Assembly (NCBI RefSeq): GCF_001423965.1
Contig: NZ_LMPV01000007.1
Span: 62,001-126,000 of the forward strand
Source of the DNA: Exiguobacterium sp. Leaf196
GTDB lineage: Bacteria > Bacillota > Bacilli > Exiguobacteriales > Exiguobacteriaceae
Reading direction: 5' to 3'
DNA: 64,000 bases
In this document: in pieces, positions 1-64,000 of the stretch
Numbering within the stretch: the first letter of the stretch is position 1
Layout: each line of letters opens with the position of its first letter
Program-made: the position numbers and the translations under genes
Notes under the pieces: generated by a model
What the model saw: the letters and a program-made list of their open reading frames with translations, nothing else
Told to the model about the DNA's origin: nothing
Database searches by the model: none

Positions 1-180
1 ATCCACAACGAAGATGTCCGAGTTCGCAGCCTGACCAAACTTCTCGATGAACGCCTCCGCCTGTTCCGTTGAAAGGACACGTTCCTCTGGCTCATACAAC
101 ATATATTTCGTTTCCCGATCAATTCGTCGCATTAAGTCCGATAAAGCTTTCCCGTCCATCAAAGTGGCTCGTCGTATCAT
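1..180 (-). CDS. GNAT family N-acetyltransferase, N-terminal part only
   Basis: The first 60 codons of a minus-strand gene run off the left edge. The visible protein starts MIRRATLMDGKALSDLM and continues with a segment containing RIDRETKYMLYEPEER, which resembles the start of GNAT acetyltransferases (first beta strand and helix). An ATG at 178-180 is preceded by a GGAG about 10 bases upstream. The acetyl-CoA binding motif lies outside the window, so the substrate cannot be inferred. Its base composition is like the core genome, so it marks the right-hand return to normal sequence after the AT-rich island. Confidence 0.6.
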   Translation of the reverse strand, partial: MIRRATLMDGKALSDLMRRIDRETKYMLYEPEERVLSTEQAEAFIEKFGQAANSDIFVVD

Positions 181-259
181 AGGTGTCAACTCCGTTTTTG
201 AAAAAATTTATTTACCAGTTTAAATAATATACTAGACTACAAACGCTCTATTAAAGTAA

Positions 260-2278
260 TTATCTAGAAATTTGTAATTGACTTAAAATACCTGGATTAA
301 AGATAGTTCTATCCTTAGTAAAATAATGATAAATAGAATAATAATTATCTTTAACAAAATCCCACTCTATAAAATGCTTATCTTTATTTAGAATAAATTC
401 TAATATTAATTTTTGTGATAAATCTACAGATTTTAAGTTATCTCTACTTGCATTTTCTAAATTTTCAATATTTTTCTTAAGTTGTAACTTTATTTCTCGC
501 TTAACTATTTGATTAATTCCTGAATACGAATAAAAAATGAGAATAAACCATATTTTTTCATCTTGAAATAAGTCATTCCAGTTAGTTTTTGATAAATTAT
601 CTCGAATAATCTTATTTACTTTTGTATTTATTTTTCTAGTGTTTTTAATACTATTATAGTAAAGACATAAACCTGCAATTAAAATTGGATTTTCTTCTTG
701 TAATATTTCAAATGTTATCAAATCAATTCTTTTTACAGTAAATTGAATATTATAAATAGCACTAAATACTAATAAGTCTATCCAATCATTTTTATAATTA
801 CTAAAAATACTTGTATCAAATCTTTCGTAACATTTTTCTACACTTTCCTTAATATCTAAATTGAATTTATCTTTTAAAAGCGTTAATGTTCTGATTAACT
901 TTTGAGTTGAAGTATATGTAACGTCTTTTGAATAGACAAAGAATAACATTAAAACCAGTTCGTTGGTATTAATATTTAATTTGTTCTTTATATCATTCGA
1001 TCTTTCAATTATGTTTAATATTACGCTTAACACGTATGATGATGTTAAAGTAACTTCTTTTGTATTTTCAAGCAAAATTAAAAATCTATTCCTTAAATCG
1101 TTATACTTTACACGCTTATTTTCAATGAAAAAGTTAGCTTTTATCCATTGATTAATTTGCTTCGAATTCTCCTCAGTCAATCCTAGATCAGATATATCTT
1201 TATAAAGATTATCAAAACTAAAATCGTCGTCTTTTTTTTCTATAATTATTTTCTCAATCAATGGTGTAAAGTCTTGTGTTTCATAAATCCATTTGTTAAA
1301 GCTAAATGAATTATTATATTGCTTAAACTTTTTATCGTTTACTTTTAAATGAAATTGGTTAAGAATAGTAGAAATCTCATTTGAAATAATTTTTTCTACC
1401 TCGTTGTTATCCGTAAATATAAAATAATCGTCTACAAATCGAAAAATTTTGTAATCTACCTCATTTATGATGTTTTTCGAAAAAAGTCTTTCTATTATTC
1501 TTTCGTCTATATGTACTAATAAAAATTCTGCGAGTAGTCTCATCATCTCTGGACCAACTAATATGCCGTTAGTTTTTGAACCATTCAAGTTCTGTAAAAA
1601 AGAGTCTATTCCTTTATATACAGAATACGTCTTCCCTAATTTTTTTGAATCATAAGTTTTTTTACTTATCAACCATTTGAACGAATGTGTATAAATACTT
1701 GGAAAACAATCCTGAATATCAATAGATAAAAGCTTACTAAATTTATCCTGATAAAAAGAGAATATATTACTATTATAAAAATCAGTTATTTTTTTAAAGG
1801 GTTTATGATTAAAATATGAACCGCTAGATTCTAAACTAAGAAGTAATTGTTTTTTTTCAAGATCGTTAGTATAAAATACTTTTTGATTCTTAACCTTTTT
1901 ATAAAATAAACTGTTTACTTTTTGTGGTTTGCGAACAGAAAAAGATTTTTTATTATGTATAATATTTAATATATCTTTTTCAAAACACTCCATAAAAATT
2001 AAAGACTCTAGAGAACCTAGTGGGTTCATTATTGAGATTTCTCTAAACAAGTTATTTTTCTTTTTAACTTTAAATTTTAACGGGGCTGAATGCCATTTAG
2101 AATCAAATATCTCTTTATCTGCTTTTATACTTTTTACTATCTTATTTACTATTTTTCTATTTTCTAATACATACTCATAAAAATACTTGTTCGTAAAAAA
2201 ATTTCCTTTTTCAAAAGGAAGTAAATCTGAAATTAGATAATCTTCTTTTTGTCTGTTAAATGTATTTTTTCTAGACAT
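260..2278 (-). CDS. drt3b: Drt3b-like antiviral reverse transcriptase (second RT of a DRT3-type system)
   Basis: A 672-residue protein with an intact RT core in the first half. Motif A is SIDIQDCF (about residues 185-192, Asp187). Motif B is TNGILVGPEMMRLLAEF (236-252). Motif C is FRFVDDYFIF (279-288), with the catalytic Asp pair at 283-284. The SIYTHS segment after motif A and the NGILVGPE form of motif B are typical of defence-associated (Abi/UNKNOWN-group) RTs rather than of group II introns or retrons. The remaining roughly 380 residues are Lys/Asn/Ile-rich, look helical, and match no domain I recognise. Start ATG at 2276-2278 has AAGGGG 10 bases upstream. It lies 172 bases downstream of another RT on the same strand; the long and short RT pair matches Drt3b with Drt3a (UG8 + UG3). 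Composition is far more AT-rich than the core genome, implying transfer. AbiA or AbiK relatives are alternatives, but those act as single RTs. Confidence 0.78.
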   Translation of the reverse strand: MSRKNTFNRQKEDYLISDLLPFEKGNFFTNKYFYEYVLENRKIVNKIVKSIKADKEIFDSKWHSAPLKFKVKKKNNLFREISIMNPLGSLESLIFMECFEKDILNIIHNKKSFSVRKPQKVNSLFYKKVKNQKVFYTNDLEKKQLLLSLESSGSYFNHKPFKKITDFYNSNIFSFYQDKFSKLLSIDIQDCFPSIYTHSFKWLISKKTYDSKKLGKTYSVYKGIDSFLQNLNGSKTNGILVGPEMMRLLAEFLLVHIDERIIERLFSKNIINEVDYKIFRFVDDYFIFTDNNEVEKIISNEISTILNQFHLKVNDKKFKQYNNSFSFNKWIYETQDFTPLIEKIIIEKKDDDFSFDNLYKDISDLGLTEENSKQINQWIKANFFIENKRVKYNDLRNRFLILLENTKEVTLTSSYVLSVILNIIERSNDIKNKLNINTNELVLMLFFVYSKDVTYTSTQKLIRTLTLLKDKFNLDIKESVEKCYERFDTSIFSNYKNDWIDLLVFSAIYNIQFTVKRIDLITFEILQEENPILIAGLCLYYNSIKNTRKINTKVNKIIRDNLSKTNWNDLFQDEKIWFILIFYSYSGINQIVKREIKLQLKKNIENLENASRDNLKSVDLSQKLILEFILNKDKHFIEWDFVKDNYYSIYHYFTKDRTIFNPGILSQLQISR

Positions 2279-2290
2279 GGTTTATTGACC

Positions 2291-2441
2291 CCTTAATAAG
2301 AAAATGATATCTTGTTTTTACACAATATCAAACTGGTTTCTAAGGCTTAGAGTTTTATTAGCTCTTTACTTTTGGGCTGGTTTAAAAATGATTCGGTAGG
2401 TCAATATACTACACGCTTAACACAAGTTTGTAGTTTGACCT
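2291..2441 (-). ncRNA. Candidate DRT3-associated structured RNA between the two RT genes
   Basis: The 172-base gap between the RT genes is much longer than operon spacing requires and contains two strong inverted repeats on the transcribed strand. The first (2398-2441) has 7 bp AGGTCAA/TTGACCT, then a 3-base bulge, then 6 bp ACTACA/TGTAGT. Its 15-base loop contains UUGUGUUAAGCG. The second (2291-2345) has an outer CCTTA/TAAGG stem enclosing a 6-bp TGATAT/ATATCA hairpin. Published DRT3 loci include a ncRNA, which is why this is called. No expression evidence is visible, and the ends are only the limits of the inverted repeats. Confidence 0.5.
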
Positions 2442-2450
2442 GCTGATGAT

Positions 2451-3713
2451 TTACTTATACTGAATTAAAAATTCTTTTGCTAATGTTTCATATGATTTAT
2501 TTATTGTGTTTACTTTATAAATTTCCTCCATACATTTTTGAAGTTTTTCATACTTCCATCCTAAATTAGGATGCATAAGGATAGTTCTGTTTTTGTAGAA
2601 ATTTGCTAAATATCTTTTATTTTTTAATTTATTTCTTATACATAGTGGAACCACAATTCTATTTCTCCCAAACGATACTCCTACATATCTTTCAAAGAAA
2701 GTAAAAGTATTTTTTGTGATTATTTCACTGTCTGAATTTCCATCCATAAATCTTTTCAACTCTTTATAACTATCACTTATCCCTCTAACTTGCCATCTAG
2801 AAACAGTGCTATTTTTTGAGGATCCATAGTAGACGACTCTTTTAAATAAAGCATCAATTTTAAAATCTAAAATTTTCACTGCTTCTGCATCTTGAACTCC
2901 AGAAATATAATCTTCGATATACTCATCAATTTTTAGTTGATATTTTCGGATCTTAGAATTAGCAATTCCAAATTTAAATTTTTTTCCTTGCTCTCTTAAA
3001 AAATGATATCCTAAATATTCAAAATCAATTTTTCCATTAAAACTTTTTTTATAGGATTTTGTTTTATGTTGACTTAACTTCACATTTTCCCCAAAGATAT
3101 CCTTAAGTATTTTTGATACTTCATTTTTTATTTTAAGTTCATCAATTTCCTCATCAAAAATTATTATTCCATCGTCTACGTACCTTGCATAATAAATACA
3201 GTGTTTTTCAAATTTCTCTTTAATTTTCATATCAAAATAATGTCCTAATACTTCCATCATTGAGTTATGAAGTCCTATTCCTGGAATCATTTCTTTTTGA
3301 TTTTTAATATAAACTTCAAAAAAATTTTTTTCATGAGAATGTAAGTTTATAAAATCACATACATATTTAAGTACTTTTTTTAAGTCAATATTATAGAAAA
3401 ATTTTTCTATATCAAATTTAAAAATAGTGTAGGTATGGTACACATGAAGATTTGGCATAATGTTCATTAATTCACTCATAATAGAAGATCTATTAGGGAA
3501 TTTTAGTTTGGCATATCTGTTTAAATATTCTTTGTAGTAATCTAATACGATCCTTAAATTTTTTTCTACTTCATTGTTATTAATTACATCTCTACCTTTA
3601 ACATTTTTAATTTCATACTCTATATTTTGATTAAAATTGGATATTATTTTTTCTACTTCCTCCATTTCAACACTGTGTAATTCAGTTAAATTTTGATAAA
3701 TTCTGCTCCGCAT
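2451..3713 (-). CDS. drt3a: Drt3a-like antiviral reverse transcriptase (first RT of a DRT3-type system)
   Basis: A 420-residue RT. The start was placed at the ATG at 3711-3713, because CTGGAGG sits 8 bases upstream of it; the 20-codon extension to 3773 runs into a terminator stem and lacks a ribosome site. Motif A is KFDIEKFFYNID (about residues 99-110, Asp101). Motif B is PGIGLHNSMMEVLGHYF (144-160). Motif C is YARYVDDGIIIF (175-186). A motif D/E region contains FEYLGYHF near residue 250. The C-terminal 150 residues would be the thumb. No maturase, endonuclease or protease domain is visible. In studied DRT3 systems, as I recall, Drt3a uses a ncRNA template to make repeat DNA and Drt3b makes the opposite strand; here that role is inferred from pairing and motifs. 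AT-rich, unlike the flanking genes. Confidence 0.78.
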   Translation of the reverse strand: MRSRIYQNLTELHSVEMEEVEKIISNFNQNIEYEIKNVKGRDVINNNEVEKNLRIVLDYYKEYLNRYAKLKFPNRSSIMSELMNIMPNLHVYHTYTIFKFDIEKFFYNIDLKKVLKYVCDFINLHSHEKNFFEVYIKNQKEMIPGIGLHNSMMEVLGHYFDMKIKEKFEKHCIYYARYVDDGIIIFDEEIDELKIKNEVSKILKDIFGENVKLSQHKTKSYKKSFNGKIDFEYLGYHFLREQGKKFKFGIANSKIRKYQLKIDEYIEDYISGVQDAEAVKILDFKIDALFKRVVYYGSSKNSTVSRWQVRGISDSYKELKRFMDGNSDSEIITKNTFTFFERYVGVSFGRNRIVVPLCIRNKLKNKRYLANFYKNRTILMHPNLGWKYEKLQKCMEEIYKVNTINKSYETLAKEFLIQYK

Positions 3714-3743
3714 AGATTTAACCTCCAGGAAACTATTGATAAT

Positions 3744-3773
3744 TTTATAGTAACAAAAAACACCATTATCCAA
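3744..3773 (-). promoter_or_regulatory. Possible promoter of the two-RT operon
   Basis: On the minus strand TTGGAT (3768-3773), an 18-base spacer and TATAAA (3744-3749) precede drt3a by 31 bases. The -35 overlaps the loop and stem of the ssrA-side terminator. The -35 is a weak match, so the call is tentative. Confidence 0.35.
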
Positions 3774-3793
3774 AATGGATAATGGTGTTTTTT
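3755..3793 (-). terminator. Terminator downstream of ssrA
   Basis: A perfect 17-bp inverted repeat (3755-3771 with 3777-3793) with a 5-base loop, flanked by six A on one side and six T on the other, so it can act in both directions. It separates ssrA from the RT operon. Confidence 0.85.
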
Positions 3794-3815
3794 AAATTCT
3801 TGCAATTTCAGGGTA

Positions 3816-4171
3816 TGGAGACGGTGGGAGTCGAACCCACGTCCGAAGGCATCGTATACTTAAGCTTCTACGTGTGTAGTCAATTTATTGGGATCTCGTC
3901 GTCAGGCTGCCAATTGACAGGCGTCCGTCCGACCAGTCTGATTCCATCTCTTCTCTTTCCCTCCAGACGGAAGGGTCCAAGCGTAGCCTGTTTAAAGTGA
4001 GACCCTAGAAATCAGCCGACCAGGCGACAGCTGCTAGGATCCGCAGTTGCTATTACGCTGCTGCGAGTTGTGTGTTAGTTTTGCCAGTTATGGCTGGTGC
4101 GTTTTAACGAGGCCGACCCCTCGACACGCCACAGAAGACCGAACTACCCCCGTCGAATCCGTAACGTCCCC
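3816..4171 (-). ncRNA. ssrA: tmRNA (transfer-messenger RNA)
   Basis: A 356-base minus-strand RNA. The 5' end GGGGACG (4165-4171) pairs with CGTCTCC just before the 3' end (3817-3823). The T-arm GGTTCGACTCCCACC precedes it, and ATTCGACGGGGG follows the 5' acceptor strand. The tag reading frame lies at about 4037-4072 and encodes GKTNTQLAAA followed by TAA TAG; the codon just before the Gly is ACT. CCA is not encoded: the discriminator A is followed by TAC. tmRNA with SmpB rescues stalled ribosomes and marks the nascent peptide for proteolysis, for example by ClpP complexes. It lies directly downstream of smpB with its own promoter and ends in a strong terminator. Confidence 0.95.
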
Positions 4172-4204
4172 AAGATAATAAATTGGGGCTTTCCGAATAC
4201 TAAT

Positions 4205-4233
4205 ATTCTAGCAGAAAAGTGTTACGGGTTCAA
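4205..4233 (-). promoter_or_regulatory. Promoter of ssrA
   Basis: TTGAAC (4228-4233), 17-base spacer, TAGAAT (4205-4210) on the minus strand, ending 33 bases before the mature 5' end of tmRNA. The -35 overlaps the smpB stop codon. The short leader would be trimmed, as usual for tmRNA. Confidence 0.75.
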
Positions 4234-4700
4234 TACTTTTGCTTATCGCGTAGTGCCCGGTCGATATCACGCTTCGCATCTTTCTTCTTCAGGTCGTCAC
4301 GTTTATCGAATTTCTTCTTCCCGCGTCCAAGTCCAATCAAGCATTTTGCGTAGCCGTTCTTGATGTAGACCTTCAGCGGTACGATCGTATAACCGTCCCG
4401 TGAGACCGCACCGATCAAGTTCGCGATCTGTTTCTTGTGCAGCAACAGCTTCCGCGGACGGAGCTGCTCATGATTGTAACGGTTCCCCTGTTCGAAGTGG
4501 GCGATGTTCGAGTTCCAGAGAATCGCTTCTCCCCCGTCGAACCGGACGAACGCGTCCCCGATGCTGATTTTTCCTTTACGGACCGATTTGATTTCCGTTC
4601 CCGTCAAGACGAGACCGGCTTCAATCGTATCCTCGATCGCATAATCGAACGAGGCCCGTTTGTTGTTCGCTAAGACTTTCGAATCTGTTCCCTTTGGCAT
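4230..4700 (-). CDS. smpB: SsrA-binding protein SmpB
   Basis: A 156-residue OB-fold RNA-binding protein that delivers tmRNA to stalled ribosomes. The conserved N-terminal pattern is visible: [20 protein letters not shown] followed by a [11 protein letters not shown] segment. The C-terminal tail is Lys/Arg-rich ([20 protein letters not shown]), as needed to mimic mRNA in the decoding channel. Length is typical of the family. It lies 32 bases after rnr and directly before ssrA, the order found in Bacillus. Confidence 0.96.
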
Positions 4701-4732
4701 GTTCGTTCACCACATTTCCGATGCGGAAGCGC

Positions 4733-7093
4733 TTATTTGCGCTTCCGTTTCTTATTCGAGACCGCCTTATGGAACGGCGGTTTATCTTTTTTGTCTTTCA
4801 GTGCGAAGCCTTTGCCTTTCGACTGGTCCTTCGACTTGCCTGGACGTTTTGACTTGCCGCGACGGTCGTCTTTCTTCTTGTCATCACGTTTTTGTCCCGG
4901 ACGTCCACCGCTTGAGCGGATCGTCTTCGACTCAAATCGTTTCTTCGGTTGCCGTTCTGGCATCCCGACGACGCTGAAGTCGATCGTCCGTTCATCGATG
5001 TTGACGTTCGTGACCTTGATTTCGACGACATCCCCGATCCGGAACTGTTGCTTCGTCCGCTCACCGATTAGCTGATAGTTCGCTTCATCGTAGCGGTAGA
5101 AGTCATCCGTCATCGCTTGGATGTGAACGAGTCCTTCAATCGTGTTCGGCAATTCGACGAACATTCCAAAGTTCGTCACACCGCTGACGACACCTTCAAA
5201 CGTCTCACCGATGTGTTGCTCCATATACTCGGCTTTCTTCAACGCGTTCGTTTCCCTCTCCGCATCAACGGCGCGACGCTCGCGTTTTGACGAATGATCG
5301 GCGATTTCCGGTAAAATCTCCGAATAACGGTCTTGCGTCTTTTGTGATTTATCGTTGTAGATGACATATTCACGCAACAGACGGTGAACCATTAAGTCCG
5401 GATAACGACGAATCGGTGACGTGAAGTGCGTGTAGTAGTCCGTCGACAGACCGAAGTGACCAATCGGTTCGATGTCGTATTTCGCTTGTTGGAGCGAACG
5501 GAGCATAACCGTACTGACGACGGCTTCTTCCGGCTCGCCTTCAACAGCGTTGAGGATCGATTGCAATGTCTTCGGTGCGACTGACTCACCCTTGCGTTCG
5601 ACGTTGATCCCGAAGTTACCGATGAACTTGAAGAACGTATCGAGACGTTCAGCTTTTGGCTCATCGTGAATCCGGTACATGAACGGTAGTTTTTGACGCT
5701 GAATGTGCTCCGCGACCGTTTCGTTCGCTGCAAGCATGAACTCTTCAATCAGTTTCTCAGCGACCGACCGTTCCCGGAGAATGATCTCACTCGTCTTGCC
5801 TTCTTCGTTGACGAGAACCTTCGCTTCTGGGAAGTCAAAGTTGATCGCTCCACGACGCGAGCGGCGTTCACGGAGGATTGCTGCGAGTTCCGCCATCTTG
5901 TCAAAGTACTCGACGAGATCCTGGTACTTCGCGATCACTTCTTCGTCTTCGCGTTCGATGATTTTCCGAACGTCCGTGTACGTCATCCGTTCCGCCGTCT
6001 TGATGACACTCTGGAAGATTTCATGGTTGACGACAGCACCGTTCGCATCGATTTCCATGATACAGCTGAGCGTCAGGCGATCGACATGCGGGTTGAGCGA
6101 ACAGATCCCGTTCGATAGACGGTGCGGGATCATCGGAATGACACGGTCGACGAGATAAACACTCGTTCCGCGCTCACGCGCTTCTTCGTCGAGTGCAGAA
6201 TCTTCTTTGACGTAATGCGAGACGTCGGCGATGTGGACACCAAGCTCGAAGTTGCCGTTCGCTAACTTCTTGACGTGAACCGCATCATCAAGGTCTTTTG
6301 CATCCGCCCCGTCAATCGTCACCGTCAATTCGTTTCGTAGATCAACGCGTCCGACTAAATCCTTCTCATCGATCTGATCCGGAACGGCATTCGCCTCAGC
6401 GATCGCTTCCGGTGAGAAGTCGACGTTAATCCCGTGCTTATGGACGATCGACAAGATATCGACGCCTGGGTCATTTTTGTGACCGATGATTTTCAAGACT
6501 TTTGCCGTTCCGGCGTAGCGACCGTCGGGATACTTCGTGATCCGGGCGAGGACTTTATGGCCATCGACGGCACCGAGTGTATCGTCGTTCGCGACGACCG
6601 GTAAGAACGTCAGCTTCGTATCATCCGGTTCGATATAAGCGATCGATTCGATCCGTCCTTTTGGACTGACGAACGTGCCGACGAAATCAGCTGGTCCGCG
6701 TGAAAGAATCTTGAGCAGTTTCCCTTCACGACGGTCGCCGCCGTTTGACTCGGCAAACACTTTGACGAGGACACGGTCGCCGTTATAGACGTTCTTTAGT
6801 TCCGGTGCCGGTAAGAAGATGTCGCCTTCTGAGCCGTCTTCCGGTGAGACGAAGCCGAAACCGCGTTGGTGGACGGAAATCTTCCCTGCGACTTGACCGA
6901 TCTGCGCGAGCGTTCCGTACTTGTTCGAGCGTGTCCGGGCGATCAACGCTTCGTCTTCCATGGCGTTTAGCGTCCGGATCAATTCCTTGAATGCTTCCGT
7001 ATCCGCTAGTTCTAGTTTTTTCGTTAATTGATCAATCGACAACGGACGTTCTTCCGTCGTGATGACCGTTAGTATTCGTTCACGTAATTCCAA
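4733..7093 (-). CDS. rnr: Ribonuclease R
   Basis: A 786-residue 3'-to-5' exoribonuclease. Domains in order are an N-terminal winged-helix-like segment (1-65), two cold-shock domains (about 70-220), the RNB catalytic domain (about 245-575) with the metal-binding motif TIDGADAKDLDDAVH (259-273), an S1 domain (about 620-700, starting GETFEGVVSGVTNFGMFVEL) and a Lys/Arg-rich tail of about 75 residues. It degrades structured RNA and works with SmpB-tmRNA to remove the mRNA of stalled ribosomes, consistent with its position upstream of smpB-ssrA. It follows est with a 14-base gap. Confidence 0.96.
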   Translation of the reverse strand: MELRERILTVITTEERPLSIDQLTKKLELADTEAFKELIRTLNAMEDEALIARTRSNKYGTLAQIGQVAGKISVHQRGFGFVSPEDGSEGDIFLPAPELKNVYNGDRVLVKVFAESNGGDRREGKLLKILSRGPADFVGTFVSPKGRIESIAYIEPDDTKLTFLPVVANDDTLGAVDGHKVLARITKYPDGRYAGTAKVLKIIGHKNDPGVDILSIVHKHGINVDFSPEAIAEANAVPDQIDEKDLVGRVDLRNELTVTIDGADAKDLDDAVHVKKLANGNFELGVHIADVSHYVKEDSALDEEARERGTSVYLVDRVIPMIPHRLSNGICSLNPHVDRLTLSCIMEIDANGAVVNHEIFQSVIKTAERMTYTDVRKIIEREDEEVIAKYQDLVEYFDKMAELAAILRERRSRRGAINFDFPEAKVLVNEEGKTSEIILRERSVAEKLIEEFMLAANETVAEHIQRQKLPFMYRIHDEPKAERLDTFFKFIGNFGINVERKGESVAPKTLQSILNAVEGEPEEAVVSTVMLRSLQQAKYDIEPIGHFGLSTDYYTHFTSPIRRYPDLMVHRLLREYVIYNDKSQKTQDRYSEILPEIADHSSKRERRAVDAERETNALKKAEYMEQHIGETFEGVVSGVTNFGMFVELPNTIEGLVHIQAMTDDFYRYDEANYQLIGERTKQQFRIGDVVEIKVTNVNIDERTIDFSVVGMPERQPKKRFESKTIRSSGGRPGQKRDDKKKDDRRGKSKRPGKSKDQSKGKGFALKDKKDKPPFHKAVSNKKRKRK

Positions 7094-7107
7094 CGTGACA
7101 CCTCCAG

Positions 7108-7848
7108 TTACTTGCTCCAGTTCAATGACTCCAGGAAGTCCAAGATGTCAGAGTGGAGCTGGTCTTTTTCTTTGTCGAGCGTAATGACGTGACCTGAGTT
7201 CTCATACCAGATCAGCTCTTTTTGGAAGGCACTGACTCCATCATGAATGATGTTCGCAGAGTCGGTGTTGATCATGTGATCGTTGCGTGCTTGGACGACG
7301 AGCGTCGGTGCGTAGACGTCCTCAAGCGAATCGCGTGTCTCACGCAGCAGTTCCTGCAAGTCCTTCAAGGTCGGCATCGGTTCGAAGGACGCCATCTCGT
7401 GGTCGATCTCTTCTTGCGATTTGCCTTCTCGCTTCTTGAATTCTCGTGCGTACTCGGTGACTCCTGCATACATGACTTCTTCACTTTTGATGTAGGCGGG
7501 TGCACACATCGGGATGACCGCTTTGACCGGACGGTTCATCGATAACTTCAGCGACATGACACCACCGAGCGATAGTCCGCAAACGGCGATTTCGTCATAG
7601 CCTTTATCGACGAGTTCCTGATATCCGGCAAGGACATCCTGCCACCAGTCGGCTGGCCCGGTCTTCGTCAGCTCTTCGGGTGGGGCAGCGTGCCCTTTAT
7701 ATTGTGGTGCAAGGGACGTATAGCCCTGTTTTTGCAAGTAGCGACCGAGGATGCGGACATCCGCGCTCGATCCCGTGAATCCGTGTAATAGTAAAACGGC
7801 ACGTGGGCCGGCTTCGAAAAAGAATGGTTTTGGTAAAGTGATTTTCAT
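7108..7848 (-). CDS. est: Carboxylesterase (Est30/YvaK family)
   Basis: A 246-residue alpha/beta hydrolase. The oxyanion motif is HGFTGS (about 22-27), the nucleophile elbow GLSLGG (Ser near 95), the acid is probably Asp in ARNDHM, and the His lies in [10 protein letters not shown]. Size and motifs match the thermostable Est30 family, which hydrolyses short-chain esters. There is no signal peptide, so it is cytoplasmic. The secG-est-rnr-smpB-ssrA order is that of Bacillus. A strong terminator between secG and est suggests est-rnr also have a promoter of their own in 7849-7910; I see no convincing one. Confidence 0.9.
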
Positions 7849-7910
7849 AAAATGATTCCCCCTCTAACTCTATACCCCATATCCGGAAAAAATGAATATC
7901 GAGAAATACA

Positions 7911-7942
7911 AAAAACGACAGCGCGATCATACGGCTGTCGTT
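7911..7942 (-). terminator. Terminator after secG
   Basis: A 9-bp stem AACGACAGC/GCTGTCGTT with an 11-base loop followed by T6 on the minus strand, eight bases beyond the secG stop codon. Confidence 0.75.
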
Positions 7943-7949
7943 TCAATGC

Positions 7950-8183
7950 TCACTTATAAAAAGCGACGAGTAACGCCAAGATGAAGAGTAATGCTCCTAA
8001 GATAGACGCCACACGATTTAGGACCGCATCCAAGCCACGAGCTTTTTGGCGACCAAATAATTGTTCTGCTCCACCCGTCAATGCTCCGAGTCCGGTCGTA
8101 CGACCCGACATCAATAGAACGACGATGATGAGAAGAACGGAAACGACGATGAGGCCGACAAGAGCCACGTTATGAATGATCAT
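7950..8183 (-). CDS. secG: Preprotein translocase subunit SecG
   Basis: A 77-residue membrane protein with two hydrophobic segments (about 4-24 and 55-76) joined by a Gly-rich loop (SGRTTGLGALTGGAEQLFG) that is characteristic of SecG. The start at the ATG of MIIHN was chosen because AAGGAGG lies seven bases upstream. A 21-codon extension upstream lacks a ribosome site. SecG assists SecYE and SecA in protein export; secA itself is at 52654-55173. Confidence 0.93.
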   Translation of the reverse strand: MIIHNVALVGLIVVSVLLIIVVLLMSGRTTGLGALTGGAEQLFGRQKARGLDAVLNRVASILGALLFILALLVAFYK

Positions 8184-8280
8184 CGATGATCCTCCTTCAG
8201 TAATATACGCTTCTTTCATTATAGAGAAAAACAAGTACGGGAACAAGGAATAGATTTAGGAACTTTTTCCTGCCTGATGA

Positions 8281-8312
8281 AAAGAGACACCTGAATCGTC
8301 GACTCAGGTGTC
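8281..8312 (-). terminator. Terminator of the ribose operon
   Basis: A 9-bp stem GACACCTGA/TCAGGTGTC followed by TCTTTTC on the minus strand, about ten bases beyond the rbsB stop codon. Confidence 0.75.
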
Positions 8313-8320
8313 CTGTCTTC

Positions 8321-9238
8321 TTATTGTTTGATCAATTCGAGATCGACTGGGATGTTTTTCTCGACTTTGTCGCCTTTTAAGTGCTTGATGGCTGTCTCGA
8401 CACCCATCTTCCCGATTTCAGTCGGTTTTTGAGCGATCGTTCCTGCCATTTTTCCGTCTTTGACGGCTTTGACGGCATCATCTGTTGCATCGAAGCCGAT
8501 GACTTTAACATCGTTGAGACCCGCTGCTTTTAATGCTTCAACCGCACCGAGTGCCATTTCATCATTGTGCGCGAAGACGGCTTTGATGTCTTTGTTGTTT
8601 TGGAGGATGTTCTCCATGACCGACAAGCCTTTTGCCCGGTCGAAGTTTGCTGCTTGTTTTGCGACGACGTCAAGTTTACCGTCGACTGCTTCATGGAACC
8701 CTTTACCACGGTCGCGTGTTGCGGATGCTCCTGGAATTCCTTCGAGCTCCACGACTTTTGCTTTATCGCCGACGAGTTCGATCATGAACTCACCTGCTTG
8801 TTTCCCACCCGCGACGTTATCGGACGCGATGTGTGCGACGACGTCGCCTGCTTCTGCGTTCCGGTCAACTGTGATGACTGGGATGTTTGCATCGTTCGCT
8901 GTTTGGACGGCTGCACCGACTGCTGCTGAATCCGTTGGGTTGATCAAAATGAGATCGACTTTCTTTTGAACCATGTCTTCGATGTCGCTTGCTTGTTTTG
9001 CTGCATCATCTTGTGCATCGGCGACTTGAAGTGTTGCGCCTTGTGCTTTTGCTTCTTGTTCTGCCCCTTCTTTTAACGAGACGAAGAATGGGTTGTTGAG
9101 GGTTGAAATTGAAAGACCAATCTTGAAGTCCTTCGTCTTCTTCTTCGTTTCACCGTTGCTGCTGCCCGGCTGTTCCGTCGAACAGGCTGCTGCGAAGACC
9201 ATTAATGCCATCATGACGACTGCAAGTAGTTTTTTCAT
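8321..9238 (-). CDS. rbsB: Ribose ABC transporter, substrate-binding lipoprotein
   Basis: A 305-residue periplasmic-binding-protein-like lipoprotein. The signal peptide ends in a lipobox (FAAAC, Cys at about 19), so it would be anchored outside the membrane by Lgt (lgt is at 34089). A Ser/Lys-rich linker leads to a type I sugar-binding fold starting KIGLSISTLNNPFF, with DRNAEAGDVVAHIASDN and VFAHNDEMALGA typical of RbsB. It is the last gene of the rbs operon, followed by a terminator. Confidence 0.95.
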   Translation of the reverse strand: MKKLLAVVMMALMVFAAACSTEQPGSSNGETKKKTKDFKIGLSISTLNNPFFVSLKEGAEQEAKAQGATLQVADAQDDAAKQASDIEDMVQKKVDLILINPTDSAAVGAAVQTANDANIPVITVDRNAEAGDVVAHIASDNVAGGKQAGEFMIELVGDKAKVVELEGIPGASATRDRGKGFHEAVDGKLDVVAKQAANFDRAKGLSVMENILQNNKDIKAVFAHNDEMALGAVEALKAAGLNDVKVIGFDATDDAVKAVKDGKMAGTIAQKPTEIGKMGVETAIKHLKGDKVEKNIPVDLELIKQ

Positions 9239-9265
9239 CGGTAAATCCTCCTTTTAGAATGTGGG

Positions 9266-10234
9266 TTATGCTGCTTGTTTCCGGTCCGCGAGTACCGCGA
9301 ACAAAATGACTAAACCTTTGACGACGAGTTGGAAGAACGAGGAGACACCAAGCAAGTTGAGTCCATTGTTCAGTGTTCCGATGATCAAGGCACCAATCAA
9401 GGTACCGACAATCCAGCCACGACCACCTGACAGGCTCGTCCCACCGAGGACGACCGCTGCGATGGCGTCGAGTTCGTACGATGTCCCCGCCGTCGGCTGT
9501 GCCGAGTTCAGACGGGACGTCAGGATGATACCGGCAAGTGCTGCCATCAAGCCTGAGAGTGAGTAGATCATGATTTTGACTTTATTGACTTGGATCCCCA
9601 TCAACTTCGCTGCTTCTTCGTTACCACCGATCGCATACGTATAACGACCGAACGTCGTCTTCTTCAAGATGAAGTAGAGGACCGCGAAGGCGATCAACAT
9701 CGTCAGAACCGGTACTGGGAAGATCCAGAAGTAACCGCGTCCGAACAATTCGAACCAGCCACCTTGGCTCAGACCAGTGATCGGTTTCCCGTCCGTATAG
9801 ACGAGCGTCAAGCCCCGGAAGATCGTCATCGTCGCAAGTGTCGCGATGAACGGTGCGACTTTTCCGAGTGAAATGACCATCCCGTTCAAGGCACCCATGA
9901 CAGCGCCGACGATCAATCCAGCCAGAACAGCAATCAACGCTGACGTTCCATCCGTCATCAGACCGGCGACGAAGGCGGACGAGAGGGCGAGAATCGAGCC
10001 GACCGATAAATCAATCCCACCCGTCAGAATGACGAACGTCATCCCGAAGGCAATCAAGGCATTGATCGAGACTTGCCGTAAGATGTTAAATAAATTATTC
10101 AGTGTTAAAAAGTCCGGTTCCATGATTGAGACGACGAGGACGATCGCAAACAATCCTGCGAGTGGTCCAAGCTTTTGTCCGATCCCAAGACGTCTCGGTT
10201 TTGCTTCCGTTACCTTGCCTTGCATCAATTCCAT
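9266..10234 (-). CDS. rbsC: Ribose ABC transporter permease
   Basis: A 322-residue multi-spanning membrane protein of the BPD_transp_2 family. Hydrophobic segments alternate throughout, and LTGGIDLSVGSILALSSAF is the usual signature region. The start ATG at 10232-10234 follows AGGAGG by about eight bases and lies one base after the rbsA stop; a TTG start seven codons upstream would overlap rbsA and has no ribosome site. It forms the pore of the importer with RbsA and RbsB. Confidence 0.95.
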   Translation of the reverse strand: MELMQGKVTEAKPRRLGIGQKLGPLAGLFAIVLVVSIMEPDFLTLNNLFNILRQVSINALIAFGMTFVILTGGIDLSVGSILALSSAFVAGLMTDGTSALIAVLAGLIVGAVMGALNGMVISLGKVAPFIATLATMTIFRGLTLVYTDGKPITGLSQGGWFELFGRGYFWIFPVPVLTMLIAFAVLYFILKKTTFGRYTYAIGGNEEAAKLMGIQVNKVKIMIYSLSGLMAALAGIILTSRLNSAQPTAGTSYELDAIAAVVLGGTSLSGGRGWIVGTLIGALIIGTLNNGLNLLGVSSFFQLVVKGLVILFAVLADRKQAA

Positions 10235-10235
10235 A

Positions 10236-11714
10236 TCATTGTCCTCCTGTCGCAAGTGTCATGATGCTTTCTTGCGTCGCTTCCTGTCGTGTCAACATGC
10301 CGCTCATCTTGCCTTCACGCATGACGTAGACCCGGTCGCTCATCCCGAGAATCTCCGGGAGGTCCGAGCTGACCATGATGATCGCGACACCCGCCGCAGC
10401 GAGTTCGTTCATGATGAGGTAAATCTCTTTCTTCGCCCCGACGTCGACACCACGTGTCGGTTCGTCGAGGATCAAGACTTTCGGTTGTGTCCCGAGCCAC
10501 TTCGCGAGGACGACCTTCTGTTGGTTCCCACCGGACAGTGACTTCGCCGGCTGGTCCATCGAGCTGTGCCGGACCGAAAGTGATTTCAAATATCCTTCTG
10601 CGAAATCACGTTCTGCCTGATCCTTGATGACACCGGATCTTGATAACGAACGAATCGTCGGCAGTGAGATGTTCTCACGCAGTGAAAAGTCGAGGAACAA
10701 GCCTTCGCCTTTGCGGTCCTCGGTCAAAAAGCCGATCCCCTGGCGAATCGCGTCGTACGGTGTCTTGATTTTTAGCGACTGTCCGTTCAGTTCGATCGTC
10801 CCTTCTTTCAGGCGATCAACCCCGAACAGTCCACGCATGACTTCTGTCCGCCCCGCACCCATCAAACCAGAGAAGCCGATGATTTCGCCCGCATTGACGG
10901 AGAACGAGACATCGTCGAACCGTTTCCCGCTCGCCTGTTTGACTTCAAGAACAGTTGCACCGATCGACACATCACGATCCGGATACCGTTCGCCCATCTC
11001 ACGACCGACCATTTCTCGGACGATCTGTTCGAACGATGTCTCGGGAATCGCGTGCGTCGAGACGGAAATCCCGTCTCGTAAGACGGTGATTCGGTCGCAA
11101 AGCTCGAAGATTTCCTCCATCCGGTGTGAGATATAGACGATCGAGACACCTTGGTTGCGTAATGCCGTCGCGACGCTGAACAAGGCACGAATTTCCCGCT
11201 CTGTCAGTGCCGCTGTCGGTTCATCCATGATGATGACCTTCGCGTCCGTCATCAGAGCTTTTGCGATCTCAATCATCTGTTGCTGACCGACCGATAACGT
11301 CCGAGCAAGTTGATCGACGTCCATGAAGACGTTCAATTCCGCGAGTTCACGTTCTGCCTGCCGCTTCATCTCCCCTTGCTTGAGAATCCCAAAGCGTGAC
11401 TTCAACTCCCGTCCGAGAAACAAGTTCTCCGTCACCGTCAAATCCGGGAGGATGTTTAGTTCCTGATGGATGAAGGCAATCCCCGCCTCTTCGGCAAGCT
11501 TCGGATTCTTATACTCGACGTCCTGTCCATCGACGCGGATCGTGCCTGCGTCCGCTTTATGAACACCGGTCAAAATCTTCATCAGCGTCGATTTCCCGGC
11601 ACCGTTCTCTCCCATCAAGGCGTGGATCTCACCCGCAGCGAGTTCGAAGTCGACCCCTTTGAGGACAGGGACGGGACCGAATGCTTTTTTGATACCTGTC
11701 ATCTCGATACGCAT
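10236..11714 (-). CDS. rbsA: Ribose ABC transporter ATPase (two nucleotide-binding domains)
   Basis: A 492-residue fused ATPase. The first domain has Walker [10 protein letters not shown] (about 35-43), signature [12 protein letters not shown] and Walker [12 protein letters not shown]. The second has a degenerate P-loop GLMGAGRTE, signature [12 protein letters not shown] and Walker [13 protein letters not shown] degenerate P-loop in the second half is normal for RbsA. A strong AAGGGGG site precedes the ATG. Confidence 0.96.
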
Positions 11715-11726
11715 CGCATGACCCCC

Positions 11727-12116
11727 TTAAAAGATTACGCCGGAATGGAAGATGACATTTGCGTATGGTGTCGCTTCTCCGGTCCGGATGATGACCTTCG
11801 CCTGCTGCGTCTGTTTCTTGAACTCTTCATGCGAGACGAACGTCGTCTCGATCTGCATGGCTTCGAGTTGCTCGAGGACGTTTGGATTCGCTTCTTTGAT
11901 CTCCGTTGCCAGAGTCAGCTGTTCGATCGCCATGTCACCGGCGACGACACGGACGACGTCGAGAAATGATGGTGTGCCGAGTTCCAGTGCTAAATCGATT
12001 CGGACGACCCCGTCTGGAATCGGTAAGCCGCAATCAGCGATGACGATCGTATCGGTATGACCAAGATCGGTCAGGACCTTACTGATATGACTGTTTAAGA
12101 TACCGTGTTTCTTCAT
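11727..12116 (-). CDS. rbsD: D-ribose pyranase
   Basis: A 129-residue protein that interconverts the beta-pyranose and furanose forms of ribose so RbsK can use it. It starts [15 protein letters not shown] with the conserved [16 protein letters not shown] segment. The ATG at 12114-12116 overlaps the rbsK stop codon (ATGA), giving translational coupling; a longer upstream extension lies inside rbsK. The C-terminal segment [17 protein letters not shown] is typical. Confidence 0.95.
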
Positions 12117-12991
12117 GCGTCTCCCTCCATCTGATCCCGTGTTGGCATGCCGCCTTGTGCGCCGAGTGCGCGGATGGATAAGCCGGCTGCTCGGTTCGCG
12201 AAACAAATTGCCTCGACGAGCGGTTGTCCTTCCGTTAACGCGACGGCTAAGGCGCCATTGAACGTATCCCCTGCTCCCGTTGTATCGACGACAGTCGTCT
12301 CGATCGCAGGAATCGTCACGATCGACTCTCCGTCATAGAAGCGTGCCCCGCGACTGCCTTCGGTTACGATCAGTTTATTCGGGTATTCCATCAGCCAATG
12401 TTCGATCGGCTGGTCTTGTCCGAAGATCAAGCCACATTCATGTTCGTTTGGCGTTAAGTACGTCACGTGTTCAATCAATTCCGGACTGAGTGACATCGCG
12501 GGTGCTGGATTCAATACGACTGGAATGCCGGCTGCATGTGCTTCGCGAGCCACGGTCTCGACCGTTTCGATTGGAATCTCGAGCTGGAGTAAGATGATTT
12601 CACTGTCTGCGAGAATCGGTGCGAGTGCGTTATCTGCAAACTTCACATGTTGATTGGCAGACTGAACGACGACGATCGAGTTGTCGCCTTCAGCAAGCGT
12701 GATATGTGCCGTTCCCGTACGTTCGCCTTCAATCGTTTGCAAGTGCGTCGTCTGCACCCCTTGCGTCTTGAAGTTTTCGCGGATGGCTTCACCGTTCGCA
12801 TCACTGCCGACGCAACCGATCATTTCGACGGTACTGCCGAGACGCGCGACTGCCACCGCTTGGTTTGCACCTTTTCCACCCGGTACGGTATGAAAGGCAT
12901 CCCCGATGACCGTTTCGCCTGCGCCTGGGCGGCGTTTACTTTCAACGACGAGATCCATCGAGATACTGCCGATGACACTGATTTGTTTCAT
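12113..12991 (-). CDS. rbsK: Ribokinase
   Basis: A 292-residue PfkB-family sugar kinase that phosphorylates ribose to ribose-5-phosphate. PfkB signature 1 is [16 protein letters not shown] (about 37-52). Signature 2 is [17 protein letters not shown] (about 236-252), including the catalytic Asp. Start and stop codons overlap those of rbsR and rbsD (both ATGA), so the three are translationally coupled. Confidence 0.96.
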
Positions 12992-13968
12992 GCTTCCTCA
13001 TCCTTCCGTTTCGTCGTTTCCCGTTCGATGATCTCAACCGTCAACTCATGATGGACGGCGGCAATTGGTGTGCCTTCAATCCGCTGAATCAGGAGTTTCG
13101 CGGCTAGTTCCCCCATTTGATAGATCGGCTGCGCAATCGTTGTCAACGGTGGTGAAATCATTTGTCCGAGTTCGATCCCGTCATAGCCGATCACTTGTAG
13201 CTCGTCTGGAATCGTGATCCCGCGTTCCGCAGCGACCTGCACCGTTGCTGCGGCGATGACATCACTCGCAGCAAAGATCCCGTTGCAATGATAGTGATCA
13301 AAGAGATAGTTCGCAGCATCAAGCGCCCCATGAAAATGGAACGGTGACTCGATGCTTGCAACGAGATGGGTTCCGGCGATTTCCTCGAAACCATCTCGCC
13401 GTTTCTTGATCGTCGGGAGTTTCGATGGACCACTGATAACTGCTAGTTCAGTTGCACCCGCTTCAAGTAAAAGCGAAGCTGCTTTCTTCCCGCCTTCGTA
13501 TCCGTTTGACGTCACCGTCGGAATCGCCCCTTGTAACACACGGTCTAATGCTACGACCGGCACTTCGAGTTCTTCATAATTTGGATTGTTCGAGTAGTTC
13601 GTCGTGATGATCAATCCGTCGACATGCATTGCCTCGAGTGACTTGATATATTCGCGTTCTTTCTGAAACTGTTCGTCTGTGTTACACAAAATGACCTGAA
13701 AACCATGTTGATGTGCCATATCTTCCACAGCCCGTGCGAGTTGTGGGAAGAACGGGTTCGTGATGTCTGGAACTATCAATCCGATCAGTCCGGACCGTTT
13801 TTGGAACAACGATCGCGCGACCCGGTTCGGTCGATAATCCAATTGTTTGATTGCCTGAAGCACCGCCTTACGCGATTTCTCACTGACATAACCCTTTTCG
13901 TTCATGACGCGTGAGACCGTCGCGACAGAGACATGTGCCGCTTTCGCTACTTCCCGGATGGTCGACAT
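12988..13968 (-). CDS. rbsR: LacI-family repressor of the ribose operon
   Basis: A 326-residue regulator. The N-terminal LacI helix-turn-helix is TIREVAKAAHVSVATVSRVM with a YRPNRVARSL hinge, followed by a periplasmic-binding-like sugar domain. The ATG at 13966-13968 has GAGGTG upstream; the 23-codon extension overlaps the promoter region and is rejected. It heads the operon it should control, with an operator in its own promoter. Confidence 0.92.
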   Translation of the reverse strand: MSTIREVAKAAHVSVATVSRVMNEKGYVSEKSRKAVLQAIKQLDYRPNRVARSLFQKRSGLIGLIVPDITNPFFPQLARAVEDMAHQHGFQVILCNTDEQFQKEREYIKSLEAMHVDGLIITTNYSNNPNYEELEVPVVALDRVLQGAIPTVTSNGYEGGKKAASLLLEAGATELAVISGPSKLPTIKKRRDGFEEIAGTHLVASIESPFHFHGALDAANYLFDHYHCNGIFAASDVIAAATVQVAAERGITIPDELQVIGYDGIELGQMISPPLTTIAQPIYQMGELAAKLLIQRIEGTPIAAVHHELTVEIIERETTKRKDEEA

Positions 13969-13988
13969 GTTTCGCCACCTCTTTCTTT

Positions 13989-14002
13989 TGATAACGCTTA
14001 CA
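13989..14002 (-). promoter_or_regulatory. cre site (CcpA) downstream of the rbs promoter
   Basis: TGTAAGCGTTATCA on the minus strand matches the cre consensus TGWAANCGNTNWCA at every fixed position. It lies at about the expected transcription start, so bound CcpA would block elongation or initiation. Confidence 0.75.
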
Positions 14003-14008
14003 AGAATC

Positions 14009-14037
14009 ATCATATTGTGTAACCGGTTACACATCAA
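14009..14037 (-). promoter_or_regulatory. Promoter of the rbs operon
   Basis: On the minus strand TTGATG (14032-14037), 17-base spacer, TATGAT (14009-14014). The spacer is almost entirely filled by the operator palindrome. Confidence 0.75.
14016..14033. promoter_or_regulatory. RbsR operator, also a cre match
   Basis: TGTGTAACCGGTTACACA is a perfect 18-base palindrome, the symmetrical form expected for a LacI-family dimer. Its core also fits the cre consensus. Position between -35 and -10 implies repression by excluding RNA polymerase. RbsR is the likelier ligand because of the perfect symmetry; CcpA could share it. Confidence 0.75.
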
Positions 14038-14090
14038 TCTTTTTTATCTAAAATATATTTTATTTTTTTCGAGCTCTTGAATTGAACCAT

Positions 14091-14120
14091 AAAAAAGAAG
14101 CCTGACACCGCATCAGACTT
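14091..14120 (-). terminator. Terminator of the 14167 gene
   Basis: Minus-strand stem AAGTCTGA/TCAGGCTT (8 bp with a G-U pair), 7-base loop, then CTTTTTT. Confidence 0.7.
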
Positions 14121-14166
14121 AAGATCATACCATATTAACGTTCACTCAAATGCTCTGGATCATGCC

Positions 14167-14406
14167 TTAAATAAAGACGATTAGCGAGAGCCCAATCAGA
14201 ATATTAATGAATCCCAACCAATCCGTCGCTTTTGTATATAACGATGGCTTATCTTTTTTGACACTATCGTTAAGGAACATCAGTGTCACGGCAATAATGG
14301 TTGTTACGCCAAGTGGAGCGTTTAGAAAACTATCGGAATACGTAAATAAGTTATTCGTAATGTAGGCACTGTTTAAGACGGACAAACCAAATAATACTTT
14401 CTGCAT
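14167..14406 (-). CDS. Small membrane protein of unknown function (79 aa)
   Basis: Not recognised. The protein starts MQKVLFGLSVLNSAYITNN and has three hydrophobic stretches: an N-terminal one, one near 30-45 (VTTIIAVTLMFL) and a C-terminal one (WLGFINILIGLSLIVFI). There is a short basic loop (KKDKPS) between the last two. The ATG at 14404-14406 has TAGGAG about nine bases upstream, better placed than the first ATG of the open frame. It has its own terminator, so it is probably a single-gene unit. Confidence 0.6.
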   Translation of the reverse strand: MQKVLFGLSVLNSAYITNNLFTYSDSFLNAPLGVTTIIAVTLMFLNDSVKKDKPSLYTKATDWLGFINILIGLSLIVFI

Positions 14407-14542
14407 GCAAGTCACTCCTATAATCACCAGGATCTTACGAAACCGACTAAGATTTGATTTCGTTCTTTCTCCATTATAGAATATTCTTCCAGAAATCCTT
14501 CCTTACATTATCGAAAGAAAGCATTTTGATGCGGACGCAAAT

Positions 14543-14577
14543 AAACCATGAGGCAGTGTTACATCACCTCACGGTTT
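14543..14577 (-). terminator. Terminator of the 14603 gene
   Basis: Minus-strand 11-bp stem AAACCGTGAGG/CCTCATGGTTT with one G-U pair and a 13-base loop. The T-run is short, so it is a moderately good terminator. Confidence 0.55.
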
Positions 14578-14602
14578 AAGATTTATCAGCTTAGGACGGA
14601 AA

Positions 14603-14956
14603 TCAATGAACATCTCTACTTCGCTTCTTTTTACTTTTCTTCTCTGTATACAGGCGACGGATCAAAGCAACAACGAATGCAACGATTGCCAGCGGCTCGA
14701 ACAAATAAATCAACAGGAACGTGACATCAATGACGGCATCCTCCGGATTATAACGGATGATATAGAGCGCACCGGGTAAGATGGCAATCAGTCCACCAAT
14801 TCCGAGTGCCGTTCCCAAAATCAAACTCTGACGTGAAAATCGGCTCGTGATTTGATACAAACCGATGAATAGTATGAGTTCCGTAAAATAGATGAGGCGC
14901 AACGGGATGTCACCAATCGACGTATCAAGCCCTAAAATCAAAAACCGAAATAGCAT
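14603..14956 (-). CDS. Membrane protein of unknown function (117 aa)
   Basis: Not recognised. About three hydrophobic segments: LIYFTELILFIGLYQI (about 21-36), a Gly-rich one around 47-66 and FLLIYLFEPLAIVAFVVALI (about 80-99). A strongly basic tail (EKKSKKKRSRDVH) indicates a cytoplasmic C-terminus. AGGGGG lies about seven bases before the ATG. It is a single gene followed by its own terminator. Confidence 0.6.
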   Translation of the reverse strand: MLFRFLILGLDTSIGDIPLRLIYFTELILFIGLYQITSRFSRQSLILGTALGIGGLIAILPGALYIIRYNPEDAVIDVTFLLIYLFEPLAIVAFVVALIRRLYTEKKSKKKRSRDVH

Positions 14957-15091
14957 GTCGATTCCCCCTTCCCTCTAGTTCTACCCCGAACAGCGTCCTC
15001 GTAATGCTGGATTTCCAGTTTCCCTGCATATCCTCGCTTCAATTAGGGAATAGCTAGAGAGTTACAGTCACATACAGAGAGTTGGGATCGG

Positions 15092-15412
15092 ATGAAAGAA
15101 GAACACTCGATGAAGGTCGTCAGTTGTTTGAATGATTATTTCGAACGTCATCAGCAACCCCTTCAGGTCGATCTCTTACGAGGTCTACCACCGATCGTGC
15201 TATTGTTGCGCGATGACGCGAAACGTGCCTTTCCAAAAGAAGCGAATTTGCACGATGAACTGTTACAAGACATCAAACGTTTGATTCAGGAATGTTTGGA
15301 TCCCGATACGTTACGCGAATTAGGAATCGATGTCGATCTCCCGGACTTTTTCGTGACCCGTGCACCGCTTCATTCTGCCCATCATTATCTCGTTACATTC
15401 ATTGAAGACTGA
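15092..15412 (+). CDS. Hypothetical protein (106 aa)
   Basis: Not recognised. A soluble, acidic, His-containing protein starting MKEEHSMKVVSCLNDYFERH, with the segment GLPPIVLLLRDDAKRAF in the middle. No signal peptide or membrane segment. The ribosome site before the ATG at 15092 is weak (GTTGGGATCGG); Met7 is an alternative start. A long hairpin with a T-run directly after the stop codon supports it as a real transcribed unit, and it is the only plus-strand gene in this part of the window. Confidence 0.5.
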   Translation: MKEEHSMKVVSCLNDYFERHQQPLQVDLLRGLPPIVLLLRDDAKRAFPKEANLHDELLQDIKRLIQECLDPDTLRELGIDVDLPDFFVTRAPLHSAHHYLVTFIED

Positions 15413-15421
15413 CTTTATGTT

Positions 15422-15479
15422 AAAAGCAGCTATTTCTTCTTTCACGAAAAACACGTGAATCAAGAGATAACTGCTTTTT
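15422..15479 (+). terminator. Terminator of the 15092 gene
   Basis: A long interrupted stem: AAAAGCAG/CTGCTTTT outside, TTCACG/CGTGAA inside, ending in TTTTT on the plus strand, nine bases after the stop codon. Confidence 0.7.
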
Positions 15480-15489
15480 CATGGACAAC

Positions 15490-15520
15490 AAAAAACCGAT
15501 AGCGCCAATGCACTACCGGT
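15490..15520 (-). terminator. Terminator of the desaturase operon
   Basis: Minus-strand stem ACCGGTAG/CTATCGGT (one G-U pair) followed by TTTTTTG, about 30 bases beyond the stop at 15552. Confidence 0.7.
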
Positions 15521-15551
15521 TAGACTTCACTTCACAGATAGAAAAGGTAAC

Positions 15552-15800
15552 TTAATTCTCAGCCTCGAGAATCGCTTCGATTTCAGCTTCTACTTCTTTG
15601 TTGACCATTTGTGAACGTTTTTTGCGTAACTCGAGATCCATTTCCTGATCGATGAACTGGTTCGTATGCTTGTCGAAGCAATCAAAACAGATCGGATAAA
15701 AGTCTTTTGCTTCTTTGTTCAATGAATTGAATTCCCATGTATCGAGTTCCAAGTAACTGACTTGGTTGTTCGTTTCAGTTCCACAGATTTCACACTTCAT
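15552..15800 (-). CDS. Small cysteine-rich protein coupled to the desaturase (82 aa)
   Basis: Not recognised by name. It has MKCEICGTET near the start and CFDCF near residue 40, so two CxxC pairs that could bind zinc or iron, followed by an acidic and basic helical tail ending EVEAEIEAILEAEN. Start is the ATG at 15798-15800, with AGGAGG nine bases upstream inside the end of the desaturase gene; a TTG two codons earlier is less likely. The two genes are separated by only two bases. A metal-binding or redox partner for the di-iron desaturase is an inference from linkage only. Confidence 0.7.
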   Translation of the reverse strand: MKCEICGTETNNQVSYLELDTWEFNSLNKEAKDFYPICFDCFDKHTNQFIDQEMDLELRKKRSQMVNKEVEAEIEAILEAEN

Positions 15801-15802
15801 GT

Positions 15803-16726
15803 TCAATTGCCTCCTGAGACGTCGATTTTCGCTTTTTCGAGTTGACGTTCTTGACGTTCCTTGATGCGTTTCAAACGTCCATGATACTTCATGATGTTCG
15901 CTTGTGATTGTTTCGCTTCTTCGCTTGTCGGCTCCAAATCAGCGATTCCCCAGTATTTGACGACGACATCTAATACCTGGTCGAAGTATTGGAGGGGGCC
16001 ATAGTTCGTATCAACGGCAATCGTCTTCATGCGTTCTGTAAAGTCCGGCATGACAGCACCTGGCATTGAGAAGTTGATGATGACATCTTCGAAGAAGACG
16101 ATGAAGTTCGGGTCGAGCTCTAAGTGTGCTTTGACCGTGTCACGATAGAACGCATAATGGAGCGCTTCGTCTTTCGCTAGACGACGGAGTAGCGTTGCTA
16201 AGTCCTTGTCATGCGCCCCTGCGATCTTCGCTACGTTATTGTAAAAGACGAGTGTCGCTAATTCTTGCAGTGATGTATACGCCATCGTCGCTAGTGGGTT
16301 CGTGAAGTCTGGGAACCAGCCGTTCTCAACGACGCGTCTTCTTAATTGATGAAGTCGCGTTGGATTGACGTTTCGTGTGACGAGTAAATACGTTTCGAGT
16401 AAGTTCGAGTGCTGATCTTCTTCTGCTGTCCACGTCCGGACGAAATCATTGATGACTTCCATTGAGTTCTTGAACGTGTAGTCTAAATGCGACGTGTACC
16501 ACGGTAAGTTGACCTCTGTCAGTAATGCCGTCTCAATCGCTACGATGACGCCTTCTGGAAGCGTGACTTGGCTTTCGTCCCAAGGAACGCGTTTGAACGA
16601 CATCGCCTTATCCCACGGAATAAACTCGTGGTAGCTCCAGTCAATATTGGCTGAACGCTCCTTGTGTAGTCGGTATAACTCTTGAATGCGTGGTTCTAAA
16701 CGGATATCTAAATCTGAATTTAACAT
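15803..16726 (-). CDS. Soluble acyl-ACP desaturase (di-iron, ferritin-like)
   Basis: A 307-residue protein of the fatty-acid desaturase type 2 family, which inserts a double bond into acyl-ACP using O2, ferredoxin and a di-iron centre. Iron ligands are visible: Glu in AIETALLTE, the motif TAEEDQHSNLLETY (EExxH), Glu in SLQELATLVFY, and KDEALHYAFY (DExxH). No membrane segments. Such soluble desaturases are common in plants and Actinobacteria but unusual in Bacillus-type bacteria, which use membrane Des. It heads a two-gene operon with the Cys-rich protein and would adjust membrane fluidity. Start ATG has AAGGGGACAGGG upstream. Confidence 0.88.
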   Translation of the reverse strand: MLNSDLDIRLEPRIQELYRLHKERSANIDWSYHEFIPWDKAMSFKRVPWDESQVTLPEGVIVAIETALLTEVNLPWYTSHLDYTFKNSMEVINDFVRTWTAEEDQHSNLLETYLLVTRNVNPTRLHQLRRRVVENGWFPDFTNPLATMAYTSLQELATLVFYNNVAKIAGAHDKDLATLLRRLAKDEALHYAFYRDTVKAHLELDPNFIVFFEDVIINFSMPGAVMPDFTERMKTIAVDTNYGPLQYFDQVLDVVVKYWGIADLEPTSEEAKQSQANIMKYHGRLKRIKERQERQLEKAKIDVSGGN

Positions 16727-16915
16727 GATCCCTGTCCCCTTTAGACGTATTTTTCATCTGCATCGAGCAAGATGTAATTAATCCCTATAACTATTTAATT
16801 TGCACTTATTTATGAGTATAACATTTTAGTCATCTACTCAGATGAATCAATTTTTTGACAGTTCATCATAGTTTTGATGACAAAAGCGATTTTCATGTTT
16901 GACATTGCTTGATAT

Positions 16916-16962
16916 AAAAAACTCCTATCCGTGTGTACGTATCACACGAATAGGAGGTTTTG
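16916..16962 (-). terminator. Terminator of the glycolytic operon (after eno)
   Basis: A long stem on the minus strand (CTCCTATTCGTGTG with CACACGGATAGGAG, one mismatch) ending in TTTTTT, about 30 bases after eno. Confidence 0.85.
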
Positions 16963-16993
16963 CTTATAGCTTATTCAAACGATCAACCTGAAA

Positions 16994-18286
<1,293 letters not shown>

Positions 18287-18345
18287 TTAAATTCGCTCCT
18301 TTTGTGTGTAAGAAATATGTGGTGTAACTACTTCGATCGACGGGA

Positions 18346-19893
18346 TTATTTCTTCAATACGATCGATTTACCAGTCATCTCTGCTGGTTGGTCCGCTCCG
18401 AGGAGATCAAGGACCGTTGGTGCGAGGTCAGCGAGTGCACCTGTGAGTGGTTCAAGGAGGTCAACGTCCTCGACCGTCACGATACATGGAACCGGTTCTG
18501 TCGTATGCGCCGTCATCTTACTGCCGTCTGCATTGAGGACTTTATCCGCGTTTCCGTGGTCAGCTGTGATGACTGCCGCGCCGCCTTTGCTGAGAATCAA
18601 GTCAACGACTTTCCCAAGACATTCATCGACTGCTTCGATCGCCTTTTTCGTCGGCTCGAGCATACCCGAGTGACCGACCATATCCGGGTTAGCGAAGTTG
18701 AGGATGATGGCGTCGTGTTTGTCCGAGTTGATTGCATCAACGAGCGCATCTGTGACTTCATAGACGCTCATCTCTGGTTTCAAGTCGTATGTCGCGACTT
18801 TTGGTGAAGGGATCAAGATCCGATCTTCCCCTTCGTATGGTTCTTCACGTTGTCCGTTGAAGAAGAACGTGACGTGCGGATACTTTTCCGTTTCCGCGAT
18901 GCGTAGCTGTTTGAGACCTTGTTTTGACAATGTCTCACCAAGCGTATTCTTGATGTCTTCAGGCGGGAAGACGATGTCCGTATCAAGCGCATCCGAGTAC
19001 TTCGTCATCGAGACGAGTAGCAGGTTCTTCGGTGCGTTATCCGGAAGTTCGAATCCGTCGAAGCCTTTTTTCTCTTTGTAGACTTTTGAAAGCTGAATCG
19101 CACGGTCAGGACGATAGTTGAAGAATACGATCGCATCGTTATCGTGGATCGGTGCGACTGGCGTACCGTCTTCCTGCACGACAACAGTTGGTTCGATGAA
19201 CTCATCCGTTACGTCTTGTTTGTACGAAGCTTCAACCATGCCGATTGGATCCTTCGTCGTTGGACCTTCACCGAACGTGATGGCGTCATAGACTTTCTTG
19301 ACGCGTTCCCAACGGTTATCGCGATCCATCGCATAGTAGCGACCAGAGATACTCGCGAATTGTCCAACATTCAATTCATCCATCTTCGCTTGCGCGTCAC
19401 GAAGGAAACCAGCGCCCGATTGTGGGTCGCAGTCACGACCGTCCGTGAAAGCATGGAGGTAGACTTTTTCGATTTCGTGAAGTTTCGCGAATTCGAGCAC
19501 GGCATACAAGTGGTTGATGTGACTGTGGATCCCACCGTCAGAGACCAAACCGAAGATATGAAGCGCTGAACCGTACTTCTTCACATGACCTGCCGCATCG
19601 TTCATCGCTTGACGCGAGAAGAACGAGCGATCCTTGACCGCGTTGTTGATTCGGGATAACGATTGATAGACGACGCGACCTGCACCGATGTTGAGGTGAC
19701 CCACTTCTGAGTTCCCCATTTGACCTTCAGGCAAACCGACGTATTCGCCTTTCGCATTCAACAACGTATGCGGGTATTGACCCCAGTAACGGTCGAAGTT
19801 CGGTTTGTTTGCCGCCGTAACGGCATTTCCGAACTCCTCGTCACGCATACCAAAACCATCAAGGATGATCAGTGCGACTGGACGTTTTTTCAT
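18346..19893 (-). CDS. gpmI: 2,3-bisphosphoglycerate-independent phosphoglycerate mutase
   Basis: A 515-residue Mn-dependent mutase of the alkaline-phosphatase superfamily. The N-terminal metal motif is [17 protein letters not shown], the phospho-acceptor Ser lies in [16 protein letters not shown] (about residue 62), and [11 protein letters not shown] and [11 protein letters not shown] carry further ligands. It abuts tpiA exactly (stop at 19894, start at 19893) and is followed by eno. Length is normal. Confidence 0.98.
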
Positions 19894-20646
19894 TTAAATC
19901 GCCTCCAACAGTTTGAGGAACGATCCTGTCTCAAGACTTGCACCGCCGACGAGCGCGCCGTCGATGTCTGGTTGAGCCATATATTCTTTGATGTTTTCCG
20001 GTTTGACGCTACCACCATATTGGATGCGGACAGCTTCTGCTGCTTCAGCACCAAATTCAGCTGCAACGACGTCGCGGACGAATTTACAAGAATCTTGTGC
20101 ATCTTGTTCTGTTGCTGATTTACCTGTTCCGATTGCCCAGACAGGCTCGTAAGCGACGACGAGATTTTTCACTTGGTCGACAGTAAGACCTTTAAGGCTG
20201 TTTGCTGTCTGTTCGCGGATGACGTCTTCGAACTTGCCGCCTTCACGCTCTTCCAGTGTTTCACCTACACAAACGATTGGAACGAGACCGTGCTCGAACG
20301 CTTTTTTCGCTTTGCTGTTGATGAACGCATCTGTTTCACCGAAGTACTCACGACGCTCAGAGTGACCGAGGATGACGTATGTCACGTCGAGTTCTTTGAG
20401 CATGAGCGGGCTGATTTCACCAGTGAACGCACCGCTCTCTTTGTCGTACATGTTTTGAGCACCGATCTTAAGATCCGTACCAGCTGCTGCTTCTGTCAAG
20501 TGTGCCAAGAATACTGCTGGCGCACAGACGGCTGCGTCGACTGTCGTCGAAGCAGGTACAGCTCCTTTGACTTCCTCAACGAATGCGACTGCATCCTTGA
20601 GCGTCAGATTCATCTTCCAGTTACCTGCGATAATTGGTTTACGCAT
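19894..20646 (-). CDS. tpiA: Triosephosphate isomerase
   Basis: A 250-residue TIM barrel interconverting dihydroxyacetone phosphate and glyceraldehyde-3-phosphate. Visible catalytic residues: Lys in GNWKMN (8-13), His in [12 protein letters not shown] (about 94-105), Glu in the signature [14 protein letters not shown] (about 165-178). It follows pgk by 27 bases and directly abuts gpmI in the glycolytic operon. Confidence 0.98.
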
Positions 20647-20673
20647 TGAGAAACACTCCCTTGTGAACTTAGA

Positions 20674-21858
20674 TTACTTGTCGTTTAGCGCTTCGACACC
20701 AGGAAGAGCTTTCCCTTCCATGAATTCGAGACTTGCTCCACCACCTGTAGAAATGTGGCTCATTTTGTCAGCAAGACCGAATTTCTCTGCCGCAGCAGCT
20801 GAGTCGCCACCGCCGATGATTGAGTACGCATCGCTGTCCGCAAGAGCTTGCGCGACACCTTTTGTACCGTTTGCGTATTTATCGAGTTCGAATACGCCCA
20901 TCGGTCCGTTCCAGACGACGAGTTTCGAGTTCTTGATTGCCTCTGCATAGAGTTCAACCGTTTTTGGACCGATATCAAGTGACATGTGATCTGCTGGGAT
21001 CTCTGTGATGTCACGTGGTCCGACATATGTTTCTTCTCCGAATTCCTTCGTGATGACACAGTCGATTGGCATGAGGAACTTAACGCCTTTTTCTTCTGCT
21101 TTTTTCATGAATTCCTTCGCTTGGTCGATTTTATCGACCTCAAGAAGTGAAGTACCGACTTCGATACCACGAGCTGTGAGGAACGTGTACGATAAGCCGC
21201 CACCGATGATCAACGTATCGACGATGTCGAGTAAGTGATCGATGACACCGATTTTATCCGCTACTTTCGAACCACCGATGATTGCCGTGAACGGACGATC
21301 CGGGTTAGAAAGAGCTTTATCGAGAACTTGAAGTTCTTTTTCGATGAGAAGACCGGCAACTGCAGTGTCGACATGGTGTGCGATACCTTCTGTCGATGCG
21401 TGTGCACGGTGTGCTGCGCCGAACGCGTCGTTGACGAAGACGTCAGCGAGTTTCGCGAATCCTTTAGCGAGCTCTTCGTCATTTTTCGTTTCACCAGGGT
21501 AGAAGCGAACGTTCTCTAAGACGACGACATCGCCGTTTTCGAGTTTGCTGACTGCTTCTTCTGCAACTGGACCGTATGCTTCTTCAACGAGCTTGATGTC
21601 TTTACCAAGCAATTCGCTGAGGCGTGCTACGACAGGTGCAAGTGAGAACTCAGGGTTCTTTTCGCCTTTTGGACGACCCATGTGGCTAGCGAGAATGACT
21701 TTTGCTCCGCCGTCGATCAAGTGTTTGATCGTTGGGAGTGCAGCACGGATCCGTGTGTCATCCGTGATTTTACCGTCTTCCAACGGTACGTTGAAATCCA
21801 CGCGTGTAAATACGCGTTTTCCTTGTACATCGATGTCGCGAATCGATTTCTTATTCAT
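20674..21858 (-). CDS. pgk: Phosphoglycerate kinase
   Basis: A 394-residue enzyme making ATP from 1,3-bisphosphoglycerate. The signature [19 protein letters not shown] lies at about 18-36, and the nucleotide-binding [13 protein letters not shown] and [14 protein letters not shown] near the C-terminus. First gene after gapA; strong hairpins separate the two, so expression relative to gapA may be set by partial termination or mRNA processing. Confidence 0.98.
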
Positions 21859-21887
21859 ACATTCGTCCTCCGTCTCTTACGTATAGT

Positions 21888-21905
21888 GAGGGGCGAATGC
21901 CCCTC
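21888..21905. repeat. GC-rich hairpin in the gapA-pgk gap
   Basis: A 7-bp perfect stem GAGGGGC/GCCCCTC with a 4-base loop. On the plus strand it is followed by CCGCTTTTTT; on the sense (minus) strand it lies 29 bases before pgk and has no T-run, so it is more likely a processing or stability element. Confidence 0.5.
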
Positions 21906-21919
21906 CCGCTTTTTTCCGC

Positions 21920-21956
21920 AATAAGAGCGGAGACTGATATCGTTTCCGCTCTTATT
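21920..21956 (-). terminator. Intercistronic hairpin after gapA
   Basis: A perfect 12-bp inverted repeat AATAAGAGCGGA/TCCGCTCTTATT with a 13-base loop, 23 bases beyond the gapA stop. The minus-strand 3' side ends in TTATT then GCGG, so it is a poor terminator but a strong 3'-end stabiliser. It fits high gapA mRNA levels relative to the downstream genes. Confidence 0.5.
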
Positions 21957-21979
21957 CAATTGCTATTTAATTGCTCGAA

Positions 21980-23029
<1,050 letters not shown>

Positions 23030-23040
23030 TCAAAAGGGGG

Positions 23041-24069
23041 TTACCCTTTCAAAATCGAAGCTGCTGCGCCTTCATCCGTGATCAGGATGATGTCAGGCGA
23101 CTGTTTCACATAGGCATTGATCGCTTCTGCCTTCGAATGACCACCTGCGACGACGATGACGTGTTCGACTTGCTTCAAGTCAGCCAATTGGAGACCAACC
23201 GTCTTGACCCGGTGCACGATGTTCCCGTCTCGGTCGAAGTAATATCCGAATGCTTCCGCTACTGCCTGTTCATGTTCCAGTCGGGTCAGGAGATCCTCAG
23301 ACGCGCGACGACGTTTTGCCATCGTTTTCGCCTCACCAATTCCATGTACCACGATTGAAGCACCTTTAATCATTTGAAGCACATTTTTTATGCTCGGCTC
23401 TTCAATCATCTTGACGAACGTCTCTGTACTGACCATGTCGGGGATGTGAAGCAGATGATAATCACTTTGAGCGCGTGACGCCATCCGTGAGCATACTGTG
23501 TTCGCTTGTAGTTCGAGCGTTTCTCCCAGTCCTCCGCGTGCCGGAACGAACGTCATCGGACGGTGTTCCTTGTCTGGCGACATCATCGCCGCGACGGAAG
23601 CCATCGTCGTACCGCCTGTGACAGCAATCGTATTGTGATGGTCTGAAGAAAGCTCTCGTTTGAGTCGTGCGACGGTCGCCCGCCCCATGTCTCGTTGTAC
23701 CCAGAAGGTTTCATCGGAATCACCCGGTACGATGACGACGTCCCGTACTCCGAGTCTCTCTTTCAAAGCTTTCGCCATGTCCGAGATCCCAGCGAGTTCT
23801 CCCATGATGCTATGCATACTGCGAAGAACGTTTCGTCCTTCATCCGTCAAGGACATCCCTTGCGTTGCGACCTCTAGGAGATCTTGCTGCTTCAAGAAAT
23901 CGACTTCCCGCCGTAAGACGCGTTCCGTCAAGCCAAGGCTTGTCGCAAGCGTACGTCGTCCGATCGGTTGCATCAGTCGAACATAATGAAGGATGTCGTA
24001 GCGTGTCTGCATTTCTTCGATCAGATCAGGCACGATTCGTTTTTGGATCTGGACTAACTGCCGAATCAT
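23041..24069 (-). CDS. cggR: Central glycolytic genes regulator CggR
   Basis: A 342-residue repressor of the SorC/DeoR family that releases DNA when fructose-1,6-bisphosphate rises. The N-terminal winged helix includes RRTLATSLGLTERVLRREVDFLKQ (about 50-73 of the chosen start), and the effector domain has VIVPGDSD, VTGGTTMASVAAMM and VVAGGHSKAEAI. Start at the ATG of MIRQLVQIQ has GGAGAGGG upstream; the 35-codon extension covers the operator and is rejected. First gene of the glycolytic operon. Confidence 0.93.
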   Translation of the reverse strand: MIRQLVQIQKRIVPDLIEEMQTRYDILHYVRLMQPIGRRTLATSLGLTERVLRREVDFLKQQDLLEVATQGMSLTDEGRNVLRSMHSIMGELAGISDMAKALKERLGVRDVVIVPGDSDETFWVQRDMGRATVARLKRELSSDHHNTIAVTGGTTMASVAAMMSPDKEHRPMTFVPARGGLGETLELQANTVCSRMASRAQSDYHLLHIPDMVSTETFVKMIEEPSIKNVLQMIKGASIVVHGIGEAKTMAKRRRASEDLLTRLEHEQAVAEAFGYYFDRDGNIVHRVKTVGLQLADLKQVEHVIVVAGGHSKAEAINAYVKQSPDIILITDEGAAASILKG

Positions 24070-24095
24070 GTATTTCCCTCTCCTCTCAAGTAGCT

Positions 24096-24132
24096 GGACG
24101 CTTTTTGTCCCGCATGTCATAACGTGTCCCAC
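24096..24132 (-). promoter_or_regulatory. CggR operator
   Basis: Two imperfect direct repeats on the minus strand, GGGAC-N7-GAC and GGGAC-N7-GTC, 19 bases apart, between the promoter and cggR. The Bacillus operator, as I recall it, has the same half-sites at a 20-base period. Confidence 0.7.
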
Positions 24133-24145
24133 TTGGTACACCGTT

Positions 24146-24174
24146 ATCATAACAGTCCGTTTCTCGCCTTGCAA
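24146..24174 (-). promoter_or_regulatory. Promoter of the cggR-gapA operon
   Basis: TTGCAA (24169-24174), 17-base spacer, TATGAT (24146-24151) on the minus strand, with the operator immediately downstream. Confidence 0.75.
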
Positions 24175-24184
24175 GTCTCGTATC

Positions 24185-24445
24185 TCAAGTTTTTTGAAGT
24201 AAGCGTTTTCTTACTGTTTCCGTGTCAAATTTGCCATAACTCCAAATTTCTTCGTCATGCATGACGACCGGAATCTCGTATAAAAACCGTAGACTGAGCG
24301 CTTCATCCTGATCGATGTTGACTTCCTCGAACGTCCATTCCGGAAACTCATCGAGTACGAAGTCGAGTAAGATGGCGGCTTCTTCACATAGCGTACATCC
24401 CGGACGTGAATAGAGTGTTAAGTGTGTGTGTCGTTTTAATCCCAT
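24185..24445 (-). CDS. Glutaredoxin-like (DUF836-type) thioredoxin-fold protein
   Basis: An 86-residue protein with a thioredoxin-fold start LTLYSRPGCTLCEEA containing a CxxC redox pair (about residues 17 and 20) and a cis-Pro region YEIPVVMHDEE. This matches the glutaredoxin-like DUF836 family. It overlaps the end of rpoN by 10 bases, so the two are co-transcribed. Substrate unknown. Confidence 0.8.
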   Translation of the reverse strand: MGLKRHTHLTLYSRPGCTLCEEAAILLDFVLDEFPEWTFEEVNIDQDEALSLRFLYEIPVVMHDEEIWSYGKFDTETVRKRLLQKT

Positions 24446-25578
24446 TCTGATTGCGCCTTCCTTTGCTGCATCGTTTTCCGGGTCAAACCAAGTGCTGCCC
24501 GATATTTCGCAACCGTCCGTCGCGCGACTGTCAGACCGTCTGCTTGCAGACGATCCGTCAATTGCTGATCACTTAACGGACGGTCACTGTGCTGAATGTA
24601 TTCGGCGATCCGCCGTTTAATTAAAAAACTCGAATCTCCGGTTGTCGTCCGTGAGACGAACAAGTCTTCTAAAGCAACGAGACCATGAACCGTCTCGACA
24701 TACTTCGCAGCAATCGCTCGACCAATCGTTGACGGATGATGCCCCGTCGCCTCAGCGACTTGTTTTTTCGTCAGTGGCTCAAGATGCAGTTCTCCCTTGA
24801 ACCAGCGTTCTTGTCGCTCAAGCAAGACCGAGAGGATGGCATGCATCGTAACACGACGTCGTTCGTACGCGCGCAAAAAAGGCATTGCCTCTTTTAATCC
24901 GAGCCACTTCTGATCCATGTCGAGTGTCATCCAGTCGATCTGAAGTTTTCCATCTAACAGGTGAATCCGTGCTTCTGCCATGACCGGTCGTTCTTCTTTA
25001 GGAAGATCCGGTGTCCGGCTCAGCCGCGTCAATTGTTTTCGCAACCGTGCTCGATCCTGTTCACTGAACTGCGCGAACACCTGACTCGCCGGTTCATGTC
25101 GCAACCGATCCGTTAGTCCGATCAATTCCGCGTCGTCTAGCTCGATCGCCTGTAACCATTGACACTCGCGCTCCGAGCGGGCAGCGATGCCGACTGGTTC
25201 ACATTGTTGTAAGAGTGTCCGTGCTTCTGTAATCGTTGCAACATCGGTCGAGAAGGATGCAGCGAGCTGCTCGTCCGATGTCCGCAATAAACCGTCCGCT
25301 TCTAAATACACGATGAGTTGTTCCGCCATATATCCTATTTCCTGTCTGACTGATTCTAAACGTATTTGTGCAAGAAGCTCGTCTTCATAGGAAGCCAAAT
25401 GTCCTGCCATCTGCTCGACCTCTAGCGAAACCTGATTCGGGTAATGGCGGTGCAATCGTCGTTTTAACCGCCGCCATTCCTCCTCGAGTTCTGCCGCTGG
25501 TTGCTCAAGTACATGTAACTGATACTGTTGTGACGCCGATAACGTCATCTGTTGCGTTTGTTCCTGGCGTTGATCCAT
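24436..25578 (-). CDS. rpoN: RNA polymerase sigma-54 factor (SigL/RpoN)
   Basis: A 380-residue sigma-54, shorter than the roughly 430-480 usual in other phyla because the acidic region II is reduced. Region I is Gln-rich (MDQRQEQTQQMTLSASQQYQ). The core-binding domain spans the middle. A helix-turn-helix follows with HPSTIGRAIAAKYVETVHG (about 270-288), and the RpoN box ARRTVAKYR near the C-terminus recognises the -24 element. Its enhancer-binding activators are not in this window. The position next to cggR resembles that in Bacillus. Confidence 0.92.
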   Translation of the reverse strand: MDQRQEQTQQMTLSASQQYQLHVLEQPAAELEEEWRRLKRRLHRHYPNQVSLEVEQMAGHLASYEDELLAQIRLESVRQEIGYMAEQLIVYLEADGLLRTSDEQLAASFSTDVATITEARTLLQQCEPVGIAARSERECQWLQAIELDDAELIGLTDRLRHEPASQVFAQFSEQDRARLRKQLTRLSRTPDLPKEERPVMAEARIHLLDGKLQIDWMTLDMDQKWLGLKEAMPFLRAYERRRVTMHAILSVLLERQERWFKGELHLEPLTKKQVAEATGHHPSTIGRAIAAKYVETVHGLVALEDLFVSRTTTGDSSFLIKRRIAEYIQHSDRPLSDQQLTDRLQADGLTVARRTVAKYRAALGLTRKTMQQRKAQSEWD

Positions 25579-25680
25579 CGATTTCCCTCCCTCACTTCTT
25601 ATTATAGAAGAAACGTTTTAAAAAACATGCTCTGAACCCCTTTTTGAGTCGCTTGAGAAAAGAAAAGTCATGCTTCCCTA

Positions 25681-25709
25681 TTGCTTTTCTGAAAAAATGT
25701 CGCTATACT
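25681..25709 (+). promoter_or_regulatory. Promoter of tRNA-Arg
   Basis: TTGCTT, 17-base spacer, TATACT on the plus strand, 24 bases before the tRNA 5' end. Confidence 0.7.
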
Positions 25710-25732
25710 ATTAATTGTTCAGTACATCAGAT

Positions 25733-25808
25733 GCACCCGTAGCTCAGGGGATAGAGCACTGGTTTCCGGTACCAGGTGTCGGGAGTTCGAATCTCTCCGG
25801 GTGTACCA
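25733..25808 (+). tRNA. tRNA-Arg (anticodon CCG)
   Basis: A full 76-base cloverleaf with acceptor GCACCCG/CGGGTGT (one G-U), D arm GCTC/GAGC, anticodon stem CTGGT/ACCAG with loop TTCCGGT (anticodon CCG, codon CGG), T arm GGGAG-TTCGAAT-CTCTC, discriminator A and encoded CCA. It is a single-gene transcription unit with its own promoter and terminator. Confidence 0.95.
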
Positions 25809-25821
25809 TTTATTCAACTAC

Positions 25822-25853
25822 AAGGCAATGCCAGCAATGGCATTGCCTTTTTT
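25822..25853 (+). terminator. Terminator of tRNA-Arg
   Basis: A perfect 11-bp stem AAGGCAATGCC/GGCATTGCCTT with a 6-base loop and a T-run, 13 bases after the tRNA. Confidence 0.9.
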
Positions 25854-25915
25854 CTATACTGATATGTTTCGTTTGCCCTTGTAATGGAAAAATACCTAAA
25901 AGTCGCATCGTATCT

Positions 25916-25945
25916 TTTGACCAATATTGACCAAAGGATTATGAT
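25916..25945 (+). promoter_or_regulatory. clpP promoter overlapped by a CtsR box
   Basis: TTGACC (25917-25922), 17-base spacer, TATGAT (25940-25945). A CtsR heptad direct repeat (TTTGACC-AAT-ATTGACC, 25916-25932; GGTCAAT-ATT-GGTCAAA on the other strand) covers the -35 and much of the spacer, so CtsR would repress clpP except during heat or protein stress. Confidence 0.8.
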
Positions 25946-25996
25946 AAGGATAAGTCGAATAGGAAGCTACATACCAACTATAAGGAGGCAAAGACT

Positions 25997-26575
25997 ATGT
26001 TAATTCCAACAGTCATCGAACAAACAAACCGCGGGGAACGTGCTTACGATATCTACTCACGTTTGCTAAAAGACCGCATCATTCTTCTCGGGAGCGCGAT
26101 TGACGACAACGTCGCCAACTCAGTCGTTGCCCAACTTCTGTTCTTAGCAGCAGAAGATCCAGATAAAGAAATCTCGCTTTACATCAACAGCCCAGGTGGT
26201 TCGATCACTGCCGGTATGGCGATTTACGATACAATGAACTTCATCAAGCCACAAGTTTCAACAATTTGTATCGGTATGGCAGCATCGATGGGTGCGTTCT
26301 TGCTACAAGCAGGCGCAAAAGGAAAACGTTTCGCGTTACCAAACGCTGAAATCATGATCCACCAACCACTCGGTGGTACACAAGGTCAAGCATCGGATAT
26401 CAAAATCCATGCGGAGCGTATCATCAAAATGCGTGAGCACCTCAACAAAATCATGGCTGAAAACACAGGACAACCACTTGAAGTCATCGAACGCGATACA
26501 GAGCGTGACAACTTCATGTCAGCACAAGCTGCTGCTGATTACGGTCTCATCGACCGCGTCATGGAACGTGCATAA
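25997..26575 (+). CDS. clpP: ATP-dependent Clp protease proteolytic subunit ClpP
   Basis: A 192-residue serine protease that forms two heptameric rings and works with ClpX or ClpC. The nucleophile lies in [11 protein letters not shown] (Ser near 97), His in [12 protein letters not shown] (about 122), and Asp near 171 ([10 protein letters not shown] region). AAGGAGG precedes the ATG. It is also the main sink for tmRNA-tagged peptides, linking it to the ssrA-smpB locus. It is alone in its unit, with a CtsR-controlled promoter and a terminator. Confidence 0.98.
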
Positions 26576-26584
26576 GTCATCCAG

Positions 26585-26613
26585 AGTGTCTCCTTCGGGA
26601 GGCACTTTTTTTG
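26585..26613 (+). terminator. Terminator of clpP
   Basis: Stem AGTGTCTCC/GGAGGCACT with a TTCG tetraloop and T7, ten bases after the stop codon. Confidence 0.85.
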
Positions 26614-26654
26614 TATCCATAGAAAATCGAAGCCTTGTCGGTTATCGTTACATA

Positions 26655-26687
26655 CAAAAAACCTCCCGTTCCTTATAGAACGAGAGG
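26655..26687 (-). terminator. Terminator of the 26695 gene
   Basis: Minus-strand 10-bp stem CCTCTCGTTC/GAACGGGAGG with one G-U pair and T6. Confidence 0.8.
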
Positions 26688-26694
26688 GCGATGA

Positions 26695-26931
26695 TCAGTC
26701 GATCAAGTCTGTGATGTCTGAAACGATATCGTGGTTTTCACGAATCAGCGAGTAGATCGCGTTCGCATGTGGCGAAAGCTCTTCTTCTGCTTGTAATTGT
26801 TTCAGGAATAAAGATGTTGCGAACGCAACGAGTGTGCTTTTCGGTACACCGATTGATTTCGCTTTTTTTGTTAACACTTCATCAAACTTCGCATCGACTG
26901 TCAGCGAAATACGTTTCTTTTCGTTAGCCAT
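26695..26931 (-). CDS. Small ribbon-helix-helix-like protein (78 aa)
   Basis: The N-terminus (KKRISLTVDAKFDEVLTKKAKSIGVPKS) has a short beta strand followed by two helices, like CopG/Arc-type DNA-binding proteins. The rest is helical and acidic. No toxin gene lies beside it, so it is not an obvious antitoxin. It has its own terminator. A transcriptional regulator role is an inference from the fold only. Confidence 0.65.
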   Translation of the reverse strand: MANEKKRISLTVDAKFDEVLTKKAKSIGVPKSTLVAFATSLFLKQLQAEEELSPHANAIYSLIRENHDIVSDITDLID

Positions 26932-27013
26932 TTCAAAAACTCCTTAATTCGAACATTTAGTTGCATCGACTATATATTATAGTAGACTATGGTTCATCCC
27001 GCAAGCGACCCTC

Positions 27014-27970
27014 TTATATGGCGCCTGTCATCGACTCGCCATTTCGTACTTTTTCAGCGATTTGATCAATCTTCCGCAACCGGTGATTGATCCCTGATTT
27101 TGAGATGGAGCCGCTTTCGACCATCTCTCCGAGCTCTTGTAACGTGACGTCTTGATGTGTCACACGCAAGATCGCGATCTCCTTCAATTTATCCGGTAAG
27201 ACATCGAGTCCGACCGTCCGCTCGAGGAACTTGATGTTCTCGACTTGGCGTAATGCCGCACCAACCGTCTTGTTGAGGTTCGCCGTCTCACAGTTGACGA
27301 GACGGTTGACCGAGTTACGCATATCTTTTAAGATCCGGACGTCCTCGAACCGCAGCATCGATTGTGTCGCATCAACGAGCTTGAGGAAATCGGAAATTTT
27401 CTCGCTCTCCTTGATGTAGAGGATGTGTCCCTTTTTCCGTTCGATCGCTTTCGCGTTCAAATCAAAGACGTTCGATAGACCACGGAGCGCCGCATTATGT
27501 TCTTCATATAAGCTGAAGATCTCCAAGTGATACGACGACGTCGCCGGATTGTTGAGCGAACCTCCGGCGAGGAACGCCCCTCGTAAATACGCACGCGCTT
27601 TTCGTTCATCGTTTAAGATCGTGTCACTGATGGAACGAATCATCGTGAATCCTTCTCCTAAAATCCCGAGGTCTTGCAAAATCTTATCCGCCTGTTGTTT
27701 GACGCGGACGATGTAGACATTATTCTTTTTCAGACGCATTTTCTTCCGAACGAGCAGATCGAGATGGACACCGTATGCTTTTTTCAAAAGCGAATAGATC
27801 CGACGGGCAATCGAGGCATTCTCGGTCGAGATATCGAGTGTCAGACCACGTCCGAGACCGAACGAGATCGCACCGTTCATCCGGGCGAGCGCCGCGAGTT
27901 CCGCCTTCATCTCGTGATCAGTAATCGGAATCTGCGTTAATTCTTTTTTGACTTCTGAGGCAAAGCTCAT
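27014..27970 (-). CDS. whiA: WhiA, DNA-binding regulator with LAGLIDADG-like fold
   Basis: A 318-residue protein with an N-terminal WhiA domain ([14 protein letters not shown] start, then a degenerate homing-endonuclease fold including [15 protein letters not shown]) and a C-terminal helix-turn-helix ([26 protein letters not shown]). In Firmicutes it affects cell division and chromosome segregation rather than cutting DNA. Its start overlaps the glmR stop (ATGA). It is the last gene of rapZ-glmR-whiA. Confidence 0.95.
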
Positions 27971-28965
27971 GTCAGCTCCTCCTTTCCTTCGAGTTGACGC
28001 ATCCGTCGAATCGACAACACTTTTCGCATGACGAGGCTTGCGACAGCATCTGAGTCATGACGGATGAAGTGATGATTGTAATCGACGATATCGTCTGCTA
28101 GCACTTCAACGCCTGCTAACTCGAATTGTTTTTCATTATAGGTGACGATGTCAGCGTGATCCTTTTGGTATTTCTTCAGGTAACTCGCATCGATCGATTC
28201 GTTGTTGACGATGATTGTATCGACGACGCCTTGTCCGAGGAAGCGTTCGAGTGCCGCTAAATGTTCATTGGCTGTGAACGCTGTCGTCTCACCGGGTTGC
28301 GTCATGACGTTACAGATATAGACGACCGGAGCTAGCGATTGCTGGATTGCTTCCCGGATTTCGTCGATCAGAACGTTCGGGATGATACTCGTATAGAGAC
28401 TGCCCGGACCAAGGACGATGACATCGGCATCAAGAATCGCCTGAATCGCTTCCGGTACTGGACGGACATCTTGTTCTTCAAGGAAAATCCGTTCAATCTT
28501 CTTACCGACCTTCGGAATCAACGACTCGCCTTTAACGATCGTTCCGTCCTCGAACTCGGCACAGAGCGTGATCGTCCGTTCCGTCGCCGGATAGACTTTT
28601 CCTTCCGCGTTCAACAGTTGCCCCATGACACCGATCGCTTCAACGAACGAACCGTTACAAAGTTGGGTTGCTGCCGTCAACATCAGATTTCCGAGTGAAT
28701 GACCATGCAGTCCTTCCCCGGTCTCGAACCGGTACTGCATGATCCGGTCCATCAATGTCTCTGACTTCGATAAGGAGACGATGACGTTTCGGATATCGCC
28801 CGGCGGCAACATATTGAATTCCGTCCGCAAACGACCAGAACTGCCCCCGTCATCAGCAACGGTGACGATGGCTGTGATGTCGAGCGGGTAATGCTTCAGT
28901 CCACGAAGAAGCGTCGAGAGTCCTGTTCCGCCACCGACAGCGACGACTTTACGTTCCCATTTCAT
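27967..28965 (-). CDS. glmR: GlmR (YvcK), UDP-sugar-binding regulator of wall precursor supply
   Basis: A 332-residue protein of the YvcK/CofD-like family. [14 protein letters not shown] near the N-terminus, [10 protein letters not shown] and GPGSLYTSI form the nucleotide-sugar site. In Bacillus it binds UDP-GlcNAc and stimulates GlmS, and is needed for growth on gluconeogenic carbon. The ATG at 28963-28965 shares one base with the rapZ stop and has GGGGGAG upstream; the preceding GTG is less likely. Confidence 0.94.
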
Positions 28966-29834
28966 CACTTCTCCCCCTTCGCATACACATAATCCCGGTG
29001 ATTCGTCTCAATATGATACTGCGTCGCAAATTCTTTACTAATCGCTTCTGCAAATGTGATTGAGCGATGTTTCCCACCTGTACAACCGAGGGCGATGACG
29101 AGTTGCGACTTCCCTTCCCGCTCGTATTGCGGAATTAAAAATTCAAGCAGGTCGACGAGTTTTTTATAGAACAGCTTTGCTTCCGGCCATTGCATGACGT
29201 ACGATGCCACTTCCTCATCAAGTCCAGTTTTTGGACGCAACTCTGGAATGTAGAACGGGTTCGGTAAGAAGCGCAGGTCAAAGACAAGATCCGCATCAAG
29301 CGGTAAGCCATGTTTAAAGCCGAACGACATGACGTTGACCGTGAACGGAATCCGTGTGCCTTCCGTGAACTCCTTTAAGAGACGTTCTTTCAGTGCAAGC
29401 GGCTTGATGTCACTCGTATCAATCAGCATCTGTGCTTTATCGCGGAATCCTTCGAGCAACGTCCGTTCACGTTCGATTCCAATCAATGGTGAATCCGTCG
29501 GTGCAAGTGGATGCGAACGACGCGATTCCTTATAACGGCGGACAAGGACATCGTTTCGTGCATCAAGGTACAGCATCCGGATTTGTAAGTCCGTTTTCTT
29601 TAAATCCTCATAGACGACAAAAAAGCTGTCGATGAAATCACGCGCGCGGGTATCGATGGCAACGGCGATTTTAGGACGCACTTGTCCAATGACTTCGATG
29701 AGATGCGGCAGTAACGTCGGGGGTAGATTGTCGACACAAAAATAGCCTAAGTCCTCAAAGCTGTTCATTGCGACAGTCTTCCCAGCCCCACTCATACCCG
29801 TGATGATGACAAGTTGCGGTTGATTCTGTTCCAT
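28965..29834 (-). CDS. rapZ: RapZ/YvcJ nucleotide-binding protein
   Basis: A 289-residue P-loop protein. Walker A is GMSGAGKT (about 14-21), the conserved [10 protein letters not shown] lies mid-protein, and the C-terminal domain has [16 protein letters not shown]. In enteric bacteria it is an RNA adaptor in GlmS control; in Bacillus (YvcJ) it binds nucleotides and affects competence. Its place before glmR and whiA is conserved. Confidence 0.95.
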
Positions 29835-29895
29835 CTTTTCGCCCTCCAGACAACAGTTCCGTGTGTATTTTTTCGCTTCTTTTTCAGTATATCAT

Positions 29896-29943
29896 AAAAA
29901 AAGAGCCAGCTTCACTGAAGTGTCCTTCAATGAAACTGGTTCG
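29896..29943 (-). terminator. Terminator of trxB
   Basis: An interrupted minus-strand stem (AACCAG/CTGGCT, TTCA/TGAA, TTGAAG/CTTCAG) followed by T7, directly after the stop codon. Confidence 0.8.
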
Positions 29944-29946
29944 ATA

Positions 29947-32455
<2,509 letters not shown>

Positions 32456-32534
32456 GATTCAAGCCCCCATAAATAGTAAACTGGTTTCGTAGTTGCAGAC
32501 ACAAGAATACCCTATCTCTAGAAGGCATGCAACA

Positions 32535-32566
32535 GAAAAAAACGCCGGAGTTCATCCCCAGCGTTT
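32535..32566 (-). terminator. Terminator of kapB
   Basis: Minus-strand stem AACGCTGG/CCGGCGTT with T7. The stem includes the last codons of kapB. Confidence 0.7.
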
Positions 32567-32932
32567 TGCATAAATTGATTCCAGTTCTTTGTAATTCTCT
32601 AAGCATTTTCGTACAAAAGCATCCGTCTCTGGATTCAGTCCTTCAAGACGTGCCACGTCCTTGTCATATGCCTGCCGTAAGCTCGTCGCATAATCGGGAA
32701 TCTCTCCGTCATACGCATAAACGACTGCGGGCGAAACCGTGATCTTTTCGTGCTTATGCAAGGCGGTCCGGATATGAAACAGCGGGACATCGACTTGGTT
32801 CGGTTGATGAAGATCTCCTTGAACCGGATGCTTTTCGACAGCCAGTACCTCCACGACGAGACCTTGTGGACGTTCGGCGAATAATCTTCCGAAATACTTT
32901 CCTGTCTTATACGTAAAGCGGATGTGCGTCAT
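32552..32932 (-). CDS. kapB: KapB-family protein (kinase-associated protein B)
   Basis: A 126-residue protein. FTYKTGKYFGRLFAERP at the start, VLAVEKHPVQGDLHQPNQVD in the middle and DGEIPDYATSLRQAY match the KapB domain as I remember it. In Bacillus KapB is a lipoprotein affecting KinB input to sporulation; here no signal peptide or lipobox is visible, so it would be cytoplasmic, and its role in a bacterium lacking classical sporulation is open. Confidence 0.7.
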   Translation of the reverse strand: MTHIRFTYKTGKYFGRLFAERPQGLVVEVLAVEKHPVQGDLHQPNQVDVPLFHIRTALHKHEKITVSPAVVYAYDGEIPDYATSLRQAYDKDVARLEGLNPETDAFVRKCLENYKELESIYAKRWG

Positions 32933-32962
32933 CTTTTTTCCTTCTTCCTTCTCACAGTTTTG

Positions 32963-33445
32963 TCACATTTCGTGCCGGCGAAGCGGCTGACTCGAGACGC
33001 GTTCGTTCGGAGCGATGTCCCGGTGAACAACCGATCCGGCACCGACAACGGCACCATCTCCGATCGTCACACCCGGAAGGATCGTCACGTTCGCACCAAT
33101 CAAGACGTTATTTCCAATGACGACGTCACCTAAACGATACTCCGTCGTCAAATATTCATGACAGAGGATCGTCGTATTGAAGCCGATGATCGTATTGTCA
33201 CCAATCGTAATTCGCTCCGGGAACATCGTGTCTGGCATCACCATCAAGGCAAGTGCCGTCTTCTCCCCGATTTTCATCCGAAGACACGTCCGGTAGAGCG
33301 CGTTCTTGAAGCGTAACGACGGGGCAAACCGACCAATCGTGACGATCGTAAAGCACCACATCACTTTAAAGAACGACACCGTCCGGTACATATGCCAAAG
33401 TGGATTCGTCGTTCCGACCTGAAACCGATCAGTTCGCCGTGCCAT
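32963..33445 (-). CDS. yvoF: Hexapeptide-repeat acyltransferase (YvoF-like)
   Basis: A 160-residue left-handed beta-helix transferase. Hexad repeats are visible, ITIGDNTIIGFNTTIL and VVIGNNVLIGANVTILPGVT, ending GDGAVVGAGSVV. Start at the ATG of MARRTDRF, with GGAGGAACAAA upstream, overlaps the end of ppaX by 17 bases. Last gene of hprK-lgt-ppaX-yvoF; the acceptor is unknown. Confidence 0.85.
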   Translation of the reverse strand: MARRTDRFQVGTTNPLWHMYRTVSFFKVMWCFTIVTIGRFAPSLRFKNALYRTCLRMKIGEKTALALMVMPDTMFPERITIGDNTIIGFNTTILCHEYLTTEYRLGDVVIGNNVLIGANVTILPGVTIGDGAVVGAGSVVHRDIAPNERVSSQPLRRHEM

Positions 33446-34085
33446 TTTGTTCCTCCAGCCAAGCAGCGAGATGATCCATCGAATCAATGATGATGTCCGG
33501 CTCGAGAGCTTCTAAGTACGCACGTCCTTTGATCGCCCAACCAACCGCGACTGTCTTCACTCCTGCGTTCTTGCCCCCAAGGATGTCCGTATCGTTGTCA
33601 CCGACCATGATCGTCTCGTCTGGTGTTGATCCAAGTAACTGCATCGCTTTCTCAAACGGCTCGACGGCTGGTTTTTCTTCCGTTACGTCGTCGGCTGCGA
33701 TGACAGCGTCAAACAGTGACGTCAATCCGAATAACTCGATGCCGCGGAGAGCGACACGACGACTCTTCGACGTCACGACCGCCATCTTATAGCCTGCTTC
33801 ATGCAAACGGCGTAATCCGTCAAGCACACCCGGATACTCGAGCACGAGTGCGTCATGCATGGCGATGTTGTAGCTTCGGTAAAAAGCGACCATCTCTTTC
33901 CACTGTTCCGTATTCATCGCTGAGAATGACTTTTCAAGCGTCGGACCGATGAACGGAAGCAGTTCCGCTTCCGTGAACGTCCGGTCGGGGTAATAGTAAC
34001 TGAGCGTATGCTCAAAGCTTTTTAAGATCAATGGATTCGTATCAATCAACGTTCCATCTAAGTCAAACAAAAGTGTGCGAATCAT
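33429..34085 (-). CDS. ppaX: Pyrophosphatase PpaX
   Basis: A 218-residue HAD hydrolase with LLFDLDGTLIDTN (5-17), TSKS (motif II) and MVGDNDTDILGG (motif III). It removes the pyrophosphate made when HprK dephosphorylates P-Ser-HPr with phosphate, consistent with its place in the hprK operon. PGP (phosphoglycolate phosphatase) is a close relative, but operon context favours PpaX. Confidence 0.92.
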   Translation of the reverse strand: MIRTLLFDLDGTLIDTNPLILKSFEHTLSYYYPDRTFTEAELLPFIGPTLEKSFSAMNTEQWKEMVAFYRSYNIAMHDALVLEYPGVLDGLRRLHEAGYKMAVVTSKSRRVALRGIELFGLTSLFDAVIAADDVTEEKPAVEPFEKAMQLLGSTPDETIMVGDNDTDILGGKNAGVKTVAVGWAIKGRAYLEALEPDIIIDSMDHLAAWLEEQNGTAN

Positions 34086-34088
34086 CGA

Positions 34089-34919
34089 TTACTTCGCCTC
34101 CTTTTTTGAACCGTCCAAGTAACGAACGGCATTGCGACGAATGACGAGCATGATCACACCGAAGATGACTAAACAAATCGAGACGACTTGCGCCGTCCGC
34201 AGTCCGTCAGCCATCAGACTGTCCGTCCGGAGTCCTTCGATAAAGTAGCGTCCGATCGAATACCAAATCAAATAACCGAGGAAGACATATCCACGACGTG
34301 GGTTGAACTTCATCCGCCAGACGATTAATAGAATGACACCAATGATGTTCCAGATGCTTTCATAGAGGAATGTCGGTAAGTAGTACGTCCCGTCGATGTA
34401 CATCTGATTGACGATCCAGTTCGGTAAGTGCAACGTATCTTGTAAGTACGACCACGTCGTCTCGCCGCCGTGTGCTTCTTGGTTGAAGAAGTTGCCCCAG
34501 CGTCCGACAGCTTGACCGAACAAGAGCGACGGTGCCAGGATATCAGCGATCTGCCAGAACGAGATCTTTTTCTTCCGCGTATAGATGATGACCGTCAAAA
34601 TCGCGCCGATGATTGCGCCATGGATTGCGATTCCACCTTGGCGGATGTTGATGATCTGATCAAGATGCTGACTGTAGTAGTCCCACTCGAACGCGACGTA
34701 GTAAATCCGGGCACAGATGATACTGATCGGAATTGACCAGATGACGACATCGACCGCATACTCTTCATTGAAGCCGATCCGCTTCGATTCGAAGATCGCG
34801 ATCAACAGACCGACGACCGCACCGAGTGCGATGACGATCCCGTACCAGTAAATCGGTACCGGTCCGAGATTGATTGCGACGCGATCAAACGTTGGTTGTA
34901 CAGAGGCTAGAGTTCCCAT
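34089..34919 (-). CDS. lgt: Prolipoprotein diacylglyceryl transferase
   Basis: A 276-residue membrane enzyme with about seven hydrophobic segments and the Lgt signature [14 protein letters not shown] (about 138-151). It transfers diacylglycerol to the lipobox Cys of lipoproteins such as RbsB and CccB in this window. The ATG at 34917-34919 shares one base with the hprK stop (TGATG). Confidence 0.96.
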
Positions 34920-35854
34920 CAAAGACCACCATTCCCATCTTCAATTGCTTGCGCGAGACGTCCCGCGAATTCTTCTGCTGTATTAATGCCCATGTTTTTC
35001 AGGCGATAGTTCATCGCTGCCACCTCAATAATGACGGCGAGGTTTCGTCCGGGACGAACCGGAATCGTCAAGAACGGGATTTCCGTATCGATGATTTGAA
35101 GCGTCTCTTGATCCAGACCAACGCGGTCATAGACTTTCGATTGATCCCAAATCTCGAGGTTACAGACGAGGCTGATCTTCTTGTGCGAGCGAACAGCACC
35201 TGCACCGAACAACGTCATCACGTCGATGATCCCGATTCCACGAATCTCAAGCAGATGTTGAATCAACTTCGGTGCCGTTCCGACGAGAATCCCGTCACCC
35301 GTTTGACGAATCTCGACCGAGTCATCTGCGACCAAACGATGACCCCGCTTGACGAGTTCGAGTGCTGTTTCCGATTTACCGACGCCACTTGCTCCTTTGA
35401 TGAAGACGCCGACACCATAGATATCGACAAGGACACCATGCATCGCCGTCGTTGGCGCGAGTTCCGCTTCGAGGAAGTTCGTGATCTGTGACTCGACCGA
35501 TGTCGTATGCCCTTTTGTCGTCAACAGTGGCACGTTCGTCTCGTCCGCAGCTTGGATGATCGCTTCCGGCACTTCAAATCCACGTGTGATCAAAATACCA
35601 GGTGTTTCATCTGTACAAAGGACGTTCGCTCGTTCACGTTGTTCCTCGTACGTTAAATTATTGAAGAACGTCAATTCTGTTTTTCCGAGAATTTGAAGAC
35701 GTTCTGCCGGGTAATAGGCATAATAACCGGCAAGCACAAGGCCAGGTCGGCACAAATCAGCCGTTAGAATCGGGCGATGTAAGCCTTCTTCTCCCGTGAC
35801 GATGTGGAGATTGAATTGTTTTACGATTTCAGCTGTTCGCACTTTTGGTTGCAC
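34919..35854 (-). CDS. hprK: HPr kinase/phosphorylase
   Basis: A 311-residue bifunctional enzyme that phosphorylates HPr at Ser46 and so drives CcpA-dependent catabolite repression, which the rbs cre sites would sense. Walker A is [14 protein letters not shown] (about 153-166), followed by [13 protein letters not shown], and the signature [15 protein letters not shown]. First gene of its operon. Confidence 0.96.
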
Positions 35855-35977
35855 GCTTCGTCAGCCCCTTTCACTTGAAGTATTGTACCATATTTTTATT
35901 CGGTTCATGGAATTGGATTAGAAGCATGATTTCTTGGGAATGGAATAAAGAGTTAATATTTTGAAGGAGGTTTTGCC

Positions 35978-36364
35978 ATGATGTCAGGTGGCGGTATTTG
36001 GTTCGTTTTAATACTTATTTTATTCGGGATCCTCGCGATCGCCGGTTTCGTTTATCTCGTGATTTCGCTGATCGATATGTGGAAGGCTTACTCCCGGTAT
36101 CAAGATCAAACAGCTCTCTTATTCTTTATTATTTCCATCATCGGGGTCTTCATCAGTGGGTCCTTCATCTCTTACGTCCTCGCGATCATCTTCTATTGGA
36201 ATCGGGCACGCGGAAAGAGTTGGCTCGGCATCGGTCTGATCCTCGTGTCGATTTTCCTCGCGATTATCGGTGTCATCGCCTTACTCTCGTTCGGTTACGA
36301 TATGAATAATATCGAGAACATGAACTTCGACGAGCCGATGATGGATCAGGATTACGATTATTGA
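35978..36364 (+). CDS. Membrane protein of unknown function (128 aa)
   Basis: Not recognised. Three hydrophobic segments (about 7-32, 46-72 and 82-104) and an acidic Met/Asn/Asp-rich tail ending FDEPMMDQDYDY. A short Gly-rich N-terminus (MMSGGG) precedes the first. AAGGAGG lies seven bases before the ATG and a terminator follows the stop, so the gene is well delimited. Divergent from hprK. Confidence 0.75.
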   Translation: MMSGGGIWFVLILILFGILAIAGFVYLVISLIDMWKAYSRYQDQTALLFFIISIIGVFISGSFISYVLAIIFYWNRARGKSWLGIGLILVSIFLAIIGVIALLSFGYDMNNIENMNFDEPMMDQDYDY

Positions 36365-36371
36365 TGTAGCT

Positions 36372-36403
36372 ACACCCATCTTCTTATGAGGATGGGTGTT
36401 TTT
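36372..36403 (+). terminator. Terminator of the 35978 gene
   Basis: A 9-bp stem ACACCCATC/GATGGGTGT with T5 on the plus strand, eight bases after the stop. Confidence 0.85.
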
Positions 36404-36521
36404 ACATGTGCAGACGAGGTCGTTCCGCATCTGTGACTCCTACAGGAAAAAGCGCGGTCATCCGCGCTGTCAGAGACAAACGAGCCTGAGAAAAGCACGC
36501 AAAGCTGATGCGACGTCATTA

Positions 36522-36554
36522 GAAAAGCGCAACCTCTTTTTCAAGAAGTTGCGC
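36522..36554 (-). terminator. Terminator downstream of the DUF4097 gene
   Basis: Minus-strand 12-bp stem GCGCAACTTCTT/AAGAGGTTGCGC (two G-U pairs), 4-base loop, TTTTC. Confidence 0.75.
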
Positions 36555-36563
36555 CGAGTATGC

Positions 36564-37673
36564 TTATAACGCTTGTGGACTGAGGTGAACGCCGTGTGTG
36601 ACCGAAATCGTACCTGTCTTCGTATCCGCTTCGACCTCGATTTTTGGTGAACGGCCGCGTCCTGATACGAAATGGAGTTTCCGGTTGACGATCTCTTTTT
36701 GATCCCGAATCAATTCCATGTCGTCCAAGTTGCAGTTGAGACCACCAAAGTTCGTCTCAAGTTCCCCGTAGACTTCAGCGCCATGCGGCAACATCAAGGC
36801 GATGCTTCCAGCAAGTGACGAGGCTTTGACTTTCGCATTTTGCGCTGTCTTCAGCTCGCACCGGACGTTTCCGTTCGCTGTTTTCAATTCTGAACGTTCG
36901 AAGACACCCGTCGTGATGATTTGACCGTTGGCTGTCTTCGCTTTTAAGACCTTCAACTCCGACTCTTCGATTTCGATCGAGCCGTTCGCTGTCGATACTT
37001 TGACATCTTCACTGAAGAGGTCACGGACGTTGACCCGACCGTTCGCTGTCATCAGTTGAGCGGATGTCGTATCGAGTGACGATAACGAAATTTCCCCGTT
37101 CAACGTCTGTAAGACGAATGATTCGTAATGACGGCGTGGTACTTTCAGATGGACTGTCGCACGGACACTCTTATCCTTCAAACGGATCGAGAGTGTGTTC
37201 GCCGATACCGCGTGTTGCACAGCGGCTTGAAGTTGCTCAAGCGCCTGTTCTTCCGTCACCTGTTGGCGGCGGAGCGGACGTCCTGTCACCGTCAATTCGC
37301 ATTCTTCAAGATCACTCGGTTCGACGACCAAGTTCGCATTGAACAGATCGACGTGAACCGTCTCACCGCTGAACGGGAATTGTTTGACGTAGGTGACGTT
37401 CGGACCGGACGCCTGATTAAGCGAAAGATCACTGTCCTTGATCCGGCTGACGAGATTATCGAACGCTGACATGACTTTCGTCGTCAGTGAATCGACAGAA
37501 TACTGGTCGACCCGATCATATTGTTCTGGTTCATCGACGTACTTATGTTCACTGGCAGAAGTTGCACGTTCGTCGATCGCTTCGAGCCGCTCGAGTTTAT
37601 CGAGTGCCTCATCAATCGTTAACTTTCCTTCTTTGACTTGCTCCAATATCAATTGACGCATATCTTGCTTCAT
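36564..37673 (-). CDS. yvlB: DUF4097-family beta-helix protein (YvlB-like)
   Basis: A 369-residue protein. The N-terminus is a short SHOCT-like helical segment (RQLILEQVKEGKLTIDEALDKLERLEA). The C-terminal two thirds is a DUF4097 putative adhesin beta-helix with four TANG repeats (MTANGRVNV, STANGSIEI, KTANGQIIT, KTANGNVRC) at roughly 22-residue spacing. The ATG at 37671-37673 follows GGAGGG. In Bacillus yvlB lies beside uvrBA and in an envelope-stress group; here it follows uvrA by 100 bases. No signal peptide, so cytoplasmic or membrane-associated. Confidence 0.82.
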   Translation of the reverse strand: MKQDMRQLILEQVKEGKLTIDEALDKLERLEAIDERATSASEHKYVDEPEQYDRVDQYSVDSLTTKVMSAFDNLVSRIKDSDLSLNQASGPNVTYVKQFPFSGETVHVDLFNANLVVEPSDLEECELTVTGRPLRRQQVTEEQALEQLQAAVQHAVSANTLSIRLKDKSVRATVHLKVPRRHYESFVLQTLNGEISLSSLDTTSAQLMTANGRVNVRDLFSEDVKVSTANGSIEIEESELKVLKAKTANGQIITTGVFERSELKTANGNVRCELKTAQNAKVKASSLAGSIALMLPHGAEVYGELETNFGGLNCNLDDMELIRDQKEIVNRKLHFVSGRGRSPKIEVEADTKTGTISVTHGVHLSPQAL

Positions 37674-37773
37674 GAACCGTTCCCTCCTATTCTTGAACCT
37701 CAAACGTGTGTTACATGATACTTTCGTTTAAGTTCCCTTAGTTCCTTCCTACGAATCCTCATCCACAAAAGTT

Positions 37774-40638
37774 TCACGATTCAATTCGTGCCGCGTCGCG
37801 TTCAAGGACAGGTGCGAGGTATCGTCCCGTGTAGGATGCTTCAACTTCAGCGATCTGTTCCGGTGTACCGGCAGCAACGATTGTTCCGCCACCGTCGCCC
37901 CCTTCAGGTCCGAGATCAATCAAATAGTCTGCTGTCTTAATGACGTCTAGATTGTGTTCGATGACGAGCACCGTATCACCATTGTCGACGAGTCGTTGTA
38001 AGACTTTCAGGAGGCGCGCGATATCATGGACGTGGAGTCCCGTCGTCGGTTCATCGAGGATATAGATTGTCTTCCCGGTCGAACGTTTATGCAACTCGGA
38101 CGCGAGTTTAACACGTTGTGCTTCCCCGCCGGACAGTTCTGTCGCGGGTTGACCGAGACGCATGTACGTCAGACCGACGTCAGCGATCGTCTGCAATTTC
38201 CGTGTGATTTTTGGAATGTTCTCAAAGAAGGCGAGGGCATCTTCAACCGTCATCTCAAGCACGTCGGCAATCGTTTTGCCTTTATATTTCACTTCAAGTG
38301 TTTCGCGGTTGTAGCGTTTACCGTGACAGACTTCACACGGAACATAGACGTCCGGTAAGAAGTGCATCTCAATCTTGATGATCCCGTCGCCACGACAGGC
38401 TTCACAGCGTCCACCTTTGATGTTGAAACTGAAGCGTCCTTTTTTGTAACCACGGAGTTTCGCTTCGTTCGTCGAAGCAAAGACGTCACGGATATCATCG
38501 AAGACACCGGTATACGTTGCTGGGTTCGAGCGCGGTGTCCGACCAATTGGTGACTGGTCGATGTCGATGACCTTATCGATTTGATCCAGACCGGTGATCC
38601 CTTTATGGGCACCTGGTTTTTCCTTCGCCCGGTTCATCTCGTGCGCAATCGTCTTATAGAGAATTTCATTGATCAACGTCGATTTCCCGGATCCCGAGAC
38701 ACCAGTGACAGCGACGAACAGACCAAGCGGAATGTCGACATCGACGTTTTTCAGATTGTTTTCCGATGCTTTGTGGATATGGAGCATCCGACCGTCTGGC
38801 TCTTTGCGTGTCGACGGAACAGGAATGAACTTCTTACCGGACAAGTATTGACCAGTCAACGAGTTCGCATCCTGCATCAACTCTTCCGGTTTTCCGGCTG
38901 CCGTAACGAATCCACCGTGATCGCCGGCACCAGGTCCGATATCGATCAAGTAGTCGGCTGCCATCATCGTATCTTCATCGTGTTCGACGACGATCAGCGT
39001 ATTGCCGAGATCACGCATCGCCTTCAGCGTATTGATCAGACGATCATTATCGCGTTGGTGTAAGCCGATCGATGGTTCATCCAGAACGTAGAGGACGCCC
39101 GTCAGACGCGAACCGATTTGTGTCGCAAGACGAATCCGTTGCGCTTCCCCACCGGATAATGTCCCCGCTGCGCGTGAGATCGTCAGGTAATCGAGACCGA
39201 CGTTCTCAAGGAACGACGCCCGTTCATGAATCTCACGGACGATCATCCGCGAAATCGTCTGATCCTTCTCACTTAATTTCTCCGGTAGTTCGTCGAAGAA
39301 CATGACCGCTTGTTTAACAGACATCTTCGTCACTTCACCGATATGGTGATCGGATACTTTGACGGCGAGCGATTCCCGTTTCAAGCGATGTCCTTTACAC
39401 GTCGGACACGCCTTCTTCGCCATGTAGCCTTCCATCTGTTCCCGGATATAATCAGACGACGTCTCCTTGAAGCGACGTTGTAAGTTATTGAGAACTCCTT
39501 CGAAGTAGAGGTTCGTATTTCGGACCATCCCGAAATCATTCTCATAACGGAAGTGAATCTCTTCCTTCGTGTTTCCGTTCAAGATCGTTTCGAGATGTTC
39601 TTCTGACAATTGTTCGAACGGTGTATCCATATCGATTTTAAAGTGGTCACAGACCGCTTTGAGCAATTGTGGATAATACTGCGAGCTCGTTGGTTCCCAC
39701 GCCACGATTGCCCCTTCGTTCAATGACTTATCGGGATGCGGCACGACGAGATCAACATCGACCTCAAGCTTCGTTCCGAGACCATCACATGACGTACAAG
39801 CACCAAACGGTGAGTTGAACGAGAACATCCGTGGTTCGAGTTCGCCGATTGAGAAGCCACAAATTGGACAAGCATGATGTTCACTGAACAATAGTTCGTT
39901 GCCGTCCATTGTATCGACGATGACCCGACCATCCGCGAGGCGAAGTGCAGTCTCAAGTGAGTCCGCAAGACGGGCTTCGACGTCTGGTCGCACGACGACA
40001 CGGTCGACGACGACTTCGATCGAGTGTTTCTTGTTTTTCTCAAGCGTGATCTCTTCGGCGAGATCCATCGTCTCTCCGTTGACACGGACGCGGACGAAAC
40101 CTTCCTTCTTCAAATCGTCGAGCACCTTGACGTGCGTTCCTTTGCGTCCGGAAACGATTGGCGCTAGAATTTGCAGACGCGTCCGCTCCGGCAACTCCAT
40201 CACTTGGTCGACCATCTGGCTGATCGTCTGGCTTGAAATCTCGATTCCGTGATTCGGACAAATCGGCTTCCCGATCCGTGCGTACAACAGGCGCAAATAG
40301 TCATAGATCTCTGTGACCGTTCCGACCGTCGAACGTGGGTTTTTACTCGTCGTCTTCTGGTCGATTGAAATTGCTGGACTCAGTCCTTCGATCGTGTCGA
40401 CATCCGGTTTATCCATCTGTCCGAGGAACTGACGGGCATAGGCAGATAAACTTTCGACATAACGTCGTTGTCCTTCCGCGTAAATCGTGTCGAACGCAAG
40501 CGACGATTTCCCTGACCCGGACAAGCCCGTCAAGACGACGAGCTGATCGCGGGGAATTTCGACATCGATGTTTTGTAGATTATTGACGCGAGCGCCTTTG
40601 ATGATAATCTGATTCTTCTTTTCTCCCAACTTAGGCAC
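37774..40638 (-). CDS. uvrA: Excinuclease ABC subunit A
   Basis: A 954-residue DNA damage sensor with two ABC ATPase modules. Walker A sites are GLSGSGKSS (about 38-46) and GVSGSGKST (about 645). Signatures are [12 protein letters not shown] and [12 protein letters not shown]. Zinc fingers have CPIC...CTSC and CEAC...CEVC. The start appears to be GTG at 40636-40638, overlapping the uvrB stop by 8 bases with a poor ribosome site, so it is probably coupled to uvrB. Confidence 0.97.
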
Positions 40639-42598
40639 CTGCTTTCAATTCTAATATGAGGTCGCGGAGCTCAGCAGCTCGTTCGAACTGCATGTCTTTC
40701 GCCGCTTGACGCATCTCTTGGTCGAGCTGCTCAAGCAACGTTTCACGTTCCGGTTTTTTGAGTTTGTTGAACTTCTCGAGTTTTTCGACGGTGTCGTCGC
40801 TCTCGATCGTCGTACTGATGACACCACGGACATCCTTTTTGATCGTCTGCGGCGTGATGCCATGTTCTTCGTTGAACGCCATCTGGATCGCGCGACGGCG
40901 TTCCGTCTCATCGATTGCGCGTTGCATCGAATCGGTGACTTTATCAGCAAACAAGATGACGTGTCCTTCCGAGTTCCGAGCCGCCCGACCAATCGTTTGA
41001 ATCAGCGAACGGTCCGACCGGAGGAACCCTTCCTTATCGGCATCAAGAATCGTCACGAGTGAAACCTCTGGAATATCAAGTCCTTCTCGTAACAAGTTGA
41101 TTCCGACAAGGACATCGTATTTCCCGAGCCGCAAGTCACGTATGATTTCAATCCGTTCCAGGGTCTTGATCTCCGAGTGCATGTAGTTGACCTTGACGCC
41201 ATTCTCTTTCAAGTAATCGGTCAAATCTTCTGCCATCTTCTTCGTCAGTGTCGTCACGAGAACGCGTTCGTTCTTCGCGACCCGGTCACGGATGTTATCC
41301 ATCAAGTAATCGATTTGTCCTGTGATCGGATGAATCTCGATCGTTGGATCAACGAGACCGGTCGGACGGATGATTTGCTCGACCATCTCTTTCGAATGTT
41401 CGAGTTCATACGGTCCTGGTGTCGCCGAGATATAGATCGCCTGACTGACTTTTTCCTCGAACTCCTCGAACCGTAACGGACGGTTGTCTTTTGCCGACGG
41501 AAGACGGAAACCGTGATCGACGAGGACTTGTTTCCGTGCCTGGTCCCCGTTATACATCCCGCGAATTTGTGGCAATGTGACGTGTGACTCATCGGCAACG
41601 AGTAAAAAGTCCTTCGGGAAGTAATCGAGCAATGTATACGGTGTTGCCCCTTCCGGCATCAAGTTCAAGTGACGCGAGTAGTTCTCGATTCCGGAACAAT
41701 AGCCCATCTCACGCATCATCTCAAGATCGTAGTTCGTCCGTTGTTCGAGCCGTTGCGCTTCAAGCAACTGATTGTCTTCACGTAACTTCGCAAGCTGCAC
41801 TTCAAGTTCCTTCTCGATGTTCGCGATCGCTTTCTGTAGACGGGTATCCCCCGTCACGAAGTGGGACGCCGGGAAGATCGAGATGTGCTCGCGGTCCGCG
41901 ACGATCTCACCTGTCAGCGGATCCATGTCACGGATCCGTTCAATCTCGTCACCGAAGAACTCGACCCGGACACACTGTTCGTCGCGTGACGCCGGGAAGA
42001 TTTCGACGACGTCTCCGCGGACGCGGAACCGTCCGCGCTGGAAGTCGATGTCGTTACGCTCATACTGGATATCGATCAGACGACGAAGCATCTCGTTTCG
42101 CCCCATCTCATTGCCGACACGCAGGGATAAGACGTGGTTGTTGTACTCTTCCGGGTTACCAAGACCATAGATACACGAGACAGACGCAACGATCAAGACG
42201 TCTTCTCGTTCAAACAAGGCGGACGTTGCCGAGTGACGCAACTTATCGATCTCATCGTTGATCGAAGAGTCCTTCTCAATGAACGTATCCGTCGACGGAA
42301 CGTACGCTTCCGGTTGGTAATAATCATAAAAACTAACGAAGTATTCGACCGCGTTGTTTGGGAAAAATTCCTTGAACTCCGAGTAGAGTTGTCCCGCTAG
42401 TGTTTTGTTATGGGCAAGGACGAGCGTCGGTTTCTTGATTTCCTTGATGACGTTCGAGACCGTGAACGTCTTCCCGGTACCGGTCGCCCCAAGCAACGTC
42501 TGATGTCGTTCGCCTTGTTTTAGCCCAGTCACCAATTTTTCGATTGCCGTTGGCTGATCACCGCCTGGTTCAAATGGTGAAACGAGTTCAAAATCCAT
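40631..42598 (-). CDS. uvrB: Excinuclease ABC subunit B
   Basis: A 655-residue damage-verifying helicase. Walker A is GATGTGKT, the beta hairpin region contains [18 protein letters not shown], motif VI is QTIGRAARN, and a C-terminal UVR domain lies near the end ([20 protein letters not shown]). Start ATG at 42596-42598 has GAGGGGGAAG upstream; seven extra codons upstream are rejected. First gene of uvrBA. No LexA box was found by eye. Confidence 0.97.
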
Positions 42599-42760
42599 CG
42601 TTTGCTTCCCCCTCATCACGTTAAAAAATCTATTTCTATTGTATCACTTTACGAACAAACATTCGATTATGAAGTGCTCCTTTTAGGAAGTTACCCTTTT
42701 TTTCGAAAATGCAAAAGTTTCTTTTTACTTCGAGTGCTGATCTTCGATTTTTCTGCCGAC

Positions 42761-42797
42761 AAAAAAATCCCTGTCACGGCTGTTCCGTGACAGGGAT
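42761..42797 (-). terminator. Terminator of minJ
   Basis: A perfect 13-bp stem ATCCCTGTCACGG/CCGTGACAGGGAT with a 5-base loop and T7 on the minus strand. Confidence 0.9.
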
Positions 42798-42805
42798 GTA
42801 CTAGT

Positions 42806-43969
42806 TTAATGCAAAGAGCGTACCTTCGTCCGACCGTGGACCGGTTCGTTGACGAAGAGGATACCGAGCTCATGATGATCTTGTTCATAAAAGGCACGTT
42901 GCGCAAAACGGATGTCTCCGTTATGGTTCATGACTTCAAGACGCAGATACGGTTTGTGTTTTTGGATGGCTTCATAGAACGATGCTTCCGAGTCGACCTT
43001 TTCACCGTTGACCTTATAGATCGCTTCACCTGGAATCAAGCCCATCTCAGCAGCCGGTTTATCGGGAAGTGTTCCAAGGATGACGGCACCACGCGTTCCA
43101 TTGAGGAACAACGGCGTTTGCGCCCGGTTCAAGCGTTTGACCCGCTGGTGCAACAAAATGTGCAGGACGAGCAACAAGACGATTCCGTAGAGCCATTCAG
43201 CTTGACCAGTCACGTACGCAAGAACCGTCAATAAAACTGCAACAAGACTCGTGATCAAACGTCCTTGAACGAGCGGACGCATCAATTCTTTCGGCAGCTT
43301 CCCTGTAAAGAGGAAACTGAAACCGATCGGTAACCAGAGAACGACCGGAACGAGTTCCGGGAAGCTGTAACGTGGCCACCAGGCTTCAAGCACGTCGCCC
43401 GGAACAAAGACGAGCAAAGGCAATAGCCAAAGTTTATTCGCTGACAGCCCACCGATGAAGCGACCACGCTTCGAAACGACGAGTGACGGTGACAGACGCC
43501 GCTGCCCGCGCCACCAGACGAGGAGACATTCCGCGACGAGCGTCAACGTCGCAAGCAATAAAACCATCTTCGGCTCGACCGCTCGGATCGAGTCAAGACG
43601 TGAATCCATCACGAACCAGCCGGTCAGTCCAAGCAAGACGATCGGCCAGAGTGGCAGGTTCAAACGAACGACACCAATCAACAGCAGGACGCTCGAAAGT
43701 CCAAGCAACAGTAGAGCGTACTGCGGTGTCACTGTCAATCCGAGCCATCCGCTGACGACGGACAAGACGAGACCGACGAGTAGGCCTGGTAAAAGTGTTT
43801 CGAGGACATCGCTTCGTTTACCGTGTGTCCGGGAGCGAAACAGTCCGCGTTCCCGTTTGACACGCCGAATGCCGATGACCCAACTGACAAGGAGTGCTAA
43901 CCACAAGGTCGGACTGGCGATGAGACTAATCGCGGTCCAACCAATTTCATCGAGTAATTCCACGCGCAT
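42806..43969 (-). CDS. minJ: Cell-division topology protein MinJ (PDZ, multi-spanning)
   Basis: A 387-residue protein with about eight hydrophobic segments and a C-terminal PDZ domain (GAVILGTLPDKPAAEMGL, then GEAIYKVNGEKVDSEASF). In Bacillus MinJ links DivIVA to MinD at poles and division sites, and lies next to ctpB and ftsEX exactly as here. The sequence alone would only say PDZ membrane protein; context gives the name. Confidence 0.85.
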   Translation of the reverse strand: MRVELLDEIGWTAISLIASPTLWLALLVSWVIGIRRVKRERGLFRSRTHGKRSDVLETLLPGLLVGLVLSVVSGWLGLTVTPQYALLLLGLSSVLLLIGVVRLNLPLWPIVLLGLTGWFVMDSRLDSIRAVEPKMVLLLATLTLVAECLLVWWRGQRRLSPSLVVSKRGRFIGGLSANKLWLLPLLVFVPGDVLEAWWPRYSFPELVPVVLWLPIGFSFLFTGKLPKELMRPLVQGRLITSLVAVLLTVLAYVTGQAEWLYGIVLLLVLHILLHQRVKRLNRAQTPLFLNGTRGAVILGTLPDKPAAEMGLIPGEAIYKVNGEKVDSEASFYEAIQKHKPYLRLEVMNHNGDIRFAQRAFYEQDHHELGILFVNEPVHGRTKVRSLH

Positions 43970-43991
43970 TCAGACCTCTTTCCATTCCTTA

Positions 43992-45416
43992 TTATTGAGC
44001 AGCGACCTCGAGTGCTTTTTTCCGCTGGACGTCATTCTTATCGTCCTGGAGTTTCTTCAGGAGACGCGTCTCCATCTCACCCGCTGTCTGCTGATCGATT
44101 TTTCCAGTGACGTCAAGTTTCGCATCCTTTTGCAAAGCCTCGACAGCTTGTTTCATCGTGTCACCAAAATAGCCGTCCTGTCCTTTTGGCTCGTACCCGA
44201 TCGCTTCGAGGACGAGGTGGGCATTCTCGACTGATTTTCCGTAATCGCCGACAGCGAGTGACTTCTGATCAGTCAAAATTTTCGTGACGTTGAAGTACGC
44301 CGGTTGTTTGACTTCGACCGTCGGCTTGACCCCTTTTTTGTGGATCCAGTTCCCGTCTGGTGTCAGCCATTTATTCGTCGTCAACTTCAGGTCGCTACCG
44401 TCCTTCAAGTCATACGCACTTTGGACGATCCCTTTCCCGAACGACTTCGTACCGACGACTTCGGCGCCAGCTCCTTCCTTCAGACCGGCTGCGAGGATCT
44501 CGGACGCTGAGGCCGATCCGCCGTCTTCTAAGACGACGATGTTATATGGTTTCTTCTCGTCTGCCTTCCCGAATTCCTGCTGGCGCTCGCCTTTATTGTT
44601 CTCGACTTGATAAATCGGCACGTCTTTCGGAATGAACGGAGCGATCATTTTCGAGACAGCCGTCAAAAGACCACCCGGATTTCCGCGCACATCAATGACG
44701 AGTCCATCAATGTTCTGACTCTCGAGTTTCGTCAACCCCTTCTCGAACTCTTCTGCTGTCGGTTCCGAGAACTGTGTTACTTGTAAGACACCGATCTTCT
44801 TGCCATTGACATTCTCCGTTGACGTATAGACCGTCTCGATTGGAATCGTATCGCGTTTAATCGTGATCTCCATCGCGTCTTGTCCGCTACGCTGAATCGT
44901 CAGGACGACATTCGTTCCTTTTTCACCGCGAATTTTTTTAACGGCTTGATCCGTCTTTTGACCTTTTGTCGACTTACCATCGATTTCTAGGATGACGTCG
45001 CCTGGTTTGATACCAGCTTTTTCAGCAGGTGATCCTTTGATCGGCGAGACGATGACGATCGACTCACCTTTTTGTTCAAGCGTCGCACCGATCCCTTCAA
45101 ACGAAGACGACAGATTCGTGTTGAATGAGGTCGTTTCCGACTCATCCATATAAACGGAATATGGATCGTTAAGCACTTCTGTCATGCCAGATAACGCACC
45201 ATCGAGTAACTCTTTATCTGTCACGTCTTTTAGATAATTTTGTTCGATCATCTGCCGGACCTGGTCGATTTTTTTCCAATCACCTGTCGCATTCGAAGAT
45301 GATGACTGCGTTGCAACGGAATCTGTTCCGCCAGCCGCTAACATACCGACGGCACCTGCCCCTAAACCAAGCCCGAAGGTACTGACCGCAATCACTGCTG
45401 TTGTAGATTTTTTCAC
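43992..45416 (-). CDS. ctpB: Carboxy-terminal processing protease CtpB (S41)
   Basis: A 474-residue secreted or membrane-tethered protease. N-terminal hydrophobic anchor (about 7-30), PDZ domain (GIGATLEQKGESIVIVSPIK to about 180), S41 domain with nucleophile Ser in GGSASASEILAAG and Lys in SFGKGIVQ, then a peptidoglycan-binding domain (GKSVENAHLVLEAIGYEPKG). In Bacillus CtpB cleaves SpoIVFA in sporulation; in a probable non-sporulating relative it likely has a cell-envelope role. Confidence 0.93.
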   Translation of the reverse strand: MKKSTTAVIAVSTFGLGLGAGAVGMLAAGGTDSVATQSSSSNATGDWKKIDQVRQMIEQNYLKDVTDKELLDGALSGMTEVLNDPYSVYMDESETTSFNTNLSSSFEGIGATLEQKGESIVIVSPIKGSPAEKAGIKPGDVILEIDGKSTKGQKTDQAVKKIRGEKGTNVVLTIQRSGQDAMEITIKRDTIPIETVYTSTENVNGKKIGVLQVTQFSEPTAEEFEKGLTKLESQNIDGLVIDVRGNPGGLLTAVSKMIAPFIPKDVPIYQVENNKGERQQEFGKADEKKPYNIVVLEDGGSASASEILAAGLKEGAGAEVVGTKSFGKGIVQSAYDLKDGSDLKLTTNKWLTPDGNWIHKKGVKPTVEVKQPAYFNVTKILTDQKSLAVGDYGKSVENAHLVLEAIGYEPKGQDGYFGDTMKQAVEALQKDAKLDVTGKIDQQTAGEMETRLLKKLQDDKNDVQRKKALEVAAQ

Positions 45417-45465
45417 GCTTGATTCCCCACTTCCATTAAAAACGCATTATTTTTTTCAGTATAGC

Positions 45466-45490
45466 AAAAAAAGATAGGTTACCCTATCTT
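45466..45490 (-). terminator. Terminator of the M23 hydrolase gene
   Basis: Minus-strand stem AAGATAGG/CCTATCTT with a GTAA loop and T7, 20 bases after the stop codon. Confidence 0.8.
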
Positions 45491-45509
45491 TTCAGTATTC
45501 TGTGGGATG

Positions 45510-46886
45510 TCAAAAGATGTACGGTGCTGGGTCAACTGCATTCGGTTGTCCGACTGCCCACTCTCCCTTATGCAATTCGAAATGCAAATGCGGACCTGTC
45601 GACCAGCCCGTTGTACCTAATGTGCCGACCGTCTTACCCGGCATGACTGTTTGACCGGCGGAGACGCTGATCGAATCGAGATGTGCATAGACGGTCGTGT
45701 AGACCTGTCCATCGATCAAATGCGTCACCATGACGACGTTCCCGTAACCTGTTGCACTACCGGCACGTAGAACGATACCACCTGCCGCCGCATGAATCGG
45801 TGTTCCTTTTGCATTTACGAGATCAATCCCTTTATGAATCTCCGGCTTTCCTGTCAACGGATTGTTCCGGGGACCGAACGGCGACGAGACATATCCTTGA
45901 ACCGGTAAATGGAACGGGCGACTCGTCACGGCATCTGCCGGTTGCTCCGGCGTCGCAGTCGGTGACTCGACTTCAGGAATGGTCGGTTCCGCACTTGGAG
46001 CATCGGATTTTTTCTTTTTTGCCTCTGCTGCACGTGCCTCTTCTGCCGCTTCCGCTTGACGTTTTGCTTCTGCTGCCCGCGCCGCTTCTTCCGCTTTCCG
46101 TTTCGCTTCTTCTTTTGCTTTCCGTTCGGCTTCTTGCAGGGCGATCAATTCGTTTTGAATCAGACGGCGCTGATCCGCGAGAATTTCTGCTTCCTCGGCT
46201 TTAGAGAACTGCTCTTGTTGCAGTTCCTTGACCTTCGTGTTCAACTGGACGACAAGCTTTCGCTTGAGCTCAGATTCCGCAATGATTCGTGTCTGGAGTA
46301 CGAGCAACTTCCGTTGTTCCCGTTTCATGCTTTCAAGCAATAGTGCTTGTTCCGACCGTTGTTCGCTCAGTTGTTTGACGTTCCCCTTGTAAGCTTGTAA
46401 GACATGATCATCTTGTTTAATGATCTCACTGACCGTACTGAAGCGCGAAATCAAATCACCAAAGTCTTTTGCGTCGAGCAAGACCTCGATGTATTTGACG
46501 TCTCCTTTTTGTTGGACGGCACGCAATCGGCTTCCAAGCAACTCTTCTTGTTGATGCAGTTCCTTGAGCGTCTCGGAAATCGCTGCTTCCGTCAGACGCA
46601 ATTGTTCTTTAGATGCAGCAACAGCCGCTTGTTGATCGGCTATCTTAAGCGCTAAATCATCCAAACGGCTGTTGACTTCATTCAGTTGCGCACGGGCTTC
46701 CTTACGCTCCTGTTTCGTCAAGATCAACTTCTCTGATGTCTGATTCTGTGATCGTTCCGTCTCTTTCAGACGGCTTTCGACCTCCTGTTGTTCCTTCAGC
46801 AAATCTTCTTTCGACGTGGCATCAACGGACACATTAGTTCCAATCAAAGCTAAGCTCAGGACGGCAGAATAGAATCGGACTTTCAT
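45510..46886 (-). CDS. Murein hydrolase or activator, coiled coil plus M23 domain
   Basis: A 458-residue exported protein. Signal peptide (VRFYSAVLSLALIGTNVSVDA), a long Gln/Glu/Lys coiled coil (about 30-275) with a low-complexity Ala/Glu/Lys stretch (AKRKAEEAARAAEAK), a Pro/Ser/Thr linker, then an M23 LytM domain. Zn ligands are in GPRNNPLTGKPEIHKGIDL and GPHLHFELH, and look intact, so it may be catalytic rather than a pure activator. Next to ftsX-ftsE, it is the likely hydrolase governed by FtsEX, like EnvC or PcsB. Met4 start chosen for GGAG spacing. Confidence 0.88.
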   Translation of the reverse strand: MKVRFYSAVLSLALIGTNVSVDATSKEDLLKEQQEVESRLKETERSQNQTSEKLILTKQERKEARAQLNEVNSRLDDLALKIADQQAAVAASKEQLRLTEAAISETLKELHQQEELLGSRLRAVQQKGDVKYIEVLLDAKDFGDLISRFSTVSEIIKQDDHVLQAYKGNVKQLSEQRSEQALLLESMKREQRKLLVLQTRIIAESELKRKLVVQLNTKVKELQQEQFSKAEEAEILADQRRLIQNELIALQEAERKAKEEAKRKAEEAARAAEAKRQAEAAEEARAAEAKKKKSDAPSAEPTIPEVESPTATPEQPADAVTSRPFHLPVQGYVSSPFGPRNNPLTGKPEIHKGIDLVNAKGTPIHAAAGGIVLRAGSATGYGNVVMVTHLIDGQVYTTVYAHLDSISVSAGQTVMPGKTVGTLGTTGWSTGPHLHFELHKGEWAVGQPNAVDPAPYIF

Positions 46887-46926
46887 GAGAAGCATCTCTC
46901 CTCTATTTTATTTTTGGGTAACTGAT

Positions 46927-47826
46927 TTAAATCTTCAAGAAACGACCGAGTGATGTCGTTGATCCCCATACACCGATGAATGCACCGAGTCCGAGCAGGA
47001 TTAAGACGACTTGTGCCGACAATTCACCTGGTGGAATCAGCGAGAATATTCCCGCATTCACGGTAGAAAGTTGGGGTTGGATCGCATTGTAGGAGACTTC
47101 GTAACCGAAGTAGACGACGACGATCGGGATGATGGCACCTAATATGCCCATCAATAATCCTTCGACGAAGAACGGTGCACGGATGAATCCGTTTTTCGCT
47201 CCAACGAGACGCATGATCTCGATTTCCCGGCGACGGGAGAAGATCGTGACTTTAATCGTGTTCGAAATGAGGAACATCGCCATGAACGTCAATCCGACGA
47301 TCAGGATGATTCCACCGATCCGAACTCCTTCAAGGAAGCTAAACATCTTTTTAACATAGTCCTTACCGTATTCGACACTATCTACATTTTCCATTTTTTT
47401 GATGGAATTTGCAAGTGTTTCTGTCTCTTTTGGTGAGGTAGCTTTGACGATATATCGGTCGTGAAGCGGATTGTCTTTTTCAACCGACTGATAGGCTTGG
47501 GAACCTTCGCCAAGTTGCTTCTTGAAGCGGTCTAGTTCTTCTTCTTTCGAACTGTAACGAACAGAGTTGACGCCCGGCATCTGCTTGAGGGAATCACCTA
47601 CTGAATCGATCTTCGACTGGTCTGCTTCTCGTTCGACGAATACTTGGATTTCAACGTCTTTTTCGACGTTATCGGAAATCTTGTTGACGTTGAACATGAG
47701 CATCGCGAATATTCCTACGAGAAGTAACGTGACGGTAACGGCACTGACAGAAGCGAATGTCATCCAGCCGTTCCGGACGAGACCTTTTGCCCCTTCCCGT
47801 AAATGACGGAATCCATTAAACTTCAT
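46927..47826 (-). CDS. ftsX: Cell division protein FtsX
   Basis: A 299-residue ABC permease-like protein with four membrane segments: one near 25-45, then an extracellular loop, and three after 175. The C-terminal FtsX domain includes RRREIEIMRLVGAKNGFI. Start at the ATG of MKFNGFRHL, preceded by AAAGGAATG, overlapping ftsE by 11 bases. With FtsE it transmits cytoplasmic ATP cycles to the adjacent M23 hydrolase. Confidence 0.95.
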   Translation of the reverse strand: MKFNGFRHLREGAKGLVRNGWMTFASVSAVTVTLLLVGIFAMLMFNVNKISDNVEKDVEIQVFVEREADQSKIDSVGDSLKQMPGVNSVRYSSKEEELDRFKKQLGEGSQAYQSVEKDNPLHDRYIVKATSPKETETLANSIKKMENVDSVEYGKDYVKKMFSFLEGVRIGGIILIVGLTFMAMFLISNTIKVTIFSRRREIEIMRLVGAKNGFIRAPFFVEGLLMGILGAIIPIVVVYFGYEVSYNAIQPQLSTVNAGIFSLIPPGELSAQVVLILLGLGAFIGVWGSTTSLGRFLKI

Positions 47827-48502
47827 AGCCGTACATTCCTTTCTCTTCGTCTCGGACGATTTTTCCTCCATCGATCGCTAAGACACGATGACGCATCTTG
47901 TTCACGATTTCCCGGTTGTGTGTCGCCATTACGACCGTTGTCCCACGGCGATAAATCTCTTCGAATACTTCCATGATCTCCCAGGCTGTATCCGGGTCCA
48001 GGTTTCCAGTCGGCTCATCGGCGATGACGAGTGACGGACGGTTGACGATGGCTCTCGCGATCGAGATCCGTTGTTGTTCGCCCCCAGATAATTCGTCCGG
48101 ATAGTTGCGCTCTTTATGCTTGAGCTTAACGAGATCGAGTACTTCGAGTACTTTCTTCCGGATTTGTGCTTTGTCTTCCCCTACGACTTCTAGCGCAAAG
48201 GCGACATTTTCATAAACCGTCAGTGACGGGAGTAATTTAAAATCTTGGAAGATGACGCCGATTTGGCGACGAAGTTCGGGGATTTGACGGTTCTTCAACT
48301 TACCGACTTCGATTCCTTTAAACAAAAATGAACCGCTCGTTGGTTTCTCTTCGCGGTACATCATTTTCATGAATGTTGATTTACCCGCACCCGACGGACC
48401 GACGATATAGACGAATTCGCCTTGATTGATCGTTAAATCGACCTCACGGAGTGCCGTGACGCCGTTCGGATAAATCTTACTGATTCGTTGCATCTTGATC
48501 AC
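47816..48502 (-). CDS. ftsE: Cell division ATP-binding protein FtsE
   Basis: A 228-residue ABC ATPase. Walker A GPSGAGKST (about 36-44), signature LSGGEQQRISIARA, Walker B LVIADEPTGNLDPD. I prefer the GTG at 48500-48502 as start, because AAGGA lies ten bases upstream and the length then equals the usual 228; the GTG three codons earlier is too close to that site. First gene of the ftsE-ftsX-hydrolase-ctpB-minJ series. Confidence 0.95.
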   Translation of the reverse strand: MIKMQRISKIYPNGVTALREVDLTINQGEFVYIVGPSGAGKSTFMKMMYREEKPTSGSFLFKGIEVGKLKNRQIPELRRQIGVIFQDFKLLPSLTVYENVAFALEVVGEDKAQIRKKVLEVLDLVKLKHKERNYPDELSGGEQQRISIARAIVNRPSLVIADEPTGNLDPDTAWEIMEVFEEIYRRGTTVVMATHNREIVNKMRHRVLAIDGGKIVRDEEKGMYGYEV

Positions 48503-48628
48503 GTACTTCACATCCTTACTTATTTACTGATGCTGAATGAATAGGTCCAAAAACCTACCGACCACCATTATAACAGGGACAAATTTGAACGCACATTACA
48601 ATCAAATGTCATTTCAAGCGATTATACC

Positions 48629-48682
48629 ATAAAAAAGAGGCACGAATGACGAACACATGTCGTGTGTGTCATCTCGTACCCC
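48629..48682 (-). terminator. Terminator of cccB
   Basis: A long interrupted minus-strand stem (GGTACGA/TCGTGCC, ATGAC/GTCAT and an inner ACAC/GTGT) followed by CTTTTTT. Confidence 0.75.
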
Positions 48683-48696
48683 ATCATATCCCATAA

Positions 48697-49071
48697 TCAT
48701 TTTTTAGCAGCGAGCCAGTCGGCAACAGCCATGATTTCTTTATCATCTTTCAGGATTCCAGCAGGCATTTGCCCCTTCCCGTTCTTGATGATTTTTTGAA
48801 TCTCTTCTGAAGAATATTTCGAGCCGACTTTCGTCAAGTTCGGTCCGACGTTTCCTTCAAGGTTTTTACCATGACACGTCGCACAGTTGTTGGCGAAGAT
48901 TTTCTCAGCATCTACACCGGATTGTGTCTTCGACGAATCATCGTTCATCGTTGACTCATCCTTCGTGCCTGACGATGAATCATCAGAACTCGAATCGTCA
49001 CTACCACCACATGCTGCGAGCGCAAGTGTCGTTCCTAAGCCTAACGCGAGTAACAAGTTTTTCAGCTTCAT
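48697..49071 (-). CDS. cccB: Cytochrome c551, membrane-anchored lipoprotein
   Basis: A 124-residue small c-type cytochrome. Signal peptide with lipobox LALAAC (Cys near 21), a Ser/Asp/Lys-rich linker, the heme motif CATCH (about 64-68) and the axial Met in GQMPAGIL. Donates electrons outside the membrane to cytochrome oxidase. The position upstream of ftsE is as in Bacillus. Own terminator. Confidence 0.95.
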   Translation of the reverse strand: MKLKNLLLALGLGTTLALAACGGSDDSSSDDSSSGTKDESTMNDDSSKTQSGVDAEKIFANNCATCHGKNLEGNVGPNLTKVGSKYSSEEIQKIIKNGKGQMPAGILKDDKEIMAVADWLAAKK

Positions 49072-49186
49072 CCGGATATCCCCCTCTTGTAAGTATCTAC
49101 ATAAACGCTACTGACCTAGTTAGAGTATAACCGTTATTCGGAGGAGTTAAGCGTGATTTCACAAAAACTTCACGTTTTAAGAACGA

Positions 49187-50056
49187 TTACGGCACATTAC
49201 GGTAACGTTTATCGTCTGTAAACCCGAGTCCGAGCACCTCATGGGCTTCACTGACGACGAGGAATGCCGATGGATCGATGTGTTTGACGATTTCCTTTAG
49301 TGTCGTGATTTCTCCTTGACGAACGACGACCATCAGCATTGGTTTGCGTGTCCGCGTGAACGCTCCCGCTGCCTCGATCTCCGTCGCCCCGCGATCGAGT
49401 GTCTCGAAGATTTCCTTCACTAACGCTTCCCGTTGATCGGAGATGATATAGGCAAGTTTGTCGTTCGTGATTCCGAGCTGGACGACGTCGATCATCTTGA
49501 TCGTGATGAATAAGGCGACGAGTGCGTACAGACCGATTTCAAGTGAAAAAATCGTCGCCGCACTGATGACGATCGTGCCGTCAAGCAAGGCGATACACAG
49601 ATGAAGTGGCAATTTCGTGAAACGATGCAGGATTTGCGCAATCAAATCCATTCCTCCGGTCGACGCTCGCCCCCGGAAGATCAGACCGAGTCCAATCCCG
49701 ACCCCGGCACCACCGAAGATTGCAGCAAGCATCGGATTCATTGTCGCAGCCGGAACATCGAACCGCTCATATAGGAGAATGACGACCGGTAAGAAGATCG
49801 ACCCGACGAGTGATTTGACCCCAAAGCCCATCCCGAGGATCATCCAACCGATCGCAAGCAAGACGACGTTCGCGACGAGTTGGAACAATCCTGGCGAAAT
49901 TCCGAACAAATCGTTCAAGACGATCGATAAGCCACTGACCCCTCCCGAGGCGAGTTGGTTCGGTGCTAAAAATAAACTAAAGGCACTTGCGACGAACAAG
50001 GACCCGATTAACAAATACGCATAATCGCGCACGACTTCCTGACGTGTCGATGTCAT
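49187..50056 (-). CDS. YitT-family membrane protein (DUF161 + DUF2179), YvjA-like
   Basis: A 289-residue protein with six hydrophobic segments including SGGVSGLSIVLNDLFG and FRGRASTGGMDLIAQI, then a C-terminal cytoplasmic DUF2179 domain (RGATEIEAAGAFTRTRKPML). This layout is that of the YitT/YvjA family, which Bacillus also has beside prfB. Substrate unknown; an ion or solute transport role has been suggested for the family but is not visible here. Confidence 0.88.
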   Translation of the reverse strand: MTSTRQEVVRDYAYLLIGSLFVASAFSLFLAPNQLASGGVSGLSIVLNDLFGISPGLFQLVANVVLLAIGWMILGMGFGVKSLVGSIFLPVVILLYERFDVPAATMNPMLAAIFGGAGVGIGLGLIFRGRASTGGMDLIAQILHRFTKLPLHLCIALLDGTIVISAATIFSLEIGLYALVALFITIKMIDVVQLGITNDKLAYIISDQREALVKEIFETLDRGATEIEAAGAFTRTRKPMLMVVVRQGEITTLKEIVKHIDPSAFLVVSEAHEVLGLGFTDDKRYRNVP

Positions 50057-50153
50057 GACATTCCATTTCCCCTTATCGATTAATTCTCGTGTTTCATTTT
50101 AGCGGAAAAGTCAAACAACGACTAGATAGGCGGAACAACTCACAGTGTTCCCT

Positions 50154-50657
50154 TTATACCGCACTAAAGGGCGGACTGTAGCGGACGATGCCGCTAACGC
50201 CGCGCAACCCATTTCGTTCAAGAGCAAGGACGAGAAAGACCTCTGGCGGAACGGGGAACGGCGGCTCAATACCGTAGTCAATCGCCCGTTCAAAGCCGAA
50301 CTGTGGATAATAGCTGTCGTGACCGAGGACGACGATGTGAGATTCCCCGGCGTCACGCGCATCCTCGATCACTTGACGGATCAATTCAGAGCCGATACCC
50401 TTTCGCTGCCAAGCGGGTAGGACACCGACCGGCGCTAAGGCAAGCGATGGGATGTCATCGATATGGATCCGGCTCAACAGGACATGACCAACGATTTCTC
50501 CTTTATCAGTCACGGCGACGCGACCGAAGACTGGTTGCGCGGCTTCTTCCTCGCGTAACGCATCAACAAGATTCGCTTCGTTTGGTTGTTCGAATGCCGC
50601 TTCATGGACGAGCCGGATTCCCGTAGCGTCCTTGAAGCCTTCTTTACGGATGATCAT
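50154..50657 (-). CDS. GNAT N-acetyltransferase
   Basis: A 167-residue acetyltransferase. The acetyl-CoA loop is visible as LPAWQRKGIGSELI (about 80-93), with LGHDSYYPQFGFERA afterwards, a pattern of the YhbS-like GNAT group. The ATG overlaps the stop of the methyltransferase by one base (TAATG), so the two are coupled. Substrate unknown. Confidence 0.88.
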   Translation of the reverse strand: MIIRKEGFKDATGIRLVHEAAFEQPNEANLVDALREEEAAQPVFGRVAVTDKGEIVGHVLLSRIHIDDIPSLALAPVGVLPAWQRKGIGSELIRQVIEDARDAGESHIVVLGHDSYYPQFGFERAIDYGIEPPFPVPPEVFLVLALERNGLRGVSGIVRYSPPFSAV

Positions 50658-51424
50658 TAGTTATTGCTCCCTTCAAGTGGTTTAGTTGCGAGAAGCGTGA
50701 ACTCGGACGGGATGTTCTCACCGTTCCATCCACGATGCTCGTCGAATCGTTCTAATGTGAAACGTGTTTGAAGAATCCCATTTAAGATCTCACTCAATGT
50801 AAAATAGCGGACAGAAACGTCTGGAAAATCGACTTGCTCCTCATTCGTAAAGTGTGTCTTATACGCCAAGTCACCCGCTTGCAAGGCTTGATCGAAGTAG
50901 CGTGGTGTATACGTCAAATCAGCATCGATCCAGCGTCCGACCGGATGAAAATCACTAAGGATCAGCTGTCCACCAGGTTGCAAGATCGCAAAGAGAATCT
51001 GTAAAAAACGCTTGAGATCAGCAAAATAATGCAAAATCCCGCCTTCTAAGTAAAGGATATCAAAGGTATCGCGATATCGTTCAAGATCGATCGCATAGAG
51101 ATCACCGACGACATACGTGATTCTTGTCTCAGCATGGTGCGCCAGTTCAAGCGCATACTTGGCATTCTCCTCTGAGATATCGAACACAGTGACGTCCGCC
51201 CCGAGTAACGCTAACGGAACCGCCTTGCGTCCGTTCGAACCACAAATATTCGCGATCGCCTTCCCCGCGACGTCTTCGAGATCATGTCGATGCTTCTTCA
51301 GGCATGCGGCTGGATCTTGTTTAATACGTGCAGCATATTCGGCTGGTGTCCCATCGCGTTTCTCCCAAAATTCATATGCTCGGTACTCCCACGCCTGTTT
51401 GTTGACCCAACTTTGCTTCTTCAT
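50657..51424 (-). CDS. Class I SAM-dependent methyltransferase
   Basis: A 255-residue protein with the SAM motif I region NICGSNGRKAVPLALLGADV (about 68-87), motif II VTVFDISEENAKYA and a later LILSDFHPVG. The motif I is ICGSNG rather than the usual xGxGxG. Start at the ATG of MKKQSWVNK with GGGGGAAACG upstream. Coupled to a GNAT gene, which suggests small-molecule modification, but the substrate cannot be told. Confidence 0.85.
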   Translation of the reverse strand: MKKQSWVNKQAWEYRAYEFWEKRDGTPAEYAARIKQDPAACLKKHRHDLEDVAGKAIANICGSNGRKAVPLALLGADVTVFDISEENAKYALELAHHAETRITYVVGDLYAIDLERYRDTFDILYLEGGILHYFADLKRFLQILFAILQPGGQLILSDFHPVGRWIDADLTYTPRYFDQALQAGDLAYKTHFTNEEQVDFPDVSVRYFTLSEILNGILQTRFTLERFDEHRGWNGENIPSEFTLLATKPLEGSNN

Positions 51425-51446
51425 CACGTTTCCCCCTTTGACGGTC

Positions 51447-51477
51447 AAAAAACCAGTCGAACATCGTCCGACTGGTT
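51447..51477 (-). terminator. Terminator of prfB
   Basis: A 9-bp stem AACCAGTCG/CGACTGGTT with T6 on the minus strand, eight bases after the stop codon. Confidence 0.85.
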
Positions 51478-51484
51478 GGTTGTC

Positions 51485-52585
51485 TTACATATTCATGAGA
51501 CGAAGGTACGCATCGATGAAGCCCATGATGTCACCATCCATTGCCCCTTGCGTGTTCCCGACTTCATAGTTCGTCCGGTGATCCTTGACCATGCTGTATG
51601 GGTGGAAGACGTACGAACGGATTTGGCTACCCCACGCGATATCCGATTTTTCACCACGGATTTCGTCGAGTTTCTTTTGTTGCTCTTCGATTTCGCGTTG
51701 GTAAAGTTTCGCTTTCAACATCTTCATCGCCGCTTCACGGTTTTTGATCTGCGACCGTTCTTGTTGACAAGAGACGACGACGCCTGTCGGAACGTGGGTG
51801 ATCCGGACAGCTGAGTCCGTCGTATTGATGTGCTGACCACCGGCACCAGAAGCACGATACGTATCGATTCGCAAGTCTTCCGTGCGAACTTCGATATCGA
51901 TGTCATCGTTGAATTCCGGCATGACGTCACACGAGACGAACGATGTATGACGACGGCCTGACGAGTCAAACGGTGAGATCCGGACAAGACGGTGGATCCC
52001 TTTTTCGGCTTTCAAGTAACCATAGGCATTGTGCCCTTGAATACGAAGCGTGACCGATTTGACACCGGCTTCATCACCGGGTTGGTAATCCATCGTTTCG
52101 ACTTTCCAGCCCTGCTTATCGCAGAAACGTTGGTACATCCGGAGAAGCATTGATGCCCAGTCTTGTGACTCAGTACCGCCCGCACCTGGGTGTAACTCGA
52201 GAATCGCGTTGTTTGCGTCATATTCCCCGTTCAAGAGGATTTGTAATTCGAAGTCTTCGAACTTTTTCTTGAGGTCGCCGAGTTCTGACTCGAGCTCTTC
52301 TTGAAGATCCACATCCGGCTCTTCCTTGATCAATTCATACGTCAAGGCGACGTTCTCGTGACCTGCTTCGAGTTCTTTATACTTGTCGACCATCGCTTTT
52401 AAGCCGTTCGACTCATCGATGACTTTTTGTGCCGATTCCTGGTTGTTCCAGAAGTCCGGGTACGTCATCTCGTTTTCGAGTTCTTCAATCCGAGCAATCT
52501 TCGACTCAAGGTCGAGTGATGCCTTATATTCGTCGAGTTTCTTTTCCATCCACTCGGCGGTGTTGCGAATTTCTGCTAATTCCAT
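51485..52585 (-). CDS. prfB: Peptide chain release factor 2, without programmed frameshift
   Basis: A 366-residue class I release factor recognising UGA and UAA. The catalytic loop is GAGGQHIN, and the tripeptide-anticodon region contains [13 protein letters not shown]. At the position where most prfB genes have an in-frame UGA and slippery CUU (after about 24 codons), this gene reads straight through KASLDLESK with CTC GAC CTT. So the usual autoregulatory +1 frameshift is absent. Start ATG at 52583-52585 has AAGGTGG upstream. It follows secA, as in Bacillus. Confidence 0.95.
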
Positions 52586-52610
52586 GTAATCCACCTTCTC
52601 TTTCCGTGAA

Positions 52611-52637
52611 AAGAGGCAGGAATCTCCTGCCTCTCTT
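52611..52637 (-). terminator. Terminator of secA
   Basis: Minus-strand stem AGAGGCAGG/CCTGCCTCT with a short loop and TTTTC. It suggests prfB has its own promoter or relies on read-through. Confidence 0.8.
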
Positions 52638-52653
52638 TCAGTCGATTCATCAC

Positions 52654-55173
52654 TTATGCCTGACGGCCGTGACAGTTCTTATATTTCTTACCGGATCCAC
52701 ACCAGCACGGATCGTTGCGTCCGATTTGGTCGTTTGGATTTTTCCGGACCGGTTTTTTCTTGACCGCTTTGTCTTCCTTACCAGAAACCGCGACTTCGTC
52801 TTGGACGACTTTTTCGCGTTTGAGGTTCGGGTCGAGATCCGCACGAAGGACGAATTGTGTCACTTCTTCTGCGATCGCAGCGTTCATCGCATCAAACATC
52901 ATTGAACCTTCCGATTGGTATTCACGGAGCGGGTCGTTTTGACCGTATGCCCGGAGGTGAATCCCTTCACGGAGTTGATCCATCTGATCGATGTGGTTCA
53001 TCCAGTGTTGGTCGACGGCACGTAGGACGATGACTTTTTCGAACTCATCGAATGCTTCTGCTGGGACTTCTGACCGTTTGTGCTCGTAGTGCGCGAATGT
53101 GCGCTCTTTGAGCAACTCGATGATCTCTTCGCGTTCTTTTCCGAAGAGGTCGCTTTCCGTGACTTTCTCTTCGATTGCAAGCGTCTGGTTCGCCCACTCC
53201 GCAAGCGCACCAATGCTCCATTCTTCCGGTACGAACTCGACCGGCGTGTACTGATGGACACCTGCTTCGATCGTTTGCTCAATCATCGGACGGACGATAT
53301 CTGACACGGAACCGGCATCGAGAATTGCTGCCCGGTCCGCGTACATGACTTTCCGTTGGTCCGCCATGACGTTATCGTAGCCGAGGACTTGTTTCCGTGC
53401 ATCAAAGTTATTTCCTTCGACGCGTTTTTGAGCCGATTCAACGGCACGAGACACCATCCGACTCTCGATCGGTTGCGAATCATCCATTCCGAGACGGTCC
53501 ATCATCGACTGCAGCGAATCAGAACCAAAGCGACGCATCAATTCATCTTCAAGTGAGAGATAGAATTGTGATGCACCTGGATCCCCTTGACGACCGGCAC
53601 GACCACGGAGCTGGTTATCGATACGGCGTGATTCGTGACGTTCTGTCCCGAGGATGTAGAGACCACCTTTTTCTAAGACGCCTTGACCGAGCTTGATGTC
53701 GGTACCACGACCGGCCATGTTCGTTGCGATCGTGACCGAGTTCGCTTGACCCGCGTTCTCGATGATTTCCGCTTCACGTGCGTGGTTTTTCGCGTTCAAG
53801 ACTTCGTGACGGATGCCACGTTTTTTGAGGATGTTACTAAGTAACTCCGACGTCTCGACGGCAACCGTACCGACGAGGACTGGTTGTCCTTCACGGTGGG
53901 CACGTTCGATTTCGTCTGCGACAGCAGCGAACTTCCCGTTCATCGTTTTGAAGATCAAGTCCGGCATATCGTTTCGGACGACCGGTTTGTTCGTCGGAAC
54001 CGGTACGACGTGCATGTTGTAGATGTTACGGAACTCTTCTTCCTCCGTCTTCGCTGTACCGGTCATCCCGGCAAGCTTCGTATACATCCGGAAGAAGTTT
54101 TGGTACGTGATCGTCGCAAGGGTCATGGATTCGCGTTGAATCTCGACGCCTTCCTTCGCTTCGATCGCTTGGTGCAAACCTTCCGAATAACGACGACCTT
54201 CCATGACACGACCCGTGAATTGGTCGATGATCATGACTTCGTCTTCGCGAACCATATAGTCGACGTCGCGATGCATGACAGCGTTCGCCCGCAGTGCGAG
54301 GCTTAAGTGATGGTTGAGCGCAACGTGTTCGAGACCAAACAAGTTATCAATGCCGAAGTATTTTTCAGCCCGGTCGATTCCTTGCTCCGTCAACAGGACA
54401 CTCTTCGTCTTGATGTCGACTGTGTAGTCTTCATCTGCTTTCATGATTTTCGCGAATGCATCTGCTTGCGAATAGAGCGCTGTCGATTTCTCGGCAGACC
54501 CTGAGATGATGAGCGGAGTCCGCGCTTCATCGACGAGAATCGAGTCGACTTCATCGACGACGGCATAACTGAGTGGACGTTGAACGCGGTCTTCTTTGTA
54601 GAGGACCATGTTGTCACGCAAGTAATCGAAACCAAACTCGTTGTTCGTTCCGTACGTGATGTCACAGCTGTATGCTGCTTGTTTTTCTTGACGCGACATG
54701 CTTGAGAGGTTCAAGCCGACCGAGAGACCAAGTGCTGCATAAAGCGGCTCCATGATGTCACGGTCACGTTTTGCGAGATATTCGTTGACGGTAACGACGT
54801 GTACGCCGTTGCCTGCGAGAGCATTCAAATAGACAGGGAGTGTTGCGACGAGCGTCTTACCTTCCCCGGTCTTCATTTCGGCGATATCCCCATTGTGCAG
54901 GACATATCCACCAATCAACTGAACGCGGTAGTGGCGCATGCCGAGAACGCGTGTTGACACTTCGCGACAGACCGCGAAGGCTTCCGGTAAAATATCATCT
55001 AAGTCTTCTCCGTTAGCGAGACGCTCACGGAATTCAACGACTTTCCCTTCCAGTTCTTGATCCGATAACGCACCGATTTGTGTCTCAAGCGCTTCCACAG
55101 CATCTGCTGCTTTTTCGGCTTTCTTCAGGACACGTTTCGTTGGTGCAAATAATTCTTTTAGAAAATTAGCCAT
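52654..55173 (-). CDS. secA: Protein translocase ATPase SecA
   Basis: An 839-residue export motor. Walker A is [11 protein letters not shown] (about 100-110), the DEAD-like site [14 protein letters not shown], helicase motif [10 protein letters not shown], and the C-terminal zinc tail [14 protein letters not shown]. Length and domains are complete. Works with SecYEG (secG at 7950). Confidence 0.98.
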
Positions 55174-55346
55174 GCCTTACAGTCCCCTTACTTCGAACGA
55201 TTCTTTGAACGAACAGAATTCCGAGATTTTTCCTTTATTCAGTGTACCGAATACGACGTCAAATTTCAACAAGCGGACCAAGTAGCGGTCTCGGTCTTTT
55301 GTCGTAGAGCAAACGTACCTTGTTTAGAAATAGTTTTCCATCATAT

Positions 55347-55379
55347 CAAAAAGGGACTCGCCCGTAAGAGCGAGTCCCT
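55347..55379 (-). terminator. Terminator of hpf
   Basis: A 10-bp stem AGGGACTCGC/GCGAGTCCCT with T5 on the minus strand, ten bases after the stop codon. Confidence 0.9.
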
Positions 55380-55389
55380 GTTGCATTCA

Positions 55390-55953
55390 TTATTCTGGTT
55401 CAATCAAACCGTAACGACCATCCTTACGACGGTAGACGACGTTCGTGTTGCCCGTTTCTGCGTCTGAGAAGACGAAGAATGCGTGTCCGAGCATGTCCAT
55501 CTGAAGAATCGCTTCTTCCGTGTCCATTGGTTTGAGTGTGAAACGCTTCGTCCGAACGAGTTCGAGTTCTGCCTCGTCCTCTTCATAGACTGGCGCTTCC
55601 GCTTCCGGTCCTTCGAGCGTTTTGAAGTACTCTCCGATGCCGCCTTCTTTAGCGCGCCCTCTCCGGTTCAATTTCGTTTTGTGTTTCCGGATCTGACGTT
55701 CGAGCTTATCGACGACGAGGTCGATTGCTGCATACATATCGCCATTGACATCCTCAGCACGGAGCAAGAGGTTTGGCATTGGAATCGTCACTTCGACTTT
55801 TTGCTTCTCATTGTTGACTTTGAGATTGACATAAGCCGTTTGCGCTTCCGTAGGAGTTGTAAAATAACGAGTTAACTTTTCAAGCTTTTTCTCGACGTAA
55901 TCCTTGAGAGCATCTGTGACGTCCAAGTTTTCACCGCGAATGTTGTAGATCAT
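55390..55953 (-). CDS. hpf: Ribosome hibernation-promoting factor, long form
   Basis: A 187-residue two-domain HPF. The N-terminal S30AE domain (1-100: YNIRGENLDVTDALKDYVEKK start) binds the decoding centre. A linker follows, then the C-terminal dimerisation domain (VRTKRFTLKPMDTEEAI to VVYRRKDGRYGLIEPE) that forms 100S dimers. AAGGAGG precedes the ATG. Upstream of secA, as in Bacillus. Confidence 0.96.
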   Translation of the reverse strand: MIYNIRGENLDVTDALKDYVEKKLEKLTRYFTTPTEAQTAYVNLKVNNEKQKVEVTIPMPNLLLRAEDVNGDMYAAIDLVVDKLERQIRKHKTKLNRRGRAKEGGIGEYFKTLEGPEAEAPVYEEDEAELELVRTKRFTLKPMDTEEAILQMDMLGHAFFVFSDAETGNTNVVYRRKDGRYGLIEPE

Positions 55954-56046
55954 GTAAACTCCTCCTTAAGTAACCGGTTGAACCTATGAATTCGAGATGC
56001 TCCAGTCGTTTCCTTCTGAATATTCGAAATTCTTCGGTTCGTTTTT

Positions 56047-56055
56047 ATTATAGCA
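56047..56055 (-). promoter_or_regulatory. Extended -10 promoter of hpf
   Basis: TGCTATAAT on the minus strand (TGn plus a perfect -10) with no good -35, giving a leader of about 85 bases before hpf. Confidence 0.55.
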
Positions 56056-56181
56056 CGATAAGTGAAGGAAGACCATGAGAACAATGACATTCTCATGAAC
56101 GTTCACTACTGTTCTTAGCGTACGATAATATTGAAGCATGTTGATGTTAACGTATATACCCGTTCTATCCGAACTCAAAAC

Positions 56182-56216
56182 AAAAACCGCTTTTAGGCGA
56201 CTAGCCTAAAAACGGT
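56182..56216 (-). terminator. Terminator of the cold-shock gene
   Basis: A 13-bp stem with one mismatch (ACCGTTTTTAGGC/GCCTAAAAGCGGT), 5-base loop and T5 on the minus strand. Confidence 0.85.
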
Positions 56217-56232
56217 GGCGGCTGCTATTGGA

Positions 56233-56433
56233 TTAGATCTTTGAAACGTTCGCAGCTTGTGGACCACGATCGCCTTCAACGATTTCAAATTCCACTTCTT
56301 CGCCTTCTTCAAGTGATTTGTAACCATCAGCTTGAATTGCTGAGAAGTGTACGAATACGTCTTTAGCATCAGACGTTTCAATGAAACCATAACCCTTTTC
56401 AGCATTAAACCATTTTACTTTACCTTGTTCCAT
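56233..56433 (-). CDS. Cold-shock protein (CspA family)
   Basis: A 66-residue single cold-shock domain with RNP1 KGYGFIE and RNP2 DVFVHFSAI, ending [10 protein letters not shown]. Single-stranded RNA chaperone. Complete. It has its own promoter, a hairpin in the 5' leader and a terminator, and codon use typical of a strongly expressed gene. Confidence 0.96.
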
Positions 56434-56488
56434 TCGAATTCACGTTCCCTTCGCAAACCAGAGTTCGAGAGCAAGCTCTCTACGGCTT

Positions 56489-56517
56489 AGTCTATCAAAA
56501 GAAGGAATTATTGACAA
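56489..56517 (-). promoter_or_regulatory. Promoter of the cold-shock gene
   Basis: TTGTCA (56512-56517), 17-base spacer, TAGACT (56489-56494) on the minus strand. A GAGAG-CTTG-CTCTC hairpin (56468-56481) lies at the expected start of the roughly 50-base leader. Confidence 0.7.
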
Positions 56518-56599
56518 TTAAAAATTCTGATTAATTTGAATTCAATCTGAAAAATGAATAATATTCCCTACTTATTGCTTTATATTTTAAAAAATCACA

Positions 56600-56628
56600 T
56601 TGTCATTACAGTTGTACTATTGTATTAT
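56600..56628 (+). promoter_or_regulatory. Promoter of comK
   Basis: TTGTCA, 17-base spacer, TATTAT on the plus strand, in an AT-rich region 57 bases before the comK ATG. No clear ComK K-box was found by eye. Confidence 0.55.
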
Positions 56629-56684
56629 ATCGTTAGTAATTACCTATTTTATCCATTGTCCTATCTTAAGGAGGATGTAGTCGA

Positions 56685-57191
56685 ATGCGACCATTCCATA
56701 ATGACGAAAAGTATCGAATCACGAAACGGACGGTGGCGATTCTCCCGTGCTACGACATGATGAAGCAATCCATCATCGTACTCGAGGATGGCTCGACCAT
56801 CATGACCCCGCTTCGACCGTATCAACTACTGCAGCTTTCCTGCAGGCAATACAACAGTTCCATTGAGGAACGCATCGTGACAGCAAAACGTGTCGCATCT
56901 GTAAAAGGAAAAGTACCAGTCGTCATTGAACCGACACTCGGCCTCGTGTTTTTCCCAACAAAATCACCGAAACGTGATGATTGCGAGTGGTATGCTTGGA
57001 GCCACATGTCTGAAGTCATCGAGGAAGACGGACAGACGAAGCTCAAGACTCGTAATGGCATGATCCTTCCCGTAAACGCCTCTCCTTACATCGTCCTCAA
57101 CCAAATGAAAGCAACTGGCGAGCTGATGGCTCGTTATCAACAATTGAACGCGATGACATTAGAGGAACGCTTTAATGCAATCAAATCTTAA
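56685..57191 (+). CDS. comK: ComK-family competence transcription factor
   Basis: A 168-residue protein. The segment LRPYQLLQLSCRQYNSSIEE aligns with the Bacillus ComK core (SCRFFGSS region), followed by VVIEPTLGLVFFPTKSPKRDDCEW and SHMSEV, matching ComK positions with hydrophobic and Pro-Thr conserved. About 25 residues shorter than Bacillus ComK at the C-terminus. ComK activates DNA-uptake genes in Bacillus; none of them is in this window. AAGGAGG lies ten bases before the ATG. It has its own terminator. Confidence 0.82.
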   Translation: MRPFHNDEKYRITKRTVAILPCYDMMKQSIIVLEDGSTIMTPLRPYQLLQLSCRQYNSSIEERIVTAKRVASVKGKVPVVIEPTLGLVFFPTKSPKRDDCEWYAWSHMSEVIEEDGQTKLKTRNGMILPVNASPYIVLNQMKATGELMARYQQLNAMTLEERFNAIKS

Positions 57192-57211
57192 AGAGTAACC
57201 GTAAAAAAATC

Positions 57212-57245
57212 AGGGTTGGGCGATGAATTCGCTCAATCCTTTTTG
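57212..57245 (+). terminator. Terminator of comK
   Basis: Stem AGGGTTGGGCG/CGCTCAATCCT (G-U pairs) then TTTTT. Its 3' arm overlaps the -35 of the flagellar promoter. Confidence 0.7.
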
Positions 57246-57259
57246 GTTTCTGCCGATAT
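57233..57259 (+). promoter_or_regulatory. Sigma-D promoter of the flagellar mini-operon
   Basis: TCAA (57233-57236), 15-base spacer, GCCGATAT (57252-57259). The -10 is a perfect match to the sigma-D consensus and the -35 differs from TAAA at one base. Confidence 0.8.
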
Positions 57260-57299
57260 ATAATGAGATGACAGTTTTAAAAAACAAGGAGGCTTCTCG

Positions 57300-59153
57300 A
57301 TGAACATCCAATTGAATCCGGCACGTCCGGCGCAATCCCCTGGTCAGACGCCGCTTTTGGACACAAAGACCTATAAAGGGACGGTCCTTGAGCAGACTGG
57401 TCCGCATACGGCTCTCGTCCAGGTCGGTCGGGATAAGATCGAGATGACCTTCACAGGCGACGTTCCGACAGGTGATTTCCAGTTCAAGGTCAAAGGACAG
57501 ACAGCAGAAGGTTACCTGATTGAACAACTAACACCAGCGACACCAGATGCGGAAACGCCACCTGTCCTGTCTGTTCCGTCAAATGTCGATCCCGCTTTGC
57601 TTGAAGGTGTACCTGCAGAACTGAAGCAAGCCGTCGCGAAGTTACTCGCAAGCGGTCAATTGCCGCAGACACCGGAAATCGTCGCCCAGCTTGTGACGGC
57701 ACTGCAAGGAACGTACAAGGACTTAGCACTCGAACTCGTGTCGCGACCGGATACTGCACTGCCAGTTGACGCCGACGTCTTGATCGCAAGTCTCCTTGCG
57801 ACAACGGAAGACTATTCGGACGTCCTTCCGGAGCACGACGCCTTAACGGAGCAACCGACGTTTGAAAAAGCCGTCGCCCTTGACGTCGCTCGTGTGACGC
57901 TACCGACGCAACGCGATATCGAGACAGCGTCATCTCTGCATATCCGACAATACATTGAACACGTACCAGCAGAGAAACGCCCGGCACTCGTCGCAACGCT
58001 CGAACAAGGCGAGATTGAGACGGTCCGCAAACAACTGGCGCCCTATTTCCCGCAAACACCGCTTGAGCCGAAGACAAGTGTCCGCGAGCAATTGATTGGT
58101 CTGACGGCACGGGCAAGTCAAACGGAACCAGTAACGGGGCAAACGGCACCGGTCCGCTCTGCCTTGACGCTTGTCCGCGAAGTGACGCCACGGCTTGCCG
58201 AAATCACGAACGATTTCAAGAGCCAACAGCGAACGATCGTCTCCCAACTTCGCCAGATCGAACCACTCGTCGAGACACGTCCAGTCCAGATGGTCGCCGT
58301 CATCGAGAGTACGGCGCAACGCTTAAAACAAGTCTTCCAGCAAACGGATGCTTTGTTACATACCTCGATGAAGGATGAAAAACAGCTAGTCCACTTTTTA
58401 TCGAAACTCGAACGGGGTGCGGAACTGGCGTTACTCGGGCGTGGAACAGAGGCAAAAGCCGTATTACAAGAAGTCCGGGTTGCGTTTGAAGCCTTCCGGT
58501 ATGCGCCAGCAAACGTTCGTCCGACTTACTTACCGGAGATGCAGGGACTACTGCCACAAGCGCCGTTTCCTTCGTCACAAACGGCACAAAAAGTCGTTCC
58601 ATATGAGCCGCAACAGAACAGTCCACGTCTTTTGCAGGAAACCGTCCAAAAGACGCTTCAGCTCCAGACGGCGGAACTGAAACTGAGTACGCCGGCAGCA
58701 AATCCGGAAGCTGCCAAATTGCAGACGTTCCTTGCAGCACAACAGCAAGTCAATAAACCGGACAGTCAGCAACAGTTGAACCAGATTTTACTCGCCTTAC
58801 CGGTCCAACTTATTGAAGCGACGGCAGGACTCCACGTCCATTTGCAAAATAAACGGCCGGACGAAGTGATCGACTGGGAAAACAATACGTTGTATGTCCA
58901 GCTCAATACGCCGCGCCTCGGGGAAATCGGTGTCCGGGTCGAGACCGTTAACCGAAAGATGCAGATCACAATCGAAAACGATCATCCGGTCCTTGAACAA
59001 CTGGCGACCCCATTCCTCGACCGAACGACGGACGCCTTGCAAGCAACCGGTTACCAAGACGTCCGAATCCAGTTCCGTCCATTCACGCGTGAGCAAGTCA
59101 CAGAAACCGTCAAACAAGACGAGACACCACGTGGCTATGACTACCTTATCTAA
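57300..59153 (+). CDS. FliK-like flagellar hook-length control protein (YlqG-like)
   Basis: A 617-residue protein with a Gln/Thr/Pro/Glu-rich, low-complexity helical body and a C-terminal FliK-like domain (about 500-600: VDWENN-like strand, LNTPRLGEIGVRVETVNRKM, then IENDHPVLEQLATPF). FliK C-domains interact with FlhB to switch export specificity; here a small FlhB-C-like gene follows directly. The N-terminus may hold a molecular ruler. AAGGAGG before the ATG. First gene behind the sigma-D promoter. Confidence 0.75.
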   Translation: MNIQLNPARPAQSPGQTPLLDTKTYKGTVLEQTGPHTALVQVGRDKIEMTFTGDVPTGDFQFKVKGQTAEGYLIEQLTPATPDAETPPVLSVPSNVDPALLEGVPAELKQAVAKLLASGQLPQTPEIVAQLVTALQGTYKDLALELVSRPDTALPVDADVLIASLLATTEDYSDVLPEHDALTEQPTFEKAVALDVARVTLPTQRDIETASSLHIRQYIEHVPAEKRPALVATLEQGEIETVRKQLAPYFPQTPLEPKTSVREQLIGLTARASQTEPVTGQTAPVRSALTLVREVTPRLAEITNDFKSQQRTIVSQLRQIEPLVETRPVQMVAVIESTAQRLKQVFQQTDALLHTSMKDEKQLVHFLSKLERGAELALLGRGTEAKAVLQEVRVAFEAFRYAPANVRPTYLPEMQGLLPQAPFPSSQTAQKVVPYEPQQNSPRLLQETVQKTLQLQTAELKLSTPAANPEAAKLQTFLAAQQQVNKPDSQQQLNQILLALPVQLIEATAGLHVHLQNKRPDEVIDWENNTLYVQLNTPRLGEIGVRVETVNRKMQITIENDHPVLEQLATPFLDRTTDALQATGYQDVRIQFRPFTREQVTETVKQDETPRGYDYLI

Positions 59154-59167
59154 AAGGAGAGACCGAT

Positions 59168-59458
59168 ATGTATCAGAAAATCGACTTAACCGGACGCAAG
59201 ACGGCTGCTGTCCTCCGCTACGATGAAGCATCCGGTCAAGCACCGGTCGTCGTCGCTCGAGCTAGCGGTCAAGCCGCCGATCGAATCCTGCAAGAAGCAC
59301 GGGCGAACGGGGTCGCGATCGAACACGATACGTCCCTGCTCGGTCACTTGCTTGATCTCGACCTTGGGACAGCGATCCCACCGCAACTTTACGACGTGAT
59401 GGCAGAACTGCTCTTACTGATCGAAGAACTCGACAATGCGAAAGGACGGCAGACATGA
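59168..59458 (+). CDS. FlhB C-terminal-domain-like protein (YlqH-like)
   Basis: A 96-residue protein matching only the cytoplasmic domain of FlhB/EscU export switches: AAVLRYDEASGQAPVVVARA, then AADRILQEARANGVAIEH, LLGHLLDLDLGTAIP and QLYDVMAELLLLI. The NPTH autocleavage motif and the membrane part of FlhB are absent. In Bacillus the comparable pair is ylqG-ylqH. Its end overlaps the next gene by four bases. Confidence 0.88.
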   Translation: MYQKIDLTGRKTAAVLRYDEASGQAPVVVARASGQAADRILQEARANGVAIEHDTSLLGHLLDLDLGTAIPPQLYDVMAELLLLIEELDNAKGRQT

Positions 59459-59847
59459 CAGAACAAGAACTCTACGCGATGACCCCGCAACAGCTGACGG
59501 AAGTGATGTTGACGGGACTCGCCCTTCAATACGATCGCGCCATCCTCGCGCGTGACGCGAACCGCTTTGACGAAGTCAACGAACGCTTACAAAAAGCCTA
59601 TCAGTTACTCGACAAATTGCAGGCGGGGTTACATGACGACGGTGGTATCATCACCGCACAGCTCGATGCCCTCTACCACTATCTTGCTGAGCAAACGTTA
59701 CAGGTTTATAAGACGCCGCGTGTCTTAGACGAACTACTCGAACTGGCAGAAGACTTACGCGTCACTTGGCAAGCGGCACAGACCGTCGATCGACCACTCG
59801 TGCGCGCCGCACATCATCAACGATACGAAGGGATGGAATACGAATGA
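59455..59847 (+). CDS. FliS-like flagellin chaperone
   Basis: A 130-residue helical protein with the FliS pattern: TPQQLTEVMLTGLALQYDRAI at the start and a later VYKTPRVLDELLELAEDLRVTW. FliS binds the flagellin C-terminus and stops premature polymerisation. Both ends overlap neighbours (ATGA), and flagellin follows directly, which supports the call. It lacks the usual Tyr-rich N-terminus, so it is a divergent member. Confidence 0.72.
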   Translation: MTEQELYAMTPQQLTEVMLTGLALQYDRAILARDANRFDEVNERLQKAYQLLDKLQAGLHDDGGIITAQLDALYHYLAEQTLQVYKTPRVLDELLELAEDLRVTWQAAQTVDRPLVRAAHHQRYEGMEYE

Positions 59848-60725
59848 GAATCACGAACAACGTTCAAGCCTTAAAGGCTTATCGCAATCTCAGCATCAAC
59901 CAGACGAACGTCAAGACGACGATGGATAAACTATCGAGCGGTCAGAAGATTAACCGGGGTGCGGATGATGCAGCTGGTCTCGCGATCTCGGAGAAGATGC
60001 GCAATCGCTTGAAGGCACTCGATAAAGCGGAACAGAACGTCCTCGATGGTGTCTCGATGATTCAAACGGCTGAAGGTGGTTTGAGTGAAACACATAACCT
60101 ATTGCAACGGATGCGGGAACTGGCCGTTCAAGCTGGGAACGAAACACTTGCAAAAGAAGACCGATTAGCTATCCAAAGTGAGATAACGGCTCTTACAAAT
60201 GAAGTTTCACGTATCTCAAAAACGACGCAATTCAATGGAAAAGAATTATTAAGTGGGAAATTCAAGAATACTAATAATGCAATATTCATCCAGACAAACG
60301 CGGGGGCAAACGAAGGGATCTCGATTACAATTGCGGATATGAGATCATCAGCACTCGGGATAAGTACTAAAACAAAACCAAACGTTGACGTCCCACCTCT
60401 TAACCCCAACGTCACTGAATATGCACTAAGTGTCATGACAAGCGCTGACGCAAATAAGGCAATTAGTCAATATACAAAAGCAATTGATAAGGTGTCTTTA
60501 CAACGGGCACAACTCGGGGCGATCCAGAACCGATTCGAAGCAACGTCGTCCGTCCTCAGTGTCAGCGTCGAAAACTTGACGGCGTCGGAATCACGAATTC
60601 GCGACACCGATATGGCGCGTGAGATGATGGAATATGCGAAGTACAATATCCTTAACCAATCCGGGATGGCGATGATTGCTCAAGCAAACGCCCTACCGCA
60701 AGGCGTCTTACAATTACTCAACTAA
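59844..60725 (+). CDS. hag: Flagellin
   Basis: A 293-residue flagellin with only D0/D1. N-terminal MRITNNVQALKAYRNLSIN and SGQKINRGADDAAGLAISEK; C-terminal SVENLTASESRIRDTDMARE followed by LNQSGMAMIAQANALPQGVL. Start at the ATG overlapping the fliS-like stop; the 26-codon extension is rejected. The middle (about 60155-60500) is visibly more A/T-rich, with codons such as ATA, AAT and TTA, than either end, suggesting exchange of the central variable part. The hag symbol is by function; there may be other flagellin genes elsewhere. Confidence 0.92.
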   Translation: MRITNNVQALKAYRNLSINQTNVKTTMDKLSSGQKINRGADDAAGLAISEKMRNRLKALDKAEQNVLDGVSMIQTAEGGLSETHNLLQRMRELAVQAGNETLAKEDRLAIQSEITALTNEVSRISKTTQFNGKELLSGKFKNTNNAIFIQTNAGANEGISITIADMRSSALGISTKTKPNVDVPPLNPNVTEYALSVMTSADANKAISQYTKAIDKVSLQRAQLGAIQNRFEATSSVLSVSVENLTASESRIRDTDMAREMMEYAKYNILNQSGMAMIAQANALPQGVLQLLN

Positions 60726-60738
60726 GGAGGCAAACCCG

Positions 60739-61179
60739 ATGGATATCCGCCGCATCCAAGAAACGCAACGACTCCAGTCCTTAAAAGGCGGTCCCCGTGA
60801 AGTCGAGGCATCGACGACGTTCTCTGCCTTGATGCAGGAGAAACGGGACCACAAAGGTTACGAGCGCCTGCAACAGAAGCTCGCGCTCGTCGAAGAACAC
60901 GGTCAATTGCTAGCTGAGAGCCAGACGATCGAACATCTCGAAAGCTACAAAGAAAAGATCAAGGACTTCTTAAAAGATGCCCTCGACCAATCACAACAAC
61001 TCGAAGAGAAGCGCGGCTTTAATCGTCGTGGTCGGACGAAGATTTATAAAGTCGTCGAGCAAGTCGACGCAAAACTCCTTCAGTTGACGGATACGGTCAT
61101 CTCTGGCGAGTCGCGTCGGCTCGATATCCTCGACCAAATCGGCGAGATTAAAGGGATGCTCGTCAACGTCTTCGTGTAA
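60739..61179 (+). CDS. YaaR family protein (DUF327)
   Basis: A 146-residue soluble, helical, charged protein starting MDIRRIQETQRLQSLKG, with LESYKEKIKDFLKDALDQSQ and TKIYKVVEQVDAKLLQLTD, matching DUF327. TAAGGAGG lies nine bases before the ATG; an upstream extension overlaps flagellin. DUF327 genes often lie in flagellar or early chromosome clusters. Function unknown. Confidence 0.82.
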   Translation: MDIRRIQETQRLQSLKGGPREVEASTTFSALMQEKRDHKGYERLQQKLALVEEHGQLLAESQTIEHLESYKEKIKDFLKDALDQSQQLEEKRGFNRRGRTKIYKVVEQVDAKLLQLTDTVISGESRRLDILDQIGEIKGMLVNVFV

Positions 61180-61203
61180 TCCAAATTAGAGGAGTTCCTC
61201 CAT

Positions 61204-61866
61204 ATGCCAGATCTATATTTTAAAAAATGTACCTGCCCCTACTGCTTGAAGATAACGGAAACAAAACGAGTCTTATCGAGGCATGCCCGTGTCGCTTCGA
61301 CCGACTTTGATGGTTTCATTCGCTATAAAGGTTCCAACGTGTACCTTTATGAACCGGTCCAGTGTATCCATTGTCGGTTCTTCTTCCACGAATCATTCGG
61401 AAAGTTGTCGCCGGATGTTCGGGTGATGTTACAAGAGCACATCCTGTCGACGCTTCCTGTCTTACCATTCGCTAGTACAGAACGGACAATCGAACAGGCA
61501 ATCCAGCTCTACAAGCTTTGTCTCTACACTGCTCAGTTGACAGAGCAAAAAGCAGCGATCCAAGCGATGCTTGGCGTTCGTTTATCCTGGTTGCACCGTT
61601 TAATCGGGCAATCAGAGGAAGAGAAACTTTGGGCGAGTCGAGCGATTGAAAAATATGTATCACTTTATGAGAACTACACGTCAACTCAAAAAAGTGGTAT
61701 TCCGGAAGAGGTACTGCTACTACGGATCGCTGATTTATACGCTGTGACACAAGATAAAGAGCAAGCTCGTCTATGGTATGGTCGTTTATTCCACAGTCAA
61801 GAAGCTACAGACAAAATCAAAAAAGAAGCACGATCTCATTGGGAATGGGTTCAAGAGCAGGACTGA
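61204..61866 (+). CDS. DUF2225-family protein
   Basis: A 220-residue protein. CTCPYCLKITETKRVLSRHA at the start and VQCIHCRFFFHESFGKLS at about 60 give two CxxC pairs, a probable zinc site. The rest is helical, TPR-like (LLRIADLYAVTQDKEQARLW). This arrangement fits DUF2225. Function unknown; terminator at its stop codon. Confidence 0.78.
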   Translation: MPDLYFKKCTCPYCLKITETKRVLSRHARVASTDFDGFIRYKGSNVYLYEPVQCIHCRFFFHESFGKLSPDVRVMLQEHILSTLPVLPFASTERTIEQAIQLYKLCLYTAQLTEQKAAIQAMLGVRLSWLHRLIGQSEEEKLWASRAIEKYVSLYENYTSTQKSGIPEEVLLLRIADLYAVTQDKEQARLWYGRLFHSQEATDKIKKEARSHWEWVQEQD

Positions 61867-61901
61867 TCCTTGTTCGTCATCAGACGGGACAAGGATTTTT
61901 T
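61865..61901 (+). terminator. Terminator of the DUF2225 gene
   Basis: Stem ATCCTTGTTC/GGACAAGGAT with one G-U and T6, starting in the stop codon. Confidence 0.8.
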
Positions 61902-61952
61902 CACCACTCGTCGAAAGGAGCCAACACACTGTTTCAGGAAAGGAGGTCCGCG

Positions 61953-63692
61953 ATGCGACCGATGTTACCAATTCTCTATTTACTCATTAGTTATAGACTG
62001 ATGGTGCTCGTCAGCGCTACGCCATTCGTTCCGCTTGTCGCCGTTCTTGCGACACTTCTTGCTGTGACATTCGTCGCTGTTAAAGCCAGGCGTTGGTTCT
62101 TCCCTAAGCACCTAGAGCGTTCGGTCGGCATCGCGATTCTCTTGTTCGCAAGTGGTCTCTGGATCAATTTTACCTTGACCTTCTTTCCGCATCCGCCGGA
62201 AGTCGACTCTGCTGCCAACTTAACCTTGACCGCCTTTCTGATTCTGACCGCCATCGCCTTTGCCCGATTGATCGACTGGTCTTCGATTCGACATGCACGG
62301 TTACTTTATATTGATGGCGTGCTCTTGTTCGGGATGGTTTTTGTTTTCGGTTATACGGTCATCCTGCGACATTTACCAACATTCGCTCGCTCCGATATCG
62401 AGTTTGTCGTCATGCTTGGCTATGCGATCAGTTTCATTGCGCAGTTGTTCTTCTTTTTGATTTTGTATGCGACAGGACTTCGTGGATTGGCACACAGACG
62501 ACTGATTCGGGCGATGATGGTATTCATCTTGGCGAACTTCGGCTATTACACGTTCTTTATTCGTGATGAGTTGACGTTCGCTGCTTGCTTCTTCCCGCTT
62601 TATGCGGTCAGTTTGCATGAACTAGCTGTCTATTTCAAAGATGTTCCACCGAAACAGCCGGCACGCGATCGACTCGGAAGACCATATTTACCGTATATCA
62701 GTCTGCTCGTTCTGTTGACGGGCATCACGTTCCTCCCGATGGCGCAGGATGTCTACTTCCCGACGCTGATCATCTTGTTCTCGTTGTTTATGTTCCGGCA
62801 ATTTTTCTCCGAACGTCTCAATCGCCAACTGCTGACGGAACTCGAGACGTTCGAAGTCGATTTGACACACCGGATAGACCGCCATACGGCGCAACTCGAA
62901 CTCCGGAAGGAAGAGTATCGCCGCCTGTTCCTCGCCCACCCACAACCAATCGTTCGCTTCGACGGCAACGGGCATGAGAAAGCGATGAATCCGGCAGCAG
63001 AACTCTACTTCCCGCACGGGTATGTTCCTGATGCGTTAGTCGATCAATTGATTGTGGCATTCCTGAAGCTCGAAACTGGTGAAAAACAACTATTGATGCG
63101 TCCCGTCGACGGACGAACGTTTGAAGTAACGTTGATTCCGATTCCTGGTGAGTCTGATCTTTACGTCATCCTATCAGATTTGACCGAAGCCTTATCGCAA
63201 GAAAAGTGGCTTCAGGAACTCGGCTATCACGATGCATTAACGGCACTTCCGAATCGCCGTTACTTCGAGGATCACCTTGGATCGCAGCTAGCAACCTTAA
63301 CCGAAGGATCACTTTTGTTCATCGATCTCGACGGCTTTAAACAAATCAATGATTGCTATGGACATGATGCTGGGGACTATGTCCTGCAGGAGACAGCACG
63401 GCGCTTACAACTAGATTTAACGCATGACGATTTAGCGGCACGACTCGGGGGCGACGAGTTCATCGTCTTCCTCGCTAGTCATCGCGCGGGGACGATCATC
63501 TACGCCGAGAACCTCCTCCTTCGCCTGAACAATCCGTTTTTCTTTGGCGCGATCGCGATACACGTCACGCCATCAATTGGCATCGCCCGTTACCCCGAGG
63601 ATGGTCGGACGACGAGTCTGTTATTGATTTGTGCTGACGAAGCGATGTACACCGTCAAACAAGAAGAGAAAAATGCGTATCGTTTTAAATGA
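61953..63692 (+). CDS. Membrane diguanylate cyclase (GGDEF) with PAS domain
   Basis: A 579-residue protein. Nine or so hydrophobic segments fill residues 5-290, then a short coiled segment (LTELETFEVDLTHRIDRHTA), a PAS-like domain (EEYRRLFLAHPQPIVRFDGN, about 310-420) and a GGDEF domain (DALTALPNRRYFED to the end) with an intact RLGGDEF active site and FIDLDGFKQINDCYGHDAGD. The RxxD inhibitory site usually five residues before GGDEF is not present (THDD). No EAL domain. It makes c-di-GMP, which commonly opposes motility; it lies beside flagellar genes. AAAGGAGG precedes the ATG. Confidence 0.88.
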   Translation: MRPMLPILYLLISYRLMVLVSATPFVPLVAVLATLLAVTFVAVKARRWFFPKHLERSVGIAILLFASGLWINFTLTFFPHPPEVDSAANLTLTAFLILTAIAFARLIDWSSIRHARLLYIDGVLLFGMVFVFGYTVILRHLPTFARSDIEFVVMLGYAISFIAQLFFFLILYATGLRGLAHRRLIRAMMVFILANFGYYTFFIRDELTFAACFFPLYAVSLHELAVYFKDVPPKQPARDRLGRPYLPYISLLVLLTGITFLPMAQDVYFPTLIILFSLFMFRQFFSERLNRQLLTELETFEVDLTHRIDRHTAQLELRKEEYRRLFLAHPQPIVRFDGNGHEKAMNPAAELYFPHGYVPDALVDQLIVAFLKLETGEKQLLMRPVDGRTFEVTLIPIPGESDLYVILSDLTEALSQEKWLQELGYHDALTALPNRRYFEDHLGSQLATLTEGSLLFIDLDGFKQINDCYGHDAGDYVLQETARRLQLDLTHDDLAARLGGDEFIVFLASHRAGTIIYAENLLLRLNNPFFFGAIAIHVTPSIGIARYPEDGRTTSLLLICADEAMYTVKQEEKNAYRFK

Positions 63693-63701
63693 ACGGCAAA
63701 A

Positions 63702-63729
63702 TGCCCTATCCACGGAAATGGACAGGGCA
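63702..63729. terminator. Bidirectional terminator
   Basis: An 11-bp stem TGCCCTATCCA/TGGACAGGGCA with one A-C mismatch (G-U on the other strand) and short T/A runs on both sides, between convergent genes. Confidence 0.75.
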
Positions 63730-63741
63730 CTTTTCATGAGT

Positions 63742-63918
63742 TTACGACTCACGACGATATTTTTCTTCTTCATAGGCATCTGGTGCATCGGAGACGGGAC
63801 GTTCGAACTCTTCCCACGATTCCGATTCGACGTCTGGTTCAATAAACTGATCGTACGAGCCGTCCGATTGGAAATACGGCTGCGGTACGGAACGTTTTTT
63901 GTCTTCCCGCTTGGTCAC
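63742..63918 (-). CDS. Small hypothetical protein (58 aa)
   Basis: Not recognised. A GTG start at 63916-63918 with GAGGGAGGG upstream gives MTKREDKKRSVPQPYFQSDG, then an acidic tail rich in Glu, Ser and Tyr ending YEEEKYRRES. Disordered and soluble in appearance. It seems to follow another minus-strand gene that enters at the right edge. Confidence 0.55.
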   Translation of the reverse strand: MTKREDKKRSVPQPYFQSDGSYDQFIEPDVESESWEEFERPVSDAPDAYEEEKYRRES

Positions 63919-63945
63919 GAAAGATCCCTCCCTCACACAAGAAAG

Positions 63946-64000
63946 TTACTGACGAGAATCAAAATATGGTGAAAAACTATGATCGACTTCCTCATACGGA
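63946..64000 (-). CDS. C-terminal end of a minus-strand gene (partial)
   Basis: The last 17 codons read PYEEVDHSFSPYFDSRQ and stop with TAA at 63946-63948. It is too short to identify, and is supported only by the open frame and by the next gene starting 27 bases later with a good ribosome site. Confidence 0.4.
   Translation of the reverse strand, partial: PYEEVDHSFSPYFDSRQ

Follow-up and report, generated by a model that had tools for sequence, protein, structure and literature searches.

A DRT3-type reverse transcriptase pair from Exiguobacterium with a predicted template RNA in the intergenic gap

A template RNA is a requirement of a working DRT3. Two adjacent reverse transcriptase (RT) genes of Exiguobacterium sp. 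Leaf196 had been predicted to form such a system, and the locus raises the question of whether they do so and, if so, where a template RNA might be encoded. The window is the whole stretch of DNA analysed, 64,000 nucleotides of contig NZ_LMPV01000007.1. The E. coli system, as described in PMC13174585, comprises Drt3a (UG3), Drt3b (UG8) and a downstream non-coding RNA (ncRNA) with the motif ACACAC, and its Drt3a requires this ACACAC RNA. That the ncRNA lies downstream of drt3b is known for E. coli and its near relatives. Judged from its sequence, the window locus is a DRT3 of a Gram-positive sub-branch, a variant form of an already known system, and it departs from E. coli DRT3 in two respects that were absent from the original prediction, the predicted place of the template RNA and the priming residue of Drt3b.

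Identity and setting of the gene pair

The two predicted minus-strand RT genes were confirmed as intact. The drt3b gene (260..2278, minus strand) encodes a UG8-type, class 1 RT of 672 aa with an ATG start and the motif FVDD, and drt3a (2451..3713, minus strand) encodes a UG3-type, class 2 RT of 420 aa from its ATG (440 aa in the ORF list if counted from an upstream TTG) with the motif YVDD. Against the PADLOC HMMs, Drt3b scored 380.5 bits (E 4.4e-114) with the Drt3b model, the runner-up RT type being Drt6 at 106.1 bits, and Drt3a scored 129.7 bits (E 4.7e-38) with the Drt3a model, the next RT type reaching 42.8 bits. In the Drt3b tree, the window protein was placed on the Drt3b side, apart from eight other RTs, within the Gram-positive branch; the tree covered Drt3b, and the family placement of Drt3a is by HMM only. 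The wide HMM margins, with which the Drt3b tree agrees, upheld the assignment to DRT3, and neither line of evidence put the RTs in clades other than UG3 and UG8, the outcome named beforehand as refuting it. None of retron, group II intron or CRISPR-associated RT was the closest type, their HMM scores being weaker, and an Rfam scan of the window at gathering scores returned the tmRNA and one tRNA only, with no intron RNA. The RT catalytic residues were on invariant columns in both proteins, D187/D283/D284 of Drt3b in a 14-row alignment (D283 D284 of FVDD at 1427..1432, minus strand) and D101/D180/D181 of Drt3a in a 15-row alignment (D180 D181 of YVDD at 3171..3176, minus strand).

Neither protein reached its NCBIfam equivalog cut-off (253.4 vs 350 for Drt3b, 101.5 vs 200 for Drt3a), and the window Drt3b was 23% identical to the E. 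coli-type Drt3b L026. This might indicate two UG-type RTs with a function other than DRT3 and a different product, which is highly improbable in the light of the PADLOC margins, the tree, the retained Glu and Arg gates and the ACACA of the gap, the latter two being described below.

The DRT3 genes sit in an AT-rich cassette of 3.6 kb adjoining ssrA, with a GC content of 20-27% across 401-3600 compared with 49-53% across 4001-8000. When the ssrA loci of 18 other genomes of the genus were compared by blastn, seven loci aligned on the GNAT side as far as 193-201 and all 18 aligned on the ssrA side from 3787-3815 onward, and 202-3786 gave no alignment to any of them. An inverted repeat resembling a terminator, read by eye past the tmRNA gene at approx. 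3745..3795, is close to the latter cassette edge. The distance from the end of drt3b to the next gene is about 70 nt.

Searches for close kin found the window genome itself and no other in the genus (1 of 19 genomes), in the order (1 of 38) and, at 1e-60, in a sample of the phylum (1 of 398). At E 1e-30, nine of 398 genomes of the class were positive, four of which (those of the window, L003, L004 and L005) matched most of the profile. The class of the Diplocloster genome gave 2 of 391 positive, the Diplocloster genome and that of L079, and another order gave 1 of 296, the genome of L004 again. Protein scans of viral_contigs gave no match with the window Drt3b alone, and L024 itself only with the L024 protein. 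For the Gram-positive- and Gram-negative-type labels used here, the Gram-positive side by named or classed host comprises the window, L003, L004 and L005 (same class) and L012, L014 and L079 (Diplocloster class), and viral contigs were classed by the tree, L013, L024 and L055 being so assigned.

The intergenic gap and the predicted template RNA

A sense-strand AC repeat of at least 6 nt within 330 nt 3' of drt3b was present in 28 of 28 Gram-negative-type loci (a count made without L036, L037 and L047, in which the near-copies L034/L035 and L031/L048 are not independent) and in none of the 10 Gram-positive-type loci. Within 330 nt after the window drt3b, no AC repeat of at least 5 nt was found on either strand, and across 1-4300 of the window the AC repeats longer than 5 nt were confined to the tmRNA gene. 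The gap between the two genes carried ACACA on the strand antisense to drt3b in 9 of 9 Gram-positive-type loci, and on the sense strand in one of these; in 2000 dinucleotide shuffles the mean was 1.84 and nine was never reached, the motif of this test having been loosened from ACACAC to ACACA after the loci were viewed. The longer ACACAC was on the antisense strand of five of the nine gaps (shuffle mean 0.32, five never reached). L079, which was outside the shuffle test, was a tenth Gram-positive-type locus with antisense ACACA, and the strand was constant in all ten gaps regardless of the direction of drt3a. The window gap holds the 5-nt ACACA, not ACACAC, and 14% of shuffles of this gap contain ACACA.

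On this evidence, the template RNA gene is likely to be in the gap between drt3a and drt3b, on the opposite strand (about 2320 to 2452, plus strand). The predicted ncRNA (2320..2452, plus strand) is antisense to both genes and would consist of a 10-nt single-stranded leader followed by hairpin 1 (2330..2383, plus strand) and hairpin 2 (2386..2452, plus strand), both predicted by folding; both of its ends are predictions, the 3' end being the more tentative. The candidate template ACACA (2320..2324, plus strand) is at the predicted RNA 5' end, in a block, TTACACAATATCAA, that is also present in L024, and in both loci the predicted RNA begins 5'-ACACAAUAUC and continues into two hairpins. A second ACACA (2420..2424, plus strand), in the loop of hairpin 2, is an alternative template and is absent from the L024 gap. 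A sense-strand RNA with a UGUGU template was rejected, because copying it would give the strand that Drt3b itself makes and not the complement.

The ncRNA promoter-like site (2285..2313, plus strand) consists of TTGACC, 17 nt and TATCTT, with a TG before the -10 (9 of 12 matches); taken by itself it is weak, as 10.7% of randomly chosen positions across the locus score equally high. It is faced and overlapped by a slightly better drt3b promoter-like site in the opposite direction (2304..2331, minus strand; TTGATA, 16 nt, TATCAT, 10 of 12 matches), so that the block common to the window and L024 might be kept for the drt3b promoter. An antisense promoter-like site with at least 9 of 12 matches, at most 20 nt from the drt3b start, was found in 9 of 10 Gram-positive-type loci (with 12 of 12 matches in phage SE-1), and the same match criterion was reached in one of the 23 Gram-negative-type loci compared and in 10.4% of random windows (n = 1906); with at least 10 of 12 matches the values were 7 of 10, 0 of 23 and 1.7%, in a comparison where the starts of L028, L032 and L045 are approximate and the GC-richer Gram-negative-type loci are a weak control. 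With 4 promoter-like sites (shuffle mean 2.3), the window region did not clearly exceed its shuffles, and observed numbers and shuffle means were 4 and 1.9 in L024, 3 and 1.2 in L055, 2 and 1.5 in L013, and 2 and 2.4 in L012.

The folding z of the window gap was -5.4 for the antisense strand vs -2.0 for the sense strand, and that of 2316-2452 was -6.25 vs -1.11. The antisense strand was further below its shuffles in 8 of 10 loci, the L004 and L079 gaps having the stronger z on the sense strand. Six nt separate the -10 from ACACA in both the window and L024, and folds begun at the RNA start, as placed by prediction, left the first 10 nt unpaired in both, the hairpin that follows beginning at nt 11. 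When sequence upstream of 2320 was included, ACACA formed part of the loop closed by a TGATAT/ATATCA stem and was not in a free leader. A terminator search of the window on both strands found none; an antisense-only terminator script was positive in L024, L012, L013 and L055 of nine loci, and a terminator tool reported antisense terminators in L055 and L013 only and sense terminators in L024, L012 and L055. The Gram-positive-type RNAs were judged too unlike one another to align. The idea of a common hairpin immediately 5' of the template was dropped, most of 35 sites being no better than shuffles and the hairpin being unreliable in the Gram-positive- and Gram-negative-type groups alike. A closing helix of about 14 bp was seen in L079, by eye and in the fold.

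The overlap of the drt3b promoter-like site with the same block might indicate that the template RNA is elsewhere or does not exist, and that a gap antisense RNA, if made, merely regulates drt3b. The restriction of longer AC repeats to the tmRNA gene across 1-4300 would be in line with this, as would the antisense AC motifs of at least 6 nt downstream of drt3b in L024, L012 and L004 (3 of 10 Gram-positive-type loci). This explanation was nevertheless considered rather unlikely, given the constant strand of ACACA in ten gaps with 9 of 9 never reached in shuffles, the antisense structure of the gap, the lack of AC repeats after the window drt3b, and the essential role of the ACACAC RNA for E. 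coli Drt3a described in PMC13174585.

Gate residues and C-terminus of Drt3b

Alignment placed the equivalents of E. coli E22/R71/R241 at E23, R79 and R247 of the window Drt3b, the dA gate E23 being encoded at 2210..2212 and the dC switch R247 at 1538..1540 (both minus strand). Among 32 aligned rows, a set that leaves out L079, glutamate occupied position 22 in 28 and aspartate in the other 4, R241 was kept in 32 and R71 in 31. As read from the alignments, both the dA/dC gate residues and the catalytic residues of E. coli Drt3b are conserved in the window Drt3b.

The Drt3b C-terminal tail, KDRTIFNPGILSQLQISR (263..316, minus strand), is without tyrosine, as is its counterpart KDRTVFNPDIIDQISISR in L024; none was found in the last 20 residues of the window protein or in the last 18 of that of L024, and the tail common to both ends ...ISR. 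A tyrosine was present within the last 8 Drt3b residues in 23 of 23 Gram-negative-type rows and in 6 of 10 Gram-positive-type rows. Priming on a C-terminal tyrosine (Y666) was demonstrated for one E. coli Drt3b (PMC13174585), and was taken as a trait of that enzyme rather than as family-defining. A frameshift as the source of the missing tyrosine was ruled out, the L024 tail being identical in this respect, and a tyrosine-less tail common to two proteins of 50% overall identity argues against a recent accident. It may be speculated that Drt3b of the window and L024 primes on a substitute residue, perhaps Ser671. DRT10 (UG17), whose C-terminal primer is described as Tyr for Eco1DRT10 and as Ser for Eco3DRT10, provides a precedent for a serine primer (PMC12632851).

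The lost tyrosine and the lost 6-nt repeat, of which a shorter AC repeat is left, could also mark a decaying, non-functional DRT3, and the degraded Diplocloster locus L002 indicates that such systems do decay. Decay is very unlikely here, as both ORFs are intact with their catalytic and gate residues and the tail is common to so distant a relative.

Proposed mechanism and comparison with known systems

The reading considered probable is of an anti-phage Gram-positive DRT3 in which an antisense RNA of the gap templates Drt3a, and Drt3b primes without the usual C-terminal tyrosine. A promoter pointing away from drt3b would drive transcription of the template RNA on the gap strand opposite to the genes. 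Drt3a would copy the AC-containing template in this small RNA into poly(dTdG), and Drt3b, with its Glu23/Arg247 gates and no nucleic-acid template, would make poly(dCdA), priming on something other than the usual tyrosine. The two strands would anneal to a duplex held low by a host RecBCD-type nuclease, here probably AddAB (AddA alone was sought, and scored 1111 bits in the host genome), and a phage that upsets this control would bring about growth arrest. We infer such duplex synthesis and abortive infection, following the mechanism described for E. coli DRT3 (PMC13174585). A further proposal is tentative and more doubtful than not: the RNA of the sub-branch may open directly with its template (5'-ACACAA...), from the end of which Drt3a would run off and realign with no upstream boundary stem, and Drt3b may prime on another residue, perhaps Ser671, which is next to last in the tail common to the window and L024, or one of the tyrosines in the 646-650 cluster that is likewise shared. 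An upstream template-boundary stem was proposed for E. coli DRT3a and for DRT10.

If true, such a DRT3 would set its repeat length and prime its DNA in a different way, and a natural RNA with a 5'-end template would be a test of how repeat boundaries are set. A branch with both gate residues but no priming tyrosine would separate templating from priming. In the cloning of a Gram-positive DRT3, the RNA is to be sought in the gap, and the native intergenic gap should matter.

As described in PMC13174585, E. coli DRT3 is like the window in its two RT families, gene order, catalytic aspartates, gate residues and an AC-type motif adjoining the genes. Its genes abut, whereas the window has a gap of 172 nt; its RNA is downstream and sense, whereas that of the window is predicted in the gap and antisense; and its Drt3b has the C-terminal priming Y666 that the window Drt3b lacks. 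The closest relative found, the viral contig L024 (IMGVR_UViG_2822325623_000001; Drt3b 50% and Drt3a 45% identity), is like the window in its tyrosine-less tail, the ACACAATATC block, the distance from the -10 to ACACA and the two-hairpin fold. It differs in its gap of 106 nt, the Drt3b motif LVDD, the hairpin sequences, a single gap ACACA and further antisense AC motifs downstream of drt3b. Erysipelothrix phage SE-1 (KR816341.1), L055 and L013 share with the window the clade (100/100), the gene order and, on the antisense strand, both ACACA and a promoter-like site close to where drt3b starts, but their motif is 37-123 nt past the -10 and not immediate, and they have a tyrosine close to the C-terminal end of Drt3b (the last residues are NSY in SE-1, and in L013 the tyrosine is 13 residues before the terminus). 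DRT10 (UG17), as described in PMC12632851, is alike in repeat synthesis on an RNA template, and differs in consisting of a single RT with a SLATT protein, this RT being of class 2 and so unlike the class 1 partner of DRT3.

Identity and relatives of the DRT3 gene pair

Both minus-strand genes, drt3b (260-2278, 672 aa) and drt3a (2451-3713, 420 aa), were intact and were called by PADLOC as Drt3b and Drt3a. The original prediction of a DRT3-type pair of reverse transcriptases (RTs) was borne out by the margins of the PADLOC profiles, with 380.5 bits for Drt3b against 106.1 for the next RT type, and 129.7 against 42.8 for Drt3a. The top NCBIfam models agreed for both proteins, although each scored below the NCBIfam curated cut-offs. 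The window Drt3b matched four distinct solved sequences, led by 26cz (E 1.1e-38; labelled only RNA-directed DNA polymerase) and 9z6y (9.6e-33; labelled Drt3b), and followed by 7r08 and 9wy8. No solved chain matched the window Drt3a at 1e-3.

Relatives of Drt3b were sought in genomes, plasmids, phages and viral contigs. With the window included, this gave ten Gram-positive-type Drt3b proteins and a larger number of the Gram-negative type. The former lay on one side of a branch (97/93) in a maximum-likelihood tree of 41 rows, where the 23 Gram-negative-type rows were grouped at 97/97. Eight other RTs from the same searches formed a third group (94/93), and the assignment to Drt3b was thus upheld in the tree also. 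The window was paired with the viral contig locus L024 at 100/99, and these were joined with Erysipelothrix phage SE-1, L055 and L013 at 100/100 (L013, L024 and L055 being termed Gram-positive-type by tree placement). In this clade drt3a and drt3b lie on one strand; in L003, L004, L005, L014 and L079 they are divergent.

In SE-1 the pair is inside phage sequence with an integrase next after drt3b, and in L055 it is in phage sequence between helicase and DNA polymerase genes. A degraded DRT3 was observed in Diplocloster modestus (L002:4032-6279), with drt3a cut at 330 aa and an interrupted drt3b whose C-terminal remains read TLFKKYKGSRYGLYASID. Among the Gram-negative-type records, drt3b was in broken pieces in L015 (CP083496.1), L038 and L039.

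A candidate template RNA in the gap

In E. coli, the ncRNA lies downstream of drt3b and its template is ACACAC in a loop (PMC13174585). A sense AC repeat of at least 6 bases was present within 330 nt after drt3b in all 28 Gram-negative-type loci (other strand, 1/28) and in none of the ten Gram-positive-type loci, of which L055 has a 5-mer. Over the same distance the window has no AC repeat of at least 5 nt on either strand. Antisense repeats of 6-7 nt were observed there in L024, SE-1 and L004 (3/10), which may represent a second RNA or chance.

In the gap between the two genes, ACACA was antisense to drt3b in all nine Gram-positive-type loci counted and sense in one; the mean of 2000 shuffles was 1.84 and none reached nine. 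The full ACACAC was antisense in 5/9 (shuffle mean 0.32, none reaching five). L079, found later, also has the antisense ACACA, there inside a structured region with a long closing helix. The strand of the motif is fixed relative to drt3b, regardless of drt3a direction.

An antisense promoter-like site starting at most 20 nt from the drt3b start and scoring at least 9/12 was found in nine of the ten Gram-positive-type loci (all except L004), and at least 10/12 was reached in seven, with a perfect site in SE-1; that of the window scores 9/12. Corresponding numbers were 1/23 and 0/23 for the Gram-negative type, and 10.4% and 1.7% for random windows in the same loci. Plain counts of such sites in these regions were not clearly above shuffles, and the weight rests on their position, not number. 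Folding of the window gap gave z-scores of -5.4 antisense and -2.0 sense, and that of 2316-2452 gave -6.25 and -1.1 (100 shuffles each). The antisense z-score was the stronger in 8/10 Gram-positive-type loci, the exceptions being L004 and L079. The predicted template ncRNA of the window occupies 2320-2452 (+), with a candidate template at 2320-2324.

The top alignment between the window and L024 gaps begins with TTGATATTGTGTAA (opposite strand TTACACAATATCAA) and scored 32, against 26 for the highest of 100 shuffles. Both loci have a -10 element, six bases and then ACACAATATC, and transcription initiated at the usual spacing would start with the first A of the latter. Folded from this predicted start, both RNAs have a 10-base unpaired leader, a hairpin from base 11 and a second hairpin; the hairpins differ in sequence between the two RNAs. 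As L055, L013 and SE-1 have the motif 43, 37 and 123 nt downstream of the -10 element, a 5'-terminal template would, if the predicted start is correct, be particular to the window branch. Against a 5'-terminal template, the -35 of a drt3b promoter lies within the same shared block, a second ACACA of the window (at 2420) is also in a loop, no terminator was seen in the window, and in a longer fold the first ACACA is held in the loop of a hairpin.

Genomic setting beside ssrA

The DRT3 cassette is solitary, about 3.6 kb long and 20-27% GC, compared with 49-53% in 4001-8000, and is flanked by the tmRNA gene (3813-4171) and a GNAT-type gene (type read by eye). No Drt3b match was found at 1e-3 among 18 other genomes of the genus; at their ssrA loci both cassette flanks align and the cassette itself does not. 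In nine of these genomes that were inspected, other AT-rich genes (24-33% GC) adjoin ssrA, so this place looks like a cargo site or hot spot.

Differing AT-rich genes adjoin ssrA in L082, L083, L086, L087, L091, L094, L096 and L098. Eight proteins from such genes were scanned; encoded beside ssrA in the genus were a Mrr_cat nuclease, a SEC-C protein, an AIPR/AbiU-like protein, a phage integrase, an AAA protein, an M48 peptidase and 366-aa proteins with no Pfam match. The 3'-terminal 25 bases of the tmRNA gene recur (96-100% identical) in two genomes, at G017:C9:4216-4240 and G004:C3:690323-690347, with respective distances to ssrA of about 5.4 and 20 kb, which is a mark of elements integrated at ssrA. 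For the final 12 bases of the gene, no further exact copy was found in either the window or L080.

Comparison with known DRT systems

DRT3 is already known and databases contain Gram-positive carriers. In the literature searched, neither a relocated antisense DRT3 RNA nor a tyrosine-less Drt3b was found to be described, which is not proof of novelty; in a term search of the PMC13174585 main text, Gram-positive, Firmicutes, Bacill and antisense were absent.

The probable working scheme for the window is, as a whole, an extrapolation from the E. coli papers. In E. coli, Drt3a makes poly(dTdG) on RNA and Drt3b makes poly(dCdA) unaided; the duplex is kept low by RecBCD, and when phage inhibit RecBCD it rises and growth stops (PMC13174585). 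By analogy, the window Drt3a would make poly(dTdG) on RNA, Drt3b would make poly(dCdA) on its own, and the duplex would be restrained by a host nuclease, its phage inhibition leading to a rise and growth stop. AddA, part of the Gram-positive counterpart of RecBCD, is present in the host, and because of this the same guard logic could hold there.

In E. coli DRT3b, alternating dA/dC is chosen via E22 and R241, R71 stacks on adenine and the priming residue is Y666 (PMC13174585). The first three are kept in the window as E23, R247 and R79, whereas its last 20 residues contain no tyrosine. A tyrosine was found in the last eight residues of 23/23 Gram-negative-type and 6/10 Gram-positive-type rows. 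The four exceptions are the window and loci L004, L013 and L024; in L013 a tyrosine lies 13 residues from the end. A sequencing slip was ruled out as the source, because the change is common to L024, whose Drt3b is 50% identical (C-terminal ends KDRTVFNPDIIDQISISR in L024 and KDRTIFNPGILSQLQISR in the window). A third Drt3b lacking the C-terminal tyrosine, that of L004 (1468-3471) in a separate lineage, ends in LDSRASG, and that of L024 (3992-5995) has the catalytic motif LVDD instead of YVDD/FVDD. Both the window and the L024 protein have serine as the penultimate residue and a cluster of tyrosines (646, 647 and 650). A precedent for an altered primer residue, as would apply to the window Drt3b, is offered by DRT10, where the primer is Ser456 in Eco3DRT10 and likely Tyr444 in Eco1DRT10 (PMC12632851).
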